Of a stretch of DNA of 64,000 nucleotides, positions 1 through 64,000 are shown one piece after another. The DNA lies in contig CAIMKZ010000077.1 of the NCBI GenBank assembly GCA_903842065.1, positions 1-64,000 on the forward strand, written 5' to 3'. This stretch comes from an uncultured Acidobacteriaceae bacterium (lineage in GTDB: Bacteria; Acidobacteriota; Terriglobia; Terriglobales; Acidobacteriaceae). A model generated the notes under the pieces. That model was given only the letters and a program-made list of their open reading frames with translations. It searched no databases and was not told the DNA's origin. Position 1 is the stretch's first letter. Each line of letters starts with the position of its first letter. The translations under genes and the position numbers were made by a program.

Positions 1-200
1 CCCAGGTCTGGATTTTCAGACCTGGGAAAGAACAACCCTCAACCCGCCACTCTGAACCCACCACAACTCTGGGTGCCCCAGGTCTGGATTTTCAGACCTG
101 GGAAAGAACAACCCTCAACCCGCCACTCTGAACCCACCACAACTCTGGGTGCCCCAGGTCTGGATTTTCAGACCTGGGAAAGAACAACCCTCAACCCGCT
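1..200. repeat. 76-bp tandem repeat array built on a palindromic element
   Basis: The palindrome (cccaggtc - tggattttca - gacctggg) begins at 1, 77 and 153, so the unit is 76 bp and nearly identical each time. The array is cut by the window start. The remainder of each unit (about 50 bp) is a conserved linker. Single copies of the palindrome recur downstream at 1519-1554 and, as variants, at 1060, 1137, 1597 and 32518. No CRISPR-like variable spacers are present, because the linker is identical between copies. Positions 200-298 hold nothing I recognise. Confidence 0.9.
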
Positions 201-298
201 AACTTGCTGCCCTGTCAACCCTCTCCCCACCCAAACCACTCATCCCAAATCACATCCCCGTTGCCGAATATTTCCCCCATTCTGCCCATACTGGAGTC

Positions 299-550
299 AT
301 GGACAGAACTGAAGAAAATCCGCTCCCTCTCGATCCCTCAGCCGCCGGCTACCGCGCCCTCATCGACCGCTTCAACGCCGCGCAGCACGCGCACAACTCC
401 GGCCAGATCGACTTCTACACCTTCCGCGAGGCCGTCCTCGAGATCGACGAGCAGAGCCGATTCCTCAACCTCCTGCGCAAGCTCCACCGCGCCCACCGCG
501 TCGTCGCCGCCGAGGAGCAATCGCACCAGAAACGAGCTGTAAGTAGTTGA
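299..550 (+). CDS. Hypothetical protein, 83 aa
   Basis: This ATG-initiated frame of 83 codons encodes a charged, probably helical protein with no signal peptide or membrane segment. Codon use (C/G at third positions) fits the neighbouring genes. It ends about 110 bp before the next gene on the same strand, and both lie between repeat blocks. I do not recognise a family. Its length and codon bias make it a likely real gene. An overlapping frame from 204 is regarded as a shadow. Confidence 0.5.
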   Translation: MDRTEENPLPLDPSAAGYRALIDRFNAAQHAHNSGQIDFYTFREAVLEIDEQSRFLNLLRKLHRAHRVVAAEEQSHQKRAVSS

Positions 551-663
551 GCCAGGCTCACTTGCAAGCAAACTGTCTGTTTTCTGCGGGTTACAGGCGC
601 GCCCGGAAATAAATCTATTGTTTTCTCTCACATCCCCCCGAATGAGGGGGGTAGGAGCAACAC

Positions 664-1503
664 ATGTCACAGCCTTGTCTTTATGCCGAATGTCGTCACA
701 TTCTCGCCAGCGGACGCAAATGCCGGGCAGCCGCACTGAAGGGCAGGGCCTTCTGCCTCCACCACATCCGCTCGCGAAATCTCGTCGAATCCAACCGCGC
801 CCGCAACCACTCCATCGCTCTGCCCCCGCTTGAAGACCGCGCCGCCATACAGATGTCCCTCGATGTTGTGCTTGCCGCCCTCGCCGCCGGAAAATTCAAC
901 CGCCGCACCGCCGCAACCTACGTCTACGCCATCAAGGCAGCCTCCGACAACCTCGCGCTGCTCGAGCAGCTCCCGCCTCCGGAACCCATCGAAATCTGCC
1001 GCGACGAGCGAGGCGACATCCTCGCCGCCGAACCACCCTCCCCCGAAATACCCTCTGTTGGTGCCCCCGGTCTCGATTTTGAGACCGGGGAAGTCACCAA
1101 CCCAACCCAATCCTCTATTCACCAACCACCAAATCTGGGTGCCCCAGGTCCCTCGCATTCCGCTAACACCGCTAACACCGCTAACACCGACCTCCGCAAC
1201 TCCTGCGCATCGATGGAGCACGATCCCGAGCCTCCGATCCCGCCCACCAGATCCGAGCTGCGCGAAAAGCGCCGTCAGATCGAGCAACACCTCAGGCAGA
1301 ACCGCGAGTCCCTGCGCTATTGGAAAACCGTCCCGCTCTCCGAGCTCTCCGAAGGCGAAGATCCGCAGGTCGTGATCAACTTCATTCAGGAATCGATCGG
1401 CAAACTCCAGACCAACCTCGACGAAATCGATCGTCTCGAAAAACAGGACCCCGAACCCGACCCACCCCTCGACCCCGACCCGCACCTCAACCCGCCACTC
1501 TGA
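664..1503 (+). CDS. Hypothetical protein with Cys/His-rich N-terminus, carrying inserted repeats
   Basis: This 279-aa protein starts at an ATG about 10 nt after a gtaggag sequence that can act as ribosome binding site. Residues 5-36 contain a spaced Cys/His set (CLYAECRH, then CRAA and FCLHH) suggestive of a small metal-binding knuckle. Residues 60-100 look helical, and residues 195-260 are charged and probably coiled coil. Between them, residues about 133-145 and 158-173 are translated copies of the palindromic repeat family, the second with a SANTANTANT stretch from three 9-bp repeats. The C-terminal end is a Pro/Asp-rich tail. Function is unknown. The repeats sit in the region least likely to be structured. 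Confidence 0.6.
   Translation: MSQPCLYAECRHILASGRKCRAAALKGRAFCLHHIRSRNLVESNRARNHSIALPPLEDRAAIQMSLDVVLAALAAGKFNRRTAATYVYAIKAASDNLALLEQLPPPEPIEICRDERGDILAAEPPSPEIPSVGAPGLDFETGEVTNPTQSSIHQPPNLGAPGPSHSANTANTANTDLRNSCASMEHDPEPPIPPTRSELREKRRQIEQHLRQNRESLRYWKTVPLSELSEGEDPQVVINFIQESIGKLQTNLDEIDRLEKQDPEPDPPLDPDPHLNPPL
1060..1093 (+). repeat. Palindromic repeat inside a coding region
   Basis: The arms ccccggtctc and gagaccgggg surround a gatttt-type centre. This is a variant of the element seen at 71-106 in which compensating changes keep the stem. It is read in frame as VGAPGLDFETGEV within the protein encoded at 664-1503. Confidence 0.85.
1137..1190 (+). repeat. Palindromic repeat half with three 9-bp repeats inside a coding region
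   Basis: The sequence begins gggtgccccaggtccctcgc, like the intergenic copy at 32518. It then runs into three copies of cgctaacac (1161-1187), followed by gacct, which can pair with the left arm. The frame stays open and yields alternating SANTANTANT residues. The same nonamer type forms arrays at 63601-63810. Confidence 0.75.
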
Positions 1504-1518
1504 ACCCACCACAACTCC

Positions 1519-1641
1519 GGGTGCCCCAGGTCTGGATTTTCAGACCTGGGAAAAATCAACGCTCGACCCGCCACTCTCAACCCACTACTGAAAATTGGGT
1601 GCCCCCGGTCCCTCGTCCGCCGCGGCGGAGGGACCGGGGAA
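1519..1641. repeat. Two intergenic copies of the palindromic element upstream of gatB
   Basis: The copy at 1519-1554 matches the tandem copies at the window start. The copy at 1597-1641 is a variant with a longer stem (ccccggtccctc paired with gagggaccgggg around a GC-rich centre). Both begin gggtgcccc. They fill most of the space between the stop codon at 1503 and the gatB start, so the gatB promoter must lie at or after about 1642. Confidence 0.85.
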
Positions 1642-1692
1642 TGCTCGCCCCTCGGGGACGCGGTGCATGCCGAAAACCGCTAAAATCAATTC

Positions 1693-3210
<1,518 letters not shown>

Positions 3211-3230
3211 AAATCTGAATTGCGAATAGA

Positions 3231-3262
3231 CGACGAGGCCGCTCAATAGAGCGGCCTCGTCG
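3231..3262. terminator. Bidirectional hairpin between gatB and the rhomboid-like gene
   Basis: A perfect 14-bp stem (cgacgaggccgctc / gagcggcctcgtcg) with loop aata lies between two converging genes. There is no long T tract, so efficiency as an intrinsic terminator is uncertain. Confidence 0.7.
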
Positions 3263-3282
3263 TATCCTGGTCCCTGCTTTTA

Positions 3283-4098
3283 TCAGTTCCACCGCTTGGG
3301 GTCGTCGTGTTCGTCGTGGATGACACGGCCCTGACCGTCGAAGTGCACGGTGCGGCCGTGCTGCTTCATGTAGACCTCGAACTTCTTTGCGGCCTTGCGG
3401 CGCTTGCGGCGGTAATAGTTATTGCGCAGGCCGAACCACCACTCGCTCAGGGCAAAGCCCAGGCCGCGTCGGGGAGCGCGGCGGACGAAGATGAGGCCGG
3501 CGGCCGCTCCGCCGAGCTGGGCGAAGGCGTACTGCTTCTGCGGCCCGAAGAGCATGGCGATGGCGACCAGGCCGTAGATGATGGCCAGATAGCGAGCCTT
3601 GATGCCGATGATGAACATGAGCAGAAACTCGGTGTCGCCGTAGAGAACGCCGATGGCTGTAAGCAATCCGAAGATGCCGCCGAAGCAGCCGTAGATCGGG
3701 ATTGCGGCGAGCGAGAAGTGCAGCGTACCGGAGACGAGATAGATCACCAGAGCGGCGGCGACCGTGCCGAGCACGGATACGATGTAGAGCGACCGGATCC
3801 AGTTGGCGTTGTGGTAGCTCTCAAGGAATCCGGCGAGGAACCAGAGCGAGAGCATTTCGAAGAGCGTGTTCGTGATGCCGGTATGCACCAGACTGTAGGT
3901 CAGCGGCTGCCAGATGAGGCCGTGAAGAAATGCACCCGGCTGGTAGGCGAGCAGTGCGGCGAACGAGTTTGCCGAATCTGGTGAGACCAGGCCGAAGAGC
4001 AGCAGCAGGAAGAAGGCGCACAGGTTGACGAGCACCAACTGGCGCGTTGCGCCGCTGAAGCCGGGGAAAGCGAACGGGCTGGAGCCGAGTCTCCGCAT
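3283..4098 (-). CDS. Rhomboid-family membrane protein, probably catalytically inactive
   Basis: This is a 271-aa polytopic membrane protein with about six hydrophobic segments between residues 18 and 205 and a basic C-terminal tail. The rhomboid fold is indicated by WQPLTYSLVH (63-72), by GCFGGIFGLL from residue 137 where active enzymes have GxSGxxxG, and by AQLGGAAAG (193-201) where they have AHLGG. The nucleophile Ser is replaced by Phe139 and the catalytic His by Gln194. It is therefore more likely a chaperone-like pseudoprotease than an intramembrane protease. It converges with gatB and is transcribed away from the LysW-like gene. Confidence 0.8.
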   Translation of the reverse strand: MRRLGSSPFAFPGFSGATRQLVLVNLCAFFLLLLFGLVSPDSANSFAALLAYQPGAFLHGLIWQPLTYSLVHTGITNTLFEMLSLWFLAGFLESYHNANWIRSLYIVSVLGTVAAALVIYLVSGTLHFSLAAIPIYGCFGGIFGLLTAIGVLYGDTEFLLMFIIGIKARYLAIIYGLVAIAMLFGPQKQYAFAQLGGAAAGLIFVRRAPRRGLGFALSEWWFGLRNNYYRRKRRKAAKKFEVYMKQHGRTVHFDGQGRVIHDEHDDPKRWN

Positions 4099-4296
4099 GG
4101 TACTTCAAAGGTAACCGTTCCGGCGCTGCAATGTCATGAAAGGCACAAGCCGAAGCAGGCCTTGACCTAGGGGCCGGTTGTCCCTAACACTATAGCGGGA
4201 CCGGACTCCGCAGAGCCGAATCCTGCCGCCGAGTGAGGCGGAGCAGTAAACTAAGCATTCATCCTGTATCCCGTGTTCGATTTGAAGGAGGTTATT

Positions 4297-4494
4297 ATGC
4301 CGATCTGTCCTGAATGCGAGAACCCACTCGATTTCGATGTTGACGAAGTGGAAGAAGGCGATGTTGTCGCCTGCGAGGAGTGCGGAACCGAGTTCGAAGT
4401 GGTTGGGATCGATCCGCTCGAACTGTCCAAGGCCGATGACGATCTGGACGACGAGGACGATGAAGTTTTCGACGAGGACGAGGAGGAAGAGTGA
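4297..4494 (+). CDS. LysW-like zinc-ribbon carrier protein
   Basis: This small acidic protein (65 aa) opens with MPICPECENPLDFD, which matches LysW, the amino-group carrier protein of the alpha-aminoadipate lysine route. It carries a CPEC...CEEC zinc ribbon (Cys4, 7, 28, 31 approximately) and a long Asp/Glu tail. The start is fixed by an excellent gaaggagg site 5 nt upstream. Unlike classical LysW it ends in a run of Glu instead of the conserved Asp-Trp-Gly-Glu tail. The genome also has the diaminopimelate lysine genes (30-34 kb) and argJ, so its client is unclear. The stop codon overlaps the next start by 4 nt. Confidence 0.8.
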   Translation: MPICPECENPLDFDVDEVEEGDVVACEECGTEFEVVGIDPLELSKADDDLDDEDDEVFDEDEEEE

Positions 4495-4859
4495 GAGTCC
4501 GAATATTGAAATTCGCGGTCAGTTCCGCACTGCTGCTGGGTCTGGCGATTGCCTGCTACAACAGCCTGAGCGGCAGTGTGGCCGTAGCACAGAACCTGGG
4601 AGACCGCACCATATCCGGCGCTGTGCTGGGGTCCGACTCGCAGCCTGTGGTCGGCGCCACGGTGTTTCTACAGAGCGTCAAGACCAAGTCGATCCGCAGC
4701 TTCACCACGGTTGAAAAGGGCCACTACCGCTTCACTCAGGTGAAGAAGTCAGAGGACTACGACCTGTGGGCGCAGAAGGACGGCAAAAAGAGCCCGGTTA
4801 AGCCGATCAGCTCCTGGGACTCGCGCAATGACTTTATCGCCGACCTGAAGCTGAAATAA
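4491..4859 (+). CDS. Secreted carboxypeptidase-regulatory-like domain protein
   Basis: This 122-aa protein begins at a GTG that overlaps the LysW-like stop codon (GTGA), so translation is probably coupled. Residues 1-33 form a signal peptide ending in AVAQ. The rest is one beta-sandwich domain of the carboxypeptidase D regulatory type (ISGAVLGSDSQPVVGATVFLQ, then YRFTQV), the same fold found at the N-terminus of the TonB receptor at 41.3 kb. It is likely periplasmic. Coupling of a cytoplasmic carrier and a secreted sandwich domain is unexplained. Confidence 0.75.
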   Translation: MRVRILKFAVSSALLLGLAIACYNSLSGSVAVAQNLGDRTISGAVLGSDSQPVVGATVFLQSVKTKSIRSFTTVEKGHYRFTQVKKSEDYDLWAQKDGKKSPVKPISSWDSRNDFIADLKLK

Positions 4860-4862
4860 GGC

Positions 4863-4897
4863 AGGGACTAAGGGACCAGGGACAGGGAACAGGGACG
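4863..4897. repeat. Degenerate heptad repeat of the agggaac type
   Basis: About five consecutive units resembling agggact, agggacc, agggac, agggaac and agggacg lie directly after a stop codon. The same type of 7-bp repeat occurs at 49985-50020 and 58293-58326. Confidence 0.7.
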
Positions 4898-4989
4898 GCC
4901 GCGATCCATTTGTAGCGCCAGTCTCCCGACCCGCACTGGTATTTCTTCACCGGCCAGAACAGCCCCGATCCGATAAAATCGTCTTTGTC

Positions 4990-5979
4990 ATGAGCCAGAA
5001 AATCGCATTCCTCTTTCCGGGGCAGGGTTCGCAGGCCGTAGGCATGGGCCGCGAACTAGCCGAGAAGTTTCCCGTAGCCCAGCAGACCTTCGACGAGGCA
5101 GACGCCGCGCTCGGGTTCTCGCTCTCGAAGCTCTGTTTCGAAGGGCCTGAAGATCAGCTTCGCCTGACCGAAAACACCCAGCCGGCCATTATGACCGTGA
5201 GTGTAGCCGCCGCCCGCGTGCTGGCCGAACTGGGCATTACGCCCTCGATCGCCGCCGGACACTCGCTCGGCGAGTGGTCCGCGCACGTTGTCGCCGGGAC
5301 GATGAGCTTCGCCGACGGCGTCCGCTCCGTCAAGGCCCGTGGAAAGGCCATGCAGCTCGCCGTGCCTCCGGGGCAGGGTGCGATGGCCGCAATTCTTCAG
5401 CTTGACGCAGCCCTGGTAGCCGAGGCCTGTGCAGAAGCCGCCAGCGAGACCGGCCTTGTCGTCGAAGCCGCCAACATCAACTCCGCAGGCCAGGTTGTTA
5501 TCTCCGGCGCGGCGGCAGCGGTTGAGAAGGCCTCTGCCATCTGCAAGGCCAAGGGCGCTCGCCGCGCCGTGCCGCTGCCCGTAAGCGCGCCCTTCCATTG
5601 CGCGCTCATGCAGCCCGCACAGGTTGAGGTGGCCCGCGTACTCACCGCGCTCTCGCTCAACGATCCCAAGATTCCCGTCGTCGCCAACGTCAGCGGTGGC
5701 ATTGTTACAACCGCCGCCGACGCGAAAGACGTTCTCACCCGCCAGGTGACCGGTGCAGTCCGCTGGATCGACTGCGAGCAGGCGCTCAAGAACGGGGTCC
5801 CCGCGGACGGGTCTTCGTCCGTGGGGTGTAAGAACGCTGCGCCCGATGTTTATGTAGAAGTCGGCCCCGGCAAGGTCCTCTGCGGCCTGCTCAAGCAGTT
5901 CGACAGCGAGCTCAAGTCGCTGAACGTGGAAAACATCGCGAGCCTTGAAGCCGCGCTGTCGGAACTGAAGGGCGCATAG
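4990..5979 (+). CDS. fabD: Malonyl CoA-acyl carrier protein transacylase
   Basis: FabD transfers malonyl groups from CoA to acyl carrier protein, feeding fatty-acid synthesis in the cytoplasm. The 329-aa sequence shows FLFPGQGSQAVGMG at the N-terminus, the nucleophile motif GHSLGEWSA (Ser about 94), the catalytic His in SAPFHCALM, and the C-terminal EVGPGKVLCGLLK. It is slightly longer than usual because residues about 268-281 (GVPADGSSSVGC region) come from an inserted palindromic repeat. No Shine-Dalgarno sequence is obvious, but a TAAAAT box lies 10 nt upstream of the ATG. No other fab genes are adjacent. Confidence 0.95.
   Translation: MSQKIAFLFPGQGSQAVGMGRELAEKFPVAQQTFDEADAALGFSLSKLCFEGPEDQLRLTENTQPAIMTVSVAAARVLAELGITPSIAAGHSLGEWSAHVVAGTMSFADGVRSVKARGKAMQLAVPPGQGAMAAILQLDAALVAEACAEAASETGLVVEAANINSAGQVVISGAAAAVEKASAICKAKGARRAVPLPVSAPFHCALMQPAQVEVARVLTALSLNDPKIPVVANVSGGIVTTAADAKDVLTRQVTGAVRWIDCEQALKNGVPADGSSSVGCKNAAPDVYVEVGPGKVLCGLLKQFDSELKSLNVENIASLEAALSELKGA
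5791..5829 (+). repeat. Palindromic element inserted in frame in fabD
   Basis: The stem ccccgcggac (5799-5808) with gtccgtgggg (5817-5826), including one G-U type pair, surrounds the loop gggtcttc. It is translated as GVPADGSSSVGC. Stem position, loop sequence and reading frame match the gatB copy at 2068-2109. Confidence 0.85.
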
Positions 5980-5991
5980 CCCGAAGATAAT

Positions 5992-6027
5992 AAGGGCCTC
6001 TCATCCCAGTGGGAATGAGAGGCCCTT
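5992..6027. terminator. Bidirectional terminator between fabD and ptrB
   Basis: A 16-bp stem (aagggcctctcat...atgagaggccctt) with one bulged T and a short loop lies between converging genes. The A- and T-flanked ends suit termination in both directions. Confidence 0.85.
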
Positions 6028-6045
6028 CGTGTATCTGGCCTGTCT

Positions 6046-8127
6046 TTAGCGAATCAGTCCAAGTTCCCGCAGCAAAAACGCATAGTCCTGCGCAATCTCT
6101 TTCAGGTAGTCGTACCTTCCGCTCGCTCCGCCGTGTCCGGCCTGCATGTTCGTCACCAGCAGCAGCGGGTTTTCGTCTGTCTTGAGCGTCCTCAACTTTG
6201 CCACATACTTCGCGGGCTCCCAGTACATCACCTGGCTGTCGTTTAACGAAGTTTTGACCAACATTGAGGGGTACTGCCCCTCGCAGAGGTTTTCATAAGG
6301 CGAGTAGCTCAGCATGTAGTCGAAGTAATCCGGATAGTTCGGGTTGCCCCACTCTTCGTACTCGGGCACGGTCAACGGCAGCGTCTCGTCCAGCATGGTG
6401 TTTATCACGTCCACAAACGGCACGTGCGAGAGAACCGCGCGGAACAGCTCGGGCCGCATGTTCACGACCGCGCCCATCAGCAGGCCGCCGGCTGAACCGC
6501 CTTCAATCGCCACGCGCTTTGGGTCACCGTAGCCATTCGCCGTCAGGTGCTCCACGCAGGCGATGAAGTCGGAGAAGGTGTTGCGCTTCACCATCATCTT
6601 GCCGGCGTCGTGCCAGGTTTGGCCCAGGTCGCCGCCGCCGCGGATGTGCGCGAAAGCCATGACCACGCCCCGGTCGAGCAGGCTCAGACGGTTCGAGCTG
6701 AAGCTGACCGGCAGCGCGAACCCATACGATCCGTAGCCGTAGACGTGGATTGGGTTCGACTTCGTGCGGATATCCTTTCGGTAGACGATCGAGATCGGCA
6801 CCTCGACTCCGTCCGGCGCGGTGGCACGAATGCGCTCGCTTGCGTAGAGCGCGCGATCGAAGCCGCCGGGAATCTCCTGCTGCTTGAGCAGTGCGGAAGC
6901 GCCTGAGTTCACGTCGTACTCGTACACCGAGGCCGGCGAGACCAGCGACTGGTAGCTGTAGCGGAAGGTCGTCGTCTCGAAGATGCGGTTCACGTGCGGA
7001 TGGGCGCTGTAGGCAGGCTCAGGAAAGGCGATCTCGCCCGCTCGAACGGCCTCGGGACCGTTGCCGGCAAACTTCCACAGGCGCAGCCTGGGCAGTCCGT
7101 CCTCTCGCTCGCAGGCGATGAAGAAATCGGCAAACAGGTCGGCGTCTTCAAGCATCACGGCGTCGCGATGGGGGATCAACTCCGTCCAGTTTTCATGGCC
7201 GGGATGATCGGCCGGCGCTGTTGCCAGCCGGAAGTTTCGCCCGCTGTCGTTGGTGCGGATGAACCAGTGCCCCTTGCGGTGATCGACCGAGTACTCGTGA
7301 TCCACTTTGCGCGGGGCGATCACTGCAAATTCTCCTGCCGGATTATCTGCCGCGAGAAACCGCACCTCGGTCGTCGTGTGGCTTCCGGATTCGAGCAGAA
7401 GATATTTGCCGTCGCGCGTTCGGCCTACGCCGATGTTGAAGCTCTCATCGTCGTCCTGATAAACGAGCGCGTCGGCCGAGTGCTCCGTGCCCAGCGCGTG
7501 CCGGTAAAGCTGGAACTGCCGCTTCTGCTGCTCGTCCTCGACCGTGTAGAAGAGCGTGCGGTTGTCCGCCGCCCAGCAGATCGAACCCACGCGCTCGACC
7601 TCGCCCGCGAGCGTCTCGCCCGTTTCCAGATTCTTGACGCGCAGCGTGTACTGGCGGAAGCCGGTGGTGTCGGTGGTGTAGGCGAGCCAGCGTCCGTCGT
7701 CCGTAATGTCCGTGTCGCCGATGGCGAAAAAGGCCTGCCCCTCGGCCAGTTTGTTGCCGTCGAGGATTACCGCTTCCGCGGCCTCAGGTACTGGACCGGC
7801 TTCGGTCCCGGATTTACGGCAGTAGATCGCATACTGCAACCCCTCCTCGGTACGCGTCGAGTACCAGTAGTTGCCGTCGCGATAGGGAACCGAGACGTCG
7901 GTTTGCTTGATGTGGCTGAGCATCTCGTCGTAAAGCTCGGCGCGCAGCCCTTGGAGCGGAGCCATCTGGGCCTCGGCGTAAGCGTTCTCGGCTTCGAGGT
8001 AAGCGATGGTCTCAGGGTTCTCTTTTCCGCGCAGCCAGGCGTAATCGTCGGTGAGCGTGACGCCGTGGATGGTGTTGTCGGTCGGGTGCCGGGGCGCGGT
8101 CGGAGGGGAGGGAAGCGATTTGCTCAT
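6046..8127 (-). CDS. ptrB: Oligopeptidase B (S9 family serine peptidase)
   Basis: Oligopeptidase B cleaves short peptides after basic residues in the cytoplasm. From the chosen ATG (MSKSLPSPP) the protein has 693 aa, normal for the family. The N-terminal beta-propeller spans roughly residues 70-400, and the C-terminal alpha/beta-hydrolase carries the nucleophile motif GGSAGGLLMGAV. It is followed by the oligopeptidase-B-type stretch PFVDVINTMLDETLPL and the catalytic His near NMQAGHGG. The frame is open further upstream but would then overlap the divergent gene at 8207; a start at 8136 is also possible. Confidence 0.92.
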   Translation of the reverse strand: MSKSLPSPPTAPRHPTDNTIHGVTLTDDYAWLRGKENPETIAYLEAENAYAEAQMAPLQGLRAELYDEMLSHIKQTDVSVPYRDGNYWYSTRTEEGLQYAIYCRKSGTEAGPVPEAAEAVILDGNKLAEGQAFFAIGDTDITDDGRWLAYTTDTTGFRQYTLRVKNLETGETLAGEVERVGSICWAADNRTLFYTVEDEQQKRQFQLYRHALGTEHSADALVYQDDDESFNIGVGRTRDGKYLLLESGSHTTTEVRFLAADNPAGEFAVIAPRKVDHEYSVDHRKGHWFIRTNDSGRNFRLATAPADHPGHENWTELIPHRDAVMLEDADLFADFFIACEREDGLPRLRLWKFAGNGPEAVRAGEIAFPEPAYSAHPHVNRIFETTTFRYSYQSLVSPASVYEYDVNSGASALLKQQEIPGGFDRALYASERIRATAPDGVEVPISIVYRKDIRTKSNPIHVYGYGSYGFALPVSFSSNRLSLLDRGVVMAFAHIRGGGDLGQTWHDAGKMMVKRNTFSDFIACVEHLTANGYGDPKRVAIEGGSAGGLLMGAVVNMRPELFRAVLSHVPFVDVINTMLDETLPLTVPEYEEWGNPNYPDYFDYMLSYSPYENLCEGQYPSMLVKTSLNDSQVMYWEPAKYVAKLRTLKTDENPLLLVTNMQAGHGGASGRYDYLKEIAQDYAFLLRELGLIR

Positions 8128-8206
8128 ACATTTCATTTTATTGGCTTTCCTGCCGCGCACACCGCATGGGAACCTTTCACCCTCCATCCACGTACAATGG
8201 AGAGGC

Positions 8207-9013
8207 ATGAAAGCTTCTTTGCTTTTGAGGTCTACCCCGCTTGTCCTGGTTATGGCGGCGCTTACGGCGCTCTCGCCCGCAGTCCGGGCGCAGGCAGCCA
8301 AAGACCTGCCCCAGCCCACCGATTACGTGAGCGACTTTGCCCACGCCCTCTCGCCCGAGGCCACGCAACGGCTTAACAATTTGTGCTTTCAGCTCGATCA
8401 GGCGGCGCACGCCAAGGTGGCGGTCGTAACGGTTCAGACCATGAACGGCGACGACTCGGCCGACTACGCCAACCAGCTTGAAGATCACTGGAAGATGGGC
8501 GACAAAGGCGAGAACCGCTTCGCCCTGGTTCTGCTAGCTGTGGGCGACCACAAGTACCGCATCGAGTCCGGATACGGACTCGAGGGGATTCTGCCGGACG
8601 GCAAGGTGGGTGACATAGGCCGGACGATGGTTCCGGACCTACGCGCCAACGACTACGACGGCGCGCTGACGCTGGCCGTGGGCCAGGTAGCGCAAGTTAT
8701 CGCCGCAGATGCGCATGTGACGCTCGACCAGATGCCTGTAGTCGATGAGCAGCCCATGCCGGTAAGGCATCGCAGCTCGGCGATCGGAAGGCTCATCCTG
8801 CTGATCATCGTGCTCCTCTTCTTCGGCGGCGGTTCGCTCTTCCGCATGCTCTTTGGCGCCAGCCTCTTCTTTGGCGGCTGGGGCAACCGCAGCCTGTGGG
8901 GCGGCGGCGGCAGTGGCTGGGGTTTCGGCGGCGGAGGCGGCGGTGGAGGCTTCGGCGGTTTCGGCGGCGGGGGCGGCGGATTTGGCGGCGGCGGAGCCGG
9001 AGGAAGCTGGTAG
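8207..9013 (+). CDS. TPM-domain (YgcG-type) membrane-anchored protein
   Basis: This 268-aa protein has a signal peptide (residues 1-29, ending VRAQA) and a TPM domain at about 33-155 (YVSDFAHALSPEATQRLN, YRIESGYGLEGILPDG). One transmembrane helix follows near 190-205, with a C-terminal tail of mostly Gly and Phe. TPM proteins of this type often sit beside LemA, as here (9183). Proposed roles include membrane-protein maintenance and phosphatase-like activity, but neither is shown by the sequence. The start is an ATG with ggaga 6 nt upstream. A frame open to 8051 exists but lacks a signal peptide at its start. Confidence 0.85.
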   Translation: MKASLLLRSTPLVLVMAALTALSPAVRAQAAKDLPQPTDYVSDFAHALSPEATQRLNNLCFQLDQAAHAKVAVVTVQTMNGDDSADYANQLEDHWKMGDKGENRFALVLLAVGDHKYRIESGYGLEGILPDGKVGDIGRTMVPDLRANDYDGALTLAVGQVAQVIAADAHVTLDQMPVVDEQPMPVRHRSSAIGRLILLIIVLLFFGGGSLFRMLFGASLFFGGWGNRSLWGGGGSGWGFGGGGGGGGFGGFGGGGGGFGGGGAGGSW

Positions 9014-9020
9014 AAATACA

Positions 9021-9163
9021 AGCTTCCAGCTGTTAGCTTCTAGCTCTTAGCTGGCACCGTAACGAGTTTTGCTATGGTGGATATCCCCAAAAATTAGTGC
9101 ATTGAGGCAAAAGAACATTCGCGTACTGGAGCTAGAGGCTAGGAGCTAGAAGCTAGCAGCTGG
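9021..9163. repeat. Inverted pair of tagaagc-type heptad arrays between TPM and lemA genes
   Basis: Positions 9021-9054 hold repeats read as agcttc/tagctc, and 9127-9163 hold the reverse complement (gagctagaggctaggagc...). The arms match at nearly all of about 29 positions and are separated by about 72 bp, so the whole could form a long hairpin or act as a small non-autonomous element. Similar arrays lie at 32580 and 58721-58820. Confidence 0.8.
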
Positions 9164-9182
9164 TTTGAATTGAAAGGAGTCT

Positions 9183-9761
9183 ATGAGCAAGGCATTATGG
9201 GTTGTACTCGGAGTCGTTGTGGTGCTGGTGCTGGCCGGCCTGATGGTCTTCAGCAGCTTCGTCAGCGCGCAGCATCAGTTTGTCGCGCTGGATCAGACGG
9301 TCAAGGCTTCCTGGTCCGATGTGGACGTACAGTTGCAGCGCCGCGCCGACCTGATTCCCAATCTGGTCGAGACGGTCAAGGGATTCACCAAGGAAGAGAG
9401 CACGGTCTTTGGCGACATCGCCAACGCGCGCGCGGGCATGCTGAACGCGCAGGGTCCGGCTGCAAAGATCAAGGCCAACAACCAGCTTGACGGCGCAATC
9501 GGCCGCCTGCTGCTGCTCACTGAGAACTATCCGCAGCTGCGTTCGAGCGAGCAGTTCATGCGGCTCCAGGACGAGCTGGCGGGCACCGAGAACCGCATCA
9601 GTGTGGCCCGCAAGCGCTACAACGACGCGCTGAAGGACTACAACACCTTTGTCGAGCAGTTCCCCAACAGCATCTGGGCCAATCTGGCCGGCTTCCACCC
9701 CAACACGGCCTATTACGAGGCCAGCGAGTCGGCGAGGACCGTTCCCCAGATCAAGTTCTAG
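9183..9761 (+). CDS. lemA: LemA family protein
   Basis: This 192-aa protein has one N-terminal transmembrane helix (residues 4-26) and a long helical body typical of LemA. Family signatures include QRRADLIPNLVETVKGF, ENYPQLRSSEQF, LQDELAGTENRISVARKRYND and the C-terminal FPNSIWA. The start is supported by aaaggagt immediately upstream. LemA proteins are membrane-anchored with a mostly extracytoplasmic or cytoplasmic coiled bundle and unknown biochemical role. Linkage to the TPM gene, broken only by the heptad-repeat pair, suggests a common function. Confidence 0.93.
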   Translation: MSKALWVVLGVVVVLVLAGLMVFSSFVSAQHQFVALDQTVKASWSDVDVQLQRRADLIPNLVETVKGFTKEESTVFGDIANARAGMLNAQGPAAKIKANNQLDGAIGRLLLLTENYPQLRSSEQFMRLQDELAGTENRISVARKRYNDALKDYNTFVEQFPNSIWANLAGFHPNTAYYEASESARTVPQIKF

Positions 9762-9784
9762 AACCTGGTGGAGGGCGAGACAGT

Positions 9785-9816
9785 AAGGGCCAATCCGCAC
9801 GAGCGGATTGGCCCTT
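9785..9816. terminator. Terminator after lemA
   Basis: A perfect 14-bp stem (aagggccaatccgc / gcggattggccctt) with loop acga lies between converging genes lemA and the STAS gene. Confidence 0.85.
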
Positions 9817-9840
9817 CAGCTTTACCGGGATGAGCCGGAA

Positions 9841-10185
9841 CTACTTGTACGACCCGATGCCCTTGGCTTCGTCGTCGTAGATATCGAAAACGGTATAGAG
9901 CTTGGTGAGCTGGAGCAGATCCTGAACCTTCTTGGTCAGGCTGAGCAGCTTAACGGCCGCGCCCTGGTTCTTCGCCGTGGTGTAGGCGCTTACCAGTTCG
10001 CCCAGGCCCGAGCTGTCGATGTAGTTGACTTCGCCGAGGTTGAGCAGAATGTTTTTCTGGCCCTTGGCGATCAGATCGCGGATAGCGTCGCGCAGCTGCA
10101 CGCTGCCTTCGCCCAGAGTGATGCGGCCGCTCAGGTCTAAAACAGTTACCCCGTCCACTTCACGGGAAGCAATCGTAAGTGCCAC
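9841..10185 (-). CDS. STAS-domain anti-anti-sigma factor
   Basis: This 114-aa single STAS domain resembles SpoIIAA/RsbV. The conserved loop YIDSSGLGEL puts a phosphorylatable Ser at position 58, the same position as in SpoIIAA. I chose the GTG at 10185 because aaggagga lies 5 nt before it; the frame runs farther upstream without a site. It probably releases a sigma factor by binding the kinase encoded just upstream (10313-10783, same strand, 127 bp away) when dephosphorylated. No sigma factor or PP2C phosphatase gene is nearby. Confidence 0.88.
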   Translation of the reverse strand: MALTIASREVDGVTVLDLSGRITLGEGSVQLRDAIRDLIAKGQKNILLNLGEVNYIDSSGLGELVSAYTTAKNQGAAVKLLSLTKKVQDLLQLTKLYTVFDIYDDEAKGIGSYK

Positions 10186-10312
10186 GCGAATCCTCCTTGG
10201 AGCTACACATTGTTTATAGCACCGGACCCAACCCCGGCGCGATGGGAAATGCTGCCCCGCAAAAAGCACCGCTGTAACGGTTCCCCGCCGGGCTGCGTTC
10301 AGGCTCGCTGCG

Positions 10313-10783
10313 TTAGAGGGCCCCCGGCGGAAGATGCTTCACCAGCGTCATCTCGGTTCCGGGATGCAGTTGACGAAAGTTGACCTCATCCATGAACGAG
10401 CGGATGAGGAAGATGCCACGGCCGGAGCCGCGGAGCAGATTATCAGGAGCCAGGGGATCGGGCAGGCTGTCCGGGTCCAGTCCCTCACCCTCATCGGCGA
10501 TGACAAAAACCAGCGCGTCCCCGGTGTTTTCCAGGCTCACGTCGATCTTTTTGGCCGGATCGAGTTTGTTTCCGTGCATGGCGGCGTTGATCGCGGCCTC
10601 GCGCACGGCAATCGTCACGTGGAAGCAGCCGTCCTCGTCGAGTCCCGCCTCAGTGGCAAGTTTCTCGGCCGCGGCCTCCACCTCTGCCACGCTGTCCATC
10701 GTCGAGTCGAGCCGGAAGCTCTGCCTTCCTTTGCTAGTCGCGCTCACCTGTAATGGGCCGCCTTGTTCGGGTATGGGCGCCAC
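10313..10783 (-). CDS. Anti-sigma regulatory factor, RsbW-type serine kinase
   Basis: This 156-aa protein is a single GHKL ATPase domain of the RsbW/SpoIIAB class. The N box is REAAINAAMHGN (61-72), the G1 box is DEGEGLD (97-103), and the GRGIFLI motif (121-127) forms the G2 region. It would phosphorylate the STAS partner encoded immediately downstream and sequester a sigma factor. The gene order kinase then antagonist, same strand, supports a partner-switching pair. The first 20 residues are probably disordered, and a later start is possible. Confidence 0.87.
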   Translation of the reverse strand: MAPIPEQGGPLQVSATSKGRQSFRLDSTMDSVAEVEAAAEKLATEAGLDEDGCFHVTIAVREAAINAAMHGNKLDPAKKIDVSLENTGDALVFVIADEGEGLDPDSLPDPLAPDNLLRGSGRGIFLIRSFMDEVNFRQLHPGTEMTLVKHLPPGAL

Positions 10784-10990
10784 CCTGTCCGAAACATTGT
10801 CCGGTTCGCGGATGGACCATTCTTGATCCTAGCTGGCAGTTTCAAGTTCTGAACGGGAGTATGTCAAGCAGGACGAGGTACAGGCGCTGCATCCCCCCGC
10901 CGAATTTGGTCTCGTGCTGTCTGGGGATGTGTTATAAGGAGTTGTTCCCCGGACAAGTTTTCCAGAGACCGTATCTGAGGACCGCCAATC

Positions 10991-12157
10991 ATGGATTACG
11001 GGACATTTTTCTTCACAAATGTCGCCTCAATGACCGTGTTTACGGTATGCCTTGGCGTGCTCGTCATACGCAACCGGCGCGTGACAGGACTGAACTGGAT
11101 GGTCGGCGGCCTCGTTGTGGGGCTGGCTAAGCTGGTTCTGCAGGGGCTCGAGGGTAAAGCTCCGCTGTTATTCAGCGCCATGCTAGCCAACGAGCTGTAT
11201 GTCGTCTCGTTCTTCTTGCAGTTCATGGGCCTGCGCTGGTTTGTGGTGCGACGGCCCATGCGCAGCCGATGGCCCTGGTATGCCGTGGGGCTCATGGTGG
11301 TCGTGTACACGGGGATGTTTCTGGCCAGGATTCCCTATGGCGGGAATGTCACCAACGTCTGCTTTCTTACGGTGTGTGGCGCATCCGTATGGGTGCTTAT
11401 GAAGAATGGCCGGGGGCCATTTGTCGCGGCTTCCCGGTTTGCCGCGGCGATTTTGGTCGCGGACTTCTTCGTGGCCGGTTACCGCGCCTTCCTAACTGTC
11501 GCGCATTATACGCGGCCGTGGGAGACCATCAATGCCCATAACGATTCCCGCTGGCTCTATTCGCTGGCCGCTATGGCGTTTCTGGCCACCTTCATGGTGA
11601 TGTGCGACATCTGGTTCCTGGTGGCGGAGTTGAACCGGGAGCTGGAGGTGCAGGCGCGGACCGATCCCCTCACCGGCGCGCTGAACCGGAGAGCGCTTGA
11701 AGATGCCGCCCTGCGAGAGATCGCGCGCAGCATTCGTCATGGAATTCCGCTGTGCATGATCATGATCGATATCGACCATTTCAAGCGCCTGAACGACAAA
11801 TTCGGCCATGCGGCCGGGGACCGTGTGCTGCAGACGCTGGTCACCACCGTACAGGGCGCCTTGCGCGAGCAGGATCTGCTGGCGCGCTCGGGAGGCGAGG
11901 AGTTCACCATCTTGATGCCCCATACGCTTGCCCATACCGGGCGGGCGGCTGCTGAACGGCTGCGGAGGATGCTCGAGGAGCTTGTCGTGCCCCATTCGAG
12001 CAAAGCGATTCGTTTCACTGTCAGTATCGGTGTGGCTCAGTTTGAGTCCAGCCTGGGCGGATGGGAAGAGACAATGCGCCGTGCCGACAGCGCCATGTAC
12101 AAGGCCAAAGCTCACGGACGGAACCGGGTTGAGGTAGAGGCATCGGAGACGGTCTAA
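10991..12157 (+). CDS. Membrane-bound diguanylate cyclase (GGDEF)
   Basis: This 388-aa protein has about six transmembrane helices in residues 8-215, then a GGDEF domain (225-385). The active loop is GGEEF at 301-305, and an RxxD inhibitory site (REQD, 292-295) lies exactly five residues before it, so product inhibition by cyclic di-GMP is likely. DPLTGALNRR at about 225 and DHFKRLNDKFGH at about 262 are the other family motifs. The N-terminal sensor is not a named domain I recognise. It is divergently transcribed from the anti-sigma gene. Confidence 0.9.
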   Translation: MDYGTFFFTNVASMTVFTVCLGVLVIRNRRVTGLNWMVGGLVVGLAKLVLQGLEGKAPLLFSAMLANELYVVSFFLQFMGLRWFVVRRPMRSRWPWYAVGLMVVVYTGMFLARIPYGGNVTNVCFLTVCGASVWVLMKNGRGPFVAASRFAAAILVADFFVAGYRAFLTVAHYTRPWETINAHNDSRWLYSLAAMAFLATFMVMCDIWFLVAELNRELEVQARTDPLTGALNRRALEDAALREIARSIRHGIPLCMIMIDIDHFKRLNDKFGHAAGDRVLQTLVTTVQGALREQDLLARSGGEEFTILMPHTLAHTGRAAAERLRRMLEELVVPHSSKAIRFTVSIGVAQFESSLGGWEETMRRADSAMYKAKAHGRNRVEVEASETV

Positions 12158-12239
12158 ATCTCAGTGTCCGCCGGGGTGCTTGCATCGCGACAGGAATGCG
12201 TGGCCGACTGCGCCTCCGTCGAGGAATTACACTCATTCT

Positions 12240-13496
12240 ATGAAGCCACGTACCACCACCCGCGTCAGCCTGACGGCGTTGCTCGGCACTCCGGTGACGG
12301 ATGCCCGGGGCCATATGCGCGGGCGGCTGAAAGACGTGGCAGTGACCACGGGACCCGATGGCGGGCGCGTGGCCGGACTAGTGCTAAAGACCCGCGAGGG
12401 ACTGGCCCTTGTCCCGTCTCAGGATGTGATGGAGACCCCGGCCGGAACCCTCGAGCTGCGCTCCGGAGTTCCCCTGGTTCCGCTCACGGACGAGGTGATC
12501 TACCTCTTCCTACAGCAGGATCTCATCGACCGCCAGATCATCGACATCAATGGCCGCAAGGTGGTCCGCGTCAACGACGTGGATCTGGAGTGGATGGGCC
12601 GCGGAGCCACACATCTGCTGCGCGTCGCCGAGGTCGAAGTGGGGCTGAGCGGCGCGTTCCGGCGTATCTTCAAGGGGCTGCTCACTCGCTCGCGGCTTGA
12701 GACCTTATCGCGCAAGCTCTCGGCCAACGCCATTCCCTGGCAGTTTGTCGATGTCATCGAGCCCGATCCGGCACGTCGCGTCAAACTGCGCATCGAGCAC
12801 GAGCGGCTGGCCGACATTCACCCCTCCGAACTCGCCGACATCCTCGAAGATCTTGCCCCGGCCGAGCGCCAGGCGGTCTTTGCGACCCTCGACGAAGAGG
12901 TCGCCGCCGAGACCCTCGAAGAGGTGGAGCCCAAGCTCCAGAAGGCCCTGCTCGAAAAGCTCGACGACGAGCGCATCGCCGACATCGTTGAAGAGATGGA
13001 CCCCGGCGCAGCCGCCGACTTGCTCGCCGAGCTGCCCGAGGCGCAGTCCGACGCCATTCTCGAGGAGATGGAGCCAGAGGAGCGCCAGGAGGTCGAGGAG
13101 CTTCTCGAATTCGACGAAAATTCCGCCGCCGGCTGCATGACTACCGATTTTGTCAGCCTTGGCCTCGATGCCACCGTGGCTCAGGCCGTTACCGCTCTGC
13201 GCAGCTTTGAGGGCGATCCGGAGAGCGTAACCGAGGTCTACCTGCTCGACGACTCCCGCGTTCTCAAGGGATCCATCTCACTGGCCAGGCTGGTCATGGC
13301 CCAGCCCGAGACGCGGCTCAACGTCCTCTCCGAGCCCCGCGTCCTCTTCTGTCCGGCCGACTTCCACCAGAACGAGCTTGCTGAAATGTTCGACAAATAC
13401 AACCTGCATGCGCTCGCGGTCATCGATAAGCAGGGGCGCATGGTCGGCGTAGTCCAGGCCGAGCATGTTATCAGCTTCCTGCGAGAAAAGCTCTAG
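12240..13496 (+). CDS. Soluble MgtE-N/CBS protein with PRC-barrel-like N-terminus
   Basis: This 418-aa cytoplasmic protein has three parts. Residues about 8-130 carry two PRC-barrel-like beta segments, 180-300 form the MgtE N-domain of repeated acidic helices (HPSELADILEDL, MDPGAAADLLAEL), and 300-418 hold a pair of CBS motifs. In the MgtE magnesium channel these domains sense magnesium, but here the membrane pore domain is absent. A divergent NRAMP transporter gene lies 1.8 kb downstream on the same strand. The pair may form a regulated transport system. The ATG at 12240 is preferred over an upstream ATG at 12180. Confidence 0.82.
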   Translation: MKPRTTTRVSLTALLGTPVTDARGHMRGRLKDVAVTTGPDGGRVAGLVLKTREGLALVPSQDVMETPAGTLELRSGVPLVPLTDEVIYLFLQQDLIDRQIIDINGRKVVRVNDVDLEWMGRGATHLLRVAEVEVGLSGAFRRIFKGLLTRSRLETLSRKLSANAIPWQFVDVIEPDPARRVKLRIEHERLADIHPSELADILEDLAPAERQAVFATLDEEVAAETLEEVEPKLQKALLEKLDDERIADIVEEMDPGAAADLLAELPEAQSDAILEEMEPEERQEVEELLEFDENSAAGCMTTDFVSLGLDATVAQAVTALRSFEGDPESVTEVYLLDDSRVLKGSISLARLVMAQPETRLNVLSEPRVLFCPADFHQNELAEMFDKYNLHALAVIDKQGRMVGVVQAEHVISFLREKL

Positions 13497-13672
13497 GGCC
13501 TCAATACGTCAGGCATCTGCCGGGCATTTTCGTAGTTCTTTGGTAACTTGCAGTGCTAATTGCGCTTATCGTGCTGCATCTTGAGATGGACATGCTCTCT
13601 TAACCAGCCGGAGCCTCAAAATAACCCCTAGAAAGCTCGGGGCGAATGTAAAAGCTGTGAAACAATCATTAG

Positions 13673-15145
13673 GTGTATAAGTTTCCTCGAATTATTCAGG
13701 GCGGCATGGGAGTGGGCGTCTCCAACTGGAGCCTGGCTCAAACTGTGTCCAAACTCGGCCAGCTCGGAGTAGTTTCGGGTACGGCAATTGACGCCATGTT
13801 CGTGCGTCGGCTTGCGGATGGCGATCCGGACGGCAACCTGCGCCGCGCCGTCGATGCCTTTCCCTTTCAGGAAGCAGCCAGGCGCATCTGGCGCGAGTAC
13901 TTTGTCCCCGGCGGCAAGCCGGCAGACGCCCCCTACCCGGCGCTGCCCATGCACCAGAAGCGCGAGTCGCGCAAGCTCGCCGAGCTGTGCATGCTCAGCA
14001 ACTTTGCCGAGGTCTTTCTGGCTCGCGAAGGCCACAAGAATCCCGTAGGAATCAACTACCTCGAAAAAGTGCAGATGCCCCACCTGGCCTCGCTCTACGG
14101 AGCCATGCTGGCCGGAGTGGGCTACGTCCTCATGGGCGCGGGAATTCCGCTGCATATCCCCGGTGTGCTGGACGCCTTTGCCGCCGGCCAGCCGGCAGAG
14201 TACAGACTTGCCATCACCGGAGCGGCGCAGGAGCAGTTTTCCGCGCTGGACACGATGATGCGGTTTAACCCGGCCGATTATGCCGAGGGAGCCGTGCCGG
14301 TCCTTGAGCGGCCCAGATTTCTGGCCATCGTCTCCTCAAACACCCTGGCCACCACCATGCTGCGCCGCGCCAGCGGCCGTGTCGACGGACTTGTGATCGA
14401 AGGCCCCACCGCGGGCGGGCACAACGCTCCGCCGCGCGGCAAGATGCAGCTTACAGACTCCGGCGAGCCCATCTACGGCGACCGCGATCTGGCCAACATC
14501 GAAGATCTGGCGGCATTGGGCGTGCCTTTCTGGCTGGCCGGCGGTTACGGCAGTCCGGAGAAGGTGCGCGAGGCCCTCGACCAGGGCGCTACCGGCGTAC
14601 AAGTGGGCACGGCATTCGCTTTCAGCCGCGAATCGGGCCTGCGTCCCGATCTCAAGCAGCGCCTCCTCGAACAGGCAGCCGCGGGCAATGCCGTGGTCTA
14701 TACCGACCCTCTCGCCTCGCCCACAGGATTCCCCTTCAAGGTCGCGCAACTCGAGGGCAGCTACTCCGACCCCGCAGTTGCCCAGGCTCGTACGCGCGTC
14801 TGCGACCTCGGTTATCTGCGCGAACCCTACGCCACCGGCGAGAACAAGATCGGCTACCGCTGCTCGGCCGAGCCGGTCGAGAACTACCTGGCAAAGGGCG
14901 GCAAGATCGAGGACACGGTTGGCCGCAAGTGTCTCTGCAATGCGCTGATGTCCAACGTCGGCCTGGCCCAGATACGCAGCAGCCACGAAGTCGAACCTGC
15001 GCTGGTAACAGTCGGCGACGACCTGAATACGGTCGCGGAATTCATGGCGCCGGGAGAGACCAGTTATTGCGCGGCCGATGTCATCCGCCGCCTGTTCAGC
15101 CTGTGCCCCGATGAGACCAAATCGGAGCTTGCGACTTCTGCATAG
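13673..15145 (+). CDS. Nitronate monooxygenase family flavoprotein
   Basis: This 490-aa protein has the TIM-barrel signature of 2-nitropropane dioxygenase/nitronate monooxygenase. It opens with IIQGGMGVGVSNW, carries the FMN-phosphate motif GLVIEGPTAGGHNAPP, and has LAGGYGSPEKVREALDQGATGVQVGTAF near residues 300-325. The family oxidises nitronates with FMN and oxygen in the cytoplasm. The longer C-terminal part (residues 340-490) is typical of a bacterial subgroup of unknown substrate. The start is a GTG without a strong ribosome site, so the exact start is uncertain. It lies between the MgtE-N gene and the NRAMP gene. Confidence 0.85.
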   Translation: MYKFPRIIQGGMGVGVSNWSLAQTVSKLGQLGVVSGTAIDAMFVRRLADGDPDGNLRRAVDAFPFQEAARRIWREYFVPGGKPADAPYPALPMHQKRESRKLAELCMLSNFAEVFLAREGHKNPVGINYLEKVQMPHLASLYGAMLAGVGYVLMGAGIPLHIPGVLDAFAAGQPAEYRLAITGAAQEQFSALDTMMRFNPADYAEGAVPVLERPRFLAIVSSNTLATTMLRRASGRVDGLVIEGPTAGGHNAPPRGKMQLTDSGEPIYGDRDLANIEDLAALGVPFWLAGGYGSPEKVREALDQGATGVQVGTAFAFSRESGLRPDLKQRLLEQAAAGNAVVYTDPLASPTGFPFKVAQLEGSYSDPAVAQARTRVCDLGYLREPYATGENKIGYRCSAEPVENYLAKGGKIEDTVGRKCLCNALMSNVGLAQIRSSHEVEPALVTVGDDLNTVAEFMAPGETSYCAADVIRRLFSLCPDETKSELATSA

Positions 15146-15331
15146 AGCTGGATCGCGCCACTGAGTCCCATTTATTGAAACACCGGGCCTCTCGAAATCG
15201 GTCTCTGTCCGAGACCTGCGCGCGAGGGTTCGCGACTCCGCCCCCGGCCTGTTATGGTCAGGGAGGAGCGTTTCCTCTGTCCGAAACCCCACCCAATGAA
15301 CCCACCATAGCCGACTGGAACTCTATCGACG

Positions 15332-16582
15332 ATGCTCAAGCGCTGGCGAATCCGGATACTGCTCTTTATGGCCGTGCTTGGCCCCGGATTCATCACAGCT
15401 AACGTCGATAACGACTCAGGCGGAATCTTCACCTATTCGCAGGCTGGCGCGCAGTACGGCTTCACCCTGCTGTGGACCACACTTCCCGTCATGATCGCCC
15501 TGATCGTGGTGCAGGAGATGTGCTCCCGCATGGGCGTGGTCACCGGCAAGGGCTTGAGCGACCTCATCCGCGAAGAGTTCGGTCTCCGGCTCACCTTCGT
15601 CATCATGGTGCTGCTGGTCATCGTCAACTACACGAACGTGGTCACGGAGTTCATCGGTATCGCCGGCTCTATGCACCTGTTCCACGTGCCCAAGTACGTC
15701 TCGGTGCCCATCTGCGGATTTCTGGTCTGGGCGCTGGTCACCCGTGGCGACTATAAGAGCACCGAGAAGGTCTTCCTTCTCGCCTCAGCCGTGTACCTCA
15801 CCTACATCTTCACCGGCGTTCTCGCCAAACCCGACTGGCACGAATCGGTGCGCGCCTCGCTTACCATGCCCTCGGCCTCGGTCTGGGGAGACAAGTCCTA
15901 CCTCTACATGGTCGTCGGCATCGTCGGCACCACCATCGCTCCGTGGATGCAGTTTTACCTGCAATCCTCGGTGGTCGAAAAAGGCATCTCCGTCAAGGAG
16001 TACGCCACCGCCCGGCTCGATGTCATCGTAGGCAGCGTCTTCGCCGTCATCATCGCCTGGTTCATCGTGGTGGCCTGCGCGGCCACGCTCTTCACCCACG
16101 GAATGGGTGCCATCCAGGTGGCCGCCGACGCCGCCGAAGCCATGCGCCCCCTGGCCGGCGACTACGCCTTCATCCTCTTCGCCTTCGGCCTCTTCAATGC
16201 ATCCTTCTTTGCCGCTTCCATCCTGCCGCTTTCGACCGCTTACACCGTCTGCGAGGGCCTGGGCTTTGAGTCCGGCGTCGACAAGAACTTCAAGGAAGCG
16301 CCCCTGTTCTACTGGCTCTACACTTTCCTCATCGTCGGCGGAGCCATTACCGTCATCCTCCTCCCCGACGCGCAGCTCATCAACGTCGCGATCCTCTCGC
16401 AGGTGCTCAATGGCGTTCTGCTGCCGGTCATCATCATCCTCATGCTCATGCTCATCAACCGCAAAGACCTGATGGGCAAGCACAAGAACTCCGGCCTGTG
16501 GAATATCGTTGCCTGGGCCACCAGCATCATCGTCATCGGAATGACCCTGGTGATGCTCTGGGGGATGATCCCCGGGCATTGA
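15332..16582 (+). CDS. Divergent NRAMP-family divalent metal transporter
   Basis: This 416-aa integral membrane protein has about eleven helices and the NRAMP fold. The opening GPGFITANVDNDSGG (residues 17-31) replaces the DPGN metal-binding turn of helix 1. In helix 6, TIAPWMQ (201-207) has Ala203 where manganese/iron transporters have the metal-coordinating Met. Such substitutions are characteristic of NRAMP-related transporters with different selectivity, including magnesium. The MgtE-N/CBS protein upstream supports a magnesium link. The 186-bp leader contains two small hairpins (ggtctc/gagacc and gagga/tcctc), but no riboswitch I can name. Confidence 0.85.
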   Translation: MLKRWRIRILLFMAVLGPGFITANVDNDSGGIFTYSQAGAQYGFTLLWTTLPVMIALIVVQEMCSRMGVVTGKGLSDLIREEFGLRLTFVIMVLLVIVNYTNVVTEFIGIAGSMHLFHVPKYVSVPICGFLVWALVTRGDYKSTEKVFLLASAVYLTYIFTGVLAKPDWHESVRASLTMPSASVWGDKSYLYMVVGIVGTTIAPWMQFYLQSSVVEKGISVKEYATARLDVIVGSVFAVIIAWFIVVACAATLFTHGMGAIQVAADAAEAMRPLAGDYAFILFAFGLFNASFFAASILPLSTAYTVCEGLGFESGVDKNFKEAPLFYWLYTFLIVGGAITVILLPDAQLINVAILSQVLNGVLLPVIIILMLMLINRKDLMGKHKNSGLWNIVAWATSIIVIGMTLVMLWGMIPGH

Positions 16583-16778
16583 GCTTGCGCTGCGCGCAGC
16601 GATATGATTTCAACGGTCCTCCAAGCAGCCAAAAGCATCCAATGGAATTTCTCTCTCTCAATACGAGCACTTTAGACGGTTCGACTAGGCGGCTGGGCAG
16701 TCCGCGTTCGAAGCTCTAAACAGCTCTTGCAATCAGCGCGGTCCTATTGTCATTGGCTGGCTGGTCGTTGAATTTAGG

Positions 16779-17129
16779 ATGTTTGTTGGCGAAAATGAAC
16801 AAGCAATGACGGCACTCAACATTTACACCGACACGCTGATCCATCAGGATTACGAGAGTGCCTACCAGATCACGTCCCCATCCTTCCGTGCGGCGATCAG
16901 TTACTCCGCCCTAGTGGATGAGCAGGTCAAGCTGACCGAAAGATTTGGTAGATTGAAAAGCGCGAAGCAATCCGATTGGGATATCGATTCGATCTACAAC
17001 GCCAAAGCCGCGTCGATTAAAGTCAATTTTCAATTTGAACGCGGCTGCATGGCTTACGAATTCAAGCTATGTAAGGAAGATGGCATTTGGCGGGTGTTGT
17101 CCTACAAAGAACCGACGGGGCTGAAATAG
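16779..17129 (+). CDS. Hypothetical protein, DUF4019-like
   Basis: This 116-aa protein (TALNIYTDTLIHQDYESAYQ, SPSFRAAISYS, MAYEFKLCKEDGIWRVLSY) resembles small NTF2-like secreted proteins. It lacks a signal peptide as read. In a different frame just upstream (about 16723-16790) there is a hydrophobic stretch, ALAISAVLLSLAGW, which could be a lost signal peptide. A frameshift or decay at the 5' end is therefore possible. GC content is lower than that of its neighbours. The start is uncertain: ATG 16779 or 16809. Confidence 0.45.
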   Translation: MFVGENEQAMTALNIYTDTLIHQDYESAYQITSPSFRAAISYSALVDEQVKLTERFGRLKSAKQSDWDIDSIYNAKAASIKVNFQFERGCMAYEFKLCKEDGIWRVLSYKEPTGLK

Positions 17130-17216
17130 GAAAGGAGTGATCCCATCTGGGGCGGCTTGCCGAGCGCCATCCCTTTGCGTCTTTTGCGAAAAGGGTGGAA
17201 TGCCACGCGTCGATCC

Positions 17217-17498
17217 TCACGCCACCGCCAGCCGCTTCAACTGAATCCGTCCCGCCGGAATCTGCGCAAGATCATACTGCGCCTGCTGCGTTATCCAGCT
17301 CGCCGCGCTGCCGCCAAAAACCTGCGAGAGCCGTATTGCCATCTCCGGCGAGATGCCGCGCTTGCCATTCACCAGCTCAGAGAGCGTTGTCCGCGTGACA
17401 CCCAGCGCCTCTGCTGCCCGCGTGATCGTCAACCCCAGCGGCTCAATGCACTCGCTCAATACAACGCTTCCCGGGTGGGGCGGATTCTTCATCGGCAT
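17217..17498 (-). CDS. higA: HigA family antitoxin
   Basis: This 93-aa protein is a helix-turn-helix antitoxin. It opens with [40 protein letters not shown], which is the standard HigA beginning, and ends with the helical AQYDLAQI segment. It follows the toxin frame by 12 nt on the same strand. In intact systems it would repress the operon through the promoter at 17794-17822 and neutralise HigB. Confidence 0.92.
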
Positions 17499-17510
17499 GG
17501 GGAAACCTCC

Positions 17511-17788
17511 TTAGTGGTAATCGAGATAATCGACCTCGTACGCATCGCCCTGATCCAATCGAAACACGACGCGCCAATTGGCGCGAACCGTTACTGCCAT
17601 AAATCCGCGTAGCTGTCCTTTAAGTGAGTGCAGATTGAAACCGGGAAGATTCATATCCTCTACGGCCCCGGCAGCATCCAGTCGAGCCAATATATTGCGC
17701 AGCTTGGTCAAGTGCTCCGCCGCCACGCCGCGAGGGTCGTCATCCTCATAGAGGCGTCTCAGCCCCTTGTGGGTAACGATCGAATCAT
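17511..17788 (-). pseudogene. higB: HigB toxin gene with a 5' frameshift
   Basis: The body (HKGLRRLYEDDDPRG, EDMNLPGFNLHSLKGQLRGFMAVTVRANWRVVFR, DYLDYH) is full-length HigB. The normal HigB start, MIRSF-HKGL, is present from the ATG at 17788, but one base is missing after four codons (about 17774-17777), and that frame stops after nine codons. The open frame continues upstream only to a TTG that is the -35 box of the promoter, and no ATG, GTG or TTG exists between the predicted transcript start and the body. The toxin is therefore probably not made, unless the missing base is a sequencing error. Confidence 0.65.
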
Positions 17789-17793
17789 GATTA

Positions 17794-17822
17794 AGTGTAA
17801 TGCGTAACGTAACGCCGGTCAA
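17794..17822 (-). promoter_or_regulatory. higBA promoter, apparently leaderless
   Basis: On the minus strand TTGACC (17822-17817), a 17-bp spacer and TACACT (17799-17794) form a near-consensus promoter. The higB ATG follows only 5 nt after the -10 box, so the transcript would be leaderless. The spacer contains the direct repeat gttacgttacg, and a perfect palindrome (aatcatgatt) covers the start codon; either may be the antitoxin operator. Confidence 0.7.
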
Positions 17823-17942
17823 TTGTGCATTAGCCCGGCAGTGGTAGTAGTCTCTGCAGCCGGGTGGTCTGGCCGTTGCGTCAATTCATATAAAATTCAT
17901 ATTGCTGTAACATTTCTCGCTCACTTGTCCCCGGAGTCCCAG

Positions 17943-19703
17943 TTGAAGACGAACAATCAGGACGCAGCCGTATCCATGCCCGAGAACGGCGCGCTCCATC
18001 GTCCTGCCTGGCGGCGGCGCATCTCCTCTATCGCCGCGAAGATTCGTCTCCGGTACTGGCTCCGCTACGTCGTCTTCCTTGCCGTCATGGAAGCGCTCAG
18101 CGTGATCGTTGACCGGCAGAGTGGATTGTTCCCGCTCCACCATCACCTCCATCTGGAAGCGCCCCTGCTGCTGGCGCTCTATTGGCTGCTCGGCTTCGCG
18201 CTTCGGCAGTCGAAGATGTCGGCGTTCGTCGCCGCGCTGCCCATTGTGTTCGCATACTTCGCCTGCGATCTCTTCTACATCTCCTACGGTGACGTGTTGC
18301 GCGTGGTTGACGGCAAGAGCCTGCCCACGCTTATCGAGGTGCTGCACTTCTGGGGAAGGGCGGGAGTGCTGCTCATCCTCGGCCTGCCTATTGTTCTGCT
18401 GATCGCGTTCGTCGACTATCGAAGGTACTGGCGTCTGCTTGCTGTTTCTGTCCTGGCGCTGCTGGCCGCGGTCACGGTGGAGTTCTTTCCCAACGCCGCT
18501 CTTTCCGCGTTACAGCTCGGGCGTTTTGAAGTTCTGGAATTCTCCGACGCCGAAACCCTCATCGCCAACGGCCGCCTCACGACAGTGCTGTACTTTGAGG
18601 CTTCACGGCGGGTTGCGATACGCCAGACCGAGGCCTACGGCCGGCGCACCGACATCGACAATAAGGTTCGCGACATCTCAGGTTTCATCAAGTCGAACGG
18701 CAATCGCCGCAACGTGTTTGTGGTTGTGCTTGAAAGCTGGGTCGATCCCACGCTTTTCGGCGCGGTCACTTTCTCTCGCGATCCCCGTCACCCCGACTTC
18801 GCCGCGCTCGCAGGCGACCAGCAGAGCTTCTCCATCTCGCCCGTCTTTGGTGGAGAGACCGCTCAGGCCGAGTTCGAAGTGCTGTGCGGCGTACCCGCCT
18901 TGCAGAAGATATCCGAGATCGAATTCGACAACTTCACCGGGCACCCGGCCGGTTGCATGCCCGAGATCCTGGGCAAGGCCGGCTACTCCACATACGTCAC
19001 CAACGCATTCAGGCCCGACTACTTCAACAGCACGAGGGCTTACTCCGGCACCGGATTCGGCAAGCTCTACTTCCCCCGCGAGTACGCGCCTGACCGAGAC
19101 ACGTATCTGTCGGTGGCCAACGTCTCGGAGGCAGAGGAATACCTGTTCGACGGCGATCTGTTTACTCAGAATCTCGGCTTCGTCGCCCAGACTCTCCACG
19201 AGCACCCCGGCCAGCCGATCCTGAACTACGTGCTCGCCATGTACGGCCACGAGCCGCACGAGATTGACACAACGCGCCGACCGCTGGTGCTCTCGATGCA
19301 ATCGCCGTTCGACGATAAGCAACTGATGCGCGCCGCCAACCAGTACTACTACCGCACTCAGGCAATCGCCGCCTATGTTCGCGGCCTCGTCAAGCTCGAT
19401 CCCAACAGTCTGATCATTCTGGTCTCAGACCACCTGCCGCCGCTCAACGAAGGAATTAAAAGCTACAAGGATTTCCGCTACCTCGACAACATCGAGGACA
19501 GCACGCACATGAACCGCATCCTGATCGTAGAGAACGGCAAAGCGGTGCGGCATGACACCATCCACCACTACAACGTCTCTACGCTTATCTACAACTACCT
19601 GACCGGCGAAAAATTCTGCGCGCAGCACAAGTGCGATCTTTCCGCCGCCGAGCGCGAGGAGCAGTACAAGCTGCTGATCTCGCGCGCAGTCAGCCCGAAC
19701 TAG
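17943..19703 (+). CDS. LTA-synthase-like membrane sulfatase/phosphoglycerol transferase
   Basis: This 586-aa protein has four to five transmembrane helices in residues 20-190 and an extracytoplasmic alkaline-phosphatase/sulfatase-fold domain (about 265-560). The metal-binding start is VVVLESWVDPTLF, the probable nucleophile Thr lies in GGETAQAEFEVLCG, and a late metal motif is SDHLPP. Related enzymes transfer phosphoglycerol or phosphoethanolamine to envelope polymers. The gene stands alone, so the substrate is unknown. I prefer the TTG at 17943, because ggag lies 6 nt upstream; the ATG at 17976 is the alternative. Confidence 0.82.
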   Translation: MKTNNQDAAVSMPENGALHRPAWRRRISSIAAKIRLRYWLRYVVFLAVMEALSVIVDRQSGLFPLHHHLHLEAPLLLALYWLLGFALRQSKMSAFVAALPIVFAYFACDLFYISYGDVLRVVDGKSLPTLIEVLHFWGRAGVLLILGLPIVLLIAFVDYRRYWRLLAVSVLALLAAVTVEFFPNAALSALQLGRFEVLEFSDAETLIANGRLTTVLYFEASRRVAIRQTEAYGRRTDIDNKVRDISGFIKSNGNRRNVFVVVLESWVDPTLFGAVTFSRDPRHPDFAALAGDQQSFSISPVFGGETAQAEFEVLCGVPALQKISEIEFDNFTGHPAGCMPEILGKAGYSTYVTNAFRPDYFNSTRAYSGTGFGKLYFPREYAPDRDTYLSVANVSEAEEYLFDGDLFTQNLGFVAQTLHEHPGQPILNYVLAMYGHEPHEIDTTRRPLVLSMQSPFDDKQLMRAANQYYYRTQAIAAYVRGLVKLDPNSLIILVSDHLPPLNEGIKSYKDFRYLDNIEDSTHMNRILIVENGKAVRHDTIHHYNVSTLIYNYLTGEKFCAQHKCDLSAAEREEQYKLLISRAVSPN

Positions 19704-19801
19704 TCGGGTGGCGTTTCGTAATTCTGGGAGTTGTTGTTTTCAGAAAGCCTGAGAGAAGCCGAAGCCGCGCATCGTGCAGGGACGTAGCTAGAAGCTGCCT
19801 T

Positions 19802-20239
19802 TCACAGCAGCTTCCCCTCGGCCAGATCCTTTACCAGCCCGCGGTCGGCGGCAAGAAAATCATACCCAGCCAGCTCATCGAGCTTCACCCACTTCACCTG
19901 CGCGTAGATGTGGTTCACAATCTCGCCCGTGAAGTCGCTTACCTCGAAGAACTTCAGGTCCACCGCGCCGCCATGCCGGTAGTTGTGCCGGATGCGGGTA
20001 ATCTGGCGGCCTACGGTGGCGTCAATCCCGAGTTCCTCGTCCAGTTCGCGCTTCAGTGCCTCAGGCGCGCTCTCGCCCGGCTCTATCTTGCCGCCCGGAA
20101 ACTCCCACAACAGCGCCATGGGCTGGTCGGGGCGCCGTTGCCCGATCAGCACTTCGCCGTTTCTAAGGATCAGAGCCGCGGCCACAAATCGAAGCGCCGG
20201 ACCCGGCCGGTTAGGCCCGTTGAGCTGAGGCTTTTCCAC
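19802..20239 (-). CDS. Nudix hydrolase, MutT-like
   Basis: This 145-aa protein has a complete Nudix box: Gly50, Glu56, Arg64-Glu65, Glu68-Glu69 and Gly71. The surrounding LIGQRRPDQPMALLWEFPGGKIEPGE is typical of MutT/NudG-type enzymes that remove oxidised nucleotides such as 8-oxo-dGTP. It is soluble and of normal length. A 4-gene stretch of small enzymes surrounds it, without a clear operon. The substrate is inferred from similarity only. Confidence 0.88.
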   Translation of the reverse strand: MEKPQLNGPNRPGPALRFVAAALILRNGEVLIGQRRPDQPMALLWEFPGGKIEPGESAPEALKRELDEELGIDATVGRQITRIRHNYRHGGAVDLKFFEVSDFTGEIVNHIYAQVKWVKLDELAGYDFLAADRGLVKDLAEGKLL

Positions 20240-20325
20240 GCCTCCAGTCTAAACCCAACAACCCAAAATGAGTTAGCTTCGACTCAAAGCGGGTTCTGTG
20301 CTGGTTACCCCCGCCGTTCGTTTGC

Positions 20326-21084
20326 CTAAAGCAGCGGACCTTCGCCATCCACTGCGGCTTCGGCTGCGTCGGCACCGGTAGGTGCAAAGTAGCCCCATCC
20401 TCGCGCGTTCGCGGCCTCCACCAGTGCCGGCGAAGGATTCACCGGAAACGGATTCCGTGCCAGATCCAGCATCGCCAAGTCGTGGATCGAGTTGCCGAAG
20501 ACCGCATCCGGATTCGGCAGTCCCGCATTGCGCAGAGCCACAGCCTTGCCCTCGTCGGTCGGTACCGCTACCAGATCGTGGGTGATCAAGCCGTTCATAA
20601 CCCGCACCTCGGCCGCCAGAATCCGATCGGGACCGATGCCGAAGTCGCGCACGCCCTCTTCAATCACCCAGCGGTTCGTCGAACTCACCGCCCACAGCTC
20701 AACTCCCGCAGAACGCAGTTTTTCAATCAGCGAGATCACTTCCGCAAAGTACCGCGGCCGGATGAACTGGTTGAAGTATCGAGCCGCGGCATCCTTCAGC
20801 TCCTGCTCCCGGAGTCCTGCGTAGATCTGCACCATCTCGCCGCAGATCGTCACTTCGTCCACGCTGCCTGCGCGATAAGCGCGATGCCGGGTGTCGATCC
20901 AGTCCGAGGTCGAGCGCGAGACCAGACCCTGCTCCAGCGACCACACCATGAACCCGTAGCCGGCGTCGCCGCTCCACAGCGTTCCATCGCAGTCAAATAC
21001 CGCTACACGCGGCCTGATGTCCAGTACCTGCCGCTCAAACTCCGCCGCGCTCCACAACCGGGATTCCATCTCAGTAATCTTCAA
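20326..21084 (-). CDS. HAD-family (IB) phosphatase, phosphoserine-phosphatase-like
   Basis: This 252-aa protein contains all HAD motifs: FDCDGTLW with nucleophile Asp31 and acid/base Asp33, Ser134 in AVSSTN, Lys180 in DEGK and GNSIHDLAML at 197-206. The helical cap between residues 40 and 115 marks subclass IB (SerB/related phosphatases). The motif IV Asp-Asp is replaced by His-Asp, so activity may differ. It probably hydrolyses a small phosphorylated metabolite. It is transcribed on the same strand as the Nudix gene but 87 bp upstream. Confidence 0.83.
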   Translation of the reverse strand: MKITEMESRLWSAAEFERQVLDIRPRVAVFDCDGTLWSGDAGYGFMVWSLEQGLVSRSTSDWIDTRHRAYRAGSVDEVTICGEMVQIYAGLREQELKDAAARYFNQFIRPRYFAEVISLIEKLRSAGVELWAVSSTNRWVIEEGVRDFGIGPDRILAAEVRVMNGLITHDLVAVPTDEGKAVALRNAGLPNPDAVFGNSIHDLAMLDLARNPFPVNPSPALVEAANARGWGYFAPTGADAAEAAVDGEGPLL

Positions 21085-21283
21085 TTTCGTTCTCTCGCTC
21101 GTATTCCGAACACTTATCCAATTCTATTTTCGTTGATTCCGGACGGTTTTGTGCGAAAACCTTGTGAACGTGGTGCCTGCGCAGGCACTCGGTCAAGTGT
21201 TGAAGTTGATTCCGTGATGAACGTGGTTCGGTGAAACTAGCGCGTGCTCCGTCACGCGACTTCCACGGCCCATAATCGGGATT

Positions 21284-22279
21284 GTGGAAGGCACTCGCAA
21301 CAACTCGCTGCTCAGGGACTATCAGACCTATCTGCGCGTCGAAAAAGGTCTGCGCCCGCTCACCGGCGAGGCCTATCTCGGCGACCTGCGAACCTTTGCC
21401 GAGTTTCTCGAAGGCCGCAACGGCGTTCTGCTGCTGGCCGTGCAGGACGATGTGGCCTCGTTCCTCGAACACCTGCGCACCCACGGCATCGACTCCCGTT
21501 CCACGGCCCGCAAACTGAGCTGCCTGCGCGGCTTCTACAAGTGGCTGCTGCTCGACCGCCGCATCCACCACGACCCGACCGTCAACATCGAGTCGCCCAA
21601 GGCCTGGAAGGTTCTGCCCAAGTCGCTCGCTGAGCCAGAGGTCGCCGAGATGCTCGAGCGCGCATCGATGGCCGCTTCGCATCCCCAGGCCAAAGCCACA
21701 GCGCTGCGCGACCGCGCCATCCTCGAACTGCTCTACGCGGGCGGACTGCGCGTCTCAGAGGTTACAACGCTTGTTACCAGCGACCTGCGCCTCGACGTCG
21801 GCCGCGTGCATGTGCGCGGCAAGGGCGACAAGGAGCGCATTGTGCCCCTGGGCCGCACAGCAATCGAATCCATCGAAGAGTATCTGCGCCAGGGCCGGCC
21901 GCATCTTGAGCGCATCAGCTCGGCCCGCAAGTCCACAGTCGCGCGTGCTTCTACAGCCACGCTCTTTCTCTCGCTGCGCGGCATGCCGCTCACCCGCCAG
22001 TGGATCTGGCATCTGGTCAAGTCTGCCAACAGCGAGGCCAGCCCGCACCGGCTGCGCCACAGTTGCGCTACGCACATGGTCGAACACGGCGCCGATCTGC
22101 GCAGCGTGCAGACCATGCTCGGCCACGCCGACATCTCCACCACGCAGGTCTACACGCATCTCGCGCTAGGAAGGCTCAAGGAAGTTCACCGCCTGCACCA
22201 TCCCCGCGCAACCCGTCGCATAGATGAGGCCGCCGAGCAGCCCGCGCATATCCTCGAAGAGCTTGAGGAGACCGCATGA
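21284..22279 (+). CDS. xerD: Tyrosine recombinase, XerD-like
   Basis: This 331-aa site-specific recombinase has the SAM-like N-terminal domain (residues 10-95) and the catalytic domain with Arg156, Lys180, His255, Arg258, His281 and nucleophile Tyr290, all present. It starts at a GTG. Its last four bases overlap the first of the next recombinase gene. XerC and XerD normally resolve chromosome dimers at dif with FtsK. Which of the two is XerC or XerD is not certain from sequence alone. I see no convincing dif site in the window. Confidence 0.88.
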
Positions 22280-23238
22280 CCGCGGAGACAACTGTCGAGC
22301 AGGCAACTCCGCTTTCCACTCTCGCCAGCGATTTTCTGCGCGTCCTCGCTAACGAGCGTGGGGCTTCAGCACACACCATGCGTGCCTACCGCCGCGAACT
22401 CTCGGGATTCGCCGAATGGATGGCGGACCAGTATTCCGACCTTGACCTCGTCGCCATCGAACACACCCACATCCGCGCCTGGCTCGGATCGCTCTACGAT
22501 CGCGGTCTCTCCAAGCCCTCGGCTGCTCGTGCTCTGGCCGCCGTACGCAGCTGGTTCAAGTGGCTGGCCCGCTCCGGCCGCATTGAGAAGAACCCTGCCT
22601 CGCTCGTCTCCACTCCCAAGCTTCCCAAGCATCTGCCCCGCGTGCCATCGATCGAGCAGATGAACCGCGTCGTTGACTCTGTCGACGACAGTGCCGCCAC
22701 CTGGCCCGCCCGCGATCGCGCCATCCTCGAACTGCTCTATGGCTGCGGCATCCGCAACGCCGAACTCACCGGCCTCAACCTCGAAGACATCCACTGGGCC
22801 AACGAAGCCATTCTGGTGCGCGGCAAGGGCCAGAAGCAGCGCTATGTGCCGCTCGGCGACGCCGCTGCGCAGGCGCTGCGCGTCTACCTCGGGGAACGCT
22901 CAGCCCGTCTCACAGCCGCCGGCGCCAGTACGCGCGCGCTGTTGCTCAACCTGCGACTGCGCGGCGTCAAAGCTCCGGGTGGCGAAGCCCGCCTCACAAC
23001 ACGCAGCGTGGGACGCATCGTCAAGCGCATCGCCATCGAGCACGGCATGGCCTCCGATGTGCACCCGCACACCCTGCGACACGCCTTCGGCACACATTTA
23101 CTTGAGGAGGGCGCCGACCTGCGCGCCATTCAGGAACTGCTCGGCCACGAGCGGCTGTCCACGACGCAGCGCTACACGCAGATGACCGTCACCCAGCTCA
23201 CCGAGGTCTACGATCGCACGCATCCGCGGGCAAGGTAG
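22276..23238 (+). CDS. xerC: Tyrosine recombinase, XerC-like
   Basis: This 320-aa recombinase starts in the ATGA overlap with the preceding gene, so the two are translationally coupled. The catalytic residues are Arg150, Lys174, His255, Arg258, His281 and Tyr290. [10 protein letters not shown] near the end is typical of XerC/XerD proteins. Because both recombinases are complete and made in equal amounts from one transcript, they probably form the heterotetramer. In most bacteria xerC and xerD are unlinked. Confidence 0.88.
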
Positions 23239-23273
23239 TACGGCGCGGCAGATTCATTAAGGCAATACTTCAG

Positions 23274-24050
23274 CTATTTCTTGCGGGATTTTTCTCGCGC
23301 TAGCACCGGCGCAAACTCCGCCGCTACCTTTGCCCGCCGCCGCGCCGCCGCGATCCCCTTCTTGGCCAGATACGCCTCCAGCGCCGCGATTGTGTCGGTG
23401 GGCTCAATGCAGCCTTCCAGGCTCCACGGCACGCACTCGATCAGCGAGGGCCCGTTGCCCTTGCGCGCATGCCTCATGCTCTCGGCTGCCGCGCGATAGA
23501 TTCCCAGCACGTCGTCGCGGTCCACAATCATCGAGGGCATTCCCGCGGGCGCGCCTTCGCCAACTTTCTTGTCGATGTCGCAGTTCGCCACCAGCAGCAT
23601 CGGCAGACGCTCGCTCTGCACAGCGTCGAGCAGCGCTCTCCAGTTGCGATCCGTTACCGTCCCGCGAAAGGCCACTACAACCTTGCCGTTGCTGCTCTTT
23701 GCAAGTTTGCGTGCAGTAGCCAGCGCGCTCTTGAGGCGCATATCAAAGCGCAATCGTTCGGCCGCCGCCGGCTTGCGCCGTGCCGCCAGCACTCGTGGCA
23801 CACTCTCGCCGGTCACAAGCGCAGGCAGCGCGTCGTGGACGTGCGCAGCCAGCAAGTCACCCTTGCCGATGTCGATGCACGCGCTTACGGCCGCGGCGGC
23901 ACTTGCCCAGCGCTTCCTGTCGGCTGTGCTTGGCTTCAGCGCATCTGACAGCATGCGGCAGCGCACAGCGTTGTCAAAAAGCGCAATCAGCTTTGCGCGG
24001 CTGATGAGCACAAAGCGCCCATCGTCGTTCTTCCTGGATTTTGTCGGCAT
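23274..24050 (-). CDS. Degenerate TPP-dependent E1-alpha-like protein
   Basis: This 258-aa protein resembles the alpha subunit of 2-oxo acid dehydrogenase E1. Residues about 20-110 match the substrate-channel helices (LIALFDNAVRCRMLSDAL, GDLLAAHVHDALPAL), and residues 160-230 match the C-terminal part (GMPSMIVDRDDVLGIYRAAAESMRHAR, GPSLIECVPW). The central thiamine-diphosphate motif, which starts Gly-Asp-Gly and ends Asn-Asn, is replaced by FRGTVTDRNW...VANCD. The protein is also shorter than the usual 320-360 aa. It is therefore unlikely to be an active dehydrogenase. It follows argJ by 40 bp on the same strand. Confidence 0.65.
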   Translation of the reverse strand: MPTKSRKNDDGRFVLISRAKLIALFDNAVRCRMLSDALKPSTADRKRWASAAAAVSACIDIGKGDLLAAHVHDALPALVTGESVPRVLAARRKPAAAERLRFDMRLKSALATARKLAKSSNGKVVVAFRGTVTDRNWRALLDAVQSERLPMLLVANCDIDKKVGEGAPAGMPSMIVDRDDVLGIYRAAAESMRHARKGNGPSLIECVPWSLEGCIEPTDTIAALEAYLAKKGIAAARRRAKVAAEFAPVLAREKSRKK

Positions 24051-24090
24051 CTCTGGCGTTCAACTCGAATCGGTGATTGCTGCGTTTGTG

Positions 24091-25308
24091 CTACGTCGAG
24101 TAATCGGCGTTGATGTGGATGTACTCGGTGGTCAGATCGGTAGTCCAGAAGACGCAGCTTCCATCTCCGACGTGCAGATCGATGGTGATGGTGAATTCGC
24201 GCTGCTCCAGGTACTTGTGCGCGGCCGCCTCGTCGTACTGCGGCGACCGGCCTCCGTCGATGCAGATGGGCAGTTCGCCGAAGCGGATCTCGAACTTCTC
24301 CGGATCGACCTCCGCGCCCGAGTAGCCGATCGCCGCCGCCAGACGTCCCCAGTTGGGATCGCACCCGGCCCACGCCGTCTTTACCAGCGGCGAGTGCGCA
24401 ATAGCCTTAGCCGCGCGCAGCGCATCGGCGTCGCTGGCCGCGCCCTTGATCCGCAGTTCGACGACATGCGTAAGGCCCTCGCCGTCGCTCACCACCTGCT
24501 TGGCCAGCGAGACACAAACCTGGTTCAGCGCCGCGGCAAAAGCCTCGTTGCCCGCGTCCACCTTCACGCCGCTCGCCCCCGATGCCAGCAGCAGAACCGT
24601 GTCGTTGGTCGAAGTGTCGCCGTCTACTGAGATGCGGTTGAAGCTCCGCTCGATCGACGCGTTCAAGTATTCCTGCAAAACCGCCGGCTCGATCGCGGCA
24701 TCGGTCATGATGTAGACAAGCATCGTCGCGTGTGGAACCAGTTGCGGATGAATCATCCCCGAGCCCTTGCCAAAAGCGGCGATGCGGATCTCCCGACCCT
24801 CCAGCCCGCCGTCGATGCGCGCAAAGGCCGTCTTCTCCACTGTGTCGGTGGTCAGAATCGCCTGCGCCACTTCCTGAAACAGGTCGTGTTCGGCGCCGAT
24901 GTGCGCGGCAAGTCCGGGCAGAGCGTCGATGAGCTTATAGGCCGGCAATGGTACGCCGATCACGCCCGTCGAGGAAGGGAAGACCTCCTCCTGTTTGCAG
25001 CCGAACACCTTCGCCGCCGCCTCGCATGTGGCACGCGCTGCATCCAGGCCCACCTGGCCTGTAGCGCAGTTGGCGTTGCCGGCATTGATGGCAACCACGC
25101 GCACTTTGCCGCCCGTCGCCTTCAGGTGCGCCTTGTCCACGATCAGCGGAGCGGCGATGACCCGGTTGGAGGTGAACGCCGCCGCGGCGCTCGCCGGCTG
25201 GTCGGCCACGATCAACGAAAAGTCGGCCCGGCCGCTGGCTTTTACGCCGGCCTTGGTGGCTCCAAAACGGAATCCACGAGGAATCACGAGAGGTGCAAGA
25301 TCGCTCAT
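24091..25308 (-). CDS. argJ: Bifunctional glutamate N-acetyltransferase/amino-acid acetyltransferase
   Basis: ArgJ recycles the acetyl group from N-acetylornithine to glutamate in arginine biosynthesis. The 405-aa precursor contains the self-cleavage site PHATMLVY; cleavage between Ala194 and Thr195 creates the nucleophile. Other signatures are NAGNANCATG, PSSTGVIGVPL and the C-terminal ending HINADYST. It stands apart from other arg genes here. Its presence indicates the acetylated arginine pathway, which matters for interpreting the LysW-like protein. Confidence 0.95.
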   Translation of the reverse strand: MSDLAPLVIPRGFRFGATKAGVKASGRADFSLIVADQPASAAAAFTSNRVIAAPLIVDKAHLKATGGKVRVVAINAGNANCATGQVGLDAARATCEAAAKVFGCKQEEVFPSSTGVIGVPLPAYKLIDALPGLAAHIGAEHDLFQEVAQAILTTDTVEKTAFARIDGGLEGREIRIAAFGKGSGMIHPQLVPHATMLVYIMTDAAIEPAVLQEYLNASIERSFNRISVDGDTSTNDTVLLLASGASGVKVDAGNEAFAAALNQVCVSLAKQVVSDGEGLTHVVELRIKGAASDADALRAAKAIAHSPLVKTAWAGCDPNWGRLAAAIGYSGAEVDPEKFEIRFGELPICIDGGRSPQYDEAAAHKYLEQREFTITIDLHVGDGSCVFWTTDLTTEYIHINADYST

Positions 25309-25356
25309 AGGTGTCGCACTTTATTCTAGCTGGTGAAGAGCCCTAATAGTGAGCCG

Positions 25357-26148
25357 ATGAGCGACTTCCCAACAAGCAGTTTTCTCGAGATGCGCAACGT
25401 GAACGTCGCCCGCGGCGACCGCGTCGTGCTGCGCGGCATCAACCTCAACATTCGCTCGGGCGAACACGTCGCCATCATGGGCCCCAACGGCTGCGGCAAG
25501 TCATCGCTCATTCTGGCCATGAACTGCCAGATCTATCCCGTCGCCTCGCCCGATACCACTCTGCGCATCTTCGGCCGCGAACGCTGGGACCTGACCGAGC
25601 TGCGCCGCCACTTTGGAGTTGTAGGCACGGACATGCCCGGCGAGCGCACCTCCGTCACCACCGGACTTGACGCAGTTGTAGCCGGCTTCTTCTCCGCCTC
25701 CAGCCTCTGGCCCAACCTGCACGTTACCGGTGAAATGCGCGAACGCGCCGGCGAGGCACTCGAACGAATGGAGGCCCAGCACCTGGCCTCCCAACTCGTC
25801 GGGACCATGTCGGCCGGAGAGAAGCGCCGCATCCTCATCGCCCGCGCCCTCGTTCACCGGCCCCGGCAGTTGCTCCTCGACGAGCCATCGAACGCACTCG
25901 ACCTCGCCGCCCAGCGCGATCTGCGCGAGGCCCTGCGCAGGCTGGCCCGCGAGGGAACCGGCCTCGTGCTTGTCACTCATCACCTTGCCGACATCCTGCC
26001 GGAGATCGAGCGCGTCATCCTGATGCTAGATGGCGGTATCGCCGGCGACGGACCCCGCGAGGAGATGCTGACCGAAGCGCGGCTCAGCGATCTCTTCCGC
26101 ACACCGGTCCGCATTGGCCGCGACGAAGAGTGGCTGCACAGCTGGTAG
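25357..26148 (+). CDS. ABC transporter ATP-binding protein
   Basis: This 263-aa ATPase has Walker A GPNGCGKSS (42-50), Q-loop region near 90, signature MSAGEKRRIL (151-160), Walker B LLLDEPSNALDL (172-183) and switch His208. The signature is a variant of LSGGQ. No permease is adjacent, so it may serve a distant transporter or act alone. It belongs to a YjkB/ModF-like subgroup. The GTG at 25333 is an alternative start. It is divergent from argJ and 53 bp before the EamA gene. Confidence 0.85.
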   Translation: MSDFPTSSFLEMRNVNVARGDRVVLRGINLNIRSGEHVAIMGPNGCGKSSLILAMNCQIYPVASPDTTLRIFGRERWDLTELRRHFGVVGTDMPGERTSVTTGLDAVVAGFFSASSLWPNLHVTGEMRERAGEALERMEAQHLASQLVGTMSAGEKRRILIARALVHRPRQLLLDEPSNALDLAAQRDLREALRRLAREGTGLVLVTHHLADILPEIERVILMLDGGIAGDGPREEMLTEARLSDLFRTPVRIGRDEEWLHSW

Positions 26149-26200
26149 TAAACATGCACTGGTAGTAGCGGTGCCACCTGATTTACCTGAGGTCGCGGCG

Positions 26201-27109
26201 ATGACACAAAGCACTGCTCGCTGGAAGATACTGATGGCTTACGCCATCATTTACTTCGTCTGGGGCTCTACGTTCTTCTTCATCCGCGTGGGCGTCCGTC
26301 AGGTTCCACCACTCTTGTTTGCGGCACTGCGCTTCATTCCGGCAGGTCTGGTACTGGTGGGCTGGTCGCTGGTTCGTGGCGACAGGCTGCCGCGCGCGCG
26401 CGAGTGGGCGTCGATCGCAGCCATTGCCTTCCTCATCTTCGTTATGGATTACGGCTTTCTATTCTGGGCTGAGCAGCGCGTGGCTTCGGGCGTGGCCGCT
26501 GTGATGATGGCAACCATCCCCGCATTCATGGTGCTGGCCGAGATTCTGATCCTCGGAACGCAGAAGATGACAGTGCGCCTGGCCGTTGCGCTCCTCATCG
26601 GACTCGCCGGCGTGGCCGTGCTCGTGAGCCATTCGCTCAATCTGGGCGATACCGCCATCGACACTGTGGGCGCGGCCACTCTGATTCTGGCTGCCATCAG
26701 CTGGTCGATAGCCGCCGCGCTATCACGCAAGCTGCCACTGCCGCGCGCCAAGGTAATGAGTTCGGGCGCGCAGATGCTGGCTGGCGGGCTGATGCTGACT
26801 CTTTGCTCAGCCTTTGCCGGAGAGTGGCATGGATTTCACTTTTCCTCGATCTCTGCCAGTGCGTGGTTCGCCTGCGCGTATCTTGCCATTGCCGGCTCGA
26901 TTGTCGGCTTTACCGCCTACGTCTGGCTTATCCATCGCGAGTCTCCGACTCGGGTGGGCACCTATGCCTACGTGAACCCCGTAGTAGCAGTCACTCTCGG
27001 TTATCTGCTCGGCGGCGAGGCGCTCGGTATGCGGACACTGCTGGGTTCGGCCTGCGTGCTGGTGAGCGTAGTGATGATTGCGAAACGGCCAGCGGTCAAG
27101 ACCGCATAA
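26201..27109 (+). CDS. EamA-family (DMT) transporter
   Basis: This 302-aa protein has ten predicted membrane helices in two EamA repeats (residues about 12-140 and 150-295). FVWGSTFFFIRVG near the start and PVVAVTLGYLLGGE near the end are typical of the drug/metabolite exporter superfamily. The substrate is unknown. The ATG at 26201 has a gaggt site upstream; the frame remains open farther 5' through the end of the preceding gene. The gene ends just before the promoter of the small RNA candidate. Confidence 0.88.
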   Translation: MTQSTARWKILMAYAIIYFVWGSTFFFIRVGVRQVPPLLFAALRFIPAGLVLVGWSLVRGDRLPRAREWASIAAIAFLIFVMDYGFLFWAEQRVASGVAAVMMATIPAFMVLAEILILGTQKMTVRLAVALLIGLAGVAVLVSHSLNLGDTAIDTVGAATLILAAISWSIAAALSRKLPLPRAKVMSSGAQMLAGGLMLTLCSAFAGEWHGFHFSSISASAWFACAYLAIAGSIVGFTAYVWLIHRESPTRVGTYAYVNPVVAVTLGYLLGGEALGMRTLLGSACVLVSVVMIAKRPAVKTA

Positions 27110-27115
27110 AGATCC

Positions 27116-27145
27116 TTGACCCCCCAGCCGCACCTGGGCTAAGTT
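27116..27145 (+). promoter_or_regulatory. Predicted promoter of the 27.15-27.38 kb transcript
   Basis: TTGACC (27116-27121), an 18-bp spacer and TAAGTT (27140-27145) resemble a housekeeping promoter. Transcription would begin near 27152, giving a leader that starts just before the anti-16S-like sequence. The -10 box is weak. Confidence 0.5.
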
Positions 27146-27178
27146 ATGGCTACACGGGAAAGGAGGTCGATCCAGCAA

Positions 27179-27229
27179 ATGAAGAGTGACTGTAGCAGTT
27201 GTACCCTACGTGAGGTGACTGAGGCCTGA
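27179..27229 (+). CDS. Mini-ORF, 16 aa, behind a very strong ribosome-binding sequence
   Basis: The ATG at 27179 follows the aggagg core by 12 nt and encodes MKSDCSSCTLREVTEA. The frame is open upstream to an ATG at 27146, but that lies before the predicted transcript start. The two Cys two residues apart (CSSC) are notable in so short a peptide. There is no direct evidence that it is translated. Confidence 0.35.
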   Translation: MKSDCSSCTLREVTEA

Positions 27230-27338
27230 GGCCCTTGCGCCCCCGGCTCAGATAAGACCCGGCGGAGGGATCTCCGTCATGGGCTCTGGCACTCGCCCCA
27301 AGCGCGATGGCTTCAGTCCAATCCCAACAGCCCACCGG

Positions 27339-27380
27339 CAGCGGCCCGCGAGCGTGAGTTCCCGGGCCGTTGTTGCTTTT
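27339..27380 (+). terminator. Rho-independent terminator before nrdR
   Basis: A 10-bp stem (cagcggcccg / cgggccgttg, one G-U pair) with a 14-nt loop is followed by ttgctttt. It would end the candidate small transcript before the nrdR start at 27454. Confidence 0.7.
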
Positions 27381-27453
27381 GAGGCGCTTACGCGCTTTTG
27401 TGTTTCGGATTAGATTCGGGTCGGGGCAGCGCGGGCGTAGAATCGCACTTGAG

Positions 27454-27924
27454 ATGAAGTGCCCTTTTTGCGGATTCCTCCAGGACCGCGTAGTTGATTC
27501 CCGCGAGAGCAAGGAAGCCGACTCCATTCGCCGCCGCCGCGAGTGTGAGAGCTGCAACCGCCGCTTCACCACCTACGAGCGTATCGATGAGATTCCCTAC
27601 ATGGTGGTAAAAAAAGACGGCCGCCGCGAGCGATTCGACCGGCAGAAGGTCCTCAGCGGCCTGCTGCGCGCCTGTGAAAAGCGCCCTGTCTCCAGCTCTC
27701 AGCTTGAAAAGATAGTCGATTCGGCCGAGGCCTTTCTCGTCGATGCATCTGAACGCGAGCGCTCCACGCGCGAGATCGGCGAGCTCATCATGAACGAACT
27801 CAAGCGCCTCGACACGGTCGCCTACATCCGTTTCGCATCGGTGTATCGCGACTTCACCGACGTGCGCGAGTTCAAGGAAGAGCTCGAAGGCCTGCTGCGC
27901 AGTCACGGCAGCAAGAAGAGCTGA
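27454..27924 (+). CDS. nrdR: Transcriptional repressor NrdR
   Basis: NrdR (156 aa) represses ribonucleotide reductase genes in response to ATP/dATP. The zinc ribbon has Cys3, Cys6, Cys31 and Cys34 (CPFC...CESC), and the ATP-cone domain covers residues about 49-139 ([24 protein letters not shown]). The start is fixed by the conserved MKCPFCG; the frame is open upstream. Gene length is normal. Confidence 0.95.
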
Positions 27925-27942
27925 CGCCGGCTATTTGATTCG

Positions 27943-28734
27943 CTAGCTCTGCCGCCGCGCCTCGCCGTTCTCTGTCGATCGCAGCGTAATCGCCGCGCCG
28001 CTCACAAATCCGTTCTCCTTGTCGATGATCGGCGCGCTCGTCATCTCCACGCGAATCTGGTAGCGCTTGCGGTCGAGCATGGTGGCGATTCCCTTGCATG
28101 GCCGCTCCAGCCGTGTGTGGTGATTCAACGGAACTCCGTCGTTCGGCGTGTATTTCAGGATCGGCAGCCGCCTCTCCACTACTTCCCCCACTAGTTCAGA
28201 GGGAAGCCACCCGGTCAGCTTTTCGACTGCGGGATTGGCAAGCCGGATGAACCCCAGCCCATCGGTCACGATCATTGCGTCGGCCACCGAATCCACGATG
28301 CTTTCCAGCCAGTCCCTCTGACGGATCGCTCTCTGGTGATCTTCGAGCGCCTCGCTGATCTCAACGAAAAAATGTCGAATGCCGATCGGGCTTCCCGCTC
28401 CATCACGCACGTATGAGCGGTACAAATCGAAGGTTCTGTACCCACCCGACCGCACGTAGAGCGTACGCCGCACCGGACTCAACCCATCGCTGCTCGAGTG
28501 CGCCTGAAAGAACGAGTTCCGGCTGGCCGCCGCATCGTCGGCCGCCATCAACTCCCATGCCGGCTTGCCCAGTAGCGCCTCTGGCTCGGCACTGAAGACC
28601 TCGCATGCATCCCGGTTCACGCGCACTACCGTGCCTTCCATATCCAGCTCGATATACGCCAGCGGAAGCTCCTCGATCGCGACGTCTTCAGGCTGTGGCC
28701 AACTCAGAACATTCTTTTCCGCTGTTTCGCTCAT
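27943..28734 (-). CDS. Tandem PAS-domain protein without an output domain
   Basis: This 263-aa protein contains two PAS domains. The first is at about 30-135 (LAYIELDMEGTVVRVNRDACEVFSAE, then LLGKPAWELM) and the second at about 150-255 (SIVDSVADAMIVTDGLGFIRLANPAVEKLTGW). There is no kinase, GGDEF or DNA-binding part. The start at 28734 lies 5 nt after the stop of the upstream degenerate GGDEF gene, so the two are probably coupled and may form a sensor complex. PAS ligands cannot be named from sequence. Confidence 0.8.
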   Translation of the reverse strand: MSETAEKNVLSWPQPEDVAIEELPLAYIELDMEGTVVRVNRDACEVFSAEPEALLGKPAWELMAADDAAASRNSFFQAHSSSDGLSPVRRTLYVRSGGYRTFDLYRSYVRDGAGSPIGIRHFFVEISEALEDHQRAIRQRDWLESIVDSVADAMIVTDGLGFIRLANPAVEKLTGWLPSELVGEVVERRLPILKYTPNDGVPLNHHTRLERPCKGIATMLDRKRYQIRVEMTSAPIIDKENGFVSGAAITLRSTENGEARRQS

Positions 28735-28739
28735 CTCCC

Positions 28740-29729
28740 CTACCGCTTCTTCCCTGGAAATTTTGAAAACTTGTGAAGGTCTTCGGCGCATTGGAACCGG
28801 CTGAATGGCGCCAACTCGAAAACGAGGGGAATCCGCAGCATGATCACTCTTCCTCGTACCGTCACCGTGATATCGCGATTGCGTGCCGAGCTTCGCTCCA
28901 GCTCCGCCACAACGTGTTCCTCGCACGACCGGCCGGTAAGTATTGCCAGCAGTGACGAATCGCTCCAGTGGTAAACATTGTCGTCGTTATGCAGGTCGGC
29001 GGTGAGTTGTGAAGAGACCGACATCAGGCAGTCCTCTACCGTCTCCATTCCGAACCGCTCAAAGACCATATCGATGCAGCTCAGCCGGATCAGCGCCACA
29101 AAGCCGCTGCTGCCACGCGACAGCTCCTTGCCCAGCTGTTCCACAGCCGCCCCTCCGCCGCGCAGGCCCGTCGCCGTGTCGTTGTTCGTCGACAGGTTTG
29201 CGGCCTTTAATACGGCGCTCGCCGCGGCTTCGCCGCCCTCCGTCCGCCGCGGACGCAGATACTCGTCCAGCGTCTCCTGGTAGGCGTTAATCTCTTCGCT
29301 TGACGTCAGCGTGCGCGCGCCAACTACCAGCGGCTTCGCCTCTGGTGAGCTGGCGTCGAGCCCCATGCTGCCCATCAGCTCTCTCAGTAACCGTGAAGTC
29401 AGAGACCGCCACGCTGCAAGACGTTCCTTTAGCTCTTTGTCTGCCGCGGTATGGTGCGCTTCAAACTCGTGCACGATCTCGCGCAGCAGCGCCACTTTGT
29501 CCTGCTCGGGCCGATGATCCTCCAACTGCATTCCAAGTTGAGAGATATTGTCCTGGAATTGCTGGAACGCCGCGCTGTCTACCTCAGGCGTGTATGTGGC
29601 TATGCCGCTTATCAGCAGAGTCAGGTTTCGTTCATCCACATGCGCGCCATCGAGCTCCGGCTCCGGGCCAGCCGCCCCCGAGACCCATGACCCCATATTT
29701 CTTAGGCCCACTGCGCACCTCTTCAGCAT
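28740..29729 (-). CDS. Degenerate GGDEF-domain protein
   Basis: This 329-aa soluble protein has a helical N-terminal half (residues 45-190) and a GGDEF-like fold at about 200-320. It carries LIRLSCIDMVFERFGMETVEDCLMSVSSQL and DDNVYHWSDSSLLAILTG. The GG(D/E)EF active loop is replaced by WSDSSL, so it cannot make cyclic di-GMP by the usual mechanism. It could bind nucleotide or act as a scaffold. The downstream PAS gene is almost fused to it. The complete diguanylate cyclase at 10991 is a possible functional counterpart. Confidence 0.7.
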   Translation of the reverse strand: MLKRCAVGLRNMGSWVSGAAGPEPELDGAHVDERNLTLLISGIATYTPEVDSAAFQQFQDNISQLGMQLEDHRPEQDKVALLREIVHEFEAHHTAADKELKERLAAWRSLTSRLLRELMGSMGLDASSPEAKPLVVGARTLTSSEEINAYQETLDEYLRPRRTEGGEAAASAVLKAANLSTNNDTATGLRGGGAAVEQLGKELSRGSSGFVALIRLSCIDMVFERFGMETVEDCLMSVSSQLTADLHNDDNVYHWSDSSLLAILTGRSCEEHVVAELERSSARNRDITVTVRGRVIMLRIPLVFELAPFSRFQCAEDLHKFSKFPGKKR

Positions 29730-29906
29730 GTTTATCGGCGGCAGGTTAGAAAACTTGATGGGCGACTCAGTGGTCCAATAACCCGCTTAGAATCTGCAAC
29801 TCTATCGCGCGCACCCCGGTCCAGTATCTCCCCTGCGCTGGTCTTCAAACGCCTGTTGCGCCGCCATTTCAACACTCCCAATCCTGTACACTGGAAGGTG
29901 AAAGCC

Positions 29907-30953
29907 ATGAATAAGAAGATTCCTATCGGCATCCTTGGCGCCACCGGTATGGTGGGTCAGCGTTACATTCAGCTCCTCGAAGACCACCCGCTCTTTGAGG
30001 TCGCGTGGCTTGCTGCCAGCGACCGCTCCAGCGGCAAAAAGTACGGCGAAGCCGCCAAGTGGCGTCTCGACTTTCCGCTGCCCACTCGCATCGCGGAGAT
30101 GGTCGTTGCTCCGGCTGAGCCTGCCGGCGCGCCCAAGGTCATCTTTGCCTCGGTCGACGCACCCATCGCCCGCGAGATGGAGCCCGCATTCGCCTCCGCA
30201 GGCTGCGCCGTCATCTCCAACTCCTCGGCCTTCCGCATGGCCCCCGACGTGCCCCTGGTTCTGCCCGAGGTCAACGCTTCGCATCTGGAGATGATCGAGC
30301 AGCAGTCCTGGCGCAAGCAGTCCGGCGGATTCATCGTCACCAACTCCAACTGCACCGTCATGGGACCAGTACTCGCACTCAAGCCCATCGCCGACAGTTT
30401 CGGTATCGAGCAGATCTTCGCCGTCTCCATGCAGGCGGTCTCCGGCGCGGGCTATCCCGGCGTCCCTTCCATGGACATCCTCGACAACGTCGTGCCCTTC
30501 ATCCGCAGCGAAGAGGAGAAGATGGAAGAGGAACTGATGAAGCTCCTTGGCACGCTAGACGGCAATACCGTTAAACCGCTTCCGGCGCGTATGAGCGCAA
30601 GCTGCAACCGCGTTGCGGTCGTCGACGGCCATACTGTCTGCGTCTCCGTCAAGCTGGCCAGGCCCGCTACCAAAGAGCAGATCATCGCAGCCTGGAATGA
30701 GTTCAAGCCGCTCGCCGGAAAGAATCTGCCCTTCGCTCCCGAGCAGCCCGTACAGTGGACCCCAGAGGACGATCGGCCTCAGCCGCGTCTGGACCGCAAC
30801 CGCGGTCGTGGCATGGCCGCCACCGTCGGCCGCCTCCGCCCCTGCAATCTGCTCGATTGGAAGTTCGTTGTGCTGTCGCACAACACCGTTCGCGGCGCGG
30901 CCGGAGCCACCATCCTCAACGCCGAGATGCTCAAGAGCCTCGGCAAGCTGTAG
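29907..30953 (+). CDS. asd: Aspartate-semialdehyde dehydrogenase
   Basis: Asd reduces aspartyl phosphate to aspartate semialdehyde for lysine, threonine and methionine synthesis. The 348-aa protein has the NADP motif GATGMVGQ (11-18) and the active Cys149 in TNSNCT, with the substrate-binding His in SHNTVRGAAG. A ggaaggtg site precedes the ATG at 29907; a frame from 29856 is open but unlikely. It heads the asd-lysC-dapB-dapA set, though repeats separate each pair of genes. Confidence 0.94.
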   Translation: MNKKIPIGILGATGMVGQRYIQLLEDHPLFEVAWLAASDRSSGKKYGEAAKWRLDFPLPTRIAEMVVAPAEPAGAPKVIFASVDAPIAREMEPAFASAGCAVISNSSAFRMAPDVPLVLPEVNASHLEMIEQQSWRKQSGGFIVTNSNCTVMGPVLALKPIADSFGIEQIFAVSMQAVSGAGYPGVPSMDILDNVVPFIRSEEEKMEEELMKLLGTLDGNTVKPLPARMSASCNRVAVVDGHTVCVSVKLARPATKEQIIAAWNEFKPLAGKNLPFAPEQPVQWTPEDDRPQPRLDRNRGRGMAATVGRLRPCNLLDWKFVVLSHNTVRGAAGATILNAEMLKSLGKL

Positions 30954-30969
30954 AGATGCTGTTTTGAAA

Positions 30970-31030
30970 GGGCACGGCTTTAGCCGTGCCGGAAAAGTGC
31001 GAAATTGAATCGGGGCTTTAGCCCCTGAGG
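30970..31030. repeat. Palindromic intergenic repeat between asd and lysC
   Basis: Two palindromes lie in tandem: ggcacggctttagccgtgcc (30971-30990) and ggggctttagcccc (31012-31025, followed by tgagg). Related sequence lies at 33345-33407. This class of repeat is widespread in acidobacterial intergenic regions, from general knowledge. Confidence 0.7.
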
Positions 31031-31076
31031 GATGGGCCTTCGTCACGATGTGCCGCATCCGCAAATGGAAATACCC

Positions 31077-32486
31077 ATGAACATCGTTGTCATGAAATTT
31101 GGCGGCACGTCGGTCCAGGATCCGGCTGCCATTGGGCGTACGGCGGCCATCGTCGCCGGGCGCATCGCGCAGGGCAAGAGCCCCGTTGTCGTGGTCAGCG
31201 CCATGGCCAAGGTCACCGACTCTCTGCTGCGCTGCGCCGATATCGCCGCACTCGGCGAGAAGGACGGCTCTGTCGCACTCAGCGCCGAACTCCGCGCACG
31301 CCACCACAAGACCGCCGCCGAACTCGTCAAAGATAACGCCGCTCTCGCCGCCGCCATCGACAACGAGTTCGACTCGCTCGACGAGATCCTCCGCGGGCTC
31401 GCCGCCATTCACGAGCTCACTCCGCGCATCTCCGACCTCATCGTCAGCTACGGCGAGCGCCTCTCCAGCCGCATCGTCGCCGACGCCTTCCGCCAGATGG
31501 GCATGAACGGCGCCCACGTCGACTCGCGCGAAGTCATCATCACCGACTCAGAGTTCCAGAAGGCCGCGCCCATCGACGACATCATCGACAAGCGCGCCCC
31601 AGAGAGGCTTCTGCCCCTCGTCGCCGAAGGCAAAGTCCCCGTCATGGGCGGATTCATCGCCGCAAACGAAAGGGGCCTCACCACCACCCTTGGCCGTGGC
31701 GGATCGGACTTCTCCGGCGCCATCATCGGCGGCGCGCTCAACGCCTCCGCCATCGAGATCTGGACCGACGTCGACGGCATCATGACCGCCGACCCCCGCG
31801 TCTGCCCCGACGCACTGCGCGTCAAAGTCATCAGCTTTGAAGAGGCAGCCGAGCTCGCCTACTTCGGCGCCAAGGTTCTGCACCCGGCCACCATCCTGCC
31901 CGCAGTTAAGAAGAACATCCCCGTCTTTGTGCTCAACAGCCAGAACGCGGCCTGCGAGGGAACGCGCATCATCTCCGTAGCCCCGCATTGCAAGAGCCCT
32001 TTCAAATCCATTGCGGTTAAAAAGAAGCTCGCCATCATCGACATCGTGGCCAGCCGCATGCTCATGACCCACGGCTACATGCGCCAGATCTTCGAGGTCT
32101 TCGACAAGCACAAGTGTCCGGTCGATATGGTCTCGACCAGCGAGGTGTCGGTTTCGCTCACCGTGGACTCAAACGCGCAACTGCCCGAGATCGCCGCCGA
32201 CCTTGGCAAACTGGCCGACGTCAAATACGAGGGCAAGAAGGCGCTGGTCTGCATCGTCGGTGAAGATATCCGCGGCCAGAACGGCATCGCCGCCCAGGTC
32301 TTCTCCGCCGTCAAGCACGTCAACGTACGCATGATCTCGCAAGGGGCAAGCGAGATCAACATGAGCTTCATGATCGAAGAAGAAGATGCCGAAGAAGCCG
32401 TCCGCTCGCTCCACGCCGCCTTCTTTGAGCATCCTGACCCGGTCGTCTTCGACGTTGATGCCAGGAAGCCGCTGCCGGCAAAGTAG
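31077..32486 (+). CDS. lysC: Aspartate kinase
   Basis: LysC phosphorylates aspartate, the entry step for the aspartate family of amino acids. The 469-aa protein begins MNIVVMKFGGTSVQD and contains the kinase domain to about residue 290 (GFIAANERGLTTTLGRGGSDFSG), then two ACT domains (about 310-390 and 395-460) that normally give lysine or threonine feedback. The length matches monofunctional LysC/ThrA-type III enzymes. The ATG at 31077 has a gga site and a conserved start; an upstream ATG at 31032 falls in repeat sequence. Confidence 0.94.
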   Translation: MNIVVMKFGGTSVQDPAAIGRTAAIVAGRIAQGKSPVVVVSAMAKVTDSLLRCADIAALGEKDGSVALSAELRARHHKTAAELVKDNAALAAAIDNEFDSLDEILRGLAAIHELTPRISDLIVSYGERLSSRIVADAFRQMGMNGAHVDSREVIITDSEFQKAAPIDDIIDKRAPERLLPLVAEGKVPVMGGFIAANERGLTTTLGRGGSDFSGAIIGGALNASAIEIWTDVDGIMTADPRVCPDALRVKVISFEEAAELAYFGAKVLHPATILPAVKKNIPVFVLNSQNAACEGTRIISVAPHCKSPFKSIAVKKKLAIIDIVASRMLMTHGYMRQIFEVFDKHKCPVDMVSTSEVSVSLTVDSNAQLPEIAADLGKLADVKYEGKKALVCIVGEDIRGQNGIAAQVFSAVKHVNVRMISQGASEINMSFMIEEEDAEEAVRSLHAAFFEHPDPVVFDVDARKPLPAK

Positions 32487-32517
32487 TACGGTCATTCTGC
32501 CGGCCCGCCACGAAATT

Positions 32518-32553
32518 GGGTGCCCCAGGTCCCTCGCATTTGGGGACCTGGGA
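32518..32553 (+). repeat. Palindromic element between lysC and dapB
   Basis: gggtgccccaggtccc (32518-32533), a short loop and ggggacctggg (about 32542-32552) form a copy of the same family as the window-start array and the coding insertions. Confidence 0.85.
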
Positions 32554-32579
32554 AACACAACAGCGGACGCGCAGTTTCT

Positions 32580-32628
32580 CTAGCTAGAAGCTAGAAGCTA
32601 GAAGCTAACAGCTAACAGCTAGGAGCTT
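32580..32628 (+). repeat. Heptad array (tagaagc/taacagc) that forms the dapB ribosome-binding site
   Basis: Units tagaagc x3, taacagc x2 and taggagc lie in tandem. The last unit supplies aggagc, which sits 6-7 nt before the dapB ATG at 32632 and is the only plausible Shine-Dalgarno sequence. Related arrays are at 9021-9163 and 58721-58820. Confidence 0.85.
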
Positions 32629-32631
32629 AAG

Positions 32632-33309
32632 ATGCAGATTCTCGTATTAGGTAAAGGAAAGACAGGAAGCCTCGTCGCCGAGATCGCCGCCCAGCGCGGC
32701 CACACCGTACGCGCCCTCGACATCAACGAAAACGAGCACGCCTCGGCCCTCACCTCCGCAACCCTTGCCGATGTGGACGCGGTCATCGACTTCACAGCCC
32801 CCGAAGCCGCCGTCGAAAACATCACCGCTGTGCTTTCTGCCGGCTCCCGCATCGTCGTCGGCACCACCGGCTGGTACGCGCATTTGGATGAGTTGAAAGC
32901 TCTCGCGCACAAAACCAACGGCGGCCTGTTGTACGGCACGAACTTTTCGATAGGCGTACAGAAGCTCTTCCGTCTCACCGCCGAGCTGGCGCGCATCGAG
33001 GGCTACACCTTTTCAATCGACGAGACCCACCACGTCACCAAGCTCGACGCCCCCTCCGGCACCGCTCTCACCCTCAAGCAGATCGTCCAGTCCGTCCAGC
33101 CCGGCGTTGACGTACCCGTTGAAGCCCACCGCATCGCCGACGCCAAGGGCGAGCACATTGTCAAAGCCGTAAGCGAGGTAGACGAGCTGGAGATCCGCCA
33201 CAACGCCTTCAGCCGCCGCGGCTTCGCCATAGGCGCAGTCCGCGCCGCAGAGTGGCTCAACGGCAAGCAAGGCGCATGGGAGTTCCGCGAGATCTTCGAT
33301 CAGTTGTAA
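32632..33309 (+). CDS. dapB: 4-hydroxy-tetrahydrodipicolinate reductase
   Basis: DapB reduces hydroxy-tetrahydrodipicolinate, the third step of diaminopimelate/lysine synthesis. The 225-aa form is shorter than the usual 265-270 aa. The nucleotide motif at the start is GKGKTGS instead of GxxGxMG. The signature DETHHVTKLDAPSGTA and the GTTGW and GTNFSIG segments are present. It is preceded by a heptad array that supplies the ribosome site and is followed by dapA. Confidence 0.92.
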   Translation: MQILVLGKGKTGSLVAEIAAQRGHTVRALDINENEHASALTSATLADVDAVIDFTAPEAAVENITAVLSAGSRIVVGTTGWYAHLDELKALAHKTNGGLLYGTNFSIGVQKLFRLTAELARIEGYTFSIDETHHVTKLDAPSGTALTLKQIVQSVQPGVDVPVEAHRIADAKGEHIVKAVSEVDELEIRHNAFSRRGFAIGAVRAAEWLNGKQGAWEFREIFDQL

Positions 33310-33344
33310 TCGAAGGTTAGTGAATCGGTTCAAAGGTTTGTATC

Positions 33345-33407
33345 AGGGCCCGACTTCAACAGGGCCGCGAAGCCAGCCCTAAAACCCTCGGGCTTCAGCC
33401 CCTGAGG
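33345..33407. repeat. Palindromic repeat between dapB and dapA
   Basis: The sequence gggcccgacttcaacagggcc, then ctcgggcttcagcccctgagg (33387-33407), repeats the type seen at 30970-31030 with substitutions. A plausible AT-rich promoter region follows (33440-33469). Confidence 0.65.
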
Positions 33408-33469
33408 AAATTCCCCCAAAATCGCTCTTGCGTCATACCCTGCCCCCGTTCAATTAAACTAGTTCTGTT

Positions 33470-34414
33470 ATGGAAACAACCGGTTGTGGCACAGCCATCG
33501 TTACCCCCTTTTGCGCCAATGGTTCACTCGTAGGTTCCAGTGTTGACGAGCAGGCACTTCGCACCCTCGTTAACTGGCAGATCTCGTCCGGCATCGACTT
33601 CCTCGTCGCCTGCGGGTCGACGGGAGAAGCGGCAACTCTAGAAGAAGACGAGTGGCTCCGCGTCGTCCGCATCGTCGCGGAGACGGCTGCCGGCCGTGTG
33701 CCTGTCTGGGCCGGCTGCACCCACAACTCGACGGCCGCACTGCTGCGCCAGGCAGCAAAGCTCAAAGAGATCCCCGGCATCAGCGCCGTGCTCTCGGCCA
33801 ACCCCTACTACAACAAGCCCAACCAGGAAGGCCAGTTCCAGCACTTCCTCGCGCTGGCCAAACTCATTGATCCGCTGCCCCTGTGCGTCTACAACGTGCC
33901 GGGCCGCACCGCCGCCAACCTTGAGCCGGAGACCGTCGCGCGCCTCGCCGCGGCTGCGCCCAACATCCAGGCCATCAAAGAGGCCAGCGGCAGGCTCGAT
34001 CAGTTTGCAGCGCTCGCCCACATCATGCCGCGCAACTTCAAGATCTTTTCCGGCGACGACGGCCTCGCTCTCCCCGCCATCTCCGTTGGCGCGCAGGGGC
34101 TCATCTCCGTTGCATCTAACGAAGCTCCTGCCGAGTGCGCCCGCATGATCCGCGCCGCGCTCGACAACAACTGGACCGAGGCCCGCGACCTCGAACGCCG
34201 CTACTCGCGCCTCTTCGAAGCCAACTTCTGGGAATCGAACCCCGGCCCCGTGAAGACCGTCCTGAACCTCATGGGCATGTGCTCGGACCGCATGCGTCTG
34301 CCGCTTGTGACCCCCACAGCAGCCACTCGCGCCCGTCTCGAGCGCCTGGCTGGCGAACTCGGACTGCTCAAGCACGCCCCTGTTGCCGAGACCACCCGCC
34401 CCGAAGTCTACTAG
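33470..34414 (+). CDS. dapA: 4-hydroxy-tetrahydrodipicolinate synthase
   Basis: DapA condenses pyruvate with aspartate semialdehyde. The 314-aa TIM barrel has GSTGE (49-53), catalytic Tyr141 in YNVPGRT and Schiff-base Lys170 in IQAIKEASG. The length is normal. It ends the lysine group and is followed by a strong terminator. The presence of this complete pathway means lysine does not require a LysW route. Confidence 0.94.
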   Translation: METTGCGTAIVTPFCANGSLVGSSVDEQALRTLVNWQISSGIDFLVACGSTGEAATLEEDEWLRVVRIVAETAAGRVPVWAGCTHNSTAALLRQAAKLKEIPGISAVLSANPYYNKPNQEGQFQHFLALAKLIDPLPLCVYNVPGRTAANLEPETVARLAAAAPNIQAIKEASGRLDQFAALAHIMPRNFKIFSGDDGLALPAISVGAQGLISVASNEAPAECARMIRAALDNNWTEARDLERRYSRLFEANFWESNPGPVKTVLNLMGMCSDRMRLPLVTPTAATRARLERLAGELGLLKHAPVAETTRPEVY

Positions 34415-34425
34415 CAAAAATCAAC

Positions 34426-34453
34426 GGCCGGGATCGCGCTCGCGATCCCGGCC
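34426..34453. terminator. Terminator after dapA
   Basis: A perfect 13-bp stem (ggccgggatcgcg / cgcgatcccggcc) with loop ct lies 11 nt after the dapA stop. A short T-containing stretch (ttcgtgt) follows. Confidence 0.85.
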
Positions 34454-34494
34454 TTCGTGTCTCTACTGAAATTCTCTTGCTCCAAATCCAGCGG

Positions 34495-34541
34495 TGCCCC
34501 ACCCTCGCGGCGTCTTTGTTGTTGCCGCTAGGGTGGGGTGC
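34495..34541. repeat. tgccccaccc-type palindromic repeat
   Basis: tgccccaccct (34495) pairs with agggtggggtgc (34529-34541) around a centre containing cgcggc...gccgct. It belongs to the same group as 50503-50544 and 53988-54029, which are similar in layout. Confidence 0.7.
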
Positions 34542-34563
34542 GCGCCACTTGGGACACGAATCC

Positions 34564-35541
34564 TTACAACTCCGCAATCAGCTTGCCCGTCTGCGTTCCT
34601 GTCCTCAACGACTCCAGCGCCACATTCAACTTGCCAAACTCGAATGCCTCAATCGGCGGCGTCTTCATCGTGCCGGCAGCAAGCCCATTCAGAATTTCCG
34701 CGCCCGACTCCCGCAGTATGGGCCAGTCCTGGTCGCGCCCGTACTGGTAGATCGCCCCCAGCGCAATCTCGTGCAGCGAGATCACCGTGGTAAACGCCGG
34801 CAGCGGTGCCGCCGCCAGCCTTCCCGCAATGCACACCAGGTGCCCGTTGTAGTTGATCAGAGGCGCAAGCGTCTCTGCGTGCTTCGCGCCCACGTTGTCG
34901 ATCGCGGCATAGAGCAGCAAGCCTTCGAGCCCCCGCATCAACGCCTCATGCCACTCCGCATCGTGATAGTCGAAGACTCCCTCCGCGCCCAACTCCAACA
35001 GCCGCGCATGATTCTTCCCCGAGGCCGTGGTCCACACCCGGTATCCGCGCGCTACCGCAAGCTGAATCATGTAGGTCCCCGTCGCCGACGCCCCGCCTGT
35101 GATCAGCACATCGCGATCCGCCGCCACCGGAAATTTGTTGATCGCCTGCCACGCCGTCAGACCGGGGCAGGGCATCGTCGCCGCGTCACGAAAGCTGACC
35201 GCATCGGGCAGTCGCAGCAGCCCCCTGGCGGCGACGACCGTGTGTGTCGAATAACTGCCGTTGCGCGTCAGGTCGAAGTGATAAGCAACCCGCGTACCCA
35301 GCGGAACGTTCGTGTGCTCTCCGCATGCCACCACAACTCCGGCCCCGTCCACACCCGGAATGTGCCCCACCTGCCAGCCGTTGGTCTTCGAACGCACCAG
35401 CTTCCAGTCCACAGGATTCAGCGCCACGGCCTTGTTCTCAATCACAACCTCGCCCGGCTTCGGCTCCGCGATCTCCCGCTCGGTAAGTTCGAGTGCGATC
35501 GGTTCACACGGCTCGTTCCATACCCATGCCTTAACATTCAT
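34564..35541 (-). CDS. Zinc-independent medium-chain dehydrogenase (quinone oxidoreductase-like)
   Basis: This 325-aa protein has the MDR architecture: a GroES-like N-terminal domain (MNVKAWVWN, NPVDWKLVR, GVDGAGVVVACG) and a Rossmann domain starting at DVLITGGASATGTYMIQLA. The Cys/His ligands of zinc alcohol dehydrogenases are absent, so it is probably an NADPH-dependent quinone or alkenal reductase. Two in-frame ATGs lie 6 nt apart; the second, at 35541, is better spaced from gagagg. It converges with dapA. Confidence 0.86.
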   Translation of the reverse strand: MNVKAWVWNEPCEPIALELTEREIAEPKPGEVVIENKAVALNPVDWKLVRSKTNGWQVGHIPGVDGAGVVVACGEHTNVPLGTRVAYHFDLTRNGSYSTHTVVAARGLLRLPDAVSFRDAATMPCPGLTAWQAINKFPVAADRDVLITGGASATGTYMIQLAVARGYRVWTTASGKNHARLLELGAEGVFDYHDAEWHEALMRGLEGLLLYAAIDNVGAKHAETLAPLINYNGHLVCIAGRLAAAPLPAFTTVISLHEIALGAIYQYGRDQDWPILRESGAEILNGLAAGTMKTPPIEAFEFGKLNVALESLRTGTQTGKLIAEL

Positions 35542-35636
35542 GCGCATATCCTCTCAAGCGCCGCAAAGATCGGCGCGAAGCAAATCAAAATCCCTACATT
35601 CTCAGATTAAATCGAATCGGCAGGAGCAATCTTCAC

Positions 35637-36809
35637 TCATCGCCACAGATGCATCACCCGCCGCAGTTGCTTCTGCGCCGGCTTCTCAACAAAGTGCAGT
35701 GCCGCCACAGCCATTGCGATCAGCAGCACGTAGCTGATCCACGGATCGAACTTGTTCAATCCCAGTTTATCCAGCAGATGTGATTGGTGCAGCATATTCC
35801 ACATGTTGAAGTGCAGCAGGTACAGGCAGTAGCTGGCCTCACCGATGAAGACCAGCGGGGCCCAGCCAAACACGCTCGCCAGCCAATTCTTTCCCGCCAG
35901 CCCAAGGATGATGCATCCGAACAGCGGCATCAGCAGACCGTCATGCATCACCGGGTAGGGCAGGCTGGCCGACTGCGTCAACACCACAAAAGTCGCTACA
36001 AATCCAAACACGCCCAGTAGCAGCCGCAACTGGCCCTTGCGTGGCAGGTGCTCATCCAGGCCCGCCAGCATCACTCCGAACACAAAGCTCGCCAGATGCG
36101 GCAGCGGCGTAAACTTCAGCACTTGCAGCCACGCGCCCCAGCTCCAGCGGTCCACATACCCCAGTCCGTCGGGATTTAGCAGCACATACACTACGCCCGG
36201 CGTCATTCCCAACGCCCACACCGCGGTCATCTTCAACAGGTGCGGCTTTATCCGCCGCGGACGCTTCCAGCGCGCCATCCAGGGAAACACAGTGTAGAAA
36301 AACGCCTCGGCCGACATCGTCCACGCCGGCGTATTCAGAAACGTCGCCAGCTCAGGAACCCAGCCCTGCATCAGCAGCGGTGTCAGCACCATCCCCGTCC
36401 AGAACATCCGGTGCGAGTGCGCGCCATACTCGGCCGGAACCATCTGCCAGGCCAGCAGGAGGCTCAACAGGTAGACCGGAAACAGCCGGGTGAAACGCGC
36501 CTCCCAGAACCGGACGGTATCCAGCTCCCCGGTACGCGCCTTGTGCGAATAGTTGTAGGCCATTACGAACCCGGAGAGCAGAATGAAGTAGCTCACCGAG
36601 GCGTAGCCAGCGTTGATTACCGGCGCAAGAAACCCAAACCAGTTTGGATCGGAGAAGTGAAAGAAGACGATATTGAGCGCGGCAAAGCAGCGCAGGCCGG
36701 TCAGCGCCGGCAGCCGTGCAGGTTTTTTCAGGTTCTCGTCGGCATGAACCTTCGGACGGCCGCCTGCCGCGGGCGCGGGCACGCTCATCGAGATATCTTC
36801 TCCGCTCAC
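35637..36809 (-). CDS. Acyltransferase 3 family membrane protein (OafA/YrhL-like)
   Basis: This 390-aa protein has about ten membrane helices and the acyltransferase-3 signature near the N-terminus: LPALTGLRCFAALNIVFFHF, then SYFILLSGFVMAYNY and RFWEARFTRLFPVYLLSLLL. Such proteins acetylate surface sugars or lipid-linked glycans. The family's conserved His lies in FFHF. Neighbours do not reveal the substrate. About 35 N-terminal residues are probably cytoplasmic and disordered. Confidence 0.88.
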   Translation of the reverse strand: MSGEDISMSVPAPAAGGRPKVHADENLKKPARLPALTGLRCFAALNIVFFHFSDPNWFGFLAPVINAGYASVSYFILLSGFVMAYNYSHKARTGELDTVRFWEARFTRLFPVYLLSLLLAWQMVPAEYGAHSHRMFWTGMVLTPLLMQGWVPELATFLNTPAWTMSAEAFFYTVFPWMARWKRPRRIKPHLLKMTAVWALGMTPGVVYVLLNPDGLGYVDRWSWGAWLQVLKFTPLPHLASFVFGVMLAGLDEHLPRKGQLRLLLGVFGFVATFVVLTQSASLPYPVMHDGLLMPLFGCIILGLAGKNWLASVFGWAPLVFIGEASYCLYLLHFNMWNMLHQSHLLDKLGLNKFDPWISYVLLIAMAVAALHFVEKPAQKQLRRVMHLWR

Positions 36810-36924
36810 GAAGGAAATCTTTCCTTGAAAATGCTTACGGCCCGATCCCGCTAGAAACCGTAGGGTCAGGCCGTGCCTGGTCTGCCAGCAATGTATTAGA
36901 CGTACCAGCGGCCCTGAATGGCGC

Positions 36925-37629
36925 TTACGCAGTTACTCGCGACCCGATCCGCTCACCCAGCACCACACGCTTGATATTTCCCGGCTGGTTCATGCTGAAG
37001 ATAATCATGGGCAGGTTGTTGTCCTTGCACAGGCTCACCGCCGTCGCATCCATCACCTTCAGACCCTGCTTCAGGATCTCCATGTAGCTGATCTCGTCGA
37101 ACTTTACGGCGTCTTTCACCAGCTTGGGATCGGCGTTGTAGACGCCGTCAACCTTCGTCGCCTTCAGCAGCACGTCCGCCTTGATCTCCATGGCCCGCAG
37201 GCTGGCTGCCGTGTCGGTCGAGAAGAACGGGTTGCCGGTCCCGGCTGCGAAAATCACAATCCGGCCCTTCTCCAGGTGCCGGATCGCCCGGCGCCGGATA
37301 TACGGCTCCGCGATCTGGTTCATCAGTACCGCCGTCATCACCCGGCAGTACACATTCTTCCGTTCCAGCGCATCCTGCAAGGCAAGCGCGTTGATGACCG
37401 TCGAGAGCATGCCCATGTTGTCGGCGCTCACGCGGTCCATCTCTTTGGCCTGCTCGGCCACGCCGCGGAAGAAGTTGCCGCCACCTACGACAATACCCAC
37501 CTCAACGCCCATGGCATTGATTTCGGCAATCTCCGATGTCACCTGTTCAACGCGCTCGGTGTCGAGCCCGAATCCTCGGTCGCCGGCCAGAGCTTCGCCT
37601 GAGAGCTTGAGAACAATGCGCTTATACAT
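36925..37629 (-). CDS. pyrH: UMP kinase
   Basis: PyrH phosphorylates UMP to UDP. The 234-aa protein has the typical opening [14 protein letters not shown] and the [20 protein letters not shown] and YNADPK motifs, and ends [10 protein letters not shown]. The length is normal. It lies 26 bp downstream of the glycosyltransferase gene on the same strand, so the two may be cotranscribed, although their functions are unrelated. rpsB, tsf and frr, frequent pyrH neighbours, are absent. Confidence 0.95.
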
Positions 37630-37655
37630 ATCGATTTGAGTATCGCACAGCCGTG

Positions 37656-38975
37656 CTACGCTCCGCCCGCCGCCGTATCAGCCCGTGCCTGCCGTCCGGA
37701 CCTCAGCCGCCAGGGCATCGCCCCGGCCGCCATCAGCACCACAATCAACGGCTCAATCGGCTGCCGGAAGTCCATCAGCGGGTGCGAGAAATAGTACGCG
37801 ATCGGGTGCACTGCGAGCAGCACAACGAACAGCCCCAGCCCCGGGGTGCGCGCCTTCCAACTGCGCCACAGCCCCCGCGCCAGCAACACAAGAATAATCG
37901 CGCAGTGGAACGTATTCGCCAGCTCGGTCGGCTCCTGCTCCATGTACGCCTTGTCAAAGCTCCAGTAGGCCGTCCAGTAGAACAAAATCCGCCGAGCGGT
38001 TAGCAACGCGAACTCGCCCTTATGCCCGCTTACCCACGCCTTGGCCTTTACCTTGGCGTCGGCAAGGTAGTCCTTCTCGCCCATCTCAAGGTAGCGCTTC
38101 ATCTCCACCGGATCGCTCGCCGGATGATTCTCAAGAGGCATCGGGTTAGACATATCACCGCTGTTGCCGGTGTAGAACTCGTGCCAGAAGTTGTCACGCA
38201 CCACACAGAAGACGCCGACCTTCTGGTAGCTGCGAATGGTCCACGGCGCCAGCACCGCCAGCACCATCACCCCGCACAACAGGCACTTCACAAACCACGA
38301 CCGGCCGGCGCGCAGCTCACGCCAGCCCAGATACAGCAGCATGAAGAATGACGGAATCAGCGTTGCCGGATTGCACATACCGGTTGCGCCCAGCAGCAGC
38401 CCCAGTCCCATCCACGCCCACAGGTTTCGCACTCCGCCAATCCGCTGCATCACGCAGAACGCAGTCGTGTACAGCAAACTGGTCAGCGCGTACTCCCACA
38501 CCCGCCCGGCAGAAAAGTAGATTGCAAATGGATACAGCGCCCAGATCCACGCCGCCGCTTTGGCCTGTCCCGCGCTCAGCGAGAACCTGGCGCTGAAGTA
38601 GACCGGTATCGTCGTCAGCGTTGAAAGTACGCTGTTGATCGACAGGATGATAAATCCCGATGTCAGCGTGTAAATGCCGAAGAGCCGGAAGACCACCGAC
38701 AGCAGCGCCGGATACACGGGCGGCACCAGCGCCGTCGGACCGCTCCAGGGGAAGAAGGGCGAACTGAACCCACGGCCACTTGCCAGCGCGCGCGCAATCC
38801 AGCCGACTTCCCAGCCAAACTGCTCGTAGTCCTTGTCGACGTCCGGCAGCCCGGTGTAGGAAAAGTACACAACCACCATCCGCACCGCCAGTGCGGTCAG
38901 AAGGATGGGAAGCAGAGTCCTGAGGAAAGAGGATAGCTTGCAATGAGGCCCGAAGTGAGCTGTTTCGCTCTTCAT
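37656..38975 (-). CDS. GT39-like membrane glycosyltransferase
   Basis: This 439-aa integral membrane protein has about ten helices. The first loop carries a [20 protein letters not shown] segment with the acidic residues expected at the catalytic site of GT-C (ArnT/PMT-like) transferases. Such enzymes move a sugar from polyprenyl phosphate to an envelope acceptor. The substrate is unknown. It is upstream of pyrH with a 26-bp gap. Confidence 0.75.
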
Positions 38976-39106
38976 ACGTGTTCTTTCGAGAGTGCGGTCA
39001 AAGACGTTCCGATTTTAGACGCTGCACTACTGGGGATGCCAGCCCGTGGGCTGGCGCAATTTCTCGCGCCGGACTTCGAAATGGTTGGTAACCGCATGCA
39101 AAAAGC

Positions 39107-39130
39107 GACCCCGGCCGAGTGGCCGGGGTC
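39107..39130 (-). terminator. Rho-independent terminator of rplS
   Basis: Read on the minus strand, gaccccggcc - actc - ggccggggtc is followed by gctttttgc, a stem of 10 bp with a T run. It lies 24 nt after the rplS stop codon. Confidence 0.9.
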
Positions 39131-39154
39131 GGTACTTGTCCGATCCTGACGCCC

Positions 39155-39526
39155 TTAGGCGCGGACCTTACCTGTTACGCGGTCGATCTCCTTCAGGCGC
39201 GCTGCCTTGCCGCGCAGAGCGCGGATGAAGAACAGCTTGGCCCGACGTACCCGGTAGCTGCGGACCTTTTCGATCCGGTCAACCACCTTCGAGTTAAACG
39301 GGAAGATGCGCTCGACGCCCTGGCCGAAGCTCATCTTGCGAACCGTGAACGTGCCTTGGGGGCCGCGGTTGATCGCGATTACAAGACCCTCAAAAGCCTG
39401 AAGGCGCTCTTTATCGCCTTCTTTGATCTTTACCTGCACTCGAATCTGGTCGCCGGGGACAAACTCGGGCAGATCGGTGCGCTTGAGCTTATCTGCCAGG
39501 CGCTGCATAACGGGATGGATTGACAT
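39155..39526 (-). CDS. rplS: 50S ribosomal protein L19
   Basis: L19 (123 aa) sits at the interface of the ribosomal subunits. The sequence contains [46 protein letters not shown] and [21 protein letters not shown], all characteristic. The terminator at 39107-39130 follows. rpsP, rimM and trmD, usual partners, are not upstream within the window; the gene appears to have its own promoter. Confidence 0.97.
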
Positions 39527-39626
39527 GGTATCTTCCTGCTGTTGAACTCAGAATTTTCAGTTTACCAGAGGAATCCCCCATCCACCTAATCCCCGCGGAC
39601 CGATCCGGGAGCAAGGCCAGACGCCG

Positions 39627-40844
39627 CTACCAGACGTAGGAGGCAACGGCATGTGCGCCCCCCACACTCCCGTTAACCAGGGTCAGTTCCACGACGATCT
39701 GGATATTCTTCGTCTCCCAGCCGCGGGGAAGCGGTGCTTCGAGATTCTTCATTGCGGCTGGATCAAGAACCATACGCTGCGCCTCGGCAATCGAGATGGC
39801 TGTCGTGCCCCCGATCCCAATCCACCACTGTCCTGTTGCAGGGCTCAGATTCCGGGTAATCAGCGCATAGTCCTTTTTCACCTGATCCGCTGGCAGCCTG
39901 ACATCTACATTCCAACCCTGCAAGCCGGGAGCCTTCGTGTCCACGATCCAGTGCAGGCCGCCTTGTTCGGATTCCTTGAATGTGAAGCGAAGATCGGTGC
40001 CCAGCTGTGGGATCCAGGGATTCATTACAGTTGCGCCGACCAGAACGGCTGGGGCGCGGTGCAGATCGGAGAACTGTACGGAGTTCGCCATGCGGATCTC
40101 GGGCTTTGCCCCCTTACCGGCCAGGAACTGGTTGATCGCGTTCGCACCGGTAATGTCGGGAACAGGATTGTTGGGCAGCTGGCGCATGGTATTAACGATC
40201 GCGTCTTTTGGGATGGAGGGATTCATCTGCGACGTATCGTTCGCAAAAGGCGCGCCCAGACAGATCGTGACAGCTTGATTGCGCTTCAGTAGCGGCGACC
40301 AGAATCGCTCAACGGATGAGGCGGGGCGAAGTAGCCACACGGCTAGTGCAACCAGCACAACGCCAACAGCCACTGCCGGGACTACAGGGCCCAGCCTGCG
40401 CGGCAGGAACCACTTCTTTGTCCGAATCGAATCAGAGGGCGTGGAAACCAGTGTGTCGGTTCCGATCGGAAGCTGCGGACGGAAATGGAATTCTGCGGTG
40501 TAGCTGCCGAAGGGCAACTCGATACGAACCGGCGCCTCCGGATGCTCACTGAAGTAGAGCGCCATCCGCTTGCGGACCTCGCCGGCTGCAATCCGAACCA
40601 CGGAATCCGTGCTTGGATCGTAGTCCGCAGACCGGCCAAAGACCTCCATACCCACGATGCGTTCCTTCAGCCTGTCGTGGTTGGCCTCGAGCGTATGCCG
40701 GACTGCAAATTCGAGTAGGGCGGGGTAGCGCTTACTTTTGGTGAAGTAGGCACTTTCGAGGAGGCCACGGAGAGTCTCCTCAACCAGTTGCTGTTGCTCG
40801 GCTGAAAGAGCATCCGTTCCGAGTTTTGCTTCACCTGGCTGCAT
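39627..40844 (-). CDS. Acidobacterial-type protein with one transmembrane helix and a conserved N-terminal domain
   Basis: This 405-aa protein has a soluble N-terminal domain (residues about 15-115, LLESAYFTKSKRYPALLEFAVRHTL...RLKERIVGMEVFGR), which I know from many acidobacterial hypothetical and adenylate-cyclase-like proteins. A transmembrane helix follows at about 150-172, then an extracytoplasmic C-terminal half. The first domain contains an ordered DPSTDSVVRIAAGEVRKRM stretch suggesting a DNA- or protein-binding helix set. It is divergent from the TonB receptor gene, so it may regulate or sense for that locus. Function is not established. Confidence 0.65.
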   Translation of the reverse strand: MQPGEAKLGTDALSAEQQQLVEETLRGLLESAYFTKSKRYPALLEFAVRHTLEANHDRLKERIVGMEVFGRSADYDPSTDSVVRIAAGEVRKRMALYFSEHPEAPVRIELPFGSYTAEFHFRPQLPIGTDTLVSTPSDSIRTKKWFLPRRLGPVVPAVAVGVVLVALAVWLLRPASSVERFWSPLLKRNQAVTICLGAPFANDTSQMNPSIPKDAIVNTMRQLPNNPVPDITGANAINQFLAGKGAKPEIRMANSVQFSDLHRAPAVLVGATVMNPWIPQLGTDLRFTFKESEQGGLHWIVDTKAPGLQGWNVDVRLPADQVKKDYALITRNLSPATGQWWIGIGGTTAISIAEAQRMVLDPAAMKNLEAPLPRGWETKNIQIVVELTLVNGSVGGAHAVASYVW

Positions 40845-41331
40845 AGTGGAAGCTGCAAGACCTCACATAAAGTGGACCAAAACGCTCAACAATGACCTTG
40901 AATATCCGGCCTTATTTTGATTACTCACGAAAGTGTATCAAACATTCGAGACTACGTTTACAGATTCTGGTGTTTACCGCCATTCTTTTGAAAAATCAGC
41001 TCGTTAGCTAATTCGCAGACGACAATTCGGAGTGCGTTATAGGCGCCATGTTCAGCGTTCTTCTGCCCCATCGCAGAATGTATTAATCGCATTCTGCGTT
41101 CACTCTGGACGCAGGAGCAAGCGGCCATGCCTATGTGCGCAGAGAACGAGCAGCTACTAACGCATGTATAGAACTGTTTCAGACTAGACCTGCTTACTAT
41201 TAGCGACTAAGGTTGTACTCCATCGGAAAGAGCTAGTTGTTCTTTGCGCCCTACGGCGTTGCCCTTTTGCGTCGTACGAAACCAAAAAACCCTGCTATAG
41301 AGCAGGATTGTTAACCCCTTATGAGGACAGC
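40845..41331. other. Intergenic region upstream of the TonB receptor
   Basis: No coding sequence is evident in this 487-bp stretch between divergent genes. It is less GC-rich than its surroundings and holds the inverted repeat at 41072-41098 and a small hairpin (cctgct - atag - agcagg, 41291-41306) shortly before the gaggac ribosome site of the receptor. Promoters for both directions are expected here, but I cannot assign them reliably. Confidence 0.5.
41072..41098. promoter_or_regulatory. Inverted repeat, possible operator
   Basis: cgcagaatg (41072-41080) and cattctgcg (41090-41098) form a perfect 9-bp inverted repeat with a 9-bp AT-rich centre containing tattaat. This spacing suits a dimeric repressor. 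The SorC-type regulator at 47037 is a candidate, but this is inference. Confidence 0.4.
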
Positions 41332-44300
41332 ATGACGAAGAAATCGTTCATGACACTTCCCAGCTTTGCGATCGTGTTCGCCGCACTTTTGGCCATGATC
41401 ACACTGGGATCGACGCAACTTCGCGCACAGGGCGCCTTTGGCTCCCTGGCAGGAACAGTGACAGACTCCTCAGGAGCAGTTGTGCCCGGCGCAACCGTTA
41501 CCCTGACCAACCTTGGTACCAACGAAAAGAAAGTCGCTCAGAGCGACGCGGCCGGCAACTACCGCTTCGTGGCCCTGATGCCGACCCAGTACAAGATTGA
41601 AGTCGAAAAGACCAGCTACAAGAAGGTCGTTCAGTCTCCCATCACCGTTCAGATCGATGCCACAGCCCGCGGCGACGTTTCGCTCCAGGTTGGCAACGCC
41701 GCGACTGAGACTGTTGAAGTCACGACCCAGGCCCCCCTGCTCCAGACCGAATCCGGAACCCTCGGATCCCAGGTCGAAGGCAAGACCGTTACCGAGATGC
41801 CGCTCAACGGCCGTAACGTCACCAACCTGATCGCGCTGGTACCCGGCGTCGTGCCTCAAGGCGCGTCGATGGGCAACACCACCATGAACCAGGGAACCCA
41901 CACCAACAACGCCGGCTGGGGCAACTTCCAGATCGGCGGCGCAATCTCCGGTACCGGCTCCTTCTACCTCGACGGCGCTCCCCTGAGCACGGCTTTCGGT
42001 CACGATGTTGCTTTCGTTGCCACCCAGGACGCCATCCAGGAGTTCAAGGTAGCCACCAACTCGGTGAGCGCTGAATTCGGCCGCTTCTCCGGCGGCGTGG
42101 TCGAAATGACCACCAAGAGCGGCACCAACAGCTTCCACGGCACGGCTTATGAGTACCTGCGCAACACGGTGCTCAACGCCACCGTTGCCAAGATCGCTAA
42201 CAACGCGCTCGCAGTACCGACCTCCAAGCAGAAGTGGCTCCAGAACCAGTATGGTGTCACCGTTGGCGGCCCGGTTCTGAAGAACAAGGCCTTCTTCCTC
42301 TTCTCGTGGGAGAAGTTCGTCTCCCGTACCGGCAACCTCGATGCAGGCAACGTGCCCGACGCAGGCATGCAGTCGGATACGGCTCCCAGCGTTCCGGGGC
42401 TCATCAGCAGCGCTACGATCGCGGGTCTTTCTGGATTCACCGCGAACGGAATCGCGCAGAATACCTGTCTGGATAACTCCAACTCCCACAACGACAGCAG
42501 GACTTACATTCTTCCTGCCTGCGTGGATGCCACTGCCAAAGTCGTGAAGAACTACTTTGCGCCCGCGACTTCGAGTGCTGCTGTTGGAAGCGTCAACTTC
42601 AACTACTTTGTTCCGCTCGGCGACAACAACCAGCAGTTCAACGCACGCGGCGACATGAACATTGGCAAAAATGCAATCTTCATGCGCTGGAGCCACCTGA
42701 ACAACACCGACATGTCCTCGCGCGATATGCAGGACCATGGCGGCTTCCTGACCGGCGGCGCCGTCAGCTACTACCCGACGACCCAGGCCGTGGTTGGCGA
42801 CACCATCACCGTGAACCCGACGACGATCGTTGACCTTCGCCTCTCCTATACCCGGGCGTACTCCGACGATATGCCCCCCTCGGCTGGCGTCGATCTCGCC
42901 TCCAAGGGATTCACCGGCGACTGGCCGACGATCAACGCAAACCAGACCATGAAGTTGTTGCCCTCGTTCGCCTGGAGCGGCGCATACAGCCTGTGGGGCT
43001 TCCGCGGATTTGTTGTTGATAGCCGCTACGCCGATGTCTCCGCTCTGAGCTACAACGTAACCAAGCTCAAGGGCGCGCACACCATCAAGGTTGGTGGCGA
43101 GCTCGACCTCTTCAACGTCGACGCACTGCCCCAGTTCCAGATGGGTGCTGTGAACATCGGCGCAGGAAATTACGCCAAGAACGAATGGGCCAACTTCCTG
43201 CTTGGCAATATGGACAGCTTTAGCTTCTCCAAGGCCATCCGCACCTCCTCATACTACTGGTATCAGGGTTACTACGTAACCGATACCTGGAACGTAAACC
43301 GCAAGCTGACCCTTACGGCCGGCCTCCGCTGGGAACTGCCCGGAGCATTCGCTGAAAAGCACGATCGCGGAACCGTCTTGCTGCCTGGTGTCAACGCAGC
43401 CAGCATCAACGGCGCTCCCGCCGCTGGTATCCTTGCTCTGCTCAACACCGCCGCATACCCCCACCGTGGTAACGAACTGCCTCGGAAATCCCTGCTGTCG
43501 CCGCGTCTCGGCATTGCCTATCGTTTGAACAACAACACCGTTCTGCGCGCCGGCTATTCACTGGCCTACGTGCCGATAGACATTCAGCAGGCTGCTTTCC
43601 CCGGTTCCTCCCCGGTCAACGTAGCCCCGACCTCCACCACCAATACCGCTTCTTCAATCATTGGCACAGTCTCCAGGCCGCTGGGTGGGCAGGCAATCAT
43701 CAACGCCACAGGCGCCAGCGATCCCAACTTCATGGTCAATTACGCCAACCGGCCCATTTTGCAGTCCATTAGTTCGCCGGTTCCAACCAGCAACAAGGTG
43801 TACACCCAGCAGTGGAACGTCACAGTTGGCCAGCAGTTCAAGGGCCAGCAATCGATTGAAGCGGGCTATGCCGGCATGATCGGCATTCACCTGCTCAACC
43901 AGGGACAGGGCGGCTGGCAGTTGAATCAGATCAAGAGCACGCTGTTCGATTCCACAACTGGCGTCATCAACTTCGGTCCGTTCGCAGGCCAGTCCATAAC
44001 CGCCAACGCACCCGCCGGAACTTGCTCGCCTGCTGGAATCACGCGCACGTACGGCCAGTGCCTGCGGCCGTTCCCTTCGTACAACAGTGTCTCTGATGCC
44101 GTCCCGGCGCACAGCACCATGACCTACAATGCCTTGCAGGTCCGCTACCAGAAGCGCTTTACCGGTGGTGGCATGATCAGCAGCGGCTGGACATGGTCCA
44201 AGTCCATCGGCGACACCGATACCGTCGCAGCTTACCTCAACAACGGCGCTATCGGCTCTAACCAGGACTACAACAGCCCATATGACGACCGTTCCATCCT

Positions 44301-44877
44301 CAGCTACAACATCGCCCACCGTTGGGTCACCAGCTACATCATTCCTCTTCCCATCGGCAAGGGGCAGAAGTGGCTCAATAACACCAACGCGGTTGTTGAT
44401 CGCATCATCAGCGGATGGACAGTAAACGGCATTACCACCTTGCAGTCCGGTCAGCCGGTTACGATTACCCAGGGCAACGGAAATACCCTTAACAAGAACT
44501 TTGGCGCCGGCACCATCCGGCCTATCGTCACCGCGGGTTGCGCCAAGACCGTTGGTGGAAGCGCGCAGTCTCGCCTGGGCAAGTGGTTCAATACCGGTTG
44601 CTTTACGCCAGTTGGCAACTTTGCTTTTGGCAACCAGCGCAGAGCCGACTCGAATATCAAGGGCGCCGGCCAGGCAAACTGGGACTTCACGCTCCAGAAG
44701 GCCACCCGGATCACCGAAACCACCAACATCTCCTTCCGCGTTGAGTTCTTCAACGTGTTCAACCGCCGTCAGTTCGCCCAGCCCGTCATGAACGTCAACG
44801 CGGGCAACTTCGGCACAGTCACCTCACAGCAGAACGCTCCTCGTCAGATTCAGGCCGCTCTTCGCTTCAACTTCTAA
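41332..44877 (+). CDS. Oar-type TonB-dependent receptor with carboxypeptidase-regulatory domain
   Basis: This 1181-aa outer-membrane receptor has a signal peptide (residues 1-33), an N-terminal beta-sandwich (about 37-120, LAGTVTDSSGAVVPGATVTLTN) and a plug (about 135-260). A large barrel ends in ALRFNF, whose terminal Phe fits outer-membrane assembly. The GAFGSLAGTVTD opening is characteristic of the acidobacterial Oar-like family. The ATG at 41332 has gagga 5 nt upstream. It probably imports the substrate family processed by the adjacent ceramidase-like hydrolases. A terminator follows. Confidence 0.92.
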   Translation: MTKKSFMTLPSFAIVFAALLAMITLGSTQLRAQGAFGSLAGTVTDSSGAVVPGATVTLTNLGTNEKKVAQSDAAGNYRFVALMPTQYKIEVEKTSYKKVVQSPITVQIDATARGDVSLQVGNAATETVEVTTQAPLLQTESGTLGSQVEGKTVTEMPLNGRNVTNLIALVPGVVPQGASMGNTTMNQGTHTNNAGWGNFQIGGAISGTGSFYLDGAPLSTAFGHDVAFVATQDAIQEFKVATNSVSAEFGRFSGGVVEMTTKSGTNSFHGTAYEYLRNTVLNATVAKIANNALAVPTSKQKWLQNQYGVTVGGPVLKNKAFFLFSWEKFVSRTGNLDAGNVPDAGMQSDTAPSVPGLISSATIAGLSGFTANGIAQNTCLDNSNSHNDSRTYILPACVDATAKVVKNYFAPATSSAAVGSVNFNYFVPLGDNNQQFNARGDMNIGKNAIFMRWSHLNNTDMSSRDMQDHGGFLTGGAVSYYPTTQAVVGDTITVNPTTIVDLRLSYTRAYSDDMPPSAGVDLASKGFTGDWPTINANQTMKLLPSFAWSGAYSLWGFRGFVVDSRYADVSALSYNVTKLKGAHTIKVGGELDLFNVDALPQFQMGAVNIGAGNYAKNEWANFLLGNMDSFSFSKAIRTSSYYWYQGYYVTDTWNVNRKLTLTAGLRWELPGAFAEKHDRGTVLLPGVNAASINGAPAAGILALLNTAAYPHRGNELPRKSLLSPRLGIAYRLNNNTVLRAGYSLAYVPIDIQQAAFPGSSPVNVAPTSTTNTASSIIGTVSRPLGGQAIINATGASDPNFMVNYANRPILQSISSPVPTSNKVYTQQWNVTVGQQFKGQQSIEAGYAGMIGIHLLNQGQGGWQLNQIKSTLFDSTTGVINFGPFAGQSITANAPAGTCSPAGITRTYGQCLRPFPSYNSVSDAVPAHSTMTYNALQVRYQKRFTGGGMISSGWTWSKSIGDTDTVAAYLNNGAIGSNQDYNSPYDDRSILSYNIAHRWVTSYIIPLPIGKGQKWLNNTNAVVDRIISGWTVNGITTLQSGQPVTITQGNGNTLNKNFGAGTIRPIVTAGCAKTVGGSAQSRLGKWFNTGCFTPVGNFAFGNQRRADSNIKGAGQANWDFTLQKATRITETTNISFRVEFFNVFNRRQFAQPVMNVNAGNFGTVTSQQNAPRQIQAALRFNF

Positions 44878-44895
44878 GTTGATTTAACCCTTACA

Positions 44896-44931
44896 GCAGC
44901 GGGCGGGGCGCATATACGCCCCGCCCGCTGC
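44896..44931 (+). terminator. Rho-independent terminator of the receptor gene
   Basis: A perfect 15-bp GC-rich stem (gcagcgggcggggcg / cgccccgcccgctgc) with loop catata is followed by attttt. It separates the receptor transcript from the hydrolase gene. Confidence 0.95.
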
Positions 44932-45043
44932 ATTTTTGCTCTTGCCACAACACGGCTACAGAAACCTTTCGCATCTACACAATCTTTTGTCCCCTTTCAA
45001 TCGTCTCCATACAATAGATACTTCTTTCAACGCGAGGCTCTCC

Positions 45044-46483
45044 ATGCATTCCAAGAGAACTACCGGCATTCTGCTGCGCCTAGTTATGGGCGTATTCGCC
45101 GTCATCTTGCTTTCGCTCTCTTCCAGCGCTCAGTCCAATAGCCTCCGCGCCGGCGCGGCCAAAGTCGACATCTCCCCCAAGGACCTCACCGGCCTGTGGA
45201 TGGTCTGGGCCCAGCCCTTCGATGGCGTGCACGACCCCATCTGGGCGCGGGCCGTCGTTGTCGATAATGGCGTGAACAAGGCCGCCATCGTCAGCACAGA
45301 CCTCGTCGAATTCGGTGACACGATGCCGCTGCGCAAGCGCATCGAGCGCGAGTTGGGCATCCCCGCCGCAAACATCATCATCTCGGCCAGCCACGATCAC
45401 AACGCCCCGCGTAGCGGGCCCATCACGCCGGGCAGCTCCTCAGCCCAGGGCCGCCCCTACTCGCCGCCTGCCTACATCCAGTTCATTGACGACTCAATCG
45501 TCGAAGCCGTGAAGAAGGCCAAGGCCGCGCTTCAGCCGGCAAAGGTCGGCGTAGGCACGGGACGCGCCGACATCAACGTCAACCGCAACGGCTACAACGG
45601 CCGTGGCTGGGGCGGAGCCGATCCCGACGGCGCATCCGACAAGACCGTCTGGGTGGTCAAGTTCGAGAGCCTCACTGGCGAGCCCATCGCATTGCTGATG
45701 AACTACGCCGTGCACTCAACCGTAGGCGGTTCGCAGAACACCATGGTGACCGGCGATCTGGCCGGCGCAGCAGAACGCTTCGTCGAAAAGCACTACAACG
45801 ACAAGGTTGTGGCGCTATGGACTATGGGCCCGGCCGGCGACCAGAACCCCAAGTACGACAACCTCGGCGGGCAGGGAACTCAGAACAGGAACGCCGCAAA
45901 GAACTCCGACAACTTCGCCTATGAGGCCATGGACGCGATGGGCTTCATCGTCGGTGCAGAGGTGATCCTGACGGCAAACAAGATCCAGCACATGACCTCG
46001 ACAGCGCGCATCGCGGCCGGCGAAAAGATCTTCTCTTGCGACACGGTTCCAGAGAAGCAGCCGTCGACTCAGACTGTGGCAACCGCCGCGGCCCCGGCAA
46101 CTCCCCGCCCGGCAAACGCGCCCGCGGGCCAGACCGCTCCGCCCGCCGGAAACCCCGGCGGCATGATGTTCAAGCCCAACCCCAACTTCCACGACACGAT
46201 TCCTTACCCGAAGTCGCTCGACATACACCTCAACCTCATCGAGATCAACCAGATAGCCATCACCGGCGTCTCCGGCGAGGTGTTCACCAAAATCTACCAG
46301 CACCTTAAGAAGGACTCGCCGCTGGCCGACACCATCATGGTCACCATGTCCAACGACCGCATCGGCTACATCGGCGACGACGCCTCCTACGACGGCCCGT
46401 TCCGCAATGCTTCCGTCGTTCGCGGTTGCGCTGAAAACGGCATCGTCAACGGCCTAGTCGAGATGATCGGCGCCAATCAATAG
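45044..46483 (+). CDS. Secreted neutral ceramidase-like hydrolase
   Basis: This 479-aa protein has a signal peptide (residues 1-29) and the N-terminal domain of neutral/alkaline non-lysosomal ceramidases. The LRAGAAKVDISP opening, zinc-ligand motif SASHDHNAPRSGP (His117, His119) and NYAVHSTVGG with the next His are visible. It is shorter than true ceramidases (about 650-700 aa) and lacks their C-terminal domain, so the substrate may be another N-acyl or glycosyl lipid. A Pro/Ala-rich stretch is at about 348-380. The same locus encodes a paralogue and a receptor. Confidence 0.8.
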   Translation: MHSKRTTGILLRLVMGVFAVILLSLSSSAQSNSLRAGAAKVDISPKDLTGLWMVWAQPFDGVHDPIWARAVVVDNGVNKAAIVSTDLVEFGDTMPLRKRIERELGIPAANIIISASHDHNAPRSGPITPGSSSAQGRPYSPPAYIQFIDDSIVEAVKKAKAALQPAKVGVGTGRADINVNRNGYNGRGWGGADPDGASDKTVWVVKFESLTGEPIALLMNYAVHSTVGGSQNTMVTGDLAGAAERFVEKHYNDKVVALWTMGPAGDQNPKYDNLGGQGTQNRNAAKNSDNFAYEAMDAMGFIVGAEVILTANKIQHMTSTARIAAGEKIFSCDTVPEKQPSTQTVATAAAPATPRPANAPAGQTAPPAGNPGGMMFKPNPNFHDTIPYPKSLDIHLNLIEINQIAITGVSGEVFTKIYQHLKKDSPLADTIMVTMSNDRIGYIGDDASYDGPFRNASVVRGCAENGIVNGLVEMIGANQ

Positions 46484-46517
46484 CAGCAAGTAGTTCCTGT
46501 GCGTTTTTTGGGACAAT

Positions 46518-46559
46518 ACATAACGGGTGACAGGGAGCGATCCCTCTCACCCGTTATGT
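46518..46559. other. Long perfect hairpin after the ceramidase-like gene
   Basis: acataacgggtga and tcacccgttatgt (13 bp) plus an inner aggga / tccct stem and gcga tetraloop form a strong hairpin. No T run follows on either strand, so it may be a processing site or Rho-dependent terminator rather than an intrinsic one. Confidence 0.7.
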
Positions 46560-47036
46560 CTATCCATCCGGTTAGAAGCTCACGTACACGTCAGTGGATA
46601 ACTGGCCGCGTAACGGCTCTGTATGCGACGCCAGGTAACTCTGGACCCGAATTGCAAATCCCCCCAGGTGAGTCTGAGCGAAGTGCAAGTCAACAGGCGC
46701 CAATTACCTGTACACACAAGTGAAAAAACCACACCGTCCCGTGCTCGAATAAGCACTTGCGATGAAACAACTTGGCGTGGTCCTGCGTCCCCAAACTAGG
46801 GAAACAAATTCGCGGGGCCGGCACGCCCTTCATTTTGATCGGCGGCTCCTGAAGAACAGCGGTTCAAGGACTCAATGCTGCATATTGTGCGTGTGTGCAA
46901 TTGCTCGTTTCATCCTGAGTCAATGTGTACCGTCTCTTCCATGAGCAGCGGCGTTTCCTCTGAAGTCGAACACTAGAAAACCTGATTCGTTGAACATGAT
47001 GCTGCGCAATCAGGAATCAGAAACAAGGAACCATAA
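46560..47036. other. Intergenic region before the SorC-type regulator
   Basis: I see no gene or repeat in this region of about 480 bp apart from short stretches of weak similarity to common intergenic sequence. The sequence just before 47037 provides aaggaacc as ribosome site. Confidence 0.45.
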
Positions 47037-48023
47037 ATGAAGAAGTCCACTGAGAGCTCTACAATTACCAAGGCCGCGCCGGCCGACGTTGAACAGATGC
47101 TCATCGACGTCGCGATTCTCTACTACGAGCAGCAGCTCACTCAAGAGGAGATATCCAAGCGCATCGGCACCTCCCGCTCGACTGTCTCCCGCATGCTCGA
47201 CGAGGCTCGGGAGCGGGGCATCGTTCACATCGAGATCAACTATCCCTGGCGTCGCAACCACGATCTTGAGGATCAGCTCGTCGCGCGCTTCGATCTCCAC
47301 GAGGCCCGGGTCCTCGTCGCCAACCAGAGGCCAGAGGAGGATATCCGGCGGGGGATGGGCGTGCTGGCCGCGCGCCTTATCGACACCCATGTCCGGGAAG
47401 GTCAGGTCATTGGCGTCTCCTATGGCCGTTCGCTTGCCAGCACCATTGAGGCACTGCATCCCAGCCGTGCAGTGGCCCTCACCGTTGTTCCTGTCATCGG
47501 TGCGCTCGGTTCCGACAACCCCGCTATCGATGGTATCGATCTGGTGCGCCGCTTCGCGGGCGCGTATGGCGCGGAATACAAATATCTGCCCGTGCCGCTG
47601 CTCGTTGAAGACGTGGCCACTCGCGACGCGCTCCTCAAGCTGCCAAAGGTTCAGGAGATACTCGACCTGGCCCGCAAGGCAGAGATTGCGCTGATGGGTA
47701 TCGGCGCGCTGGCTCCCGAGGTGTCCAGTGGAATCTGGAAGGGCTATCTAAGCTACTCCCGTCTGGCACTGCTCAAAGATCAGGGCGCGGTCGGCCACAT
47801 GTGCGGTCAGTTCTACGATGCCAACGGCCTGGTTCTCGATCTTGAGGTGAACCTCCGGGCAATCGGAATTGGAATCGATGCTCTCTACTCCATCGCAAAT
47901 GTAATTGCTGTGGCAAGTGGACTGAAAAAGGCCGACGCCATCCTCGGCGCGTTGAGAGGAAGACACCTTAACACTCTGATTACCGACGACGAAACCGCCA
48001 AAGTTGTTCTCGAATCCCAATAG
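47037..48023 (+). CDS. SorC/DeoR-type sugar-binding transcriptional regulator
   Basis: This 328-aa regulator has a helix-turn-helix at about residues 34-56 (LTQEEISKRIGTSRSTVSRMLDEARERGIV), followed by a sugar-phosphate-binding SorC domain. It resembles central glycolytic and sorbitol-type regulators. It lies between two ceramidase-like genes on the same strand, so it probably controls them and possibly the receptor. The effector is presumably a phosphorylated sugar or polyol released by the locus. An aaggaa site precedes the ATG. Confidence 0.87.
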   Translation: MKKSTESSTITKAAPADVEQMLIDVAILYYEQQLTQEEISKRIGTSRSTVSRMLDEARERGIVHIEINYPWRRNHDLEDQLVARFDLHEARVLVANQRPEEDIRRGMGVLAARLIDTHVREGQVIGVSYGRSLASTIEALHPSRAVALTVVPVIGALGSDNPAIDGIDLVRRFAGAYGAEYKYLPVPLLVEDVATRDALLKLPKVQEILDLARKAEIALMGIGALAPEVSSGIWKGYLSYSRLALLKDQGAVGHMCGQFYDANGLVLDLEVNLRAIGIGIDALYSIANVIAVASGLKKADAILGALRGRHLNTLITDDETAKVVLESQ

Positions 48024-48318
48024 TCGATAGTGGATTCTCAGCGAGTTTTGCCTAAGCACAAGGTCATCGAAGAGAACAGAAGATGGGTAGTCGTAGTATG
48101 AATGCATACATTGGCATCAAGACGGAAATATTCAATTTGGTTGAGTCGCGACTTCGAAGAAATGGAATGCCGCCTCAAATTGCCGGGTTGGTTTCCGCTG
48201 GCCATCAATAGTTGGCCAGGAATCTATAAGGCAGTGCAGCCCGTTGAGGCCGCCCGCGCCTGCAACGCCACTCTCTGCGGGCAGTTGACGGCTGGTTATT
48301 CAAGAAAGGAAGTACTCC
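48024..48318. other. Intergenic region before the second ceramidase-like gene
   Basis: A short inverted repeat (gtatg at 48096-48100 and cataca at 48105-48110) is the only structure I see. The region ends in aaaggaagtactcc, the ribosome site of the next gene. Confidence 0.4.
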
Positions 48319-49707
48319 TTGAAGGCAAGGTTTGCGCTATCTTTGGCAGCGCTGGTTCTGTCCTCCACGTTTTCCATCGCCCAATCAGGCAGCCTGCGGG
48401 CAGGCGCGGCAAAGGTTGAAATTACCCCTCCGGCTGGTGACTTTCCCTTCCCGCTGATCTACACCGGTGGAATGATGCCGCAGTACATCGGCGTCCACGA
48501 TCCGCTGTATGCGCGCGCGCTGGTGCTTGACGATGGAGCCACCCAGGTAGCGTTTGTCATTGTGGACGTTACCGAAATCCCCAAGGCCTCCGAGTTCCGC
48601 CGCACCGTTGCCCAGGCCATTGGAATCCCTGAGGCAAACCTGATCCTTGCCGCCTCGCACACGCACAGCGAACCCACCATGTACTACAACGAGAATCCTC
48701 AGCCCGCTCCGCCGCCGCCGCCGGCTCCAGCCGCTGCTCCAGGCGGTCCCGGTGGATCGCGGGTGGTGCTGACGCCCGAGCAGAAGGCTGCTCAGGATGC
48801 CCAATGGGTGAAGGAGCTTACCCGTGTGATTCAGGGTGCGACCGAAGCCGCCCGCCAGGCCAAGGCGCAGTTGAAGCCTGCCACCGTGGCCTTTGCCCGC
48901 AGTCAGGCCTACGTCAACAGCCGCGCCAAGGGGCCGGGAGCTGGCGATCCCGCAGGCCCTTCCGACAAGAGCCTCGACGTGGTGCGCTTTGTTGCCGCGG
49001 ATGGAACCGCGATCGCGCAACTGGTCGACTACGGTGTCCCCGGCATCGTGCTGCTGCATAACGTAACCCGCGACAACGGCGCAGAGGTCAGCGGCGACAT
49101 CCTCGGAACAGCTGCCCAGTTGATTGAGCGGCAGCCCGGCAACACCGCGGTCACGCTCTTTGCCTCGGGTGCGGACGGCGATCAGGGCCCGATCTTCCGT
49201 GCCACGCCTCCGGCAGTGGGCAAACTGCCCGCCGCCAAGGTAGGCGCGGGCGCATGGGACATGCTCGATGTTCTGGGCGGAACGCTGGCCAACTCCGTGC
49301 TCTCCGTGACAGAGAAGATGCAGCCGGGCGCGGGCAGCGTTAAGCTGTCGGCTGCGGCCAAGACCGTCAGCTGCCCCACCGAGAGACGGATCACGGATCG
49401 GGCCACGGGAACTGTCACGGTATCCGACGGACCGCCGGCGCAGATTCCACTCAGTGTCATCCGCATCGGCGACATCGCCGTCGCCGGAGTGGGCGCCAAC
49501 CTCGGCTCGGTGATCGGCCAGCACCTCAAGGCCGCCTCCCCGCTGCCGCAGACCACTCTGGTGACCGTTCTCGCCGGCTCGGCCGGCTACATCCTCGACG
49601 ACGCAACCCTGGCCACTCCCGGGGGGCACATGGGCAACGTGAAGCCCGGCTGCGCCGAGAACGCGGTCATTCAAGGACTGGTCGAGATGATCAAGGCCAA
49701 GCCGTAA
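48319..49707 (+). CDS. Second secreted ceramidase-like hydrolase, divergent
   Basis: This 462-aa paralogue of the protein at 45044 starts at TTG with aaaggaag 6 nt upstream. It has a signal peptide (1-22), LRAGAAKVEITPP and AASHTHSEP (His114, His116). Where the first protein has NYAVHSTVGG it reads DYGVPGIVLLHN, so one expected His ligand is displaced or lost. A Pro-rich insert lies at about 129-144. It probably acts on a different substrate or binds rather than cleaves. A perfect terminator follows. Confidence 0.78.
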   Translation: MKARFALSLAALVLSSTFSIAQSGSLRAGAAKVEITPPAGDFPFPLIYTGGMMPQYIGVHDPLYARALVLDDGATQVAFVIVDVTEIPKASEFRRTVAQAIGIPEANLILAASHTHSEPTMYYNENPQPAPPPPPAPAAAPGGPGGSRVVLTPEQKAAQDAQWVKELTRVIQGATEAARQAKAQLKPATVAFARSQAYVNSRAKGPGAGDPAGPSDKSLDVVRFVAADGTAIAQLVDYGVPGIVLLHNVTRDNGAEVSGDILGTAAQLIERQPGNTAVTLFASGADGDQGPIFRATPPAVGKLPAAKVGAGAWDMLDVLGGTLANSVLSVTEKMQPGAGSVKLSAAAKTVSCPTERRITDRATGTVTVSDGPPAQIPLSVIRIGDIAVAGVGANLGSVIGQHLKAASPLPQTTLVTVLAGSAGYILDDATLATPGGHMGNVKPGCAENAVIQGLVEMIKAKP

Positions 49708-49727
49708 GCAAGTGGCAAAGGACCAAG

Positions 49728-49771
49728 GCTGCCGGTCAACGTGTGATGTGTATCACACGTTGACCGGCAGC
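49728..49771 (+). terminator. Terminator of the ceramidase-like locus
   Basis: A perfect 20-bp stem (gctgccggtcaacgtgtgat and its complement) with loop gtgt is followed by tatttatttttctt. This is the longest hairpin in the window. Confidence 0.95.
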
Positions 49772-50069
49772 TATTTATTTTTCTTCGTACGTAAGATTAT
49801 GATTCGAGATGGCTTATCTTTCACGGTTTTGCAAGTGCAGAAAATAAACGGGTTATGTGTGACGTTGATGTTAAGTGCATGACAATAGATGAGTTATATA
49901 TTTCTACGTTTGTGCCCCCCAGCAGATGCTGTCTGAATGCTCACAAGAGACATTGTGCGCCGGAACGGGGTAATTATCGGCAATGCAGGGATCAGGTTTC
50001 AGGGGTCAGGGATCAGGGAGCGTTGCTTCCAACTATCTTCCACGCTTACGGAGTTCTGCCCACGTCCTC
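49772..50069. other. Gene-free region with a heptad array
   Basis: This AT-rich stretch follows the terminator. Positions 49985-50020 contain the heptad units caggttt, caggggt, cagggat and cagggag, of the agggaac type. I see no gene. Confidence 0.6.
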
Positions 50070-50104
50070 TTGACATACTGTAATCGTTCGATTACGTTTC
50101 TATT
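50070..50104 (+). promoter_or_regulatory. Promoter and operator of the toxin-antitoxin remnant
   Basis: TTGACA (50070-50075), a 17-bp spacer and TACGTT (50093-50098) precede the ATG at 50105 by 6 nt, so the transcript is probably leaderless. A perfect inverted repeat gtaatcg-tt-cgattac (50080-50095) lies in the spacer and overlaps the -10 box, the expected place for antitoxin binding. Confidence 0.75.
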
Positions 50105-50173
50105 ATGTACACGGAGAAGGCGCTGCCACAGTTCACCGAATGGCTTGGCGGACTGAGGGAGAAACGGCGATGA
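50105..50173 (+). pseudogene. Truncated RelE/HigB-type toxin remnant
   Basis: The 22-codon frame MYTEKALPQFTEWLGGLREKRR matches only the first 22 residues of the Gp49/HigB-type toxin family (about 100 aa: xFxxWLxxLrD). It ends in a TGA that overlaps the antitoxin ATG. The remaining three quarters, including the catalytic part, is gone with no other remnant around it, so an internal deletion appears to have joined the toxin start to the antitoxin. The promoter is intact. Confidence 0.7.
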
Positions 50174-50478
50174 GCAAGCGCATGAAGGCTGCGGAACTGC
50201 ATGAGTTCGACGCGGCGCAATACCTCGACAGCGAAGAGGCGATCGCCGCCTACCTGACCGACATTCTGGAGGCGAACGACGCGGGGTTGCTGGCAGCGGC
50301 GCTGGGCGATATCGCCCGCGGCCGCGGCATGACGGAGATCGCTCGCGCGGCGGGCATCACCCGCGAAGCCCTCTACAAGGCCCTGAGGCCGGGGAGCGAG
50401 CCGCGCTTCGATACGGTAAGCCGTGTCTGCACGGCGCTGGGCGTGCGCCTCGTGGCGCAGCCTACGCACGGCGCGTAA
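50170..50478 (+). CDS. Addiction-module antidote protein (HigA-2 type), orphan
   Basis: This 102-aa antitoxin starts at the ATG overlapping the toxin-remnant stop. It has FDAAQYLDSEEAIAAYLTDILEANDAGLLAAALGDIARGRGMTEIARAAGITREALYKALRP, the hallmark of the downstream antidote family, with a helix-turn-helix at residues about 58-80. The frame is complete and should be stable. Without toxin, it may act as an anti-addiction molecule or local regulator. Confidence 0.88.
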   Translation: MSKRMKAAELHEFDAAQYLDSEEAIAAYLTDILEANDAGLLAAALGDIARGRGMTEIARAAGITREALYKALRPGSEPRFDTVSRVCTALGVRLVAQPTHGA

Positions 50479-50502
50479 GTAGCGGGAGTAAAATCGTGCC
50501 AA

Positions 50503-50544
50503 CCCACCCTAATCGCAAAGAGCGCGTTTAGGATGGGGCACCCT
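50503..50544. repeat. cccaccc-type palindromic repeat
   Basis: cccaccctaa...gcaaagagcgcgtt...ggatggggcaccc is a near match to 53988-54029. The two copies flank the accessory block containing the AbiGi-like and ABC genes. Confidence 0.8.
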
Positions 50545-50655
50545 CAGTAGTGATACAACGGCGTCCAGGCAGGGTTGGGTGGGCCACCCGCCAGCCGCCC
50601 ACCCGCCCATGTCCAGAGTAAAATTTACACAAGACCAATAGTAGAGGTGTCTCTC

Positions 50656-51546
50656 TTGGCCTACGTATCCAACAACCTGACACATTTTATCGGGCGTTCC
50701 CTGGCCTCAGATGAGTTGCGCTACGAACTCTTGGCCAAGATCATTCGCGGAGGCGTACTCTTGGACCCCGCACACATGGGTCGCCGGGATCCAATTTTCC
50801 AAGTCAAGATGAGTTCAGTTCCCATCGGATATGTACCCCTCTCTTCCTGTTCGGGACTGGACTATTCATCGTACCCTAACGTCCGACATGACCTTGGCAC
50901 TAAGCTCAGCGACAATGCGCTCGTGCAATTTGAAATTGTGTGCTTTTGTGACATCCCGCAAAACGAATTGGCAATCCACTGCGCAAAGTACAGCCACTTC
51001 GGACTGGCGTTTTCCAGGCTGTTCCTTGTGAATGCGGGAGCCTCGCCGGTTATGTACGTTCCTAAACCGGGATGGTTCAAAGCTGTAATCCAGTCGCACG
51101 ACTGTCACTCCGGGAAGCCAGACAAGCAGGTGCTACAAGTTGGCGCTAGAGCGCCCATGATTGACGCAGCCTTCGATTTCCACAATAAAACGCTCACAGC
51201 CGACCTGTTCATGAGGTTGCAGGACCGCATGACGGACGCGTTTCATCAGCTTAAATCGTTTGCCGACGTACAATCCGTAGAACGTGACCTTCAGGCGGCG
51301 CTCTTGTACCAAACGGTAGCCGAGACCTTGCTTTTCGGCCACCTCAAGTTTTTCGATCCAGCCCTGCCCCCGGACCACCCCGAAAACTACTACATGGAGC
51401 GCGAATGGCGCGTTGCGGGAAGAGTTGAGTTCACGCTAGGCGACATAGCGGCGTTATATGTACCGCCGTCATTCCTCGACCGCGCAGCCCAAGATTTTCC
51501 TGACCTTGGCGTGGGGATCACTGCACTCAATCCAAGGGCAGATTAG
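50656..51546 (+). CDS. AbiGi-like abortive-infection antitoxin-domain protein
   Basis: This 296-aa soluble protein begins LAYVSNNLTHFIGRSLASDELRYELLAKIIRGG, as in the AbiGi family of abortive-infection antitoxins. It has a mixed alpha/beta body with CFCDIPQNELAIHCAKYSHFGLAFSR and a C-terminal EREWRV motif. A TTG start with an aggtg site 7 nt upstream is preferred; the frame is open farther upstream. No AbiGii toxin partner follows, so the gene is an orphan or the partner was lost. GC content is lower than the chromosome average, suggesting transfer. Confidence 0.68.
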   Translation: MAYVSNNLTHFIGRSLASDELRYELLAKIIRGGVLLDPAHMGRRDPIFQVKMSSVPIGYVPLSSCSGLDYSSYPNVRHDLGTKLSDNALVQFEIVCFCDIPQNELAIHCAKYSHFGLAFSRLFLVNAGASPVMYVPKPGWFKAVIQSHDCHSGKPDKQVLQVGARAPMIDAAFDFHNKTLTADLFMRLQDRMTDAFHQLKSFADVQSVERDLQAALLYQTVAETLLFGHLKFFDPALPPDHPENYYMEREWRVAGRVEFTLGDIAALYVPPSFLDRAAQDFPDLGVGITALNPRAD

Positions 51547-51749
51547 TAAGGTCGGTGGCCCGCTCTACTTTTTAACTCTTCATGTTCGCATGAAGCATCC
51601 GTGCCCCATTCAAAACGCGTTCTATGCGTTTTGAGTGGGAGACCAAGAACCTAACGCACGCCCGCTCATCGCAAACAACGCGATGAACAGGGCACAACTT
51701 GTTCAGGCTCTGTGCAACTGTGTGCGGCTTTTGATCGGGCCACGAGCCA

Positions 51750-52142
51750 TCAGTGTTGCGGCACCCCTGGCTTAAGCGCTCCCCAAGCTCGGTCGATATG
51801 AAACGTAACACCTCCCGTTGCGCCATAAATAATCAAATTGTTCGCAACTCTGTCGGCGTAATATGCCTCCTGTACAAAGCAGGAAGCGATTACTTCTGTC
51901 GCCTCTTCGTAACACGGTGTCTCTACGCGCCTTTCGGGATGAAACGGTTCAAGCTCGCAACTGCGCATCCCCATCACGCATGAAGCGTCCGCTCGGCTTC
52001 CATCGGGCAGTAATAGATAAAGATGAGTAATAAGGCCGCTCCCACTAAATCCGCGCCCTACTAATACGACGATTTGCTTAGGGGGCTTCTTTGCCCAAAT
52101 CAAGACGGGAAACAGACAAAGAACAATCAACAGCCTTCGCAC
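51750..52142 (-). CDS. Hypothetical secreted protein, 130 aa
   Basis: This protein starts at a GTG 7 nt after aaaggag. Residues 1-17 are a signal peptide (LIVLCLFPVLIWA), and the rest is a soluble domain with four Cys that may form disulphides (residues about 55-95). Nothing in it matches a family I know. It lies in the low-GC accessory block between the AbiGi-like gene and the ABC transporter. The frame continues upstream past the GTG without a ribosome site. Confidence 0.55.
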   Translation of the reverse strand: MRRLLIVLCLFPVLIWAKKPPKQIVVLVGRGFSGSGLITHLYLLLPDGSRADASCVMGMRSCELEPFHPERRVETPCYEEATEVIASCFVQEAYYADRVANNLIIYGATGGVTFHIDRAWGALKPGVPQH

Positions 52143-52320
52143 GAGAGCACTCCTTTCAGGGATCATGTCATTCAGCACATCAAGGATGCGCCATCATAGC
52201 GCCATTCTGAAAGGGTGACAAGCGGTAAATCCCAGCCAAAGGCTTCAGTCCTCTCAATATGCGGGCGCACATTACTCACACGGCCACAAATCAGCCAGCC
52301 GCTCTGTTGGGAACTACGGT

Positions 52321-53124
52321 CTAATTCAACGTCTCCGCACTATACCGCGCGATCAGTCCGGTCTTAATTGCGTGGCGGAAGACCCTTGCGAAGATCTGGT
52401 AGCCGATCAGGATGTAGACCAGAGAGAGCGCGAAGGCGATTGCCAGACCTCCGGCGTGAAACGGCTCGCCTGCCACTACCGCGCGCATCCCCTCGAACAC
52501 ATACGAAGGCGGCAGCAGCAGAGCGATCCAGCGGAAGCCGGCGGGCAGAGTGGTGAGCGGATAGTAGACCGCGCAGAAGGGCGCGAGCAGCGCCGGCATG
52601 GGCCAGACGAACCACTCTGCCGCGGGCCCGAGGCGCAGCACAATGGCGATGGCCGTAACCCCCAGCGCAATGCCGAAGAGAAACAGCACCAGCATGAACG
52701 GCGCAAGCATCAGTCCATACGGAGTGAAGGAGAGGCCGAAGGCCGCTGTGGCTACCAGCACCATCGTGGCCAGAGCCACCAGGCTGGTGCCGATGCTCGT
52801 CGTCACCAAGCCGCAGATGTACTCGGCCACCGTGATGGGGCTTGAGAACACATTCAGGAAGTTGCGCGACCAGACATCTTCAAAGAACGCCGTGGTTACG
52901 CCGAACATGACGCGGGTCATGAAGTCCCAGAACAAGACCGCGCCCAGCAGCGCCGGCACAAAGCGGTAAGGCGTCTGGCCGAGCGAGCTGAGGAACCTGG
53001 TCATGAAGCCCCACAGAACCATGTCGATAGTGACCCAACCGATCAGCGGCATGATGCGCGCTGAGCTGCTCTTCAACAGGTAGAGCTGCCGCAAGGGAAT
53101 CGCCAGCATTCGTGAGAACTTCAT
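52321..53124 (-). CDS. ABC-2 type exporter permease
   Basis: This 267-aa permease has six transmembrane helices and the ABC-2 layout (NodJ-like), with an amphipathic coupling segment near residue 70-90 (DVWSRNFLNVFSSPIT). The stop of the ATPase gene overlaps its start by 4 nt, so the two are coupled. The transporter probably exports a lipid, polysaccharide or drug, though no substrate genes are nearby. Confidence 0.9.
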   Translation of the reverse strand: MKFSRMLAIPLRQLYLLKSSSARIMPLIGWVTIDMVLWGFMTRFLSSLGQTPYRFVPALLGAVLFWDFMTRVMFGVTTAFFEDVWSRNFLNVFSSPITVAEYICGLVTTSIGTSLVALATMVLVATAAFGLSFTPYGLMLAPFMLVLFLFGIALGVTAIAIVLRLGPAAEWFVWPMPALLAPFCAVYYPLTTLPAGFRWIALLLPPSYVFEGMRAVVAGEPFHAGGLAIAFALSLVYILIGYQIFARVFRHAIKTGLIARYSAETLN

Positions 53125-53888
53125 GCTTCGAGTTCCCCCAGTTCCATCGGCTCGCGCGCCACGCTTACAAATAAGTCCTCAAGCGTGCGCTTGCCGTACT
53201 GCGCAGGCAGCGCCTTGGGATCGCCCTCAAGAATGATCTCGCCCGCGGAGAGAAACATCACCCGGTCGCAGACCTCTTCGACCTCATACATATTGTGCGA
53301 GGTCCACAGCACGCCCACGCCCTTCGATCGCGCAAATTCGCGGATGGTCTGCCGGATGTCGCGCGCGCTGGCCGGATCGATCGACGCCGTCGGCTCGTCG
53401 AGCAGCAGAAGACGCGGCTTGTTCAGAAAAGCCTTGGCCAGTCCCACGCGCGTCTGCTCGCCCGACGACAGCGCTCCGCATTTGGTGTTGCGAAACCGCG
53501 CCAGGTCGAACTCGTCGATCACTTCGCCCACGCGGCGGCGCGAGTCCTTGACCGAGTAGAGCAGCGCGGAGACGCGCAGGTTCTGATAGACCGTAAGATT
53601 GCCAGGCAGCGGCGCATACACGGCAGCAAAACCCGTTGAAGCGATGGCGCGCGAGCGATGGCGCGCAAGGTCGATGCCGCCGATGTGGATTGAGCCGGCG
53701 GTCGGCTCCAGCACGCCCAGAATCATGCTGATGGTGGTCGTCTTGCCCGCGCCGTTCAATCCCAGCAGGCCGACAACCTCGTTAGCGCCGACCTCGAAGG
53801 AGATGCCTTTGACGGCTTCGAGCGCGCCGTAGTTCTTGCGCAGTCCTTCGACTCGCAGAACCGGGTCGGCATTTGCGCCCTCATGCAT
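53121..53888 (-). CDS. ABC exporter ATP-binding protein
   Basis: This 255-aa ATPase has Walker A LNGAGKTT, signature LSSGEQTR, Walker B LLLDEPTASIDP and the switch His in TSHNMYEVEEV. It starts at the ATG of MHEGANADP with an aggaac site. It ends in the overlap with the permease start. It resembles the NodI/DRR subfamily of ABC-2 exporters. It is followed upstream by a repeat and gyrB. Confidence 0.9.
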   Translation of the reverse strand: MHEGANADPVLRVEGLRKNYGALEAVKGISFEVGANEVVGLLGLNGAGKTTTISMILGVLEPTAGSIHIGGIDLARHRSRAIASTGFAAVYAPLPGNLTVYQNLRVSALLYSVKDSRRRVGEVIDEFDLARFRNTKCGALSSGEQTRVGLAKAFLNKPRLLLLDEPTASIDPASARDIRQTIREFARSKGVGVLWTSHNMYEVEEVCDRVMFLSAGEIILEGDPKALPAQYGKRTLEDLFVSVAREPMELGELEA

Positions 53889-53987
53889 CTGTGTTCCTGT
53901 AAGACGGTCGCGGCGAAGGAGTAGTCTCCCTCGCCGCGTGTTGTTCATTCAATACATATCCGGCCCGAAAGGATGAGTTCTTGCTTT

Positions 53988-54029
53988 CCCACCCAAACCG
54001 CAAAGAGCGCGGTTTGGATGGGGCACCCT
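53988..54029. repeat. cccaccc-type palindromic repeat between the ABC operon and gyrB
   Basis: cccacccaaaccgc and gcggtttggatgggg pair around caaagagc. It resembles the copies at 34495 and 50503. It is downstream of gyrB and upstream of the ABC operon, both on the minus strand. Confidence 0.8.
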
Positions 54030-54073
54030 AAGTCGTACTCTTTCGGGTCGGATCAATAAGTTCGGCTCGCGCC

Positions 54074-57081
<3,008 letters not shown>

Positions 57082-57285
57082 ATGAAATCCACCACCCGTA
57101 TTTTCTCCATCGCTCTCGCATTTGCAGCGCTCGCCACATTGCAGTCGTTTCGCATCCCGGCATCGGCCGCTCCCATGCATCGCTCGGTAAGCGTCAGCCT
57201 CATGAGCCTGCCCATTCCCACCTGCGGCCCCGGAGTCCCGGGCTGCGATCAAGATGGCAAGGGCGGCAAAGGCGGAATCTTCTAG
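57082..57285 (+). CDS. Small secreted peptide, 67 aa
   Basis: This short protein has a clear signal peptide (residues 1-29, ending ASAAP), a middle segment SVSVSLMSLPIPTCGPGVPGCD with two Cys, and a Gly/Lys tail KGGKGGIF. An aaaggag site lies 11 nt before the ATG. The processed peptide would be about 38 residues. It is followed by a membrane protein on the same strand, which may be a partner or receptor. I know no family for it. Confidence 0.65.
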   Translation: MKSTTRIFSIALAFAALATLQSFRIPASAAPMHRSVSVSLMSLPIPTCGPGVPGCDQDGKGGKGGIF

Positions 57286-57412
57286 GGGAAGAATCCAGGC
57301 TCACGGCTGCCGGCCCTCCCGGGGGTCGAGGCGGTAGTGTGTTTGCGTTTGGAGCAAGCGGGCATTTGGAGTATCCTGAAGATATTCTGAGGAAGGCAGA
57401 CGTCTGCCTCTT

Positions 57413-58291
57413 ATGTCTTCGCAACTTCTAATGTCGGTGATGAGTGTCGCAGAGTGTGCGCTTTGGCTGCTGCTCGCGCTGGCGTTTTGGAAGAGAGGAT
57501 TTGCGCGGCGCTTCCCGGCGATGGCAGCTTATGTGGGGCTTCATGCGATTGCCGCGCCTGTGCTGGCAGCCCTCCTCGTACTATCGCGGCAGCCCGGCAA
57601 GGAGTTCCTGTTCGCCGGCTACTTCTTTGGCTATAACCTCGTCTATCTCGCCAGCTCGGTGCTGATTCTTTTTGTATGCATTGAAGTATTCCGCTCGGCG
57701 CTCTCCGCGTTTCCCGGCTTGTTGAAGATCGGCATCGTGATCTTCCGCTGGGTCGCGCTGGTCTCCACCATTGTCGCTTTCTCCTCGGTTTCCTTTCATC
57801 ACAAGGGGACGGTTCTGCTGCTCGATATCGCCGGCTGGATCATGCGCTCGGTCAGCTTGCTCGAACTGTGTCTGCTCGCATTCCTCTTCCTGAGCATGAA
57901 TACGCTGCGGCTCGCATTCCGTGACATGGCCATCGGCATCGCTCTGGGATTCGGCCTCATGCTGGGTAACGATTTCATCGGGGCATCCCTGCTAACCGCG
58001 TATGCTTCGACGATGACCTCGCAGGTCGAGCTGTTCTATCAGGCTCTGGTGCTGGTTTACATCGGACTGTGGCTCACCTATTGCATGCTGCCTGCCTACG
58101 CAGCCAAGCCCCTCGTCCTGCCCGCCAACTCCGCAATCTATCGCTGGAATGAGATTGCCTCCGCTCTGGGCCATCACGGCACGAAGGTCGCTCCCCAGCA
58201 GATGGCCAACAGCTTCTTTCTCACCGACGTTGAGATCGTTGTCGATAAGGTCCTGAACCGCAATCTCAAAGATCGCAAGTCGGAGATGTAA
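57413..58291 (+). CDS. Hypothetical integral membrane protein
   Basis: This 292-aa protein has seven to eight predicted helices and an amphipathic C-terminal segment of about 60 residues. No signature names the family. It follows the small secreted peptide with 127 bp between them and ends in an array of 7-bp repeats plus a terminator. It resembles an acidobacterial-specific membrane protein of unknown role, by my recognition only. Confidence 0.7.
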   Translation: MSSQLLMSVMSVAECALWLLLALAFWKRGFARRFPAMAAYVGLHAIAAPVLAALLVLSRQPGKEFLFAGYFFGYNLVYLASSVLILFVCIEVFRSALSAFPGLLKIGIVIFRWVALVSTIVAFSSVSFHHKGTVLLLDIAGWIMRSVSLLELCLLAFLFLSMNTLRLAFRDMAIGIALGFGLMLGNDFIGASLLTAYASTMTSQVELFYQALVLVYIGLWLTYCMLPAYAAKPLVLPANSAIYRWNEIASALGHHGTKVAPQQMANSFFLTDVEIVVDKVLNRNLKDRKSEM

Positions 58292-58292
58292 A

Positions 58293-58326
58293 GACAGGGA
58301 ACAGGGAATAGGGCTTAGGGATTAGA
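58293..58326. repeat. Heptad array of the agggaac type
   Basis: Units agggaac, agggaat, agggctt and agggatt follow the stop codon of the membrane protein gene, directly before a terminator. Confidence 0.75.
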
Positions 58327-58332
58327 AATACT

Positions 58333-58360
58333 AAAGGCCATGGCATACGCCATGGCCTTT
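58333..58360 (+). terminator. Terminator after the membrane protein gene
   Basis: aaaggccatggc and gccatggccttt form a perfect 12-bp stem with loop atac. ccttttaa follows. Confidence 0.85.
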
Positions 58361-58389
58361 CCTTTTAAGAATCGTTAAATGAAAAGACA

Positions 58390-58413
58390 GAGGCCGCGCA
58401 TACACGCGGCCTC
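58390..58413 (-). terminator. Terminator of rpmA
   Basis: Read on the minus strand, gaggccgcg - tgtatg - cgcggcctc is followed by tgtcttttcattt. It lies 27 nt after the rpmA stop. Confidence 0.8.
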
Positions 58414-58440
58414 CCTGTTCCCTGTGTCGTGCTTTGTTGC

Positions 58441-58698
58441 TTAGGCTACGGGCTCAATCGACGCAAAACGCCCGCGGTTGCCGCGATCGGTAAAGACCAC
58501 CTTGCCGCTCACCTTGGCGAACAGCGTGTCGTCGGATCCAACGCCCACGTTGGGGCCTGCCTTGATCCGCGTGCCGCGCTGCCGCGCGATGATCGAGCCG
58601 CCCGTTACCACTTCGCCGCCGAAGGCCTTCACGCCCAGCCGCTGTGCATTCGAATCCCGTCCGTTTGTGGAGCTGCCTCCACCTTTTTTATGTGCCAT
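58441..58698 (-). CDS. rpmA: 50S ribosomal protein L27
   Basis: L27 (85 aa) has its N-terminus near the peptidyl-transferase centre. The sequence starts [24 protein letters not shown] and contains [11 protein letters not shown] and GSDDTLFAK, all diagnostic. There is no N-terminal extension requiring cleavage. It is downstream of rplU, with the heptad inverted repeat between them. Confidence 0.97.
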
Positions 58699-58720
58699 TG
58701 CAAAATCCCCTTCCGAAAAG

Positions 58721-58820
58721 CAGCTTTTAGCTGCTAGCTTCTAGCTTGTTCTGTTCCAGCCTTCGCAGCTTGCTCCACTTCAAAATAGCTAGGAGCTAGA
58801 AGCTAGAGGCTAAAAGCTGG
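58721..58820. repeat. Inverted heptad arrays between rplU and rpmA
   Basis: Left arm 58721-58747 (cagcttttagctgctagcttctagct) and right arm 58784-58820 (aatagctaggagctagaagctagaggctaaaagctgg) are reverse complements over most of their length, separated by 36 bp. It occupies almost all of the intergenic space between the two ribosomal genes, so any rpmA leader includes it. Confidence 0.8.
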
Positions 58821-58826
58821 CGCAGT

Positions 58827-59150
58827 TTACTGCGCCGAATACGTCTTGCCGTCCGCTTCGATCGCCGTGATGCGGACCTCGGTAAAGTTCTGCCGGTGGC
58901 CCTGAAGCTTCTTGTACTGCTTCTTCCGCTTGAAGTGGAAGACCAGAATCTTGTTGCCGCGTCCCTCGCCGAGAACCTCGGCCGTTACCTTGGCGCTTGC
59001 GGGCTTCGCGATCGAGCCTGGCTCGCCGCTCACTGCCAGCACGTCGCTGAATTCAACCGTCTGCTCGGCGCCCGGAAGCGTCTCAATCTTCACCACGTCG
59101 CCTGGTGCAACGCGATATTGCTTCCCGCCGGTGCGTATCACTGCGTACAT
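58827..59150 (-). CDS. rplU: 50S ribosomal protein L21
   Basis: L21 (107 aa) begins MYAVIRTGGKQYRV and contains FHFKRKKQYKKLQGHRQNFTEVRI, as expected. It heads the rplU-rpmA pair. The start has a good ribosome site (aggatttg). No obg gene follows rpmA in the window. Confidence 0.97.
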   Translation of the reverse strand: MYAVIRTGGKQYRVAPGDVVKIETLPGAEQTVEFSDVLAVSGEPGSIAKPASAKVTAEVLGEGRGNKILVFHFKRKKQYKKLQGHRQNFTEVRITAIEADGKTYSAQ

Positions 59151-59419
59151 AACAAATCCTCCAGCGCCTCATAAACCTCACCGGCGCGAAACCAAATCAT
59201 CTTGCCTGGGGGCGGAACCAGAGGTAAACCGCTCGGGGGCTGCCCGTCTGCTCTCGCCCTCGCGGGCGGCAAACCCGGCGACTCCCCGCACACCCACACG
59301 GGCGCACACTCGCCAAACTCTATGATTCTATCGGGAAACGGGGTGCTGGGTCAATTTACCGAACAAAGGGTTGTGAACCACATTGGATTCCTAACGGGCG
59401 CGGCGGCAAACCAGTGTGG

Positions 59420-59827
59420 CTATTCGGAGGAGAGCGGACGCATATAGCTGCGAAACCACTGAGCCAGTCCCGCCTCGGATAGTTTTCCATCTGCTACGGC
59501 CAGCATCGTAGTTACAGCATCGCGCTGGTTCGGTTGAACCAGATAGCCATTCTTTTGAATAAAAGTGAGCGCAACAACCAGCGCCGTGCGTTTGTTGCCA
59601 TCCACAAATGCATGATCGCGACAGATACCCACGGCGTAAGCGGCCGAAAGAGCGGCGAGATCGGGCTCGGGCTTGCCGTAAGATGCCAGGTTCTCAGGCC
59701 GTGCCAGTGCGGATAGAAGCAAAGACATATCGCGAACACCAGCCACGCCGCCGTGCTCTTCCAGTTGCGCGTCGTGGATGGCGAGGACAGAGTTTTCCTT
59801 GATCCAGCGCCATCCCGTCCCGCTCAC
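59420..59827 (-). CDS. doc: Death-on-curing (Doc) family toxin
   Basis: This 135-aa Fic-fold toxin has the complete core motif HAFVDGNKRTA, which in Doc phosphorylates elongation factor Tu. Residues 17-60 (AIHDAQLEEHGGVAGVRDMSLLLSAL) match the Doc N-terminus. It overlaps the antitoxin gene by 4 nt. The motif is intact, so the toxin is likely active if unpaired. This is the only one of three toxin-antitoxin loci here with both partners whole. Confidence 0.9.
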   Translation of the reverse strand: MSGTGWRWIKENSVLAIHDAQLEEHGGVAGVRDMSLLLSALARPENLASYGKPEPDLAALSAAYAVGICRDHAFVDGNKRTALVVALTFIQKNGYLVQPNQRDAVTTMLAVADGKLSEAGLAQWFRSYMRPLSSE

Positions 59828-60048
59828 TTGGCAAGCTCCCGCAGCGCATCCCTGTTGTCTCGCATCACCTTGCGGGCAATCGCCATATCCTCTTCAAATT
59901 CAGGATCGTACGGGGTGATTCGGAAGCCATCGGGAGATTCGGTGAGATAGAGCGCATCTCCCTTTACAACCTTCAGTCGCGTCAAAACCTCTTTGGGCAG
60001 TACCAGCCCCGTCGAACTGCCCACCTGAGTCAATTTCAGTTTCACCAT
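59824..60048 (-). CDS. AbrB/MazE-type antitoxin partner of Doc
   Basis: This 74-aa protein is a swapped-hairpin AbrB domain (KLTQVGSSTGLVLPKEVLTRLKVVKGDALYLT) with a helical tail that would cover the toxin. The start at 60048 has ggaga upstream, and the gene overlaps doc. A palindrome at 60064-60089 in its promoter is the likely operator. This pairing (AbrB with Doc) is common. Confidence 0.9.
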   Translation of the reverse strand: MVKLKLTQVGSSTGLVLPKEVLTRLKVVKGDALYLTESPDGFRITPYDPEFEEDMAIARKVMRDNRDALRELAK

Positions 60049-60063
60049 GGTGTTCTCCGTAAG

Positions 60064-60089
60064 AACAGTATAATGCAAATTACACTGTT
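60064..60089. promoter_or_regulatory. Operator palindrome of the abrB-doc operon
   Basis: aacagt-a-taat-gcaa-atta-c-actgtt is a 26-bp interrupted palindrome lying 16 nt upstream of the antitoxin start. A tatact -10 box on the minus strand overlaps its left half, fitting autoregulation. Confidence 0.7.
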
Positions 60090-60283
60090 ATCATATTCTG
60101 CCCGAAAGATTCAGGAACACCAAGGGCGCTCCAGAGGGTATCCAAAGCTGCCCACTGAGCGATTTCTGGAAGTTGGCCGGTTGGGGTACCTGCGATGCCG
60201 ATCCGGAATGAGAAGTATCCGGTTGGGGTCGGGTGTTGACGGGGTGGAAACTTCCGGGTCGGCGACAATCCGCCCACATCACC

Positions 60284-60386
60284 GGCTCCGTAGGGGCCAG
60301 CGAATTTAGCCCAGGACAAGTTCGAGCCAGCGAACGCAGTCCTGGGTTAGCTATGAAACCTGGTCGCAGCCCCGTAGGGGCGGCGC
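60284..60386. repeat. gccccgtaggggc-type intergenic repeat
   Basis: Two related palindromes (ggctccgtaggggcc at 60283-60297 and gccccgtaggggc at 60369-60381) surround an internal hairpin (cccaggac ... gtcctggg). This is a common style of intergenic repeat in many bacteria. The remainder of 60090-60459 holds no gene I can support. Confidence 0.65.
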
Positions 60387-60459
60387 GAAACAGTCAAATT
60401 GGCCATTACTTTATCGTTTGCGGTTGAAAATCCAGGAAATATGTGCCATCTTCTCCCCT

Positions 60460-60960
60460 ATGGTTGCTGCACGTCTTGCCGCCGTCATTCTCGTCCTTCT
60501 TCCTGCAACCCTCGTTGCACAAAATTCGTCAACAAGCCAAGTTCTTATTACTGTGGTTGAAGCGAACGGGACGGTCCTTCCGGCTGTGCAGGTCCGGATA
60601 ATCTCTTTACCCCGTGATGCCGCAAATGATGGTGACTGGTTCCATTACGCGCTTCGCTCGCCAGAGCAGGTATCGCTAAAGACAGATGCTTACGGCGTTG
60701 CAACTGTAAGTCTCGTGAAAGGTATTTACGTCATCAGCGTTCTTGCCCCCGGTTTCCCGCATCTTCTTACGAAAATGGAGATCCGAGATGAGTTGCCCCA
60801 GTCCTTTCGGGAAACCCTCGTTCGTAGCGATCGCACTGATTGCATGTCATGCGAAGTACAACTTGAGATTCCTCTGGAAAGAGCATCTCTTAACATCCTC
60901 ATTCCTCTCGAACCATTACAGATGATGCATCTTACCGCAGTGCGAGTGCGGAGACGGTGA
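60460..60960 (+). CDS. Secreted carboxypeptidase-regulatory-like protein
   Basis: This 166-aa protein has a signal peptide (residues 1-21, ending LVAQ) and one domain related to the carboxypeptidase regulatory fold (VLITVVEANGTVLPAVQVRI, KTDAYGVATVSLVKGIYVISVLAPGF). Two Cys near residues 128-131 (CMSC) might form a disulphide. It is low in GC compared with hemL next door. It may be cell-surface or periplasmic. I prefer the ATG at 60460 over the TTG at 60418. Confidence 0.65.
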   Translation: MVAARLAAVILVLLPATLVAQNSSTSQVLITVVEANGTVLPAVQVRIISLPRDAANDGDWFHYALRSPEQVSLKTDAYGVATVSLVKGIYVISVLAPGFPHLLTKMEIRDELPQSFRETLVRSDRTDCMSCEVQLEIPLERASLNILIPLEPLQMMHLTAVRVRRR

Positions 60961-61005
60961 CCGCAGTTCTGGGCCTATCACCGCCAATGCTGAAGTTACA
61001 AAATG

Positions 61006-61050
61006 CAACCGCAGATCCTTCCTCTTCACTGCGTTCAGGGTCAGGATGAC
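61006..61050. repeat. gtcatcctgagcg-type intergenic repeat, reverse orientation
   Basis: Read on the minus strand, gtcatcctgaccctgaacgc...ggatctgcggttg matches the well-known intergenic repeat also present at 63673-63726. It lies downstream of the 60460 gene and of hemL. Confidence 0.7.
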
Positions 61051-61087
61051 AGCAGTGGAGAGGGTTGCGGAATCTCCAAGATTCGCC

Positions 61088-62407
61088 CTAACGAGCTAAT
61101 GCCTCCCGCGCCGCCTCCACCGTAGCCCGGATCTCAGCCTCCCCGTGCGCCGCGCCCAGGAACATCGCCTCGAACTGGCTCGGCGGCAGCCACACGCCGC
61201 GGTCCAGCATCGCCCGATGGAACCGCCCAAACGCCGCCGTGTCGGACTTCGCCGCATCGTCGTAGTTCGCGACCGGCCCCGGCGTAAAGAACCAGGTCCA
61301 CATCGAGCCAACGCGGTTCAGCGTCATCGCTACTCCGGCCTTGGCAGCCTCAGACAGCACGCCCTCGGCAACAGCCTTCGCAGACGATTCGAGCTTCGCG
61401 TAAACCTCAGCCCTGTGCTCCTGTAAATAGCCGATGGTCGCGATCCCCGCCGCCATCGCCAGCGGATTCCCGCTCAGCGTTCCGGCCTGGTAGACCGGCC
61501 CCAGAGGCGCAAGTTGATCCATCAGTTCCCGACGCCCGCCGAAGACGCCCACCGGCAGCCCGCCGCCCACGATCTTGCCCAGGGTCACCAGATCAGGATC
61601 GAGCCCGTACAACTCCGTAGCACCGCCGAGGGCCACGCGGAAGCCCGTCATGACTTCATCAATAATCAGCAGCGCACCCTCGCGCCGCGTGATCGCACGC
61701 AGCCCCGCATGGAACCCTGCTGCCGGCGCGATGCACCCGGCGTTGCCCACCACCGGTTCCAGAATCACCGCCGCAATCTCGCCCTTATGCGCGGCAAACG
61801 CCGCCTCAATCACCGCCAGATCGTTGTAAGGCAGAGCCAGCGTCAGCCCGGCAATCTCCTCCGGCACCCCCGCCGACCCCGGAATCCCAAACGTAGCCAC
61901 TCCCGAGCCGGCCTTCACCAGCAGCCCATCGGCGTGGCCGTGGTAGCAGCCCTCGAACTTCACAATAATCTTGCGTCCCGTGCAGGCGCGTGCCAGCCGG
62001 ATCGCCGACATCGTAGCCTCGGTTCCGGAGCTCACAAACCGCATCTTTTCCGCAGCCGGATAGCAGGCCTGAATCTTCTCGGCCAGATCGGCCTCGGCCG
62101 CGGTCGATGCTCCAAAGCTCGCCGACCCCCGCGCCGCCCGCTCGATGGCTTCCACGACCGGAGGAAACGCGTGGCCCAGGATCATCGGACCCCACGAGCC
62201 CACGTAATCGATGTATTTGTTGCCGTCGGCGTCCCACAGATAGGCGCCTTCGGCCCGCGCCACAAACGGCGGCGCGCCTCCAACCGAGCGAAACGCCCGC
62301 ACCGGCGAGTTCACCCCGCCCGGGAAATAGCGCTCCGCGCGCTCCTGCAACGCTTTGGAATGGTTACGGTTGGCTGTCATTTGGCTGGCCTCGGTCTTTG
62401 CGGTCAT
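61088..62407 (-). CDS. hemL: Glutamate-1-semialdehyde 2,1-aminomutase
   Basis: HemL makes 5-aminolevulinate for tetrapyrroles by the C5 pathway. The 439-aa protein contains [12 protein letters not shown], the substrate-binding [11 protein letters not shown], the PLP Lys in [13 protein letters not shown] and [10 protein letters not shown]. The ATG at 62407 has a tggag site 5 nt upstream. Its presence implies that aminolevulinate comes from glutamate, not glycine. hemA is not in the window. Confidence 0.95.
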
Positions 62408-62546
62408 GGTGACTCCAGTATAGAATCCGCCGCTAAATTCACGCTCCTGCCGTGACCATCTACCGTGCCCAACACTGAAAATCCTGTTAAAATCAACCTT
62501 TCAGCTGATTCTTCAGCCCCTTCACCTCCCAACAGAAAGCGCCGCC

Positions 62547-63596
62547 GTGCCTGAAAATCCAAAGTCAAAACCCGTGACCTACGCAGACGCCGGAGTCGAT
62601 ATCTCGAGCGGCGACCGCGCCAAGGACAAGATCAAGTTCCTTGCCCAGAAGACCTTTAATCGCAATGTGATAGGTGGTATTGGCGGTTTTGGCGCTCTCT
62701 TCCGCCTCGACCTCCAGCGATGGAAGAACCCCATCCTGGTCAGTTCGGCAGACGGCGTCGGCACCAAGCTCAAGATCGCCTTTGCCCTCGGTCTGCACCA
62801 CACCGTCGGCTCCGATCTCGTGAACCACTGCGTCAACGACATCGCCGTGCAGGGGGCTACGCCGCTGTTCTTCCTCGACTACATCGCCACCGGCAAGCTC
62901 CAGAGCGGCATCATCGAAGATGTCGTCACCGGCCTGGCCGAGGCCTGCCGTTCCAACGGCTGCGTCCTCATCGGCGGCGAAACCGCGCAGATGCCCGGCT
63001 TCTATGCGGACAACGAGTACGACTTGGCCGGCTTCATCGTCGGCGCAGTCGATCGCGACAAGATGGTCACCGGCGCAAACATCAAGCCCGGCGACGTGCT
63101 CATCGGACTGCCCTCGACAGGCCTGCATACCAACGGCTACTCGCTCGCCCGCAAGCTCCTCTTTGAGACCGCCGGATACAAGCCCCAGCAGTACGTTACG
63201 GCCATCAAAGAGAAGGCCGGCGCGGCGCTGCTCAAGGTTCACCGCAGCTATCTGAGCGTGATTCAAAAGCTGGTAAACGCCGGCCTCACCACCGGCATGG
63301 CCCACATCACCGGCGGCGGAATCACTGAGAACCTGCCTCGCATCCTGCCCAAGAACACCACCGCGCAGATCGAGATCGGCTCCTGGCCGGTGCTGCCCAT
63401 CTTCGACCACCTTCGCGACCTCGGCAACGTGAGTCAGGAAGAGATGATGCGCACCTTCAACATGGGCATCGGACTGATCGCGGCGATTCCGGCTGCCAAG
63501 TTCACGCGCGCCAAGAACCTGCTCGACAGGGCGGAAGAGAAATTCTACGTCGTCGGCCGCGTGGTAAAGGGCGAGCGGCGCGTGCAGTACACGTAA
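62547..63596 (+). CDS. purM: Phosphoribosylformylglycinamidine cyclo-ligase
   Basis: PurM closes the imidazole ring in purine synthesis. The 349-aa enzyme shows YADAGVDISSGD, GVGTKLKIAF, HCVNDIAVQGATPLFFLDYIA and GGETAQMPGFY. It begins with GTG. It is followed by the purN gene, separated by a 225-bp repeat cluster. purM-purN order is common. Confidence 0.96.
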   Translation: MPENPKSKPVTYADAGVDISSGDRAKDKIKFLAQKTFNRNVIGGIGGFGALFRLDLQRWKNPILVSSADGVGTKLKIAFALGLHHTVGSDLVNHCVNDIAVQGATPLFFLDYIATGKLQSGIIEDVVTGLAEACRSNGCVLIGGETAQMPGFYADNEYDLAGFIVGAVDRDKMVTGANIKPGDVLIGLPSTGLHTNGYSLARKLLFETAGYKPQQYVTAIKEKAGAALLKVHRSYLSVIQKLVNAGLTTGMAHITGGGITENLPRILPKNTTAQIEIGSWPVLPIFDHLRDLGNVSQEEMMRTFNMGIGLIAAIPAAKFTRAKNLLDRAEEKFYVVGRVVKGERRVQYT

Positions 63597-63600
63597 GCAG

Positions 63601-63811
63601 CGGAGCTAGCGTCGTTAGCGGAGTTAGCGGCGCTAGTCTCTCCCAACACGCAGCTTCGACTTAGATGGAAGTTGTCATCCTGAGCGAAGCGCCGTTTACG
63701 GCGCGGAGTCGAAGGATCTGCGGTTGCTTTTCGTAGCCCTTGGTTTTGGCGAATACTGCCAATCGCAGGACCAACTCCGCTAACTCCGCTAACAACGCTA
63801 ACTCCGCTTTC
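63601..63811. repeat. Inverted 9-bp repeat arrays around an intergenic repeat, between purM and purN
   Basis: Four units of cggagttag type (63601-63636) and four units of ctccgctaa type (63775-63810) are reverse complements. They flank a copy of gtcatcctgagcg...gtcgaaggatctgcgg (63673-63726). The palindromic arrangement spans about 210 bp. The unit resembles cgctaacac at 1161-1187. Confidence 0.8.
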
Positions 63812-63821
63812 GAGCACTCTC

Positions 63822-64000
63822 TTGACCAATCAACCGCCAACCCGTCCTCCCCTCCGCCTCGGCATCCTCCTCTCCGGCCGCGGCTCCAACTTCCTCGCCA
63901 TCGCCGATTCCATTCGCCACGGCCGTCTTCCAGAGGTTGAAATCGCGGTAGCGATCTCGAACGTTGCCGATGCCCCCGGCCTCACCGCCGCCCGCGATCT
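63822..64000 (+). CDS. purN: Phosphoribosylglycinamide formyltransferase, 5' part
   Basis: The frame is open to the window end and encodes LRLGILLSGRGSNFLAI near its start, followed by VAISNVADAPGLTAARD. SGRGSN is the conserved phosphate-binding loop of PurN, the enzyme that adds the first formyl carbon in purine synthesis. The start may be the TTG at 63822, but that is not well supported. The rest lies beyond the window. Confidence 0.8.
   Translation, partial: MTNQPPTRPPLRLGILLSGRGSNFLAIADSIRHGRLPEVEIAVAISNVADAPGLTAARD

Follow-up and report, generated by a model that had tools for sequence, protein, structure and literature searches.

The papers cited here treat frequent palindromic elements in frame within protein genes mainly in connection with Rickettsia, whose lineage is intracellular. 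These Rickettsia palindromic elements (RPE) are dispersed in conserved genes as well as between genes, and the host proteins stay intact (PMC2229807, PMC10969869, PMC3733652). Published sizes are 105-146 bp or about 150 bp, and one table enters their target duplication as '?' (PMC2229807). REP and REPIN sequences with their RAYT (TnpA-REP) are dispersed bulged palindromes of 20-40 bp, lying mostly outside clear genes, and intragenic REPs have been reported (PMC3733652). The same paper treats CGTC-tagged REPs (including RPE-4 and RPE-6) as short palindromes with intragenic copies and no known dedicated transposase; one end bears an unpaired CGTC, and they are mostly found as head-to-head dimers (PMC3733652). 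Bacterial MITEs such as RUP, Correia/NEMIS and ERIC are non-autonomous palindromes of about 100-200 bp with target duplications, and some yield in-frame fusions (PMC2229807).

The element reported here was found in soil bacteria, and it sits in very conserved genes. Likened by description and size, it resembles RPE as a dispersed palindrome present between genes and also in frame in conserved protein genes (23 of 60 proteins, see below) that remain intact, but it differs in its 38 bases, its 42-base gain, its short flanking repeat, its other sequence frame and its free-living host. With REPs it shares a bulged palindrome within 20-40 bp in many copies (38 bases, 1 to 108 copies per genome of the genus), dispersed mostly outside clear genes. 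However, it has a GGGGT head inside the outer stem instead of GTAG, which was not seen 5' of the palindrome in the consensus of 60 copies, and it was near only 1 of the 40 Y1 loci examined, with short flanking repeats and direct tandem units mostly of 42 bases. Like the CGTC-tagged REPs it is short and palindromic, has intragenic copies and has no known dedicated transposase, but its ends pair mutually (NC...GN'), CGTC-like letters are located only at the loop-stem border, and its arrays run head-to-tail. MITEs are likewise non-autonomous and palindromic, and the short flanking repeat may correspond to their target duplications. The arms of the present element form an inverted repeat, and 38 bases are far below the MITE size; no related insertion sequence was found in a search that covered Y1 genes. 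By analogy, the element appears to work like RPE, in a shorter and more regular form and in another host, and would count as a REP only if the term is used loosely for any short palindrome that is dispersed. We found no description of it in the open-access papers searched, and one may be in print in subscription papers. Possible further parallels are the small dispersed repeats of cyanobacteria, the GC clusters of yeast mitochondria and the double-hairpin elements of Allomyces.

The window, which is the whole stretch of 64,000 nucleotides analysed here, contained two copies on the forward strand, both located by pattern match. The first was found at 2072..2109 (+, 38 bases, read as ...T GAPGDRSSSPGW) within gatB (1693..3210, +), an ORF encoding subunit B of Asp/Glu-tRNA amidotransferase (505 aa) with a Pfam GatB_N match across the insert plus GatB_Yqey. 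The second was found at 5792..5829 (+, 38 bases, read as ...N GVPADGSSSVGC) within fabD (4990..5979, +), an ORF encoding a malonyl-CoA:ACP transacylase of 329 aa, identified through Pfam Acyl_transf_1 and a structure model. In the window a degenerate 35-base pattern had just two exact matches, 2074-2108 and 5794-5828, with 0 matches expected from 100 shuffles. Against covariance model R1 (filters off) the gatB copy scored 63.4 bits (E 1.9e-15) and the fabD copy 61.2 bits (E 8.2e-15). The GatB copy translates as KTGAPGDRSSSPGWK and the FabD copy as KNGVPADGSSSVGCK, in an identical frame, and both host genes are intact. The first-pass annotation had claimed a second in-frame copy in fabD, in the same frame as that of gatB, and both copies lie where it placed them; the site stands, while the limits and the loop, quoted as gtcttc, are refined to a unit at 5792-5829 with a slightly longer loop (AGGTCTTC or GGGTCTTC across the two copies) and an insertion of 42 bases. 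We consider it probable that the two inserts are copies of a small non-autonomous mobile DNA hairpin of the Acidobacteriaceae that is moved in trans by an enzyme; the family name was taken from the record titles of relatives found with FabD.

The inserted length in fabD is 42 bases because AAGAAC occurs twice, upstream at 5788..5793 (+) and downstream at 5830..5835 (+), around the structured unit of 38 bases. Judged from these letters, AAGA (the first 4 bases of 5788..5793) would be the core duplication, and the last 2, AC, would pair with the GT end of the element. The gatB copy is flanked by AAGA at 2068..2071 (+) and AAAC at 2110..2113 (+), in which 2 of 4 bases match, so the repeat is kept in part only.

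The element is an imperfect palindrome forming a hairpin of 38 bases, NC-GGGGT-CCCCNNNGAC-AGGTCTTC-GTCNNNGGGG-T-GN'. The core obtained from 194 copies is GGGGTCCCC-NNN-GAC-AGGTCTTC-GTC-NNN-GGGG-TG(G/A), preceded by C in 90%, and the consensus of 60 copies reads CCGGGGTCCCC...GGGGTGG. Copies with less than 60 bases to the upstream or less than 110 to the downstream end of their locus were excluded from the copy set, and so were identical contexts. Base -1 is C in 24 of the 27 copies where base 42 is not C, and this C was therefore assigned to the element.

The stems of the two window copies differ by paired changes, GGCGAC/GTCGCC vs GCGGAC/GTCCGT, the latter with one G-T pair. Across 60 distinct copies the 12-pair structure was paired in 96.0% of stem cells vs 83.5% in shuffles, and the stem covariation score was 0.382 vs 0.144, a value reached by 0 of 500 shuffles; the signal was lost once the partners were slid. 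Covariation extends to the outermost pair (CG 31, UA 14, AU 3, UG 3, GC 1, other 8). The stem differences had been read earlier as compensating changes, and these figures bear this out; such changes may come from selection on the hairpin or from its mode of copying, and covariation cannot separate the two. Folded alone as RNA, the fabD copy gave the 12-pair hairpin (z -2.11, 4 of 200 shuffles as good), and the gatB copy gave a different fold as its minimum (z -0.99, 30 of 200 shuffles as good); the hairpin is therefore better supported by covariation among copies than by energy. A known Rfam RNA was rejected as a candidate, since none of the six matches up to E 5 at 1500-6500 of the window overlaps the fabD or the gatB copy.

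Through comparison of FabD between sister genomes, as proposed in the first-pass annotation, we found the insert missing from all 29 same-genus orthologues fetched. It was also absent from the 45, out of 80 named loci, for which an alignment was printed, so the equal presence in distant FabD proteins that would speak against a recent insertion was not seen among the orthologues examined. Two of the 29 (L130 and L137) contain a single AAGAAC, read CTCAAGAACGC, and this genome contains CTCAAGAAC-element-AAGAAC-GC, indicating a gain of 42 bases (14 codons). A conserved feature of FabD was rejected, the insert being missing from the orthologues examined, and a longer FabD loop in another locus (L046) is not the hairpin element. 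The Pfam Acyl_transf_1 match stops before the insert, and at this place the orthologues carry the evidence.

The FabD model, built on 52 aligned sequences, has a mean pLDDT of 93.3. Residues 276-280, within the insert (269-282), are the sole segment of at least 3 residues below pLDDT 50. Its best structural match is Vibrio cholerae FabD (47% identity), with E. coli FabD 1mla fourth. The insert is thus predicted to form a floppy loop on an unchanged enzyme, and this low-confidence loop on an intact fold agrees with the earlier guess that it lies at the surface.

The GatB insert likewise comprises 14 residues. We fetched 30 GatB loci, counting the one of this genome, and eight of them contain the element. 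The copies fall at three points of a single loop. Site A is occupied in this genome, L156, L157 and L158 (where the copy has diverged), site B in L160 and L167, and site C in L165 and L179. In a GatB protein tree computed with the loop columns omitted, carriers and empty relatives were intermixed; the two site C carriers alone were sisters, and several nodes were weak. This distribution marks GatB as a hotspot and suggests about seven insertions in its loop, with losses or gene exchange as alternatives. The inserts are most likely tolerated passengers and not working parts of FabD or GatB. At the same place, the loop of one further gatB gene (L427, genome G032) is also longer; it holds a GC-rich palindrome that does not contain the core.

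The own genome contained 14 copies at up to 2 mismatches, with 0 matches to the reversed control pattern, and 18 copies at E up to 0.1 with the covariance model; a genome-wide lack of further copies, named earlier as evidence against the element, was accordingly not what we observed. All 36 genomes of the genus (this one plus 35 others sampled) carry from 1 to 108 copies each, and the 24 genomes outside the genus in the same 60-genome search carry none, the control pattern giving a single match across all 60. Within the family, a copy at up to 1 mismatch was present in 32 of 200 genomes, and these fall in 13 of 79 genera. A scan of the phylum matched 6 of 297 genomes, all six in the family, and 266 of 266 genomes outside the family gave no match. 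Pattern scans undercount, as three genomes (G416, G228 and G424) had 0 matches at 1 mismatch vs 37, 24 and 28 by covariance model. With that model, 21 of 151 genomes of the class matched, 19 in the family; the other two both belong to family f7, with one match each, and the one in G634, a hairpin with another loop inside a second copy, looks real. On these scans the element appears nearly absent beyond its family. The suggestion of the first-pass annotation that it had recently spread is in line with the copies in each of the 36 genus genomes and with three 42-base presence/absence differences between sisters, described below.

Sister hairpins with the frame GGGGT-CCCC...GGGG-TGG and other stems or loops were observed in G207, G145, G156 and G634 (L422-L426, L428 and L429). 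A tandem pair of this sister subfamily in G207 is spaced 39, and at L428 (G634, from another family of the class) one hairpin is nested in another. Seventeen uncultured viral contigs contain exact copies of the element, in 18 stretches altogether (L365-L382), and the copies at L373, L376, L379, L380 and L381 have identical flanks. Carriage on plasmid or phage records was rejected, as blastn of the 50-base fabD stretch gave no match among the plasmid records and none among the phage records searched.

For the duplication statistics the 194 copies were reduced to 158 by removing tandem copies and repeated flanks. Only a spacing of 42 bases gave a run of flank matches (-6 to -3 vs 37 to 40, z 3.9 to 6.6). 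At least 3 of 4 flank bases match in 54 of the 158 copies, vs 10.5 expected and a maximum of 21 in 2000 shuffles, and all 4 match in 21, vs 1.2 expected. Measured against the fixed-length target duplication of MITEs, 104 of the 158 are without a 3-of-4 flanking repeat, and the three sister comparisons show no clear duplication. After removal of a repeat-borne AGAT class, the signal persisted in 48 of 145 copies. Of the 42 bases, we assigned 38 to the element and 4 to the duplication, and regarded the longer match of fabD (6) as partly fortuitous. The target-site features which the earlier annotation suggested looking for are this short flanking repeat and the C before the GGGG head. Tandem units are arranged head-to-tail, mostly at a spacing of 42; in a few pairs the spacing is 41 or 43.

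In the sister genomes G424 and G228, three filled/empty sites differ by 42 bases, with flanks 93-98% identical; these are the three of six candidate sites that aligned cleanly at net 42 bases, and the other three, with larger differences, were set aside. None of the three gains has a clear duplication, all have an identical CGAA before the element, and all lie within one repeated sequence. These differences may not be primary insertions and could reflect gene conversion of a composite repeat. How such elements move can be tested directly with the pairs of filled and empty orthologues, the constant gain of 42 bases and the flanking repeats.

Copies interrupting larger palindromic repeats were observed in the own genome (L008, L011, L012, L013) and in relatives (L025, L235, L265, L306, L310), several at an identical place. 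Another copy of the own genome (L005, contig C106 near 31713) is located within another palindromic repeat, and the composite lies in an open frame with an ABC ATPase match.

Under the mobile-hairpin reading, an enzyme acting in trans would recognise the folded hairpin through its constant CCCC/GGGG stem and its asymmetric GGGGT/T internal loop. The target would be opened with a short stagger and repair would leave a 4-base duplication, adding 42 bases per insertion. Recognition or copying of the folded form is proposed because the stem is constant, the loop is asymmetric and covariation extends to the last pair, and staggered opening because of the short flanking repeats. No mobilising enzyme was found among the candidates examined, which were Y1 transposases, and mobilisation in trans is what we infer. 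Since 42 is a multiple of three and the encoded peptide is short, rich in Gly and Ser and tolerated in loops, genic insertions would survive. Selection would then leave copies in permissive loops, mostly in two frames, GVPxDRSSSxGW and HPxDEDLSxGTP.

Spread without a dedicated enzyme, through hairpin slippage or template switching and gene conversion between copies or larger palindromic repeats, seems to us rather unlikely, though it is the strongest competitor. Slippage readily makes tandem arrays of near-identical units, the three sister-genome differences fall in one repeated sequence, and eight copies (L011, L012, L013, L025, L235, L265, L306, L310) are placed within other palindromic repeats at the same place. 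However, single-copy genes (fabD, AlaRS, ferrochelatase) hold copies with unrelated flanks, and the flanking-repeat signal stands at one fixed spacing, still in 48 of 145 copies without the AGAT class.

A REP moved as single-stranded DNA by a REP-associated Y1 (HUH) transposase (RAYT) is improbable. The short, imperfect, internally bulged palindrome and its high copy number would suit it, Y1_Tnp matches occur in 35 of 36 genus genomes, and some REPs are likewise reported to be inserted in other palindromes (PMC3733652). But the GTAG head is absent and inverted pairs were not seen as a rule. A copy was located near only 1 of the 40 Y1 loci examined (39 distinct, 34 of them sampled from the 141 matches of the genus), so that Y1 genes flanked by copies were not found in this sample. 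Copy number was uncorrelated with Y1 number (rho 0.07, p 0.68, n=36), and one genome with 13 copies (G024, 73% complete) lacks any Y1 match; association with the Y1/RAYT genes sampled was rejected on these grounds. To our knowledge, short target duplications are not expected of Y1 (HUH) single-strand chemistry.

A structural or regulatory motif that is not mobile, kept or evolved independently at each place, would account for the covarying pairs and for GatB copies at one site in four lineages, but we hold it very improbable: one 38-base core is shared by unrelated genes and intergenic places, is missing from orthologues, is restricted to a lineage and is coded on either strand in several frames. 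Chance or an assembly artefact is hardly credible even for a draft genome in 106 contigs, given 0 matches expected in shuffles, 0 control-pattern matches in the own genome, and the occurrence of the element across many genomes that were assembled separately, some of them into one or a few contigs.

Inside a gene, the hairpin typically adds exactly 14 amino acids to the product without breaking it, even in the essential fabD and gatB. For the wider set of host proteins, 60 open frames through copies were chosen by codon usage and all were scanned against Pfam (58 loci plus the window genes gatB and fabD). Coding calls by codon usage alone were too noisy (165 of 194 'non', with f0 commonest in the remainder), and open frames plus Pfam were therefore used. 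The element lies within one Pfam domain match in 18 proteins and adjoins the break of a two-stretch match in 5, making the 23 of 60; in the other frames it is outside Pfam matches, as in FabD, or no family was found. Among the 23 are copies in alanyl-tRNA synthetase (L211), a class I tRNA synthetase (L334), a NuoG-type oxidoreductase (L279), RNase P protein (L218), ferrochelatase (L280) and D-Ala-D-Ala ligase (L277), and in the own genome in a peptidase M3 (L004) and the ABC ATPase (L005). Those in two RNase R-type RNB proteins (L021 and L245) probably go back to one ancestral insertion. Copies between domains were found in MutS2 (L316), FtsK (L208) and an EF-Tu-like GTPase with three tandem units (L327). 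In G004, a candidate frame was obtained in 17 of 48 fetched regions, and many copies gave none.

The frames of the 23 are f0 14, r1 4, r0 3, f1 2, f2 0 and r2 0. Under a null of our choice, in which insertion simply follows CCG sites in genes, f0 is expected in 6.3 of 23 (p 0.0008, or 0.0004 with RNase R counted once). Target preference (C-G) accounts for part of this bias, and the rest may reasonably be put down to selection on the peptide. The consensus with C...G ends has a stop codon in none of the six frames, and the T...A form of the element closes the GVP frame with TGA; counting flanking codons, a stop in the GVP frame is present in 40 of 194 copies.

It is possible, and we put it forward only tentatively, that the element is adapted to protein-coding DNA, with 38+4 = 42 held at a multiple of three (compare the spacing of 39 in the G207 sister pair), a stop-free consensus in six frames and hydrophilic-loop readings. 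If so, a selfish element of a free-living lineage would enter essential genes without breaking them and keep adding 14-residue loops. As a natural experiment, the copies can show which places in proteins accommodate a loop of this length.

Tandem 42-base units lie in open frames at L326, L327, L226 and L216, giving 14-residue protein repeats, and in the own genome one copy (L014) lies close to the 3' end of a frame for an IS110-type transposase. The window also contains other repeats. A palindromic family, CCCAGGTCTGGATTTTCAGACCTGGG, forms three tandem copies 76 bases apart at 1-216, with a fourth at 1525-1588. A 58-base palindromic repeat, CCCACCC...GGATGGGGCACCC, has copies at 50494-50551 and 53979-54036 that are 83% alike, and a GCTAGAAGCTAG-like unit repeats between genes at 9021-9161, 32581-32627 and 58722-58818.
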